From contig NZ_LUKD01000005.1 in NCBI RefSeq assembly GCF_001592745.1, positions 469,360-501,886 on the forward strand: a DNA stretch of 32,527 nucleotides, given 5' to 3'. Both the position numbers and the translations under genes were made by a program. The notes under the pieces were generated by a model. That model made no database searches. It saw only the letters and a list, made by a program, of their open reading frames with translations, and was not told the DNA's origin. This document shows, in pieces, positions 1 through 32,527 of the stretch (its first letter is position 1; the number at the start of each line of letters is the position of its first letter). This DNA comes from Bdellovibrio bacteriovorus. Its GTDB lineage: Bacteria; Bdellovibrionota; Bdellovibrionia; Bdellovibrionales; Bdellovibrionaceae.

Positions 1-721
1 AAAGAGAAAGGAATGGTGCCTTGTTTTTAGTGGGCTTTTGGATTTGATTTTTTAGGGCTAGGGATTGGAAAAGGGTGCAGAGTTCTTCGCAGCCGTTGTT
101 TTCCTTTGAGTGATTATTCAGTGCTTCTTCTAACCACGGAGTTCTATCGTTGAGTTTGTTAGCTAGCCAGGCTGTGGGTGTCCAATATTTCTTAAGAGCG
201 TACTTAAGATCGGGAACATAGAGGCTGGCGCCGTCCCAGGGTTTTCTTAAAAATACCATCCCGATGTAGTTTAAATCTAAAATTAGCAGTGCGGGGTAAA
301 GCCACCACCAGTTTAAGCCACGAATGATGTTTGCCCACTCACCTATTCCCATGATGTCAGGGAACTTCCATTTCATTGTTTCATCGTTGAGATTGTTTTG
401 GTGAAAGAAACCTCTTTGGGCCATCGCTTTTAGCCACGCTTTCAACTCTTTTTTCCAACCCAATAAAGCGAAAGCTAAAATCACGCGGCTGGCTTGGTCG
501 CGGCTGAAACATCTTGGGTTTGTATCGAAGGCATCTCCATAGGGAGATCGACGGAAGAGGCCGGGTGCTATTTCTAAGTGATCGATAATGGTCTTACCGA
601 CAGCTTCGGCCTCGGTCCGTCTTCCTAACAAGACGAAGAGCGCACAAACTAAGCCTGTGCGGTGAGCGGAGTCACCGTTGCTTCCGTTTGCTTGAACATA
701 GAGCCCACAGGAATCGATCAT
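1..721 (-). CDS. Hypothetical protein, C-terminus beyond window
   Basis: An open frame of 240 codons runs off the left edge with no stop, so the C-terminus is missing. I do not recognise the family. The visible protein is soluble-looking and rich in Trp, Leu and Lys. It has a motif NGSNGDSAHRTG near residues 13-24, a WKKELKAWLKAM segment, and a WWWLYPALLILDL hydrophobic stretch. The overall helical, Trp-rich look could fit an alpha/alpha-toroid fold, but this is only an impression. The start is uncertain. The ATG at 721 has no clear Shine-Dalgarno. The frame stays open upstream to a GTG at 766 preceded by AAAAGG, which would add VKTDGLFLFPCYTAS but would put the start inside the terminator hairpin of the upstream gene. 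A TATACT box lies just before the ATG. It is transcribed in the same direction as the giant repeat protein upstream. Confidence 0.7.
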   Translation of the reverse strand, partial: MIDSCGLYVQANGSNGDSAHRTGLVCALFVLLGRRTEAEAVGKTIIDHLEIAPGLFRRSPYGDAFDTNPRCFSRDQASRVILAFALLGWKKELKAWLKAMAQRGFFHQNNLNDETMKWKFPDIMGIGEWANIIRGLNWWWLYPALLILDLNYIGMVFLRKPWDGASLYVPDLKYALKKYWTPTAWLANKLNDRTPWLEEALNNHSKENNGCEELCTLFQSLALKNQIQKPTKNKAPFLSL

Positions 722-743
722 GCTCGCAGTATAGCATGGAAAT

Positions 744-780
744 AAAAAAAGGCCGTCGGTTTTCACCAGACGGCCTTTTC
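744..780 (-). terminator. Rho-independent terminator of the Gly-Asn-Asn repeat gene
   Basis: The minus strand forms a GC-rich hairpin (ggccgtc pairing with gacggcc, extended by ggt/acc around a TTTC-type loop, with one bulged base). It is followed by seven consecutive Ts (the As at 744-750). It sits 23 nt after the stop codon at 803-805. The plus strand also has a short T-run, so weak bidirectional function is possible. Confidence 0.85.
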
Positions 781-802
781 GTTCAATCTAATTTGAACTT
801 TC

Positions 803-3800
803 TTAGAATGTCACCGGAGTCATATGAGGCAATTTAGCCGCATCTGAGTTTCCGATAATCATACCGCGCACTCGTGAGTGACGGGACGCTGGACTGAATG
901 GAAGTCCTTTGTATTTAGGAGAGCTCATAGCTGGAACCCAGCGACCAGAACCATCCACAACCCATTCACGGAAGTACATGTTCGTGTGCGTACCCTCAAC
1001 TAGATAGTCGATTGTCGCGCCAGAGCCAGCAAGTTTCATCGCCGTTCTGAATGTGAACAAGTTTTCCGCCATACCTTCACCGAACTTACCGTAAGCTGCA
1101 GCGAAAGCTTTCGCATCTGAGTTCATGTATTTATACATAGACTTCAAAGCGAAATACATTTTGCTCGCTGCACCTGCCGTGCGCTTGCTTGTGCGAGTCA
1201 CGCAAGTACCAGGACCACTTGCATCGATCATGCAGTAGTCATACGGATCGTTGTTCGTACGGAAGTAGTCATAGATTTGATCTGTCGACAAATCAATGAA
1301 CTGATCTTGAGTCATTCGTTGAGCGGCATTCATCAATCTCATCGTGTTTTCTTCACTGAAGTTCACGTTGAATTCAACACCTGTGTAACCAAGGTCACGG
1401 TCAGGAACGCCCACCATCAAGATATTCAAGCCCGTTTTCTTAACAAGGTCGTAGATACCTTTACGCAATCTTGCACCATTCGATTTCTCGTGGCGGAAGG
1501 CGTATGAGTAAGTACCGAACATGCTTTCCATACGTTCTTTTGTATCCCAGTTTTCAACAGCGTATTTCGCGCCGTAGAACATGAAGTCCGTTTCTTTATG
1601 TTTGAACCAGAAACGAGAATCTTCAGAGTCTGAGTAGATACCGTAGTGAACTTGTGCCGTGTTGCGATCAATGTGCAAGTCAGATGTTGTGAATGAATTC
1701 ACGCGACCTTCACTGTAAGTTTTATTCCAGATAATTGGAATAGACAGTGATTTGCTTGCTACGCGACCTGTAGACACCGTTCTGAAAGTTTCCACTTTAA
1801 GAACTGGAGCACGTTCAACTAAGTTCGCTGGACGATTCGTCGCAAACGTTTCAGACGCCAACACGTTACCGCGGATCACGTCTTCGTAAGCTTTACGTCC
1901 TGTTTCAGTCGTCATATCGAACAAGAATGAGAATCCATCATCCGAGTATTTGAAGTCATTCACACTCAAAGTCAGGATCGAAACATTCGTGAACATAGAG
2001 AAGCTGCTTAGTTTACCGCGAGTGATTTTCACGTAAACTTTTTCAGAATCTACTTTTTCAACATATGTTTCCCAAGAACCGTTAGCCAATTTAGCCACAC
2101 CTACGCCCACAGGACCGAAACCAGCACCTGCAGAGAAGATGATGCCACCATGGCCAAGATAAGTGATGCTATCGCCAGTATCCCAAGCATCCAGATCCGA
2201 GGCCGATTCAGGAACCTGCCAACGGCCACCCATAGAGTGCGCGCGATCTAAAGTGCTGACATAGCGAACAGACTCTGTCTGTTTACCCATGATTGGCAAT
2301 ACGCCGACATAACCCCAGAAGTGCTGACGCAATCCTGTTGCATTGTCGAACCAGAATTGAACCTGAGCACCAATACCTACTTCGATAGAACCGTAGACTG
2401 TTTTTTGGAAACCGTCTCGATAGTCACCGTAGATCAAAGAATCAGAGCTTGGGCGGTAATCGTATTTCACAATTGATTTCGGCTGAACGTCTCTGAAGTG
2501 AGGCGTCAAGTTCACGATGTATGAACCATAGTCGAAGCTCAAGTGGAATAGGGGTTTCAACTTCGCTTTCAACTCGTTTTCTTCTTCTTCCTCAAAACCT
2601 GTTGTACCAGTAGTTGAAGATGTTGAAGTTGTCGAGGTAGTCGATGTTGTGTCATCCCCTGCAGTAGTTGTAACTGTAGTTGACGTATCGTCACCTGCAG
2701 TTGTCGTCACCGTCACAGTGTCATCACCTGCAGTTGTCGTAACTGTCGGTTCCCCTGCTGTTGTAGTCACTGTCGTGTCTGGGCCAGCAGTCGTTGTCAC
2801 AGTCACATCAGGACCGTAAGTCGTTGTAACAGATGTATCCGGACCCGCCGTCGTCGTTACAGTTGGACCGTAAGTCGTCGTTCCGTGGTTCCCTTTATGG
2901 CCGTTATTGCCATTATTTCCATTATTTCCATTATTTCCGTTATTTCCGTTATTTCCGTTATTTCCGTTATTCCCGTTATTTCCGTTATTCCCGTTATTCC
3001 CGTTGTTACCATTGTTGCCGTTGTTGCCATTGTTTCCGTTGTTTCCGTTATTTCCGTTATTTCCGTTATTTCCGTTGTTTCCGTTATTTCCGTTATTTCC
3101 GTTATTTCCGTTGTTTCCGTTGTTCCCGTTATTTCCGTTATTTCCGTTATTACCGTTATTACCGTTATTACCGTTGTTACCGTTGTTACCGTATTGGCCC
3201 CGGCTTCCGTTATTACCGTTGTTGCCGTTGTTTACGTTATTTCCGTTGTTGCCATTATTTCCGTTATTAACGTTATTTCCGTTGTTGCCATTATTTCCGT
3301 TATTAACGTTATTGCCGTTATTGCCGTTATTTACATTATTACCATTGTTACCATTGTTACCATTGTTAACGTTATTCCCGTTATTCCCGTTGTTTCCATT
3401 ATGTCCATTGGAACCAAGAATACCCAACGAACCAAAGGTACCGTTGTTACCGTTGTTGCCGTTATTTACATTATTACCGTTATTACCGTTATTACCGTTA
3501 TTACCGTTGTTCCCATTGTTCCCATTATTTCCGTTGTTTCCGTTGTTGCCATTAGAACCAAGAGAGCCCAGAGAACCTAAAGAACCTAAAGAACCAAGCG
3601 AACCAAAATTTCCAGAGTTTCCGTTATTGCCGTTGTTACCGTTATTACCATTATTACCATTATTACCGTTATTGCCATTATTTCCGTTATTACCGAAAGA
3701 GGCAGAATTACCGTTGTTGCCATTGAAGTTGCCATTATTACCGTTATTGCCGTTATTACCTCTCGTAGAGACCGTCACCGCAATTTTAGCGTCATAACTG

Positions 3801-3958
3801 ACAAATCCACCTTGCCCACCGATATATGCTGAAGCCGATGGCTTCTTAGAATTTGATTCCTTATTCACAGACGCATTCGTCGGCGTGTTCGCAACTGCGA
3901 GATTCGCCACTAACGTAAACCCTGCTAGAAGGAATGTAGTTTTCGAACTATGAATCAT
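803..3958 (-). CDS. Secreted Gly-Asn-Asn repeat protein with Thr-rich linker and large C-terminal domain
   Basis: The protein has 1051 residues and no family I can name. Residues 1-23 are a typical signal peptide ending AVA, so export is expected. Residues 67-358 are almost pure Gly-X-X triplets, overwhelmingly GNN. They are interrupted by five GSL units, a second GSLGIL patch, regularly spaced VNN substitutions and GSRGQY, and they end in 32 unbroken GNN triplets (257-352). Residues 359-453 are Thr-rich repeats of the VTTTAGDDT/TTTYGP type. FEEEEEN then leads into a roughly 590-residue domain (461-1051) rich in aromatics and beta-prone stretches, with two nearby Cys (DYCMI, GTCV) that could form a disulfide. 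The start is firm: AAGGAG lies 6 nt before the ATG. It is monocistronic-looking, with its own terminator. Glycine at every third residue permits a collagen or polyglycine-II helix. A surface stalk or adhesin is inferred, not shown. Confidence 0.9.
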   Translation of the reverse strand: MIHSSKTTFLLAGFTLVANLAVANTPTNASVNKESNSKKPSASAYIGGQGGFVSYDAKIAVTVSTRGNNGNNGNNGNFNGNNGNSASFGNNGNNGNNGNNGNNGNNGNNGNNGNSGNFGSLGSLGSLGSLGSLGSNGNNGNNGNNGNNGNNGNNGNNGNNGNNVNNGNNGNNGTFGSLGILGSNGHNGNNGNNGNNVNNGNNGNNGNNVNNGNNGNNVNNGNNGNNGNNVNNGNNGNNGNNVNNGNNGNNGSRGQYGNNGNNGNNGNNGNNGNNGNNGNNGNNGNNGNNGNNGNNGNNGNNGNNGNNGNNGNNGNNGNNGNNGNNGNNGNNGNNGNNGNNGNNGNNGNNGNNGHKGNHGTTTYGPTVTTTAGPDTSVTTTYGPDVTVTTTAGPDTTVTTTAGEPTVTTTAGDDTVTVTTTAGDDTSTTVTTTAGDDTTSTTSTTSTSSTTGTTGFEEEEENELKAKLKPLFHLSFDYGSYIVNLTPHFRDVQPKSIVKYDYRPSSDSLIYGDYRDGFQKTVYGSIEVGIGAQVQFWFDNATGLRQHFWGYVGVLPIMGKQTESVRYVSTLDRAHSMGGRWQVPESASDLDAWDTGDSITYLGHGGIIFSAGAGFGPVGVGVAKLANGSWETYVEKVDSEKVYVKITRGKLSSFSMFTNVSILTLSVNDFKYSDDGFSFLFDMTTETGRKAYEDVIRGNVLASETFATNRPANLVERAPVLKVETFRTVSTGRVASKSLSIPIIWNKTYSEGRVNSFTTSDLHIDRNTAQVHYGIYSDSEDSRFWFKHKETDFMFYGAKYAVENWDTKERMESMFGTYSYAFRHEKSNGARLRKGIYDLVKKTGLNILMVGVPDRDLGYTGVEFNVNFSEENTMRLMNAAQRMTQDQFIDLSTDQIYDYFRTNNDPYDYCMIDASGPGTCVTRTSKRTAGAASKMYFALKSMYKYMNSDAKAFAAAYGKFGEGMAENLFTFRTAMKLAGSGATIDYLVEGTHTNMYFREWVVDGSGRWVPAMSSPKYKGLPFSPASRHSRVRGMIIGNSDAAKLPHMTPVTF
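2600..2884 (-). repeat. Thr-rich degenerate repeats (VTTTAGDDT type)
   Basis: This stretch encodes residues 359-453 of the repeat protein. The unit is roughly T-T-T-[AY]-G-[PDE]-[DE]-T-[TV], occurring about eight times before dissolving into TSTTSTSSTTGTTG. Acidic residues alternate with Thr runs. It resembles an extended, possibly O-glycosylated spacer between the triplet region and the globular domain. The spacer role is inferred. Confidence 0.8.
2903..3190 (-). repeat. Perfect run of 32 Gly-Asn-Asn codon triplets (9-bp units)
   Basis: The tract is exactly 288 bp and encodes 32 consecutive GNN triplets. The commonest unit on the coding strand is GGAAATAAC. Only wobble positions change (GGA/GGT/GGC/GGG, AAT/AAC), often in blocks of identical neighbours, as expected from recent tandem duplication. 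Because the unit is 9 bp, gain or loss of units keeps the frame. Confidence 0.95.
3191..3760 (-). repeat. Interrupted Gly-X-X triplet region with VNN and GSL blocks
   Basis: This stretch encodes residues 67-256. It is mostly GNN, with Val replacing Gly at regular intervals (GNN-GNN-VNN and GNN-GNN-GNN-VNN supermotifs). It also has five tandem GSL triplets, a GTFGSLGILGSNGH patch and SRGQY. A 36-bp unit is duplicated exactly at 3235-3270 and 3271-3306. These interruptions break the chain into segments while keeping the three-residue register. Confidence 0.9.
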
Positions 3959-4028
3959 ACATTCTCCTTTTTTTTGTTTTTGGTCGTTCCAAAAAAATTT
4001 TCAGGCAATTTCGCGCGCCTTAATATTT

Positions 4029-4058
4029 TTGACACCTTATTGTTTTTCAACCTTTGTA
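4029..4058 (+). promoter_or_regulatory. Candidate promoter for the HTTM module
   Basis: A perfect TTGACA (4029-4034) is followed after 18 nt by TTTGTA (4053-4058), a weak -10 match. It lies about 130 nt upstream of the ATG at 4191, in the 232-nt divergent gap shared with the repeat-protein gene. The assignment is tentative. Confidence 0.3.
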
Positions 4059-4190
4059 AACACTTTGGAGTTGTAGCTAAGTTGGTCAGAAAAAAAGTTT
4101 CCAACTAAACCACATCGTTGCGAACAGGATATTTTCCTCTCACTGTTTGTAACCAGACATTCTGACTTTCGGCATGATACACGGAGGACC

Positions 4191-4811
4191 ATGAAACAAT
4201 TTGAAATCAAAAAAATCAAAATCGTGTGGAATGTTTTTATTAAGGCCGTCGTCCTGACGTTCTTTTTTGTGAATGTCGGAATCATGGTCGCAGATGGTCT
4301 TCCAGATCGAAGCGCTCTAGGAACAAAGTTCATACAGACTGTCGAGAGATATCAAGCCTTTGGAATGCTTTATCAACCATGGAGCATGTTCGCTCCCAAC
4401 CCGATGAACACGAATGCATATGTTGAAGCCGATATCAAATTCACTGATGGTACGACAACTGTTTGGAAGATGCCTCGCCCCTCAATTATAAGTGGTGCCA
4501 GAAAAGTTTTAACCGCTGACCGTTACAGAATCGTAGGCCAGGAAACTTTGCTTCCGAACGAAAACGAACTTGTGTGGTTCGACATTTCAAAATACGTTCT
4601 GCGTGAAATTGCTACAATCGAGTCCAAAGGACAAGGAAGAGTCGTTGCCGAAATCACCTTCAGCCGATTCTCTAACAAAGTACTTCTGCCTGATGAAGCA
4701 CCCTTCATTCCTCACGGACAGATGTCCACAGAATTTTTAAAAGAGTCCGTATTCGTATATAAGCCAACAACTGAGAAGGTTCGTTATGAAGCTAAAAACG
4801 TTGTTCAATAA
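4191..4811 (+). CDS. Membrane-anchored partner of HTTM protein
   Basis: The protein has 206 residues. It has one N-terminal hydrophobic helix (about 14-34) and then a soluble, probably periplasmic domain. A conspicuous motif YQPWSMFAPNP lies near residues 60-70. As I recall, this W-x-M/L-FAPNP signature recurs in small proteins encoded beside HTTM-domain membrane proteins (DUF5819-like). No catalytic residues can be named. The ATG is preceded by a strong GGAGG at about 7 nt. The gene overlaps the following HTTM gene by 26 nt, so the two are almost certainly translationally coupled and function together. Its biochemical role is unknown. Confidence 0.8.
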   Translation: MKQFEIKKIKIVWNVFIKAVVLTFFFVNVGIMVADGLPDRSALGTKFIQTVERYQAFGMLYQPWSMFAPNPMNTNAYVEADIKFTDGTTTVWKMPRPSIISGARKVLTADRYRIVGQETLLPNENELVWFDISKYVLREIATIESKGQGRVVAEITFSRFSNKVLLPDEAPFIPHGQMSTEFLKESVFVYKPTTEKVRYEAKNVVQ

Positions 4812-5736
4812 TATTCATGATTTTATTTTTGCACCTCAACCCGTTTACACTGTGGCCCTGCTACGAATGGGTATGGGTCTGCTACTGCTATTTAACTGGT
4901 TGATGATCATCACAGACATTGACGTCCTTTACGGACCCAACGGAATTATTTCCCTCCAAACGGCGCAACAGTATGGGAATCCGTTTCGTTTTTCTCTTTT
5001 TGACTACATTCCTCACACAGAGAAGAACACTTTCACGCTGGCCATTATCAATCTTATTGCTTCAGTCGCAGTCCTGACCGGAACCTTTACTAGAACCGCG
5101 GTTGCGATAGCCTTTGTGACTTTGGTATCCTTCCATCATCGCAATGGTTTTATTTTAAACAGTGCGGACTCTGTGCTTAGAATTTTTCTTTTCTTTTTAT
5201 TTTTCACTCCATCAGGAGATGTGTGGTCTTTTGATTGGCTTAGAAAAAAATGGAATGGAGAAGCTCCCCCAGTTCCCTTAGAGAAAAGCCCCTGGGCCCT
5301 ACGTCTGATTCAAATCCAATTTTGCACGGTCTATATCGCCACTGTGTTATTTAAAATCAAAGGTGAAAAATGGATTGATGGTTCTGCCATCTACATCGCT
5401 ACACGCATCGATGATTTCGTTCGTTTTCCATTACCCCTTTTGAATGACATGACCACAATCAAGCTTCTTACCTGGTCGACCCTCGTTGTGGAATTTGCTT
5501 TGGGAACTTTAGTTTGGTTCAAAGAGACGCGTTATTGGGTTTTGCTCGCCGGTGTCGGCCTGCACTTAGGCATCGAATACACGATGAGCATTCCCGTCTT
5601 TGAATGGGCTATGATCGTCATCATGGTCGCAATGTTGGATCCACGCGATGTCGCAAATTGGGTCCAGAATATTCGAGAAAGAAACTTTACAGCATTGCGA
5701 CCTAAGTTTATACGATTTCGACAAAAGAGTGTTTAA
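4786..5736 (+). CDS. HTTM domain membrane protein (vitamin K-dependent carboxylase-like)
   Basis: The protein has 316 residues and about seven hydrophobic helices. The segment SFHHRNGFILNSADSVLRI near residues 115-133 is characteristic of the HTTM family ('horizontally transferred transmembrane domain'), related to the membrane part of vitamin K-dependent gamma-glutamyl carboxylase. The animal enzyme's large lumenal domain is absent, so carboxylase activity cannot be assumed. The start codon lies inside the end of the previous gene, with GAGAAGG about 6 nt upstream. The pair is a self-contained two-gene unit. A 94-nt gap follows before the next gene. The family call is confident; the function is unknown. 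Confidence 0.85.
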   Translation: MKLKTLFNNIHDFIFAPQPVYTVALLRMGMGLLLLFNWLMIITDIDVLYGPNGIISLQTAQQYGNPFRFSLFDYIPHTEKNTFTLAIINLIASVAVLTGTFTRTAVAIAFVTLVSFHHRNGFILNSADSVLRIFLFFLFFTPSGDVWSFDWLRKKWNGEAPPVPLEKSPWALRLIQIQFCTVYIATVLFKIKGEKWIDGSAIYIATRIDDFVRFPLPLLNDMTTIKLLTWSTLVVEFALGTLVWFKETRYWVLLAGVGLHLGIEYTMSIPVFEWAMIVIMVAMLDPRDVANWVQNIRERNFTALRPKFIRFRQKSV

Positions 5737-5830
5737 AGGCCTGTTTCTCTTCAACCTCCGCTCTCTTTTTAATGCGTTTTTTTGCACGGGCTCCTAGTGT
5801 GAGTTATTCACTTATATAAAGAGGGCGCCC

Positions 5831-6547
5831 GTGATAAAGTTCATCATCTTATACTCCTCATTCTTCTTACTTCTGCTTAGCTCGACCGCGAAGGCGCAAA
5901 GTGATATTCACCTTTCCCCGGAAGTTATTACTGTATTTCCGACTTTCGTAGGCGCGGGTCTTAATCTCAAAGTTTATGAGTATCTCGAATTCAGTGTGGC
6001 TTATGGGAACGTTCCCGTTGCTTACTATAATACGATCGCTGACATCATCTCTGACGACGACACTCAACGACGGGTCATCAATGCCGCTTTCAAGAACAAC
6101 CGCGTGCTTCGCGCGGCCCTTCAATACAACATCCAAGGCGATGTGGGTTGGCACATCGGGATGACAGCGGCACAGTTAAACGCCGAAGGGTCTGCCGATA
6201 TTGATGAAGTTCTTTATGCGGCAACGGGCGACGACTACAGTCTGCTGAAAACTCTGTTGATTGCCTTAGGCCGTGATCCTTCAGTCAATATGGAGAGTGA
6301 ACTGATGATCCTAGGACTTCACACCGGTTACACCTGGCTTTTAGGAGACCATCTTTACGTCAAAGCCAGCGTTGGTGCCGTTAAAGTCATGGGTTCTAAG
6401 ATTTCAATCAGCACGGGTATTCCCGAGTTTGACTCTATCTACCCGGGCCACGCCGTCATCAGTGCGGCCGAGGGCGATCTTGAAGACAATGTGAACGAAT
6501 CTGGGCTCTCCCCCACTATAGGTCTCACATTAACCTGGCAGTTCTAA
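5831..6547 (+). CDS. Putative outer-membrane beta-barrel protein
   Basis: The protein has 238 residues with a clear signal peptide (1-22, ending AKA). The mature chain has alternating amphipathic strands, such as VFPTFVGAGLNLKVYEYLEFSVAYG and LGLHTGYTWLLGDHLYVKASVGAVKV described by position only (about 35-60 and 160-190). It ends in a strand finishing WQF, the terminal aromatic typical of outer-membrane barrels. Two acidic helical-looking stretches (about 70-100 and 125-155) would be loops or plugs. The start is GTG, with AAAGAGGG about 7 nt upstream. I do not recognise a specific family. It is separated by 83 nt from the downstream ATPase gene. Confidence 0.7.
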   Translation: MIKFIILYSSFFLLLLSSTAKAQSDIHLSPEVITVFPTFVGAGLNLKVYEYLEFSVAYGNVPVAYYNTIADIISDDDTQRRVINAAFKNNRVLRAALQYNIQGDVGWHIGMTAAQLNAEGSADIDEVLYAATGDDYSLLKTLLIALGRDPSVNMESELMILGLHTGYTWLLGDHLYVKASVGAVKVMGSKISISTGIPEFDSIYPGHAVISAAEGDLEDNVNESGLSPTIGLTLTWQF

Positions 6548-6630
6548 CTGGATATTTTGCCTATGACTCTCGAAAAAGTTGCGATTTCGTACGGAAAAAC
6601 GTAAAAAAGAGTCCTCAAAGGACCCGCAAA

Positions 6631-8229
6631 ATGATCAGTACCAGCAACGTCAGCCTCCGTTTTGGCGGCAAAAAACTTTTCGAAGATGTGAATGTGAAAT
6701 TTACTCCCGGCAACTGTTACGGCCTTATCGGCGCAAACGGTGCAGGCAAGTCCACATTTTTGAAGGTTCTTTCAAAAGAGGTTGAACCTAACACCGGCGA
6801 AGTTCATATCGCTCCAGATTTGCGCCTTTCAATTTTAAAGCAAGATCATTACGCCTATGATGAATTCCCGGTTTTAAAAACGGTTCTCATGGGGAACGAA
6901 CGCCTTTACAAAATCATGGAAGAAAAGGACGCTCTTTACGCCAATCCTGATTTTTCCGAAGCCGATGGAGTCAGAGCTTCTGAACTTGAAACTGAGTTTG
7001 CGGAACTGAATGGCTGGGAGGCCGAATCCGAAGCGGGAGTCATGCTGGCAGGCCTTGGTATTACAGATGAGTATCATGGCAAACTGATGAAGGAACTTAA
7101 TGGCGGAGAAAAAGTGAAAGTGCTTTTAGCCCAGGCTCTTTTCGGCCAGCCCGACATTTTACTTCTGGATGAGCCCACGAATCACTTGGACATCTATGCA
7201 ATTCAGTGGCTTGAGGAATTTCTTTTAAATTTTGAAAACACCGTCATCGTGATCTCACATGATCGTCACTTTTTAAATAAAGTCTGCACGCACATTGCGG
7301 ATATCGATTTCGGTAAAGTCACTACCTATACAGGCAACTACGATTTCTGGCGTCAGGCGAGCGAACTCAGTCAAAAGCTCCTTGCTGATCAAAACAAGAA
7401 AAGTGCTGATAAAGCCGAAGAATTGAAAGCCTTTATCGCTCGCTTCAGCGCTAATGCTTCAAAGTCACGCCAGGCATCTTCCCGTCAGAAACAGTTAGAA
7501 AAGTTAGAATTCAATGAGTTGCCGGCTTCATCGCGCAAGCAGCCGTTCATTGGTTTTGATATCAAACGCGAATTGGGTAACGACGTATTGACCGTGGATC
7601 GCATCACGAAAACTTGGGAAGGAGAGACTCTTCTTAAGGATGTCAGCTTCACTCTGAAAAAAGGCGATAAGGTTGTTCTTTTAGGAAAAAATGATTTAGC
7701 AAAAACGCTTTTACTAGAAATCATCGCCGGAGAGTTGCAAGCCGACTCTGGAAACTTTTCTTGGGGTATCACAACAACTCGCAGCTACTTCCCAACTGAC
7801 AATTCAAAATACTTTCAAGGATCTGAAGACTCTTTGGTAGACTGGCTTCGTCAATACTCTGAAGACAAAGACGAAACTTTCTTGCGCGGATTCTTAGGAA
7901 AGATGCTTTTCAGTGGAACAGATGCCTTAAAGAAACCTCAAGTTCTTTCGGGTGGAGAAAAAGTTCGCTGTATGTTTTCAAAGATGATGTTGTCCGGTTC
8001 GAATATCTTAATTTTAGACGGACCGACGAACCACTTGGATCTGGAAAGCATCACCGCCGTAAATGAAGGCCTTAAACGCTTTAAAGGCACCGTGATTTTC
8101 ACGTCCCATGACCATGAGCTGATTCAGACGGTGGCGAACCGAGTGATCGAACTTGATGGGAAAGTCACTTATGATAACCACATTTCTTATGAAGAATATT
8201 TGGAAATAAAAAAAGCATCACTTACTTAA
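6631..8229 (+). CDS. ykpA: ABC-F ATPase, YkpA/YbiT subfamily, with degenerate second site
   Basis: The protein has 532 residues with two nucleotide-binding domains and no membrane segment, so it is an ABC-F protein expected to act on ribosomes. Domain 1 is complete: Walker A GANGAGKST (34-42), signature LNGGEKVKV, and Walker B LLLDEPTNHLD with D180/E181. The linker region includes RFSANASKSRQASSRQKQLEKL. Domain 2 is unusual: its P-loop reads GKNDLAKT (352-359), and its Walker B reads LILDGPTNHLD, with Gly464 where the catalytic Glu belongs. The signature LSGGEKVR is intact. The overall text is closest to YkpA of Firmicutes, whose second P-loop is, from memory, also atypical; the missing Glu is the odder change. 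AAAGGA precedes the ATG. The last 12 nt overlap convergently with the udgX gene. Confidence 0.9.
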   Translation: MISTSNVSLRFGGKKLFEDVNVKFTPGNCYGLIGANGAGKSTFLKVLSKEVEPNTGEVHIAPDLRLSILKQDHYAYDEFPVLKTVLMGNERLYKIMEEKDALYANPDFSEADGVRASELETEFAELNGWEAESEAGVMLAGLGITDEYHGKLMKELNGGEKVKVLLAQALFGQPDILLLDEPTNHLDIYAIQWLEEFLLNFENTVIVISHDRHFLNKVCTHIADIDFGKVTTYTGNYDFWRQASELSQKLLADQNKKSADKAEELKAFIARFSANASKSRQASSRQKQLEKLEFNELPASSRKQPFIGFDIKRELGNDVLTVDRITKTWEGETLLKDVSFTLKKGDKVVLLGKNDLAKTLLLEIIAGELQADSGNFSWGITTTRSYFPTDNSKYFQGSEDSLVDWLRQYSEDKDETFLRGFLGKMLFSGTDALKKPQVLSGGEKVRCMFSKMMLSGSNILILDGPTNHLDLESITAVNEGLKRFKGTVIFTSHDHELIQTVANRVIELDGKVTYDNHISYEEYLEIKKASLT

Positions 8230-8850
8230 AAGCTTCTTAGCGAGTTTTAGATCACTGACAAGGTCTGCTCGCTTTGCCTCGGCGTCCTCGCGATCAATAC
8301 TGCGCAAAATAGCTGAAGGATGCCAGGACAGAATGATGTAGTCTGCAAGCTCCACGTCTTTGATAGCCTTGCCTCGTTCACTGCCGATGCGTGGCACCCG
8401 TTGCAAAACACTGGTGGCCGCCGTAGCCCCTAAGGCCACAATCACTTTTGGCTTCACCGATTCAACTTCTTTTTCTAACCAGGGACGACAGGCTTTTATT
8501 TGTCCCATCGAAGGCTTTTGATGAAGACGCACTTTCCCTGCCGGGCGCCATTTAAAATGTTTCACAGCGTTCGTTAAATAAATATCCTCCATCGTGAGGC
8601 CGGCCTGCTCAATACAGTGTCGCAATAGTTCTCCGGCGGGTCCCACGAAGGGAAGTCCCGCCAGGTCCTCTTTGTCTCCGGGCTGTTCGCCGACTAAAAG
8701 AATACGGGCTTTCTTTTTTCCCTTTCCGAAAACTGTTTGCGTCGCGTTTTTATAGAGATCACACCCTGTACATCCCGCGGCGGCCGTCGCTAAGGTTTTT
8801 AAATTTGTGCTGTCAGGAGGCTGGGCCTGCTTGAATTTCTTTAGCGCCAC
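8218..8850 (-). CDS. udgX: UdgX-type uracil-DNA glycosylase
   Basis: The protein has 210 residues of the type-4/UdgX uracil-DNA glycosylase family. UdgX removes uracil from DNA and becomes covalently attached to the abasic site through a His in its R-loop. Visible marks are Cys27-x2-Cys30 and Cys121 (ACRPWL) for an iron-sulfur cluster, motif GEQPGDKEDLAGLPFVGPAG (54-73) with E55 and Q56, and HPSAILR near the C-terminus. His98 in VKHFKW takes the place of the usual type-4 Cys. The covalent His is present as His110, but the loop reads GKVRLH rather than the KRRIH I remember for mycobacterial UdgX. The start is GTG. The gene overlaps the upstream reductase by 10 nt, so it is probably the second gene of a two-gene operon. 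Confidence 0.9.
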   Translation of the reverse strand: MALKKFKQAQPPDSTNLKTLATAAAGCTGCDLYKNATQTVFGKGKKKARILLVGEQPGDKEDLAGLPFVGPAGELLRHCIEQAGLTMEDIYLTNAVKHFKWRPAGKVRLHQKPSMGQIKACRPWLEKEVESVKPKVIVALGATAATSVLQRVPRIGSERGKAIKDVELADYIILSWHPSAILRSIDREDAEAKRADLVSDLKLAKKLLSK

Positions 8851-9725
8851 AGCTCTGTGTCTTCACGACGGGGGAGCCAAAAGTCCTTCATCTCGTGGCA
8901 AAACTGTTCAAACGACACAGGCTCACGTCCCATTATGCTTTGATAAATGATGGAAACTTGATGCGTGCGGCCCTCTCGGACTGCCCGATGCAGACTCAAC
9001 CGCACTTCCATTTGGAACTTATCCATGCCGGATCTCTGCCACGTTTTTAGGACCGCCTCTTCTGTTACGGGGACATAGGAAATACGACGACGAATTTGAT
9101 TCGAAAGAAGTGCCATTGCTTCGGAATTGGAAAGAGCTCTGGCGCCAGTGACATCCAAACTTTTTTGCTCATAATCCCAAGGCTTTTTTAAAATCTCTAA
9201 AGCGACATCGGCGACATCTCGGGCATCCACATAGGCTGTCCGCCCCTCTCCTTCAGGCAAGAATAAAGTGCCCTGCAAAAGGGCCTCTCCATAACCATGA
9301 ATAAAATTTTGCATATAAGAAGAGGGCTTTAAAAGAGCATAAGGAATCCCGCTATGCTTTAAAAGGTCATCAATTTCTCCGTGAAGACGTTGATAAAGAT
9401 AAGGAGACTCTGCGCTCGCCCCTATTTCAGAAATTTTTAAAATATATTCCACACCGGATTTACGAGCTGCTTTAATGACCCGCAAGGCCTCTTCACGCAT
9501 GCCTGAAGCCAAAGGTTGTAGAAAGAAGAGGACATCGACATCGCGAAAGGCCTGCTCTAAAATGAGGCTGTTTCCATAATCCAGCTGCAAACCCCGAACA
9601 CCTTCAGGCAGGCGATCTAAAGAGCGCGACGCTGCCACAAAGGGAAGGCCCGCCCGTTTAAATTTGCGCACAAGTTCTTGGCCCAGAGTGCCAGTGGGAC
9701 CCGTGATCATCACGCGAAGACCCAT
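8841..9725 (-). CDS. NmrA-like NAD(P)-binding SDR-family protein
   Basis: The protein has 294 residues. The N-terminal Rossmann motif is ITGPTGTLGQEL (GxxGxxG, about 8-19). It is followed by the features of atypical SDRs of the NmrA/QorB type: LKPSSYMQNF near the substrate region, YVDARDVADVAL, and a small C-terminal lobe. The usual SDR YxxxK catalytic pair is not evident at the expected place (SPYLYQRLHGEID), as is common for NmrA-like redox sensors and quinone reductases. The natural substrate cannot be told from sequence. AAAGGAGG lies upstream of the ATG. The stop overlaps the udgX start. It is divergent from the membrane protein gene beginning at 9833. Confidence 0.85.
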   Translation of the reverse strand: MGLRVMITGPTGTLGQELVRKFKRAGLPFVAASRSLDRLPEGVRGLQLDYGNSLILEQAFRDVDVLFFLQPLASGMREEALRVIKAARKSGVEYILKISEIGASAESPYLYQRLHGEIDDLLKHSGIPYALLKPSSYMQNFIHGYGEALLQGTLFLPEGEGRTAYVDARDVADVALEILKKPWDYEQKSLDVTGARALSNSEAMALLSNQIRRRISYVPVTEEAVLKTWQRSGMDKFQMEVRLSLHRAVREGRTHQVSIIYQSIMGREPVSFEQFCHEMKDFWLPRREDTELWR

Positions 9726-9832
9726 AAAAGCCTCCTTTTATAAATTATGCCTTATAAAACGACGCTTCTCCCCGGTGTTTCTTAGCAAGAGTCCGCTTGA
9801 CTCCCCTTTTGAATCGCGATCTAAATACTTAA

Positions 9833-10513
9833 GTGAATTTTTTTGCCGAAAACCTTCAGGTTTTTAAAAAAGTCTGCTTGCCTATTTTCGCTCTGGTCGT
9901 TCTGTCGAGCAACATCGACCAGTACCTGAATCTTCATATCGAAAATGCCCTGAGAGACCCTCAGGGAGCCCAACAACAAGTGTATTGGCTTGGATTTTTG
10001 TCCATCATAAGTAGCGTGGTCTTTCCGGTTCTCCTTATTACCGTGGCGCTTTATGCCTTGAACACCCTCACGGGATGGACTCAGACTTTAAGTGAATTCA
10101 TGGAAAAAAACCTCAATCAGGTTTTTATCGAAACACTGCGCTCGTGGGGGAAGACCCTCTTGTGGTCTTTGCTGCTGATTCTGCCAGGGATTTGGAAGTA
10201 TATCGAATACAGCTTGGTTCCTTTGGTAGTCACTTCTTCAAAGGCCTATGACGAAGGCAAAGAAGACGCGCTTCAAAAATCTGCCCAAATTGTGCGCAAA
10301 AACTGGTTCAAGATTCTTGCTGTTTTTGTTTTCTTCCATCTCTTCGTACCTGTGACTTTGTCGGCGCTCTTTGATGCCTACCGCTTGATTTGGAAGACAC
10401 CGATAGCAAGCCTGGCCCTTTCGGCTTTAGATACTTATTTGCTAATTTTATCAACTCAGATCCTTTTTAATATTTTTAGAAGTGAGGTAAGAAAACATGA
10501 CGCTCATGTTTAA
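9833..10513 (+). CDS. Multi-pass inner-membrane protein of unknown function
   Basis: The protein has 226 residues with about five hydrophobic segments (roughly 12-30, 52-78, 102-118, 158-178, 186-212). The stretch VTSSKAYDEGKEDALQKSAQIVRKNWFKI between helices is described here by its pattern. A conserved-looking helix precedes an 'NW' and a membrane helix, as in DUF975/glycerophosphodiester phosphodiesterase membrane-domain proteins. The match is weak and I would not assign a function. The start chosen is GTG and has no strong Shine-Dalgarno. Its last 17 nt overlap the start of the IMPDH/GMP reductase gene, so the two are probably co-transcribed with murI further down. Confidence 0.7.
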   Translation: MNFFAENLQVFKKVCLPIFALVVLSSNIDQYLNLHIENALRDPQGAQQQVYWLGFLSIISSVVFPVLLITVALYALNTLTGWTQTLSEFMEKNLNQVFIETLRSWGKTLLWSLLLILPGIWKYIEYSLVPLVVTSSKAYDEGKEDALQKSAQIVRKNWFKILAVFVFFHLFVPVTLSALFDAYRLIWKTPIASLALSALDTYLLILSTQILFNIFRSEVRKHDAHV

Positions 10514-11546
10514 CTGGAAAGACATTAAAAATCGCGGCAAAGGTTTAACTTTTGATGACGTGCTTATTATGCCAGCGCGCTCTGACATCCGTTCACGTCG
10601 CGATCCACACCTCACCACAAAACTCACGAAAAAAGTTTCTATCGAAATGCCGATCATCAGCGCCAATATGGATATGGTGACTGAATACGACATGGCTTTT
10701 GCAATGAACGAATTGGGTGGTTTGGGTATTCTTCACCGCTTTATCTCTACCGAAGAACAAGCTTCGCAAGCCCGTCGCTTAAAAGAAGCCGGTGTGAAAA
10801 ACGTTTCTGCCAGCGTCGGCGTGGGTGAGGAATTTAAAACACGCGCGAAAGCTTTGATCGACGTCGGCGTAAATATCATCACGATCGACATTGCTCACGG
10901 TCACTCAGTGCAGATGATGGAAACGATGAAGTGGTTGAAAGATCATTATCCTCAAGTTGAAATCATCGCAGGAAATATGGCGACTCCAGATGCCGCCCGC
11001 GATCTGATCGAATCAGGTGCGGATGCTATCAAAGTAGGTATCGGTCCAGGCTCCATGTGTACGACTCGAATTATCACAGGTTGTGGTGTGCCTCAGTTAA
11101 CAGCCATTGCTCTTTGTGCGGAAATCGCTGACAGCTACGGAGTTCCTGTGATCGCTGACGGCGGTATTCGTACATCAGGCGATATGGTCAAAGCCTTCGC
11201 AGCGGGCGCAAGCTCTGTGATGCTAGGAAGTATGCTTTCAGGAACAATCGAAACACCGGGAGAAATCAAAAACGGTAAGAAGCAATACCGTGGTATGGCT
11301 TCACGCGCAGCCCAGGACTCTTGGAGAGGTGGCGTTCCTACGGGTATGGCTCCTGAAGGCGAATCAACGCAAGTGAATGTCAAAGGACATGTTAAAGACG
11401 TTATCCTTGAAGTCGCGGGCGGAATTCGTTCGGGAATGAGCTATGTGAATGCGACTACTATTGCTGAATTACGTGAGAAAGCTCTCTTTATTGAAATGTC
11501 AGCAAATGGTATTGCGGAATCACGTGCTCACGGTGTAAAAAATTAA
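10497..11546 (+). CDS. CBS-less IMP dehydrogenase / GMP reductase family enzyme
   Basis: The protein has 349 residues forming one TIM barrel. It binds IMP or GMP through [11 protein letters not shown], with the catalytic Cys188 and Thr190. The N-terminal [11 protein letters not shown], the phosphate-binding [10 protein letters not shown] and the [12 protein letters not shown] region are all present. The two CBS domains of ordinary GuaB (about 490 residues) are absent, and the length equals GMP reductase. The flap [17 protein letters not shown] aligns better with the GGV..EGK region of GMP reductases, and I see no Arg-Tyr pair typical of IMPDH. Yet [11 protein letters not shown] looks like IMPDH. 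It is therefore either a GMP reductase (guaC) or a minimal IMPDH. GAGG lies 9 nt before the ATG; a second ATG at 10506 is also possible. murI follows after 2 nt. Confidence 0.85.
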
Positions 11547-11548
11547 GG

Positions 11549-12355
11549 ATGCTTTCTTCGGATACAAGACCCATAGGTGTGTTTGACTCTGGAATCGGTG
11601 GTCTCACCGTTTTAAGAGAACTCGCAGTAAGATTCCCTCAAGAAAACTTTCTTTACTTGGGGGATACTGCGCGACTTCCCTATGGCTCGAAGTCTCCATC
11701 GACGATTCGTAAATATTCTGAACAGAATATTCACTTTCTGGAAAAGCAACATGTGAAAGCCATCGTCATCGCCTGCAACACGGCCTCAAGCCAGTTGACG
11801 GAACGAGAGTTCGATGGCCTCCCCATCTACAATGTCATCGAACCAGGCTCACAGAGAGCTCTTGAAAAATCCTCTGCTAAAAAAATCGGTGTCTTAGGGA
11901 CACGTGCAACCGTCAACAGCCAGGCTTATCGCAAGAAAATTTTGGAGCTGCACCCTCAGGCCGAAGTCTTTGATCAAGCTTGTCCGCTATTTGTTCCCTT
12001 AGCTGAAGAAGGTTGGGATTCAGATCCAGTGACGAATCTGATCGTCTTCCGTTACGTCAGTCCGTTGTTAGGTCATTCCATCGACACTTTGATCTTAGGC
12101 TGCACGCACTACCCGATATTAAAAAGTGCGATCAGTCGTGTGACCGGCTCTGCTGTCGAATTAGTTGATTCCGGCGAAGCCATCGCTCACTGGTTGGATC
12201 GTGATTTTACTGAGGGACGTTTAGGAAAAAATGCGTCTCAGGACGAGCGCACTATTGAAATCATGACTACAGACCACTCAGCGCATTTTACCGAAGTGGC
12301 CCATCGTATCTTGACACCGCTCACGCCGCACTCGTTTCGCGTCGTCGATCTTTAA
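11549..12355 (+). CDS. murI: Glutamate racemase
   Basis: The protein has 268 residues. It converts L-glutamate to the D-glutamate used in peptidoglycan stem peptides, in the cytoplasm. Both catalytic cysteines are visible: Cys76 in ACNTAS and a second in LGCTHYPIL (about residue 188). D13/S14 lie in GVFDSGIGG, with LPYGSKSP and the ENFLYLGDTARLPYG region as in the family. Length and architecture are normal. Only 2 nt separate it from the preceding gene, so it is likely translated by coupling. Its own Shine-Dalgarno is poor (AAGG directly before the ATG). Its 3' end overlaps lysA convergently by 4 nt. Confidence 0.95.
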   Translation: MLSSDTRPIGVFDSGIGGLTVLRELAVRFPQENFLYLGDTARLPYGSKSPSTIRKYSEQNIHFLEKQHVKAIVIACNTASSQLTEREFDGLPIYNVIEPGSQRALEKSSAKKIGVLGTRATVNSQAYRKKILELHPQAEVFDQACPLFVPLAEEGWDSDPVTNLIVFRYVSPLLGHSIDTLILGCTHYPILKSAISRVTGSAVELVDSGEAIAHWLDRDFTEGRLGKNASQDERTIEIMTTDHSAHFTEVAHRILTPLTPHSFRVVDL

Positions 12356-13527
12356 ATACAAATTTCTAAAGGAAGCTCCTGCATATTATATTGACTGGCC
12401 ATGGAGTAACCGTAAGCACCGGAATCCATGATCGCCACAAAGTCACCCTCTTGTACTTTTCCAAGAGTGATATCTTTCGCAAAAAAGTCTGAAGATTCAC
12501 AAATAGGACCGACAACATCCGCCTTCATTGCTTCCCCGGATTTTTTTAATGGAACGATCAGATGCTGAGCCTCATACAATGAAGGACGAATCAAATGATT
12601 CATTCCCGCATCCACGATTACAAAATCCTTTGACGACGTTTTTTTAATGTACTGCACTTCCGTGATCAAAACACCACAATGAGCCAGCAGCCACCTGCCG
12701 GGCTCGGCCTGCAACTCACAGTTCAAATCGCCCAAGATGTCTTTCGTGATTTTCGCGTAGTCACGTAAAAGACTTTCCTCCAGCTCTAAATCCAAGCGAT
12801 CATAAAAAATCCCCAAGCCTCCGCCGAAATCAAAACGCTTGAGCGTCGGAAACTTCTTCTGCATTTCCACAAAGACAGGTTTTAGTTTTTTTAAAGCTTC
12901 TTCATAACCCGAAAATTCCATCATCATCGAGCCTAAGTGCAAACTAAACCCGACAAGTTCCAAAGAGTCTGAATACTTTGAAAGACAAGCCACAAGTTCG
13001 GGAATCAACGATAATTCCATCCCGAATTTATTATCCTTAAGACCCGTGGCGATATAGGGATGCGTTTTAATATCGATATCGGGATTCAAGCGCAAAGCGA
13101 CCGCGGCCTTCTTACCCAAAGAGCGCGCAATGCCTCCGATTCGCTCAAGCTCAGGCAAGCTTTCTACGTTGATTTGCAAAATTCCTAACTTCAAAGCCTC
13201 CGTGATTTCGTGACGCGTTTTACCTACGCCGCTATACACGATGTCGTGAGCAGAAAAACCGCTTTCCATGGCTCTTTTAATTTCTCCTAATGAAACCACA
13301 TCAGCACCCGAACCGATTTTCTTAAGATGTTGCAAAACTTGCTGATTGGGATTTGCCTTCACTGCGTAAAAAAGGCGCACGCCGGAAAGGGCCTTTGCCA
13401 TAGCATTAAAACGTTGCGAGATGAAATCGAGGTCATAGACATAAATAGGCCGCATGTAATTCGCGCACAAGGGCAATAGACGCTTCTTTAACGGACCTAG
13501 GCATAATTCATTATTGATGTATTCCAT
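12352..13527 (-). CDS. lysA: Diaminopimelate decarboxylase
   Basis: The protein has 391 residues of the fold-III PLP decarboxylase family. It converts meso-diaminopimelate to L-lysine, the last step of lysine synthesis. The PLP lysine is Lys57 in FYAVKANPN. Phosphate-binding GGGLGI, EPGRW, the substrate/catalytic CESSD (GPICESSDF) and YGYSMASQYN close to the C-terminus are all present. The N-terminus lacks the longer leader of some LysA proteins. The usual SxHIGSQ is seen as SLHLGSM, so the Gln is replaced. GAGG precedes the ATG. It is divergent from the M14 peptidase gene, with only 44 nt between the start codons, so the two promoters must overlap each other or the coding ends. Confidence 0.92.
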   Translation of the reverse strand: MEYINNELCLGPLKKRLLPLCANYMRPIYVYDLDFISQRFNAMAKALSGVRLFYAVKANPNQQVLQHLKKIGSGADVVSLGEIKRAMESGFSAHDIVYSGVGKTRHEITEALKLGILQINVESLPELERIGGIARSLGKKAAVALRLNPDIDIKTHPYIATGLKDNKFGMELSLIPELVACLSKYSDSLELVGFSLHLGSMMMEFSGYEEALKKLKPVFVEMQKKFPTLKRFDFGGGLGIFYDRLDLELEESLLRDYAKITKDILGDLNCELQAEPGRWLLAHCGVLITEVQYIKKTSSKDFVIVDAGMNHLIRPSLYEAQHLIVPLKKSGEAMKADVVGPICESSDFFAKDITLGKVQEGDFVAIMDSGAYGYSMASQYNMQELPLEICI

Positions 13528-13571
13528 GAAGACCTCGTGCTAGCATCATGCCCCAGGAAGGACGGTTTGTC

Positions 13572-14222
13572 ATGAAAACTTCTATATTTACCTACACATC
13601 CAAAGGAATGCCGGTTCTATCTTACGAGTTCCATAACGGCGGTCCTGAAGTACTTATTCTTGGCGGTGTACACGGCGACGAGGTCGAAGGTGTGATCGCA
13701 GCTCAAGAGCTGATGAAACATTTTATGAAGTCCAATCCCTATAAGCTCAACATCACGCTAGTGCCGCAATTCAATCTAGAAGGAGTCATTTTCAAAACTC
13801 GCGGCAATGGCAACGGCGTGGATCTCAACAGAAATCTTCCAACGAAAGATTGGTCTCCTGAAGTAAAAACTCCACGTTATCATCCGGGACCTGCTGCCGG
13901 CAGTGAAAACGAAAACAAAGGTTTAATGGCTTACTGTGAAGCTAAAAAACCCGTCTTCATTCTTTCACTTCACTCGTGGCATCCGGTATTAAACGTCAAT
14001 GGTGACTGCCGCAAAGTCGCTGAAGTCTTAGCTAAACACACAGGCTACAAAATCGACGATGACATCGGCTACCCAACGCCAGGATGCCTGGGAACTTACA
14101 CGGGCCTTGAAAGAAACCTTCCTACACTGACCTATGAAATTGAACGTGGACTTTCCGCAGAAAAAATCATCGAGATTCACGTTCCCGCGATTTTAGAGTC
14201 ATTGAAAGTTTTAGAACAGTAA
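13572..14222 (+). CDS. M14-family zinc peptidase, MpaA-like (murein peptide amidase)
   Basis: The protein has 216 residues and no signal peptide, so it is cytoplasmic. Zinc ligands are in GGVHGDEVEG (His34 and Glu37) and LHSWHP. The substrate carboxylate-binding NGVDLNRN and the catalytic Glu in TYEIERGL are all visible. The closest characterised type is MpaA, which cuts the gamma-D-Glu-mDAP bond of recycled murein tripeptide to release mDAP. Its position between lysA (uses DAP) and dapD (makes DAP) supports that role, though other M14 amidases or desuccinylases remain possible. The ATG at 13572 has GGAAGGA 8 nt upstream. An upstream in-frame ATG at 13548 would add eight residues but lacks a ribosome site. 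dapD follows after 19 nt. Confidence 0.85.
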   Translation: MKTSIFTYTSKGMPVLSYEFHNGGPEVLILGGVHGDEVEGVIAAQELMKHFMKSNPYKLNITLVPQFNLEGVIFKTRGNGNGVDLNRNLPTKDWSPEVKTPRYHPGPAAGSENENKGLMAYCEAKKPVFILSLHSWHPVLNVNGDCRKVAEVLAKHTGYKIDDDIGYPTPGCLGTYTGLERNLPTLTYEIERGLSAEKIIEIHVPAILESLKVLEQ

Positions 14223-14241
14223 GATTTTAGAGGAGATTGAA

Positions 14242-15063
14242 ATGCAAAATGAAGTGACACAAATCTATGCCGATGTTCAAAACGGGAAAACCGTCGATTC
14301 GATGACCACAACAGAGTTAAAATCTGTTTTTGAAACTATTGAAGGCTTGGACTCGGGTCGCCTGCGTGTCTGTGAAAAAACCGGCAACGGCTGGATCACT
14401 CATGAATGGATTAAAAAAGCCATTTTGCTTTATTTCCGCATTCAAAAAATGGATGTGATGAAAGCGGGTGATTTTACTTATTTCGATAAAATCCCCGTGA
14501 AACAATGGAGTGAAGAAGAAGGTGTTCGTGTCGTTCCTCACGCCCTCGCCCGCAAAGGTTGCTTCATCGAAAAGGGTGCGATCTTGATGCCCTCTTACGT
14601 AAATATTGGAGCCTACGTCGGCTCGGGCACAATGGTTGACACTTGGGCAACGGTGGGCTCTTGCGCACAAATTGGTAAAAATGTGCATCTGTCTGGCGGC
14701 GTTGGTATCGGCGGAGTTCTTGAGCCTGTTCAAGCATCTCCGGTCATCGTTGAAGACAACGTCTTTATCGGCAGCCGCTGTATCGTCGTTGAAGGTGCTT
14801 TGATTGAAGAAGGAGCTGTTCTTGGAGCTGGCGTAACCATCACGGCTAGCACAAAAATCATCGACGTGACGGGCTCTTCTCCGGTTGAATACAAAGGTCG
14901 AGTGCCATCCAATTGTGTTGTTATTCCAGGAACCCAGATGAAAGATTTTGCGGCGGGAACATACGGTGTTCCTTGCGCACTTATCATTGGAAAAAGAAAA
15001 CCAAGTACAGACTTAAAGACGTCGTTGACGGATGCTCTTCGCGACTATCAGGTTAGCGTCTAG
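14242..15063 (+). CDS. dapD: 2,3,4,5-tetrahydropyridine-2,6-dicarboxylate N-succinyltransferase
   Basis: The protein has 273 residues, the normal length for DapD. It transfers succinyl from succinyl-CoA to tetrahydrodipicolinate in the succinylase route to diaminopimelate. The N-terminal helical domain has GRLRVCEK and WITHEWIKKAILL. The left-handed beta-helix of hexapeptide repeats includes PSYVNIGAYVGSGTMVDTWA, spoken of by position (about 114-134), then GKNVHLSGGVGIGGVLEP. The C-terminus has YGVPCALIIGKR. GAGGAG lies about 6 nt before the ATG. It is downstream of, and probably co-transcribed with, the MpaA-like gene. Its stop codon abuts the stop of the minus-strand LolC/E gene. Confidence 0.96.
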   Translation: MQNEVTQIYADVQNGKTVDSMTTTELKSVFETIEGLDSGRLRVCEKTGNGWITHEWIKKAILLYFRIQKMDVMKAGDFTYFDKIPVKQWSEEEGVRVVPHALARKGCFIEKGAILMPSYVNIGAYVGSGTMVDTWATVGSCAQIGKNVHLSGGVGIGGVLEPVQASPVIVEDNVFIGSRCIVVEGALIEEGAVLGAGVTITASTKIIDVTGSSPVEYKGRVPSNCVVIPGTQMKDFAAGTYGVPCALIIGKRKPSTDLKTSLTDALRDYQVSV

Positions 15064-16314
15064 TTATTTCATTCTTAAGGCGTCAGAGGGCTGAACCTCT
15101 GATGCCGTTCTTGCCGGGATATAGGATCCAAACCAGGCAATCAAACCACTGACAATCAGAACACCAAAGACCAATGTAAAATCCACCAATGCAGGAATAC
15201 TCGGATCATAATAAATCTGCGAAGCGGCCAACTGAATCGGATTGGCTTCGATATAAAGACTGATACCAGTTCCTAAAATAACTCCCGTCAACACACCTAC
15301 GGAAGCTAAAATAAATCCTAACTGCGTAAATGTGCGAACTGTTTGTTTCGCCGAAAAGCCAATCGTTCTTAAGATCGCGATGTCTCTTCTTTTCTGCGAT
15401 AAAAGCAGAGCTAACACGGTCAAAATAGAACTCGCGGCAATCATACCCGCCAAGCCCAAAAAAGTCCCTATAGTGAGCTTTTCTAATTTCAAGGCATACA
15501 ACAAAGCCGAATTGCGATCCATCCAAGTTTCAACACTGACATCTTCGAACTTCAAAAGATCATCTTTCACTGTGTCGACCGAAACTCCGGCAGGCAACCA
15601 CACTTCAATACCAAGCTTGCGCATGCCTTCGTTTACCAACGAATTTAAAGCCTTACCTCTCTGATAGAAAATATACTGAGCATCGATATCTGCAAGACTC
15701 GTTGTCACGATGCGCTTCACGCGCAGGCGCTCAAACTTCGGAGTTTCTCCGGGCGGCAATAACAATCCCGAAGGAGAAACTAAAGTAACATAGTCCCCCT
15801 CAAAAACCCCCAAGGACTGCGCGAGATCCACACCCATGATGATTTCGCCTTCTTCGGGCACATCTTGAGGGTCCCAGAAGTACGCTGGCGAATCACTTTG
15901 ACGTTGATTGCGCTCCATTTGTTGAAGCTGCTCAATGAAGTACCCTAAGCTTTCACGGGTCACTCCTCGAGCCACACCTCCACGAAACTGACCGTCTTGA
16001 CTGCGGATGATCACATCTTGGGTTTCATAAACATAGGCTTTATTTTCAGGATGTTCTTTGAGACGTTGGAATACGGGATGCGCCTCTAAGCTAGCCGCAG
16101 AAGAAACGCCCGCTGCCTGGACATACAGATGCGGCTCTAAACCAAGAATGCGCTTTTTAATCGTCGCATTCATGCCATTCATAACAAAAAGGACTACTAA
16201 AAACGCCGTAACACTGATCGATATACCGATCATGGAAAGCCACGAAATTCTTTTAACTAAAGAACCTGCTCTTTTCGAGAAAATAAAATGGCGAAATAAG
16301 TGCCCTACTAACAT
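15064..16314 (-). CDS. LolC/LolE-family lipoprotein-releasing ABC permease
   Basis: The protein has 416 residues with FtsX-like topology. One membrane helix (about 22-48) is followed by a large periplasmic domain (about 50-270), and three C-terminal helices end in YIPARTASEVQPSDALRMK (by position, 398-416). The cytoplasmic coupling motif SQKRRDIAILRTIGFS (about 308-323) is diagnostic. In E. coli, LolC and LolE work with the LolD ATPase to extract lipoproteins from the inner membrane. Here neither a second permease nor LolD is adjacent, so it may act as a homodimer with an ATPase encoded elsewhere. Shine-Dalgarno is weak. It lies 45 nt downstream of the solute-binding-like gene. Confidence 0.9.
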   Translation of the reverse strand: MLVGHLFRHFIFSKRAGSLVKRISWLSMIGISISVTAFLVVLFVMNGMNATIKKRILGLEPHLYVQAAGVSSAASLEAHPVFQRLKEHPENKAYVYETQDVIIRSQDGQFRGGVARGVTRESLGYFIEQLQQMERNQRQSDSPAYFWDPQDVPEEGEIIMGVDLAQSLGVFEGDYVTLVSPSGLLLPPGETPKFERLRVKRIVTTSLADIDAQYIFYQRGKALNSLVNEGMRKLGIEVWLPAGVSVDTVKDDLLKFEDVSVETWMDRNSALLYALKLEKLTIGTFLGLAGMIAASSILTVLALLLSQKRRDIAILRTIGFSAKQTVRTFTQLGFILASVGVLTGVILGTGISLYIEANPIQLAASQIYYDPSIPALVDFTLVFGVLIVSGLIAWFGSYIPARTASEVQPSDALRMK

Positions 16315-16359
16315 GGCACTATGATAAATCGCCGCAATGCAGATTCAAGCCACGGAGCG

Positions 16360-17166
16360 CTATCTGTAACGAGTGACCTTCGGTTTGAAATAAGACGCAA
16401 GATTTCCACCGACGTAGCTTCTCACAACACGATCATATTCACCGCTGAGACGGAACTTTGCGAGTTCTTCGTCAAAACGATGAAGCAGTTTCTTATCCCG
16501 AAAAGCCACGTGAGAGGGGGACTCACCGTTAAACAAACGGAACACATCCACTTCCTGCTCGGTGTCCTCTTTTTCCGCCAAAGTCATACGGAGCCAAGCA
16601 AAAACATACTTGTCGATAACGATGGCATCGACCTTCTCTTTAAAAAGAGCCAGACATTGATCTTCTTGATTTAAGAACTCAAAATAGTTCGGTGCATAGC
16701 CCCCGCTTAACTGAGGACCAAACTGCGCTTTAAATGATTTGCCAAGGCCGTTCCAGGCATTCACCCACGTACCCACCTTCAGTGGGGCAAGCTCACGCAC
16801 GGATTTTATTTTGTAGTTTTTCTTCTTTAAAGCCACCACATAATTTTCGAAATGCATATAAGGCTCAGAGTAAAAGATAGATCTTTCGTTTCCGCGAGCC
16901 ACGCCCACCACGGCATCATAGGAATTTCCATGACGAGCCTCTGCATCTAAGCGCAGCGGTGAAAGAGTCTCGAAGGTCGCTTTATATCCTAAGCGACGAA
17001 AGACTTCTCCAATCACTTCAACTTCTATTCCTTTTAACTGACCTTGTTCCAAGTAGATGTATGGAGGACGCCCCATACCCAGTGCCACCTTGATATTTTT
17101 TGCTTCTGCATTTTGTACCGCAATGTTCAGGAGCATAACACAGAAACAGCGAACGATGGATCGCAT
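16360..17166 (-). CDS. Periplasmic solute-binding protein family 3-like protein
   Basis: The protein has 268 residues with a signal peptide (1-22, ending AEA, with no lipobox Cys immediately after). The mature part has the two-lobed type-2 periplasmic binding fold seen in amino-acid ABC receptors: MGRPPYIYLEQGQLKGIEVEV (by position 30-50), FYSEPYMHF, LKVGTWVN, and VDAIVIDKYVF. The canonical Arg-Asp pair for amino-acid binding is not obvious. No matching permease or ATPase is nearby, so it may be an orphan receptor or a sensor-like protein. GGGGTGAAAC precedes the ATG. It is downstream of the mla operon, separated by a hairpin that may reduce read-through. Confidence 0.75.
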   Translation of the reverse strand: MRSIVRCFCVMLLNIAVQNAEAKNIKVALGMGRPPYIYLEQGQLKGIEVEVIGEVFRRLGYKATFETLSPLRLDAEARHGNSYDAVVGVARGNERSIFYSEPYMHFENYVVALKKKNYKIKSVRELAPLKVGTWVNAWNGLGKSFKAQFGPQLSGGYAPNYFEFLNQEDQCLALFKEKVDAIVIDKYVFAWLRMTLAEKEDTEQEVDVFRLFNGESPSHVAFRDKKLLHRFDEELAKFRLSGEYDRVVRSYVGGNLASYFKPKVTRYR

Positions 17167-17242
17167 GTTTCACCCCTGCTCAAGAGAGCAAGGGCTTTAT
17201 CGTACGAATGTGGGGATTACTATAGTGCAATAAAGATAAATT

Positions 17243-17280
17243 ATCCGAGAAACGAAAAACTTCTACTTTGTTTCTCGGAT
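17243..17280 (-). terminator. Hairpin overlapping the end of mlaD
   Basis: A perfect 11-bp inverted repeat (atccgagaaac / gtttctcggat) has a 16-nt loop. The 5' arm, in transcript sense, lies within the last codons of the MlaD-like gene, and its stop codon is in the loop. The downstream tract AATTTATCTTT is only moderately T-rich, so this may be a weak terminator or an mRNA 3' stabilising structure. Confidence 0.55.
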
Positions 17281-18228
17281 ATTGGCTGGCACACGTTCCT
17301 GCGCTTCTTCATCGCGCACTTCACGCACGCTTCCACGCATAAAGAAAGACTTTTGCATGGCTTTAAGCACAACCACTGTCTCATTCAGAGCCTCGACCAA
17401 ACGAACACTGGCTCCAGGAAGCTCAGGCTCCACGGCTTTCACTGCAGGCCCCAAGGCCCGAGTGACCGTGGCTAGATTCTGAGTCATGACGGCCAAGTCT
17501 TTGGCTAGCTGAGGATTTTCTTCATTCAACTCTGGCAAAATGCGATTGATCTCTTTGGTGGTTACCGCAAGATTTCCGACGAGTTTCTGAACACCGTCAT
17601 CATGCGTAGCTTGACGAGAAAGCTTGATCACTTCCGTCGACATCGTATTTAAATTCTTCATTAAAGGATCTAATCTGTCGATCACGCGAACCATGCTTTC
17701 AGCCCGGCTCTTATCTGCAAATGCATCGACGATGACCTGCATGCTTTCAAGAATTCCTCCAAGCTTACTCAAATAGGAATTCATATTCTTACCGCTCATC
17801 AAGGTCATAAGATCCACTGTTTCTAAAGACTTCACCGCACTGTGAGCCGGTAAGACTTGAAACTGATCATGTCCTACAGATAAATCCAGAACGCGTTCAC
17901 CAATGATAAAAGGACGAATCAATTGCACGGTGCTATTTTCGCGGACGCGATCTTGAAACTTACCTAAAATATAAAAGCTCACACGAATGCGATTGTCGCT
18001 TTCAAGTTCAACAGACTCAACTGCGCCTGCACGCAGACCAGACATTTGCACCAATGTTCCTTGGTGCAGGCCATCGGCATTTTCAAAGGTCGTCGTATAA
18101 CGAACCTTCGGTTCGAACCAACCTTGTTTGACCGCAGCACTGATCGCTGTCAGAATAATTCCGAAGATAGCGACTACGATGAAAAGACCTGCTACCCTCT
18201 CAAACTTACTAAACTTGACCTTCATCAT
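17263..18228 (-). CDS. mlaD: MCE-domain protein, MlaD family
   Basis: The protein has 321 residues. One N-terminal membrane helix (about 12-33) anchors it in the inner membrane. A single MCE domain follows (about 38-120, including YTTTFENADGLHQGTLVQMSG, by position 43-63, and IGERVLDLSVG). Then comes a long helical region (about 150-300) that would form a coiled tube or needle, longer than in E. coli MlaD (183 residues) and closer to Mce-type proteins. MCE rings bind and pass lipids between the membranes. Its start overlaps the mlaF stop by 4 nt (ATGA). Substrate and direction of transport are unknown. Confidence 0.88.
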   Translation of the reverse strand: MMKVKFSKFERVAGLFIVVAIFGIILTAISAAVKQGWFEPKVRYTTTFENADGLHQGTLVQMSGLRAGAVESVELESDNRIRVSFYILGKFQDRVRENSTVQLIRPFIIGERVLDLSVGHDQFQVLPAHSAVKSLETVDLMTLMSGKNMNSYLSKLGGILESMQVIVDAFADKSRAESMVRVIDRLDPLMKNLNTMSTEVIKLSRQATHDDGVQKLVGNLAVTTKEINRILPELNEENPQLAKDLAVMTQNLATVTRALGPAVKAVEPELPGASVRLVEALNETVVVLKAMQKSFFMRGSVREVRDEEAQERVPANIRETK

Positions 18229-18935
18229 AGATGAACAACCCTTTTCTCTGGATCGACAGCTTGGAAATACAACTGCCCTTCATCTAAATGAATGATCTGG
18301 TACTCAAATAGATTCATAAACTTTTCGTCATAAGAACTGATAAATACATGTTTGCAATGACCTTCTTTACGAAGTCTGTGCACGTGGTCCACAAAGGCAT
18401 AAATACTGTCTTGGCCCAAACCCACACTTGGATCATCCAAAAGAAGTATCTGCGGGCGCATTACTAAAGCACGTAAAAGACAGGTCAACTTACGAATACG
18501 ACCGGGCACATGCGCTGGACGGTCATGCGCAAATTTTTCTGCACCAAATTCTTTTAAAAGACCTTCGACACGAGCCTTCGCTTCTTCTGGAGAAACCACT
18601 TTATGGTAAAGAAGCGGCAACATCAGATTATCAAATAAAGAACGGTTGTTGATAAGACCGCCATAATCAAAGGAATAACCAATCTGCAAGCGGTACGGTA
18701 AAAATTCTTCAAAAGACATATCACAAACGTTTTCACCGTTGATCAGATATTTTCCCGATTGCGGAATTTGTAAGCCAGCCAGGATTTGCAGTAAGGAACT
18801 TTTGCCAGCACCCTCTTCCGCCTTCACCCAAAGAATTTCATTCATGGGGAAGTCGAACTCGACATTTTGAACAATCGGATCTTGTCCTTCATGTGTGAAT
18901 GTCACGCCTTCAAATTTAAGACTCTCGATTTTCAT
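18225..18935 (-). CDS. MlaF-like ABC ATPase with degenerate catalytic motifs
   Basis: The protein has 236 residues. By position between the MlaE permease and the MCE protein it is the ATPase subunit. Sequence shows an ABC fold, but nearly every functional motif is altered. Walker A reads AEEGAGKSS (39-47; first Gly changed, Lys45 kept). The Q-loop Gln is Asp90 (YSFDYGGL). The LSGGQ signature is VPGRI (143-147). The catalytic Glu after Walker B is Asp168 (LLLDDPSVGL). The switch His is Tyr202 (ISSYDEKF). The frame is intact and conserved around these sites, so it is not a decayed pseudogene. It may bind but hydrolyse ATP slowly or not at all. It shares 1 nt with the mlaE stop (TAATG), and GGGGTGG precedes the ATG. 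Confidence 0.85.
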   Translation of the reverse strand: MKIESLKFEGVTFTHEGQDPIVQNVEFDFPMNEILWVKAEEGAGKSSLLQILAGLQIPQSGKYLINGENVCDMSFEEFLPYRLQIGYSFDYGGLINNRSLFDNLMLPLLYHKVVSPEEAKARVEGLLKEFGAEKFAHDRPAHVPGRIRKLTCLLRALVMRPQILLLDDPSVGLGQDSIYAFVDHVHRLRKEGHCKHVFISSYDEKFMNLFEYQIIHLDEGQLYFQAVDPEKRVVHL

Positions 18936-19759
18936 TAGACCACCCCTAGACTACGAAGTTGATTTAAATAAAACAAAGCTGAAACCATTAAGTTAAAAAT
19001 CACGACGAAAATAATACTGTTCACCACGGCCTGAGTTGTGACTTGGGGAACTTCATGCGGAGACCGTTTCACCGACAATCCCTGATAGCAAGAAACAACA
19101 AAGATGATCATGCCGCTAAAGCCGTTTTTCAGAAAAAAAATCAGAACGTCTTCTTTAGCAAAAGCTTTCATCAAAGAATCTGTATAAAACGTCAATGACA
19201 TGTCTTGAAAGAAGCGCGTAACCAGAAAACCGCCAATCAAGGCAATGGCATTAAAATAAAATGCTAATCCCAAGACACTCAGAACTCCGCCCACAACACG
19301 CGGAAACACAATAAAGCTTAAAGGGTTAATCCCCATGCTCTCTAACGCTTCGATCTCACGATTGGCGCGCATATTTCCGATTTCTGAAGCCACGGCGGTT
19401 CCAGAACGTGCAATCACGACAAGCGCCACGAGTAACGGCCCCGCTTCTCGCAGAATCATCACAATCAAAAAGCTTCCGATCATCTGCGTTCCGCCTAACA
19501 AGGTCAGATTAGAGAGCGATTGCAAAATCATCACCGAGCCCACACCCAACGCGAGAACAGAAATCAAAGGCAGAGCCTGCCATCCCGTGAAATAAATTTG
19601 TGAGGAAAGAACACCGACGATTTGTCTGAAGCCTTGCGCTTTATCCAGAATGGCAGCGCGAAGAGAAAGATAGACCATGAGGAACACACGCACTGTGTAT
19701 TCCACGTTTTTAGTAACAAATCTTCCTAGCGAATCTATCTGCGCCAGTAAAGAAGTCAT
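18935..19759 (-). CDS. mlaE: MlaE-family lipid ABC permease
   Basis: The protein has 274 residues with about five or six membrane helices. Family marks include an amphipathic N-terminal helix and the ALGVGSVMILQS region. The diagnostic stretch is AGPLLVALVVIARSGTAVASEIGNM (by position 105-130), followed by REIEALESMGINPLSFIVFPRV, which contacts the ATPase. MlaE dimers form the membrane core of MCE lipid transporters. It is the first gene of mlaE-mlaF-mlaD, with AAGGGG about 7 nt before the ATG. The MlaB (STAS) and MlaC (periplasmic carrier) genes of the E. coli system are not in this window. Confidence 0.92.
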   Translation of the reverse strand: MTSLLAQIDSLGRFVTKNVEYTVRVFLMVYLSLRAAILDKAQGFRQIVGVLSSQIYFTGWQALPLISVLALGVGSVMILQSLSNLTLLGGTQMIGSFLIVMILREAGPLLVALVVIARSGTAVASEIGNMRANREIEALESMGINPLSFIVFPRVVGGVLSVLGLAFYFNAIALIGGFLVTRFFQDMSLTFYTDSLMKAFAKEDVLIFFLKNGFSGMIIFVVSCYQGLSVKRSPHEVPQVTTQAVVNSIIFVVIFNLMVSALFYLNQLRSLGVV

Positions 19760-19831
19760 GGTTATCCCCTTAATTTCTCAAATACTTATCGGTATTTTGT
19801 TAAGAAAATGGGATTAGACCAGGGTCGAGTT

Positions 19832-20422
19832 TTAATAAGCCCAGAAAGAGTAAAATAAAGACTTTAAGGCTTCAAAGGTGGTTTCCCAGACTGAAGACTC
19901 GTAACGACCGCCGATAATGGCGTGTTTTTGGATATAAATGTTTTCAGGGAAAGTCGCACGGAAGGTGCGATAAGATCGATACATATGCAAACGTGAAGTC
20001 ACCAAAAGAATGTCTCTGCATTTCAACGCCTCCACAATGGGAAGACTTTGTTGAGCGTTTCCATAAGTGGTTTCCGAACGACGATCTAAGACCACGTCAT
20101 TTTCAGTGAGACTTCCGTAAAAAGGCCACACCGGCATAATTTCACGCAAGCGCGCATTGGAATACACTCCTGAGATCACCAGCTTTTTTACGTTTTGATT
20201 TGCCAGAAGATCGAATCCTTCACGGACGCGCCCCGCTCCCCCGGTTAACACCACGGCGCAGTCGGCCGTCGGTGTTTTTAACCAAGACTGTACGGTCTCG
20301 TGCTGAACGTTTTGATACTCATCGTAGAAACGGTACAAAACCGTTCCCACGAAAAACAAAAGCACCCAGAACGGCCGAGACCGTAATAGAACTTTAGCGA
20401 TGCGCCAAAACTTCGATTTCAA
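19832..20422 (-). CDS. DUF218 (YdcF/ElyC/SanA-like) membrane-anchored protein
   Basis: The protein has 196 residues. One membrane helix (about 15-31) is followed by a DUF218 domain. Visible marks are AVVLTGGAGRVREGFDLL near its start, then LVISGV, the SETTYGNAQQS motif with the family's conserved T-x-x-N, and LLVTSRLHMYRSYRTFR near the end. Relatives (ElyC, SanA) affect envelope and lipid-carrier homeostasis, but the reaction is not established. The start chosen is TTG at 20422, inside the end of ridA (29-nt overlap), with AAAGGTG about 7 nt upstream. A more internal start would cut into the membrane helix. The unusual start makes the exact N-terminus uncertain. Confidence 0.82.
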   Translation of the reverse strand: MKSKFWRIAKVLLRSRPFWVLLFFVGTVLYRFYDEYQNVQHETVQSWLKTPTADCAVVLTGGAGRVREGFDLLANQNVKKLVISGVYSNARLREIMPVWPFYGSLTENDVVLDRRSETTYGNAQQSLPIVEALKCRDILLVTSRLHMYRSYRTFRATFPENIYIQKHAIIGGRYESSVWETTFEALKSLFYSFWAY

Positions 20423-20771
20423 CGTTCACACCTTTAGGAAGACCCGCTACAGCCACTGTCGAGCGAGCTGGAGGAGCGTCTTTAAAATATTGAGCGTAAA
20501 CTTCGTTCACCGTCGCAAAGTCATTCATATTTGTGATGAAGATTGTCGTCTTAACAATATTTGAAAAGTTCATACCGCCCGCTGTAAGAACGGCTTCGAT
20601 ATTTTTCATCACCATCTGTGTTTGGGTTTTGATGTCCCCTGTGAAAACTTCATTTGTTTTAGGATCAATTGAAATTTGGCCAGAGCAGAACAAAAAATCG
20701 CCCATTTGCACTGCTTGAGAATAAGGACCTACCGCTTTAGGAGCATTGTCCGTGTGAATTACTTTTTTCAT
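20394..20771 (-). CDS. ridA: RidA family reactive intermediate deaminase
   Basis: The protein has 125 residues, the normal size for RidA/YjgF/UK114 trimers. These hydrolyse 2-aminoacrylate and related enamine/imine by-products of PLP enzymes in the cytoplasm. Family marks are VGPYSQAV (14-21), FCSGQI, KNIEAVLTAGG, the substrate-carboxylate Arg in PARSTVAVAGLPKG (about 101-114) and VEIEVLA at the end. AGGAG precedes the ATG at about 7 nt. It lies 14 nt beyond the start side of the small barrel gene and overlaps the DUF218 gene downstream. Confidence 0.95.
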   Translation of the reverse strand: MKKVIHTDNAPKAVGPYSQAVQMGDFLFCSGQISIDPKTNEVFTGDIKTQTQMVMKNIEAVLTAGGMNFSNIVKTTIFITNMNDFATVNEVYAQYFKDAPPARSTVAVAGLPKGVNVEIEVLAHR

Positions 20772-20784
20772 TTAAATCTCCTGA

Positions 20785-21267
20785 TTAGAAGTAAAAGATA
20801 ATACCTGCGTTGAACGGACCATCTGCAATTGTTCTAAAACGAACATTATCGGCAGAGATCACACCGACGCCGCCTTCAAATGTGAAAGCCAAAGAATCAA
20901 GACCCGTAAAGAAGAACTCTCCACCAAAAAGAGCATTCAACTCGAAGCCAGATTCCTTTTCTCCCGCCGTTTCAAAGTTCACAAGCCCTAATGCGCCACC
21001 CATGTAGAAGTTCATGTTGTCTTCCTTAAAAACGGTGCGGCGTACGCCTGCATTGAACGAAAACTTAGAGTAATCTTTTTGCGTATCGATCCCCAACCCA
21101 CCCGTGAAAGACAGATCAGACATCGGGTGATAAACAGCCGCAAGCTCTGGAAGATCCAAAGATGTGTTCTTCTTTACACCAACGCCCAAACGATTGGTCA
21201 GCTCTTTGGCTTCAACACTTCCTGCAAACGCCACTAAGCAAAACACCAATGCTAATTTTTTAAGCAT
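20785..21267 (-). CDS. Small putative outer-membrane beta-barrel protein
   Basis: The protein has 160 residues with signal peptide MLKKLALVFCLVAFAGSVEA. The mature chain of about 140 residues is built of alternating strands (LGVGVKKNT, LSFTGGLGIDT, FSFNAGVRRTV, MNFYMGGALGLVNF, FELNALFGGEFFF, LAFTFEGGVGVIS, FNAGIIFYF), about eight in all. It ends in aromatic YF, as expected for an eight-strand OmpA/OmpX-like barrel. The start at 21267 is chosen because GAGGAG lies 7 nt upstream and the signal peptide begins there; an upstream in-frame ATG at 21357 would add 30 basic residues before it. The specific function is unknown. Confidence 0.8.
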   Translation of the reverse strand: MLKKLALVFCLVAFAGSVEAKELTNRLGVGVKKNTSLDLPELAAVYHPMSDLSFTGGLGIDTQKDYSKFSFNAGVRRTVFKEDNMNFYMGGALGLVNFETAGEKESGFELNALFGGEFFFTGLDSLAFTFEGGVGVISADNVRFRTIADGPFNAGIIFYF

Positions 21268-21366
21268 TACTAACTCCTCTGTAAGTTTATGCCGTTTCAT
21301 TAAATGCAAAAGCCTCCTCAGGGGCAAAAGGATTCTGCTTCTTACAAGAGGTGTCATTCACAGGTT

Positions 21367-22737
21367 TTAAATTAGTGATTCACTGATTTTATTTAAAAAA
21401 TCGGGACTGAAACTGCCAGGAGTGGTGCTTTCGGCTTCCCACAACTTTTCTTTCGCAAAACGGAAACCCACGCCCGTTTTTCTAATCGTCGTCAAAGCGG
21501 TCTTGTCGATCTTTTCAGCAAACAGAAGAATCAAGGCCTCTTCGGGAAGTTTGTCCGAAGGCACCTGATTCGGAAACCCTTTCTCATCGACGCGTTCATG
21601 GGTACAGACAAGGACTGTTTTGACCGCTTCTTCGATCGGAAGTTTCTTAATCAAACAACGGTTTAAAGACAAGAGAGGGTGTTTTTCATAAGAACTCTGC
21701 TGCTCCGGAGTGACCTTCTTTTCTTCAGACAGATAGTAGTTTCGAGTCACGGCTTCTTCGAGATCATAGATCCCAATATCCGTAAGCAATCCCGCCAGAA
21801 GCACAACCATGGGATTTCCCACGCCGCTTCGAACCGAAATCAAAGAGGCATAAACAGAAATCCACGGAGATCGCCATAATTCCCAAAAATCTTCATCCAA
21901 AGCCTCGCGGAAAATATCCCACAGATTCTCATCCGTTTTCATAATCTCGAAAAGGTCAGAGGCCGTTTTCTTTATACCCTCATAGATGGACGCTAAATGA
22001 CTTTCCGTTGGCATTTTAAAATCGAAGAGCAAGCTTTCATTTAAGTACACCGACTTATAACAAAGACTTAAGAAAAGAGCGCGCGCCCGCTTCCTTAAGG
22101 CCGCCCCCGAAGTGTCATAATAAGTGGCGATGTACTGCAGGTATCCTTCGATATCCTTGATTTGAATATACAGTCCTTCCGCGCGACTGAGCCTTTGACT
22201 TCGTTCATCCGACAAAACGGTGTTGCTATGGATGACTGGCAAATATCTTTGATTCAACGAAAGACGAATGAAGGCCGGAAATGACATCGTCGTCATAGGA
22301 AAAAGGTCACCGGCTTGTATAGAAAAATATTGAGAACGACAGCGGTACAGACAAACGTATTCAAACTTCAAAGTCGAATAAAACTCTGCCTGAGATAACG
22401 GCGTCACGCGAGGATTCTGTGTGCCTTCCAAATTTTCGCGGGAATACGAAGGTGCCATCACCGTCACAATACAAGAACGCGGAAATACACGTAGAACTTT
22501 ATCCACCCGCTCGGAAAAATCTTTGAGAGCTTCTTCCTGTCGCTGTGCCAACAAAACAAGTTGAGCCTTCAATAGATCGCCCATTGACTCTGGAAGCTCG
22601 CCGAAATTCACTTGGCGAAAAGTCAGATAATGCGCAGACACCACTTGTTTAACGCGATTTAAAAGCGCCTCTGAATCATCAAGAATCAGAAGTTCTAGTT
22701 TTTGTCGAAAGAGAGAAGTGTTTCGGGCCTCGGTCAT
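21367..22737 (-). CDS. Degenerate HD-GYP protein with receiver-like N-terminus
   Basis: The protein has 456 residues. The C-terminal part (about 225-456) follows the HD-GYP phosphodiesterase pattern, but key residues are changed. The HD pair is Thr319-Asp320 (LLTDIGIYD). A conserved HP follows (YEKHP). The HHE motif is CTHER (His380). The GYP signature is DEKGFP (384-389). The last metal-ligand Asp region reads AEKIDKTAL. The N-terminus (about 14-110) starts like a response-regulator receiver (LELLILDDSEALL), but the phospho-Asp strand reads AQLVLLAQR, so no phosphorylation site is seen. Cyclic-di-GMP binding without hydrolysis is an inference. No good Shine-Dalgarno is visible before the ATG. 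It is divergent from the chalcone isomerase-like gene. Confidence 0.75.
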   Translation of the reverse strand: MTEARNTSLFRQKLELLILDDSEALLNRVKQVVSAHYLTFRQVNFGELPESMGDLLKAQLVLLAQRQEEALKDFSERVDKVLRVFPRSCIVTVMAPSYSRENLEGTQNPRVTPLSQAEFYSTLKFEYVCLYRCRSQYFSIQAGDLFPMTTMSFPAFIRLSLNQRYLPVIHSNTVLSDERSQRLSRAEGLYIQIKDIEGYLQYIATYYDTSGAALRKRARALFLSLCYKSVYLNESLLFDFKMPTESHLASIYEGIKKTASDLFEIMKTDENLWDIFREALDEDFWELWRSPWISVYASLISVRSGVGNPMVVLLAGLLTDIGIYDLEEAVTRNYYLSEEKKVTPEQQSSYEKHPLLSLNRCLIKKLPIEEAVKTVLVCTHERVDEKGFPNQVPSDKLPEEALILLFAEKIDKTALTTIRKTGVGFRFAKEKLWEAESTTPGSFSPDFLNKISESLI

Positions 22738-22793
22738 GCGTCTAACAAAAGCTTAATGTACGGACTTGGGGCTGCCAACAAAACTTTTCCTCG

Positions 22794-22823
22794 TTGACAT
22801 TTTAAGCACCCGCCGAAATCCTA
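22794..22823 (+). promoter_or_regulatory. Candidate promoter of the chalcone isomerase-like gene
   Basis: A perfect TTGACA (22794-22799) is followed, after an 18-nt spacer, by ATCCTA (22818-22823), a weak -10. It lies 29 nt before the start codon at 22852, leaving room for the AAAGGAA ribosome site. It sits in the 114-nt divergent gap with the HD-GYP-like gene. Confidence 0.35.
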
Positions 22824-22851
22824 AAAGCCTACCGAGAAGAAAGGAATCCCC

Positions 22852-23490
22852 ATGAAACTGCTTAGCGCTTGCCTATTCGCTATTCTTTTGTCTGTAAACG
22901 CTTCGGCCGCTCTTCTGACACCGGCTGGCGGAGGAGAAAAACTTGAAAATGTGACCCTGGCCCCTTCGGCAACAACTCAAGTAGAGGGTGAATCTGTCAG
23001 CCTGACATCCGTAGGAGCGGGTCTGCGTGCGAAGAAAGTAGTTTTCGTAAACGTGAAGGTCTACGTGGGTCAACTTTACGTAGCTTCTTTGGAAACTTTT
23101 AAAAAATCAGAGAACGAAGCACTTTCATCGTTGAAAAATCAAAAGGCCGTCGCCATTCAATTGCACTTCCTTCGTGACGTTGACGCCGAAAATGTTCAAA
23201 AGTCTTTTAAGGAAGCTTTGGCGGCAAATAAAATCAACACGCAAGAAGCTCCCGTTCAGCAGTTTTTAGACACTGTTGCTAAAGGCGGCGAAGCGAAAGA
23301 AGGCAAAGCTCTTAGCATTGTGGGTGCTCGCCTTAAAGACGGAAACGAAGCTATCACTTATGAAACTACCGGCGGTAATGTCACTGAGATCAAAGGACCC
23401 GCTGGATTTATCGAGAAAATCTTTTCGATCTGGCTTGGCAAATCATCGGATGATGGTGTGGCTCAGCTTAAAAAATCCATCTTGAAATAA
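22852..23490 (+). CDS. Periplasmic chalcone isomerase-like domain protein
   Basis: The protein has 212 residues with a signal peptide (1-19, ending ASA). The core around GAGLRAKKVVFVNVKVYVGQLY (by position 57-77) is typical of the bacterial chalcone isomerase-like (CHI-like) family, where G-x-G-x-R-x-K and KVYV precede the ligand cavity. Bacterial members are periplasmic and of unknown substrate; no plant-type flavonoid chemistry is implied. ITYETTGGNVTEIKGP and the terminal IFSIWLGKSS segment also match family style. AAAGGAA precedes the ATG by about 6 nt. It is convergent with kdpE, one base apart. Confidence 0.85.
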   Translation: MKLLSACLFAILLSVNASAALLTPAGGGEKLENVTLAPSATTQVEGESVSLTSVGAGLRAKKVVFVNVKVYVGQLYVASLETFKKSENEALSSLKNQKAVAIQLHFLRDVDAENVQKSFKEALAANKINTQEAPVQQFLDTVAKGGEAKEGKALSIVGARLKDGNEAITYETTGGNVTEIKGPAGFIEKIFSIWLGKSSDDGVAQLKKSILK

Positions 23491-23491
23491 T

Positions 23492-24184
23492 TTAGATATC
23501 TAAAAGCCGATATCCAACGCCAGCTTCAGTAACAATGACGTCTGGCGTGTCTTCTGAGATCTTTAATTTCTTGCGTAAAGCTCCGACGTACACCCGCAAA
23601 TAATGAGTGTGCTCGACGGAGTTGGGGCCCCAAACCTCATTTAGTAACATCCGGTGAGTCACCACTTTTCCCTTATAGCGCATCAAAACTTTTAAAATGT
23701 TGAACTCGGTGCTCGTAAGTTTTACATGTTCGCCGTACACAGTGACCACGTGTCCTGGCAAATCCATTTTTAATGGACCACTGGCGAACTCGGACTTCTC
23801 TAGTGCACTTGTGGAAGAGTGACGAAGAGCCACGCGCATGCGCACCAAAAGCTCGGGCAAACTAAAGGGCTTCGTAATATAATCGTCCGCGCCCCCATCC
23901 AAAGCGGCGACCTTATCGTTATCAGAATCCTGAACCGTTAAAACTATTACTGGCAACCGGGTCCAGCCACGAATCTCTTTTAAAACTTCAAGACCGGTAA
24001 CATCAGGAAGGCCCAAATCCAAAAGTACAATATCAGGACGCAAGGAGGCGACTAAAGAAACACCTTCACGACCTAAAGAAGCTTCGTCGACATGATAACC
24101 ATTTCCTTCCAAACTCACTCGCAGGAGCTTTCGGATCGAGGCCTCATCATCAATCACTAATACTTTTTTCATGCCTTCTTTCAT
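23492..24184 (-). CDS. kdpE: KdpE response regulator
   Basis: The protein has 230 residues of the OmpR/PhoB class. The receiver domain has acidic D12-D13, phospho-acceptor Asp56 in VLLDLGLPD, and a conserved Lys in DYITKPF. The C-terminal winged-helix DNA-binding domain includes LTSTEFNILKVLMRYKGKVV (by position 150-169) and VYVGALRKKL. It is phosphorylated by KdpD and activates the kdp genes under low potassium or osmotic stress. Its start overlaps the kdpD stop by 4 nt (ATGA). Another ATG 12 nt downstream begins MKKVLVIDDE but is crowded by its purine tract. Confidence 0.95.
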   Translation of the reverse strand: MKEGMKKVLVIDDEASIRKLLRVSLEGNGYHVDEASLGREGVSLVASLRPDIVLLDLGLPDVTGLEVLKEIRGWTRLPVIVLTVQDSDNDKVAALDGGADDYITKPFSLPELLVRMRVALRHSSTSALEKSEFASGPLKMDLPGHVVTVYGEHVKLTSTEFNILKVLMRYKGKVVTHRMLLNEVWGPNSVEHTHYLRVYVGALRKKLKISEDTPDVIVTEAGVGYRLLDI

Positions 24185-26859
24185 GATTCACCCGTGAGAT
24201 CTTGCGGCGGCTTTTCGTAAGGAAGTTTAATAAAGAACTCGGCTCCCAACGAGGCTTGTCTGTTCTGAGCATAAACCTCACCGCCATGAGCTTCAACTAA
24301 TGCTTTAACAATAGCCAAACCTAAACCCACTCCCCCGGTCTTGCTGCCGGGAACGCGATAGAAAGCTTCAAATATTTTTTTTAAATGGGACTCTGGTATT
24401 CCAGGGCCTTCATCTTTCACCGAAATCAACGGCCCGCCATTTCGTTCAAGACTTAAAGTGATCGTTGAACCCGAGGGCGCGTAGCGAACTGCATTCGACA
24501 AAAGATTCAATAACACATGCTCAATCAATCTTTCATCCACTCGCGCATAGACGGTCTCGACAGAGTTCACGATAGAAATTTTATGTTGCGCTGCCAAGCG
24601 CCCCATCTTAGAAGGTATACCCGAAATCAGATCGTTTAAATCAATCCATTCCTTCTTTAACTGCAAGGCACCGGAATTAAGTCGCGACATATCCAGCAGA
24701 TTTTCAACCACCTGATTCAACCTTAAAGAAGAGTCCATGATATCTTCGACCAACTGATCGCGTACAAGTTCTTGTGAAGAAAGATTTTTATCCGCCATTG
24801 CCGAAGCCGACCCTATGATCGCCGTTAGCGGAGTGCGCAACTCATGAGAGACCGTGTTTAAAAGAGCTTGATGCAGATTTTCGGAAGCTTCCAGAACCTT
24901 GGTTTTTTCTGCACTCTTTTGTAAACGCAGACGATCCAAAGCCATGGCCGTCTGGGCTGATACATTTTCAAGAATATGCTGTTGATCCAAGGTGAGGCTA
25001 TCTTTTTCACGTGGGTAAAAGAGCAACACGCCCACCGAACGTTCTTTTGCCTTTAAAGGAACTGCCAGACAGCGTGACTCAGATAAAGTCTCCGTCTTCC
25101 AACCCGCATGACGGTTATTTTCAAAAGCCCACAGAGCCAAAGCAAAATCTTTATCATCAACCTTGATGTCGTTCACAGACTTTCTTAAAAGATCCCCGTC
25201 TTCATCTGTCAGTAAGATTTTGACCTTGCCATTTACGATGCGCTCTAAACTTTGCGACGCCGCCAGACTCACATCTAAAACCGACATTGCCGAAGCAAAT
25301 TCTCGAACGAGCTCGTACAGAACACGCGTGCGCTTTTCACGACTCTCTAAATCTCTGTCGCGAGTTCGGATTCGGTCCGCAAGAACACCACTTAGTAACG
25401 CCACCAGAAAATAAGATAAACACATCATCACATCTTCGGGTTGCGAGATGGCAAACGTCATTGCGGGCGGAATAAAAAAGAAATTCCAAATCAAAGCACT
25501 CAAAGTCGCCGCAAAAAGAACGGGTCCCAAAGTGGTAACGAGCCCGATCAGGATCATGCTTAACAAAAAGACAAATCCGACAGATCGGTAGCCTATAACC
25601 GGAACAGCCAAGCCATTGACAAAACTCACTCCTAAAAGTGCACAGAAAGAATACCAGTATGAAGTTAACGGAGAATCAAAAACCAGCGCTTTCCACTTTG
25701 CTTTACGAACTTTTGAATCCTCTTGTTGACGAATAATATGGACGTCAACATCACTGCTCTTACTGACGAGTTGATCTAAAAGGGACCCTTGTCCTTTTAA
25801 GCGATCCCACCAGCCTTGTTGAGGTCTTCCCATAATAATTTGCGTGACATTGCGCTCATGAGAAATCTCGCGAATGCTTTCAGCAATATTATGATTTTTT
25901 ACGGAAACAACTTCCGCACCTAACTCACGGGCCAAGTTCAAATTCTTTAACAGCCTAGACTGATCTTCGGCGCTTAAACGCACCTCGGTTTCGATGTGTA
26001 AAGCAATCCACGGTGCTTCTAAACTAAAAGCCATGCGGCGGGTGGCGCGAATCAGGCGAGCCGCGAAAGGACTGTGACTGACGGCTACCAACAGACGCTC
26101 TTGCGTATTCCAAGGACCTTGAATCTGCTGCACGATCATTTGATTCTGCAGATCTTGATCCACTTGCTCCGCAGTATAGCGCAATGCCAATTCACGAAGC
26201 GCCGTTAAATGTGTTTCTTTAAAAAAGTTTTCTTCAGCACGAACCGCACGGTCCCCCTGATAAACTTTTCCTTCTTTCATGCGCTTAAGAAGACCTTGCG
26301 CCGAGATATCGATAAGCTCAATCTGGTTTGCCAGATCTAATACCGAATCAGGAATTCGCTCTTGGATTTTAACACCCGTGATTTGTTGAACTAAATCAGC
26401 GCGACTTTCTAAATGCTGCACATTTACTGTGGAATAAACGTCAATGCCCGCCTCTAAAAGCTCAATCACATCCTGATATCTTTTGGGATGGCGAGATCCT
26501 GGTGCATTTGTATGTGCGAGTTCGTCAACGAGGACCAGACGTGGTTTGCGTGCAAGAATCGCATCCAGATCCATTTCTTTTAAAACTGTGTCTTTATAAA
26601 CAATATCTTTTCGAGGAAGAAGCTCAAGCCCCGCAAGAAGTTCTTCCGTTTCTTTACGCCCATGTGTTTCAACGACGCCAACCACAAGATCCGTGCCCTG
26701 TTGAACTTGCTCCAGGGCCGCTTTCAGCATCGCATAAGTTTTTCCAACTCCGGGACACATCCCAAAAAAGACACGAAAGTGCCCACGCACTCTTTCGCTT
26801 TCTTCCTTTTTTATCCCGGCCAACAAACGGTCGGGATTGGGACGATATGCTTCACTCAT
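24181..26859 (-). CDS. kdpD: KdpD sensor histidine kinase
   Basis: The protein has 892 residues, matching full-length KdpD. The N-terminal KdpD domain has P-loop GMCPGVGKT (33-41) and DELAHTNAPGSRHPKRYQDV (about 111-130). A universal-stress-protein domain (about 250-365) precedes four membrane helices (about 395-500, DUF4118). A GAF-like domain follows (about 520-640). The kinase core has His672 in VSHELRTPLTAI, LLDMSRLNSGAL, N-box LLNLLSNAVRYAP, and DEGPGIP/GVGLGLAIVK. It senses potassium and phosphorylates KdpE. It is the fourth gene of the operon, overlapping kdpC and kdpE by 4 nt each. Confidence 0.97.
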   Translation of the reverse strand: MSEAYRPNPDRLLAGIKKEESERVRGHFRVFFGMCPGVGKTYAMLKAALEQVQQGTDLVVGVVETHGRKETEELLAGLELLPRKDIVYKDTVLKEMDLDAILARKPRLVLVDELAHTNAPGSRHPKRYQDVIELLEAGIDVYSTVNVQHLESRADLVQQITGVKIQERIPDSVLDLANQIELIDISAQGLLKRMKEGKVYQGDRAVRAEENFFKETHLTALRELALRYTAEQVDQDLQNQMIVQQIQGPWNTQERLLVAVSHSPFAARLIRATRRMAFSLEAPWIALHIETEVRLSAEDQSRLLKNLNLARELGAEVVSVKNHNIAESIREISHERNVTQIIMGRPQQGWWDRLKGQGSLLDQLVSKSSDVDVHIIRQQEDSKVRKAKWKALVFDSPLTSYWYSFCALLGVSFVNGLAVPVIGYRSVGFVFLLSMILIGLVTTLGPVLFAATLSALIWNFFFIPPAMTFAISQPEDVMMCLSYFLVALLSGVLADRIRTRDRDLESREKRTRVLYELVREFASAMSVLDVSLAASQSLERIVNGKVKILLTDEDGDLLRKSVNDIKVDDKDFALALWAFENNRHAGWKTETLSESRCLAVPLKAKERSVGVLLFYPREKDSLTLDQQHILENVSAQTAMALDRLRLQKSAEKTKVLEASENLHQALLNTVSHELRTPLTAIIGSASAMADKNLSSQELVRDQLVEDIMDSSLRLNQVVENLLDMSRLNSGALQLKKEWIDLNDLISGIPSKMGRLAAQHKISIVNSVETVYARVDERLIEHVLLNLLSNAVRYAPSGSTITLSLERNGGPLISVKDEGPGIPESHLKKIFEAFYRVPGSKTGGVGLGLAIVKALVEAHGGEVYAQNRQASLGAEFFIKLPYEKPPQDLTGES

Positions 26860-27395
26860 AATGTTTCATCCAATGCCAGATTGAGCTTGAGAACATTCAC
26901 TCGGACTTCTCCCAAAATTCCTCCCTGGCGCCCCTCAGTGTATTCCTGGATCAGCTTTTCAACCAGCACTGTTTGCTCTTGCGACAACTTGCGTTCAACA
27001 GCAATGCGTTGAACCTGCGAGCGTGCTGCCAAAACAGAAATATGGGGATCTAATCCACTTCCCGAGGTGTAGAGCATGTCACCCACGTTCCCTTGTGCTT
27101 TTCTTTCAGCAAGGGCCTTCTTAAGACTCTCGCTAGTTGGCCCCGCATTCGAGGCCCCTGATGCCACGGTGGCATAATCGCCTGCGGAAGGACGCGCCCA
27201 AAAGTATTTTGGATTCACAAACTTTTGCGCTATCAACTCAGATCCGATCACTTGCCCGTTTCTTTCAATCAACGAGCCTGCCGCCTTCCTAGTAAACAGC
27301 GTTTTCCCTGCGAAAGTCACCGCCAGAGGATACAGAACGCCTAAAAGAAAAGTCATGACGACAAACACCTTTATAGAAATCAAAAACTGTTTCAT
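26856..27395 (-). CDS. kdpC: KdpC subunit of potassium-transporting ATPase
   Basis: The protein has 179 residues with one N-terminal membrane helix (about 7-27) and a periplasmic domain. Typical marks are [42 protein letters not shown] and [10 protein letters not shown]. KdpC stabilises the KdpFABC complex and promotes ATP-dependent potassium pumping. I place the start at 27395 because it forms an ATGA overlap with the kdpB stop and follows GGGTGGG. The longer frame opening at 27422 would add nine residues (MHCRNGVGV) that do not resemble KdpC. Confidence 0.95.
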
Positions 27396-29470
27396 AACAC
27401 CCACCCCATTCCGACAATGCAAACATCAATGATTTTAATTCCAACAAAAGGGACCACCACGCCGCCAAATCCATAAATAAAAAGATTTCTTTTTAGGATG
27501 ATATTCGCGCCCTGAGGGCGATACTTCACACCTCGCAACGCCAAAGGAATCAGGGCAATAATAATCAAAGCGTTAAAAATCACAGCACTCAGAACGGCAC
27601 TTTGCGCGGAATGAAGTCGCATAATATTTAAAGCAGCTAAGGGTCCTTCTCCGTTCACCATGTAAAGTCCCGCGAACATCGCCGGAATGATCGCAAAATA
27701 TTTTGCGATGTCGTTTGCAATACTGAAGGTGGTCAGCGCCCCTCGAGTCATTAAAAGCTGTTTTCCAGTTTCGACAATCTCTATAAGCTTTGTTGGATTT
27801 GAATCAAGATCGACCATGTTACCAGCCTCTCTCGCCGCTTGAGTTCCCGTATTCATTGCAACACCAACATCTGCCTGCGCCAACGCCGGCGCATCATTCG
27901 TTCCATCTCCTGTCATCGCGACTAAGTGCCCACGGTTTTGTTCATCACGAATTCGTTGCAACTTCATTTCAGGAGTTGCTTGCGCAATATAGTCGTCAAC
28001 ACCTGCCTCTGCCGCGATGGCCGCAGCAGTTAGCGGATTGTCACCGGTCACCATGACGGTGCGAATTCCCATGCGACGAAGTTCAGAAAATCTTTCGCGA
28101 ATGCCGCCTTTCACAATGTCTTTAAGGTGAATCACGCCTAGCACTTTCGCATTTTCAGCAACGACTAACGGAGTTCCTCCTTGGCGTGCAATCGCGTCAG
28201 CAGCGTTTTTTACTTCCAAAGGAAAGACCCCACCTAAAGACTCCACATACTTCTGAATGGAGTCACCCGCCCCTTTGCGGAGCACTCGAAGACCTTCGCT
28301 TGTTTTAATATCTACTCCGCTCATGCGAGTCTGCGCGGTGAAAGGAACAAACTGAGCCTGATGAGGGTCTAGATTCTGTGCGCGCAACGAGAATCTTTGC
28401 TTGGCTAAAACCACAATCGAGCGCCCTTCGGGTGTTTCGTCACTTAAAGATGCCAACTGTGCGGCCTCTGCTAAAGTTTCTAGTTCGACACCAGAGGCCG
28501 CCTTGAAGTCAAAAGCCATACGATTTCCAAGAGTGATAGTGCCGGTTTTATCTAACATCAACACGTCGATATCGCCGGCGGCTTCGACGGCACGACCACT
28601 TTTAGCTATCACATTTTTACGAATCAATCGATCCATGCCACTAATGCCGATAGCACTCAAAAGTCCGCCGATCGTAGTCGGAATTAAACACACCAAGAGC
28701 GCAATTAACACTGGCACATTCACGATACCGGACAGATCCTGCCCCGCACTTTTTGCTGAATAGTCTGCAAAAAATTTGAGCGTGATAATCGCCAAGACAA
28801 ACACCAGTGTCAGCGATACCAATAGAATGCTTAAAGCAATCTCATTCGGCGTTTTCTGTCTTTTAGCTCCCTCGACAAGATTGATCATTCGATCTAAGAA
28901 ACTATTTCCAGGGTCTGCGGTGATACGAATGATAATACGATCACTGATGACACGCGTTCCTCCCGTAACAGCACTGCGATCCCCGCCGGCTTCACGAACC
29001 ACCGGAGCTGACTCTCCGGTAATAGCGGATTCATCGACCGTTGCAATCCCCTCGATTATTTCACCGTCTCCAGGAATCACATCATTCGCCTCACAGACCA
29101 CAGTGTCTCCTTTGCGCAATGATAAAGAAGCCACGCTTTCTTCTCGACCTTGGAAAACTTTACGAGCCAGGGTGTGCGAACGAGTTTTCTTCATCGACTC
29201 GGCCTGCGCCTTTCCACGCCCTTCAGCTAAGGCCTCAGAAAAATTAGCAAACAAAACCGTGAACCATAGCCACATCGCTAGTTGCACCTCAAAGCCAAAG
29301 CTTTCGCCGGCCTTCATTCTATAAACGGCGATAAAACTGACCACCAAGGCGCCGATCCACGTAATAAACATAACGGGATTCTTCCATTGCACTTCGGGAT
29401 TGAGTTTTTTGAAACTATCGAAAAAAGCTTGAGTCAGAATTTTTTTATCAGAAAAAGTGGAAGCACTCAT
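27392..29470 (-). CDS. kdpB: KdpB, P-type ATPase subunit
   Basis: The protein has 692 residues. It is the catalytic subunit that hydrolyses ATP for potassium uptake. The phosphorylated Asp307 is in DKTGT, the same number as in E. coli. TGESAPV (actuator loop, with the regulatory Ser), KGAGD in the nucleotide domain, and [11 protein letters not shown] are all present, along with seven or so membrane helices. The ATG at 29470 is preferred over a GTG at 29476 because TTAAGGAG sits 5 nt before the ATG. It lies 9 nt after kdpA. Confidence 0.97.
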
Positions 29471-29479
29471 AATCACTCC

Positions 29480-31168
29480 TTAACCTCTCATCATCAGCAA
29501 ATGCTCAAGAATCGGTCCTAACGACAAAGCCGGAAAGAACGTCAATGCTCCAACAATCACGATGACGGCACACAAAAGAACCACAAATAACAACGAATCT
29601 GTCTTGAATGTTCCCACCGATGCCGGTGCTATCTTCTTACCCGCAAGACTTCCTGCAATGGCTAGCACAGGCAAAATAATCGCGAAGCGACCGACCAGCA
29701 TTGCGAGCGCAAGAGTGACATTGTAAAACGTCGTGTTCACCGACAGACTACCGAAAGCACTCCCATTGTTTGCCGCTCCCGAAGTATAGGCATATAAAAT
29801 TTCACTCAAACCATGAGGACCTTGGTGTCCCAATCCCGCAAGCCCCGCCGGAGTTGCAATTGCTAAAGCACTGAAGATCAATATCACCACACAAGGCGCA
29901 AGCACTCCGACCACCACCCAGATGATTTCTTTAGCTTCAATTTTTTTTCCTAAGTATTCAGGCGTGCGTCCGACCATCAATCCCGAAATAAAAACGGTCA
30001 GAATCACAAAAAGCAGCATCCCGTACATTCCCGCCCCGACACCGCCGAAGATCACTTCACCTAACATCATGTTAACCAGGGCTATTCCACCACTGAGGGG
30101 AGACAATGAACTATGCATGGCGTTCACCGAGCCATTCGAAGCCGATGTCGTTAAGACCGACCACAACACACTATTCGTCACACCAAAGCGAGTTTCTTTC
30201 CCCTCCATGGAGGCCGCCTGAGCGATGAAAGGATTTGCACTGTACTCACTCCAAAGCGACAGTGAAAGCATCACAACAAACATCGCCATCATTGCTGAAA
30301 ACAACATCCAACCTTGCTTTCTTGATCCCACCATCACACCGAAGGTGTAAGTACTCGCCGCCGCGATCAGCACTAGCGAAATCATCTGCAAGAAATTGCT
30401 TAAAGGAGTGGGGTTTTCATAAGGATGTGCGCTATTAACGCCAAAGAATCCTCCACCATTGGAACCCAGTTGTTTAATCGCAATCTGAGAAGCCGCCGGC
30501 CCTTGGGGTAAAACCTGCTCAGCACCTTCAAGGGTTTTTGCTGGCACATAAGAGTTGAAGTTTTGGACAACACCTTCTCCGACAAGAACGACAGCCAGAA
30601 AAAATGAAAGCGGCAAAAGCACATTCACTGTTGCCCGCGTTAAATCCACCCAGAAGTTCCCGATTCCTGTCACCTGCTTGCGCGCAATTCCTCGAGTGAA
30701 AGCCAAAAACACGGCAAAGCCTGTTGCCGCACTGACAAAGTTCTGCACTCCCAGTCCCAGCATCTGAGTTAGATAACTCAAAGTACTTTCACCCGAATAG
30801 GCCTGCCAGTTGGTGTTCGTCATAAAACTCACGGCCGTATTAAATGCCAAGTGCCAAGACGTATTTGTAAAACCCTGTGGATTCAAAGGCAGAATCTGCT
30901 GCACCATCATCAAGACCATCACAAATATCAAGCCTAGAAAGTTGAAACATAGAAGAGATATAGAGTACTGCTTCCAGTTCATCTCACCGAACTCATCTAT
31001 TCCACATATTTTATAAATGATCTTTTCCAAAGGCCGCAGAACCGGCGACAGCCAGGTGCGCTCTCCTTGAAACACTTTCGCCATATAACCACCCAAGAGC
31101 GGCGTCGCCACTACGATCACCGCTAGGGTCAAAAACACTTGAATGAAGTCTGAAATAGTAAAACCCAT
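29480..31168 (-). CDS. kdpA: KdpA, potassium channel-like subunit
   Basis: The protein has 562 residues with about ten membrane helices. It selects and conducts potassium in the Kdp pump. The four pore-loop regions are visible: SFMTNTNWQAYSGE (about 113-126), GSNGGGFFGVNSAHPYENPTP (by position 233-253), TTSASNGSVNAMH (about 344-356) and SGAANNGSAFGSL (about 468-480). AAAGGA precedes the ATG by about 7 nt. It is the first gene of kdpABCDE. I find no kdpF-like short membrane peptide in the leader. Confidence 0.97.
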   Translation of the reverse strand: MGFTISDFIQVFLTLAVIVVATPLLGGYMAKVFQGERTWLSPVLRPLEKIIYKICGIDEFGEMNWKQYSISLLCFNFLGLIFVMVLMMVQQILPLNPQGFTNTSWHLAFNTAVSFMTNTNWQAYSGESTLSYLTQMLGLGVQNFVSAATGFAVFLAFTRGIARKQVTGIGNFWVDLTRATVNVLLPLSFFLAVVLVGEGVVQNFNSYVPAKTLEGAEQVLPQGPAASQIAIKQLGSNGGGFFGVNSAHPYENPTPLSNFLQMISLVLIAAASTYTFGVMVGSRKQGWMLFSAMMAMFVVMLSLSLWSEYSANPFIAQAASMEGKETRFGVTNSVLWSVLTTSASNGSVNAMHSSLSPLSGGIALVNMMLGEVIFGGVGAGMYGMLLFVILTVFISGLMVGRTPEYLGKKIEAKEIIWVVVGVLAPCVVILIFSALAIATPAGLAGLGHQGPHGLSEILYAYTSGAANNGSAFGSLSVNTTFYNVTLALAMLVGRFAIILPVLAIAGSLAGKKIAPASVGTFKTDSLLFVVLLCAVIVIVGALTFFPALSLGPILEHLLMMRG

Positions 31169-31325
31169 TGTTAATCCTTTTAGTGACTAACAATTTAGGT
31201 CTTTCCACATCAATTCCGCATAAAGAGATCTACATTAGAAATAAAGAAAAAATAAAAATCCCAAAATTGTACAACGAAATAGTGACTACAAACGGGATTC
31301 AAAAAATCCAATGTCTCCAATGCGC

Positions 31326-31361
31326 CTAACTAACTAACTAACTACTAGCTAGCTACGATCG
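31326..31361. repeat. (CTAA)4 tract followed by nested palindromes
   Basis: Four CTAA units (31326-31341) run into CTACTAGCTAGCTACGATCG. TAGCTAGCTA (31346-31355) and CGATCG (31356-31361) are perfect palindromes. The tract lies between the SMR terminator and the kdp promoter area. Its function is unknown; it could be slippage-prone sequence or a protein-binding site. Confidence 0.7.
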
Positions 31362-31456
31362 AGCTGGCTAACTTCTCACTTACTCTTGACTGAATCCGAC
31401 GATACTTGAAATCGCGCCTGCTGAATGGGAAGCTTCGAAAATAGATTGTTGAAAAT

Positions 31457-31484
31457 AAAAAAGGCGACATCTCTGCCGCCTTTT
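31457..31484 (-). terminator. Rho-independent terminator of the SMR gene
   Basis: On the minus strand AAAAGGCGGC-AGAGAT-GTCGCCTTTTTT forms a stem with one A-C mismatch and ends in six Ts. It lies 23 nt after the stop of the transporter gene at 31508. The opposite strand also ends in TTTT, so it could work both ways. Confidence 0.8.
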
Positions 31485-31507
31485 CTTTCAAAATATTGTT
31501 TTCAAAG

Positions 31508-31936
31508 TTAACCAGAGTTTCTTTCGCTCACGACTTCACGAGTTTCTGAAGTCGTAGGTTTTTCTGGATGAAGAACTTTAACATTATCTACTTTTGCAAG
31601 TTGCTCTACTGGTTTGGTCTCAGAGAAGTTCAACATCACAACTCCAAGAATGATCAAACTCGTCGCCAATACTTTTTGTATTGGCAGTGGTTCATTAAAC
31701 ATCCAAAGCCCCACAAGCGCCATCATCGCCGTTCCGACACCCGCCCAAATTGCGTAGACAATACTGATAGGTAACGACTTCAAAGCGACAGCGAGAGCCA
31801 CAAAGCAGATTCCATGACAAACTATGGTAAGTATGACTGGAAGCACCTTTGTGAATCCCACGGAATATTTCATGGTGATTGTGCCCAAAACCTCAAAAAC
31901 GATTGCTGCTGCCAAATACAAGTATGCATTAGCCAT
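31508..31936 (-). CDS. SMR-family small multidrug resistance transporter with C-terminal tail
   Basis: The protein has 142 residues. The first 104 form the four-helix SMR core: membrane-embedded Glu15 in AAIVFEVLGTITMKYS, YAIWAGVGTA (Tyr61, Trp64 as in EmrE) and the final helix SLIILGVVMLNFS. SMR proteins work as antiparallel dimers exchanging protons for quaternary amines, guanidinium or similar cations. The EmrE-like YAIW suggests the Qac subtype over guanidinium exporters, but this is a judgement by eye. Residues 105-142 are a hydrophilic, Glu/Lys-rich tail not present in EmrE (110 residues). AGGGTG precedes the ATG. It is a single gene with its own terminator. Confidence 0.92.
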   Translation of the reverse strand: MANAYLYLAAAIVFEVLGTITMKYSVGFTKVLPVILTIVCHGICFVALAVALKSLPISIVYAIWAGVGTAMMALVGLWMFNEPLPIQKVLATSLIILGVVMLNFSETKPVEQLAKVDNVKVLHPEKPTTSETREVVSERNSG

Positions 31937-32527
31937 AAGACACCCTGTCGCATCTCGACCCTTTCCTTGTGCTATTCAATTTTGTTTTCCCGTGCTCGGG
32001 TGATTCCCCGAGAGATCTTTTTTTGATTCAGTCAAAAAAGACTTAAAAAGCGAACAGGAGAAAATTCCTGTTATTGATATATGTAGAATACCACAGGCCC
32101 TTCCAAAAAGCTCTCGCGACTCGACTAAAACAATATTAACTAGAGATTTCAGCAATTTACAAAAGAGACACGAAGCCTCCTATGGAGCCTAAATATGTTT
32201 ACATCTATCAACATTTGTTTATATATTTGAATCATACTGAGACAGTTAAAGGGCAATTATCAGAACTCTAACAAGAACATGATTTTGAAATCGACTGACT
32301 TAGTTGGAGAATAACGGATCAAACAAGCCGCCCCCACCAGAAGAAACTTTAAAGAGACTAGAGGCACTCCTAACAATCACTTCCACGGTGGAAGTAACTT
32401 TCAGCAGAAAAACCTCGATTACAGTCGATCTCTTAATGGAATACCCTTTTACCCAAATGACAGTAAGGGAATGAGTAATTCTTCTGAGTCGACAACAAAC
32501 TCCACTTTAACGCATCAGCTTACTGCC
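31937..32527. other. 591-nt region without a convincing gene
   Basis: The left part is the leader of the SMR gene and carries a 6-bp GC hairpin (31995-32012) and a T-rich inverted repeat. The middle (about 32130-32280) is AT-rich, with only a 29-codon frame beginning at 32182. The right end has a 56-codon frame with a TTG start (32304-32474) and a second open frame running off the edge, neither with a ribosome site. A perfect 8-bp inverted repeat (acttccac-g-gtggaagt) lies at 32379-32395. I see no tRNA or clear promoter. Confidence 0.5.
31995..32023. promoter_or_regulatory. Hairpin in the SMR gene leader
   Basis: CTCGGG-TGATTC-CCCGAG is followed on the plus strand by AGATC and seven or more Ts, so it resembles a plus-strand terminator, although no plus-strand gene precedes it. 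Read in the SMR transcript sense, it is a stable 5' leader hairpin about 60 nt before the ATG, followed by CACGGG. It could be a regulatory leader; I cannot match it to a known riboswitch. Confidence 0.45.

Follow-up and report, generated by a model that had tools for sequence, protein, structure and literature searches.

Stalks made of Gly-Xaa-Yaa triplets are usually regarded as simple spacers. Glycine recurs at every third residue in the polyglycine-II proteins, such as the snow-flea antifreeze protein and the tips of phage adhesins, and in the bacterial collagen-like surface proteins (PF01391; Scl1/Scl2, Lcl), which are exported and combine a stalk with a non-collagenous domain. The protein described here has the same glycine spacing and, like the collagen-like proteins, an export signal and a stalk joined to a non-collagenous domain. 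It is encoded beside two genes of the HTTM and DUF5819 types, which to our knowledge are widespread in bacteria, mostly without a known substrate. In the SdpABC/YitPOM systems of Bacillus subtilis, an SdpB-type HTTM protein and SdpA act together with a secreted partner (PMC6818787). In the vitamin K-dependent gamma-carboxylase GGCX, K218 serves as the active-site base (PMC12589487; PMC9146348).

The stretch analysed here (the window) comprises 32,527 nucleotides from Bdellovibrio bacteriovorus; the genome carrying it has a size of 3.76 Mb. According to ORF reading, a gene for a protein of 1,051 amino acids lies on the minus strand from 3958 to 803, with a GGAG motif just before its ATG. Our main reading, to which we assign a probability of roughly 0.55, is that this gene encodes an exported protein built of stalk and head, from a family specific to the Bdellovibrionota, and that a neighbouring membrane pair consisting of an HTTM and a DUF5819-like protein would mature it. 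The locus contains the following features.

806..2596, minus strand: conserved C-terminal domain (CTD, the head), 597 residues (455-1051), opening with an acidic FEEEEEN boundary (alignments; 107/369 genomes of the phylum)
2597..2884, minus strand: Thr-rich repeat linker, residues 359-454 (sequence)
2885..3760, minus strand: Gly-X-X triplet stalk, residues 67-358 (292 residues), with 71 GNN and six VNN units (periodicity; TRF; Pfam Collagen E=3e-37, composition-driven)
3761..3889, minus strand: mature N-terminal segment, residues 24-66, ending GGQGGF... and kept in near relatives (orthologue comparison)
3890..3958, minus strand: signal peptide, residues 1-23, MIHSSKTTFLLAGFTLVANLAVA (sequence; hydrophobic h-region; similar N-terminus in the orthologues read)
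3959..4190, no strand: intergenic region common to two divergent transcription units (sequence reading)
4191..4811, plus strand: DUF5819-like partner, divergent from the stalk gene, with a WSMFAPNPM motif (PF19136 E=7e-5, below cut-off; invariant Q-W-MF-P-P columns in the alignment)
4786..5736, plus strand: HTTM-domain membrane protein with an invariant Lys190 (PF05090 E=3e-16; TIGR04033 E=9e-9, below cut-off; GGCX profile match)

The initial annotation had described a signal peptide, about 290 residues of Gly-X-X triplets dominated by GNN, a Thr-rich linker, an acidic boundary and a domain of about 590 residues. All of these were borne out, with 292 residues and 71 GNN units in the triplet tract and 597 residues in the CTD. 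The h-region of the signal peptide ranks among the most hydrophobic stretches. In the best 150-residue segment of the stalk, Gly in one phase reached 92%, compared to a maximum of 54% in 1,000 shuffles. The Pfam Collagen model (PF01391) gave 126.5 bits against a cut-off of 27.2; this score is driven by composition, so it shows the periodicity and not a triple helix. Among the 292 stalk residues there is no Pro and there are two charged residues (1 Lys, 1 Arg). The residues that stabilise a helix in the X and Y positions (Pro, charged pairs) are absent from the tract in the window but present in some orthologues (L065, L067-L069).

At the DNA level the stalk is a nine-base tandem array (TRF period of 9). 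Its 71 GNN units are encoded by 14 different DNA 9-mers and make use of all four Gly codons, thus the tract did not arise by recent amplification of a single DNA unit. It contains imperfections: the six VNN units, two register slips (GNFNG, NSASFG) and GSL, GTF and GIL units. The mirror frames of the repeat appear as plus-strand ORFs over 2833-3797. A promoter scan of the intergenic region yielded scores no better than those of shuffles.

CTD identity between strains is 80-99%, while the linkers vary in length and type; this holds for strains with 98-99% identical CTDs, in which the linkers differ strongly in both respects. The linkers of HD100-like genomes consist of GNN, of mixed GNN/GIV/GSS or of GNYGNNGDHGDKG. 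Elsewhere in the CTD family the same place is taken by collagen-like GSKGDRGERG, NGNSNG, HDTGRDDTG, SSSSG or PTPTP, and in some members pentapeptide repeats (PF01469, 22 stretches) fill the stalk position. An apparent strain-level contraction of the repeat in G001 was set aside, since the stretch is masked there (runs of X). The simplest reading of these alignments is that the part joining the signal peptide to the CTD can be exchanged, i. e. that two conserved ends are separated by a spacer whose sequence is weakly constrained, and that this part would hence act as a stalk. Because Gly-to-Val units recur and close relatives swap the triplets for Pro-, Ser- or pentapeptide-rich linkers, the length and spacing of the stalk look weightier than one particular rigid fold. 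The earlier proposal of a rigid stalk with a globular head is thus supported as to export and the stalk-plus-head arrangement, but not as to rigidity.

For the CTD, scans of Pfam, NCBIfam and PHROGs returned nothing credible, and profiles of 7 and of 55 CTDs found no match among PDB sequences up to E=10. This is in agreement with the initial annotation, which knew no motif in this domain and named a clear match to a well-characterised family as the finding that would speak against it; these searches revealed none. The description as an unknown family is correct in that no named family matched, but it missed how widely the family is spread in the Bdellovibrionota. A single-sequence search recovered the CTD in 25 of 60 close relatives, and a profile search in 33 of 144 genomes of the class and 107 of 369 genomes of the Bdellovibrionota, whereas none was found in phages, plasmids and viral contigs. 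Judged by these searches, the CTD family is specific to the Bdellovibrionota and has no name in automatic annotation. In the open-access literature we found neither the CTD family nor GNN stalks in Bdellovibrio nor a link between HTTM and GNN described.

An alignment of 55 CTD sequences contains seven invariant columns, mostly Gly or Pro plus one Cys (Cys465 in CTD numbering, residue 919 of the protein); a second Cys is almost invariant (Cys455, residue 909). Based on this pair, the CTD is probably held by a disulfide. No invariant polar residue looks catalytic, thus a structural or binding role appears likelier than an enzymatic one. An internal duplication of the CTD was unsupported (hhalign, E 0.34). 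The domain also contains a hydrophobic Gly-rich stretch.

The best functional clue, which the initial annotation missed, lies in the adjacent HTTM and DUF5819-like genes (window 4191-5736). The protein encoded at 4191-4811 scored 23.9 bits with PF19136 (DUF5819), below the cut-off of 27.1; it matches the DUF5819 motif region, and the gene order is that of a Streptomyces pair annotated DUF5819/HTTM. In the protein encoded at 4786-5736 the HTTM domain was recognised with 60 bits (PF05090, cut-off 27.7), and the SdpB model TIGR04033 gave 35.3 bits, short of its cut-off of 178.4. The HTTM profile matched PDB chains of GGCX at 2e-8. Lys190, which is invariant in the HTTM alignment, aligns with the second Lys of GGCX VKKLDADW, i. 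e. K218. In contrast, His160 of the GGCX Glu pocket is not kept: the window protein has L-N-S-A-D at the position of W-N-N-H-S in GGCX. Hence the usual Glu carboxylation cannot be taken for granted. In other families and genera the partner is a single fused HTTM and DUF5819-like ORF of 490-600 amino acids, which is the next gene downstream on the same strand, usually at a distance of 8-75 bp (L096, L102, L104, L107, L111, L116). In several fused ORFs a DCC1-like thiol-disulfide oxidoreductase domain is present as well (best E 2e-5), which fits the Cys pair of the CTD.

The HTTM and DUF5819-like pair adjoins the CTD gene in 15 Bdellovibrio loci that we read whole. In genome G006 the corresponding gene is at about 2843301-2846489, and HTTM/DUF5819 genes adjoin it there too. 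The other neighbours of the locus differ between two locations while the pair is constant, indicating that the cassette stayed together as its surroundings changed. Five further loci also have the HTTM link; in these the sequence is interrupted within the repeat, by a contig end or by a split between two places. In G009 (two genes) and G017 the contigs end within the repeat beside the HTTM gene; in G007 and G016 the HTTM gene, signal peptide and GNN are found at one place and repeat and CTD at another. Counting these four genomes as HTTM-less was ruled out, since the breaks lie inside the repeat and the 5' half adjoins HTTM.

Among CTD genes with readable flanks, HTTM adjacency was seen in 22 of 23 genes with a triplet stalk versus 7 of 51 others (Fisher 9e-12). 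The CTD tree offers only 3-4 independent contrasts for the link between triplets and HTTM and none against it (p about 0.25); a large part of the Fisher value may therefore reflect common descent. Given the seven HTTM-linked CTD loci without strict triplets, the action of HTTM need not be stalk-specific, and HTTM is absent from the neighbourhood of most CTD genes.

To separate stalk from head, DNA encoding (GNN)4 was sought in 359 genomes independently of the CTD. It was found in 30 genomes, and in 21 of them direct reading placed the tract beside HTTM/DUF5819 genes (split contigs point to one more, G149); the number expected by chance, taking genomes as independent, is about 0.3. Ten of the 21 belong to one genus (g105), in which GNN forms the C-terminal tail of an unrelated membrane-anchored coil protein that has no CTD. 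In most cases this tail is directly followed by DUF5819 and HTTM (L197, L199-L202); in L166, L167 and L172 another gene intervenes, and HTTM/DUF5819 genes lie on both sides. Eight of the 30 genomes (L188-L195) showed no such neighbour; the tract in one of these, L189, is a short GNN insertion in an FtsX-like permease. HTTM/DUF5819 genes thus accompany GNN stalks on two unrelated scaffolds, and the head alone cannot explain the pairing. The link of the stalk-head family to HTTM/DUF5819 is the new part of this analysis; it is a new combination of known parts.

Taken as a working model, the signal peptide would carry the protein over the inner membrane, the fast-evolving Gly-Xaa-Yaa (here GNN) and Thr-rich segment would form a spacer of variable length, and the conserved CTD, probably disulfide-held, would be the functional head. 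Maturation would rely on the HTTM protein, a relative of the human vitamin K-dependent carboxylase within the vitamin-K-carboxylase/SdpB superfamily, together with its DUF5819-like partner. The pair would work on the outer side of the inner membrane; its likeliest target would be the Gly-triplet stalk or else the beginning of the chain bearing this stalk. We infer that the stalk protein is the HTTM substrate, that it is located at the surface and that the HTTM chemistry is driven by quinol.

The stalk could also be a plain low-complexity spacer for a surface-binding head, with HTTM/DUF5819 next door for reasons other than stalk modification, e. g. shared regulation or action on the CTD disulfide, in which case the CTD cysteines may be what the DCC1-like domain is there for. 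The ease with which linkers swap among GNN, GSKGDRGER, NGNSNG, PTPTP, SSSSG and pentapeptide types, the many CTD genes without an HTTM neighbour and the missing strict triplets in seven HTTM-linked ones all fit such an arrangement. Yet in ten genomes HTTM/DUF5819 adjoins GNN tails of a protein that has no CTD, hence the CTD cannot be the sole common target, and we regard this explanation as possible but somewhat doubtful. It is very improbable that the GNN tract is a functionless junk repeat expanded by DNA slippage. A nine-base tandem array whose length varies between close strains, and the short GNN insertion in the permease of another genome (L189), would be expected from slippage, but not the 14 different 9-mers with all Gly codons among 71 units, nor the persistence of the tract throughout the genus and its pairing with HTTM on two scaffolds.

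Two other interpretations were considered. The structure search suggested by the initial annotation was run on two AlphaFold2 models of the CTD, built with only seven homologues. For both models, taken separately, the Foldseek lists were rich in TULIP proteins (LBP, BPI, CETP, Der f 7, JHBP, SPLUNC1, SMP domains), and VIA-align placed LBP first with Z 5.5-5.8. From this, the first half of the CTD might fold like BPI/LBP/JHBP and bind prey lipid or LPS. However, the models are poor (pLDDT 46 and 50), the best Foldseek E value was 0.04, all Z stayed below 6 and outer-membrane barrels score alike, so that we consider a TULIP-like head unlikely. Alternatively, HTTM/DUF5819 could process the exported protein to liberate a fragment with antibacterial activity, in the manner of SdpAB acting on SdpC. 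The similarity to the SdpB family (TIGR04033, E=9e-9), the gene logic of sdpABC/yitPOM (PMC6818787) and the hydrophobic Gly-rich stretch of the CTD agree with this, as does a Streptomyces plasmid that encodes a small exported protein ahead of DUF5819-HTTM and has a DUF393/DCC1 gene close by. On the other hand, the TIGR04033 score is far under the cut-off, the CTD has no SdpC-like match in Pfam or NCBIfam, conservation spans the whole 590-residue domain rather than a short peptide, and no immunity gene was recognised next door. A toxin system of this kind is therefore improbable.

Returning to maturation of the stalk protein by its membrane pair, a broader version can be put forward tentatively. 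Quinol-driven HTTM together with DUF5819, and often with a DCC1-like thiol oxidoreductase, might be a dedicated bacterial system that modifies exported Gly-Asn-Asn collagen-like stalks, and predators might apply it to a stalk at their surface that bears a new head. Such a modification could be likened to the hydroxylation of animal collagen or the carboxylation of Gla proteins. The repeated pairing on two unrelated scaffolds turns this into a concrete enzyme-substrate hypothesis, which can be tested in Bdellovibrio bacteriovorus. If true, bacterial collagen-like proteins would gain a post-translational modification, and a family of surface proteins in predatory bacteria, left unnamed by automatic annotation, would be identified.

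Compared with known systems, the resemblance to Scl1/Scl2 and Lcl extends to charged collagen-like GDKGDRGER triplets, which some orthologues of the window protein bear. The window tract itself differs from them, with almost all X and Y positions occupied by Asn, no Pro and Gly-to-Val interruptions; moreover, the protein does not reach the Scl and Lcl model cut-offs, its head is unrelated and it has no Gram-positive anchor. The interruptions and the unconserved length of the stalk likewise argue against one fixed bundle as in polyglycine-II proteins. With the GGCX/HTTM family the window HTTM shares the Lys aligned with K218; unlike GGCX, it lacks His160, and the domain beyond HTTM is DUF5819-like or DCC1-like. 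In relation to SdpABC/YitPOM, the exported partner is a stalk-head protein of 1,051 amino acids unrelated to SdpC, and the small partner is DUF5819-like, with no immunity gene recognised. What the two loci have in common is their arrangement, i. e. a small partner and an SdpB/HTTM-type membrane protein beside an exported protein.

In two Bdellovibrio genomes (G007 and G016), the stalk gene is split inside the GNN repeat. The 5' half adjoins the membrane-protein gene HTTM, and the 3' half, with the conserved C-terminal domain (CTD), lies at another chromosomal place:

L181 9448-10542 with L059 7877-9937: halves of the split gene, first pair
L182 9497-10168 with L055 7573-10272: halves of the split gene, second pair

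Either a rearrangement via the GNN repeat or a misassembly could account for this split. Many draft contigs terminate within stalk repeats as well (loci L033, L034, L038, L053, L096, L097, L102, L107, L111, L116, L178-L180, L186 and L187). Assemblies thus break up the CTD family systematically, and its annotation is probably incomplete.

A second CTD gene is present in the window's genome (L043 8902-11817, i.e. G000:C5 about 40902-43817). Its N-terminal region of ~400 residues is non-repetitive, unlike that of the window protein, and no HTTM gene lies beside it. The HD100-like genome G006 also has this paralogue. In two other genera, CTD genes are duplicated in tandem (L071 8041-12559; L075 4088-9755).

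Elsewhere in the window, two probable gene groups were recognised by eye:

23492-31168, minus: genes for a response regulator, a sensor kinase and KdpC-, KdpB- and KdpA-like proteins, probably a kdpABCDE operon for potassium transport
17263-19759, minus: genes for a substrate-binding protein, an ATPase and a permease, probably of an Mce/MlaEFD-type lipid transporter

In genus g105, the GNN tail is carried by a membrane-anchored protein and the CTD is absent. The gene for this protein is clustered with HTTM/DUF5819 genes or gene pairs, three at most:

L202 5711-10277: g105 cluster
L200 4370-8370: g105 cluster
L166 4845-13278: g105 cluster

A short NGN/GNN insertion was also seen within an FtsX-like permease (L189 3981-5336), indicating that the motif can arise in unrelated proteins too.

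Distant CTD proteins (L122, L123, L125, L126, L134) carry very long NxGxx pentapeptide repeats, the longest tract spanning ~1,190 residues N-terminal to the CTD. These repeats resemble the mycobacterial PPE-MPTR repeats.
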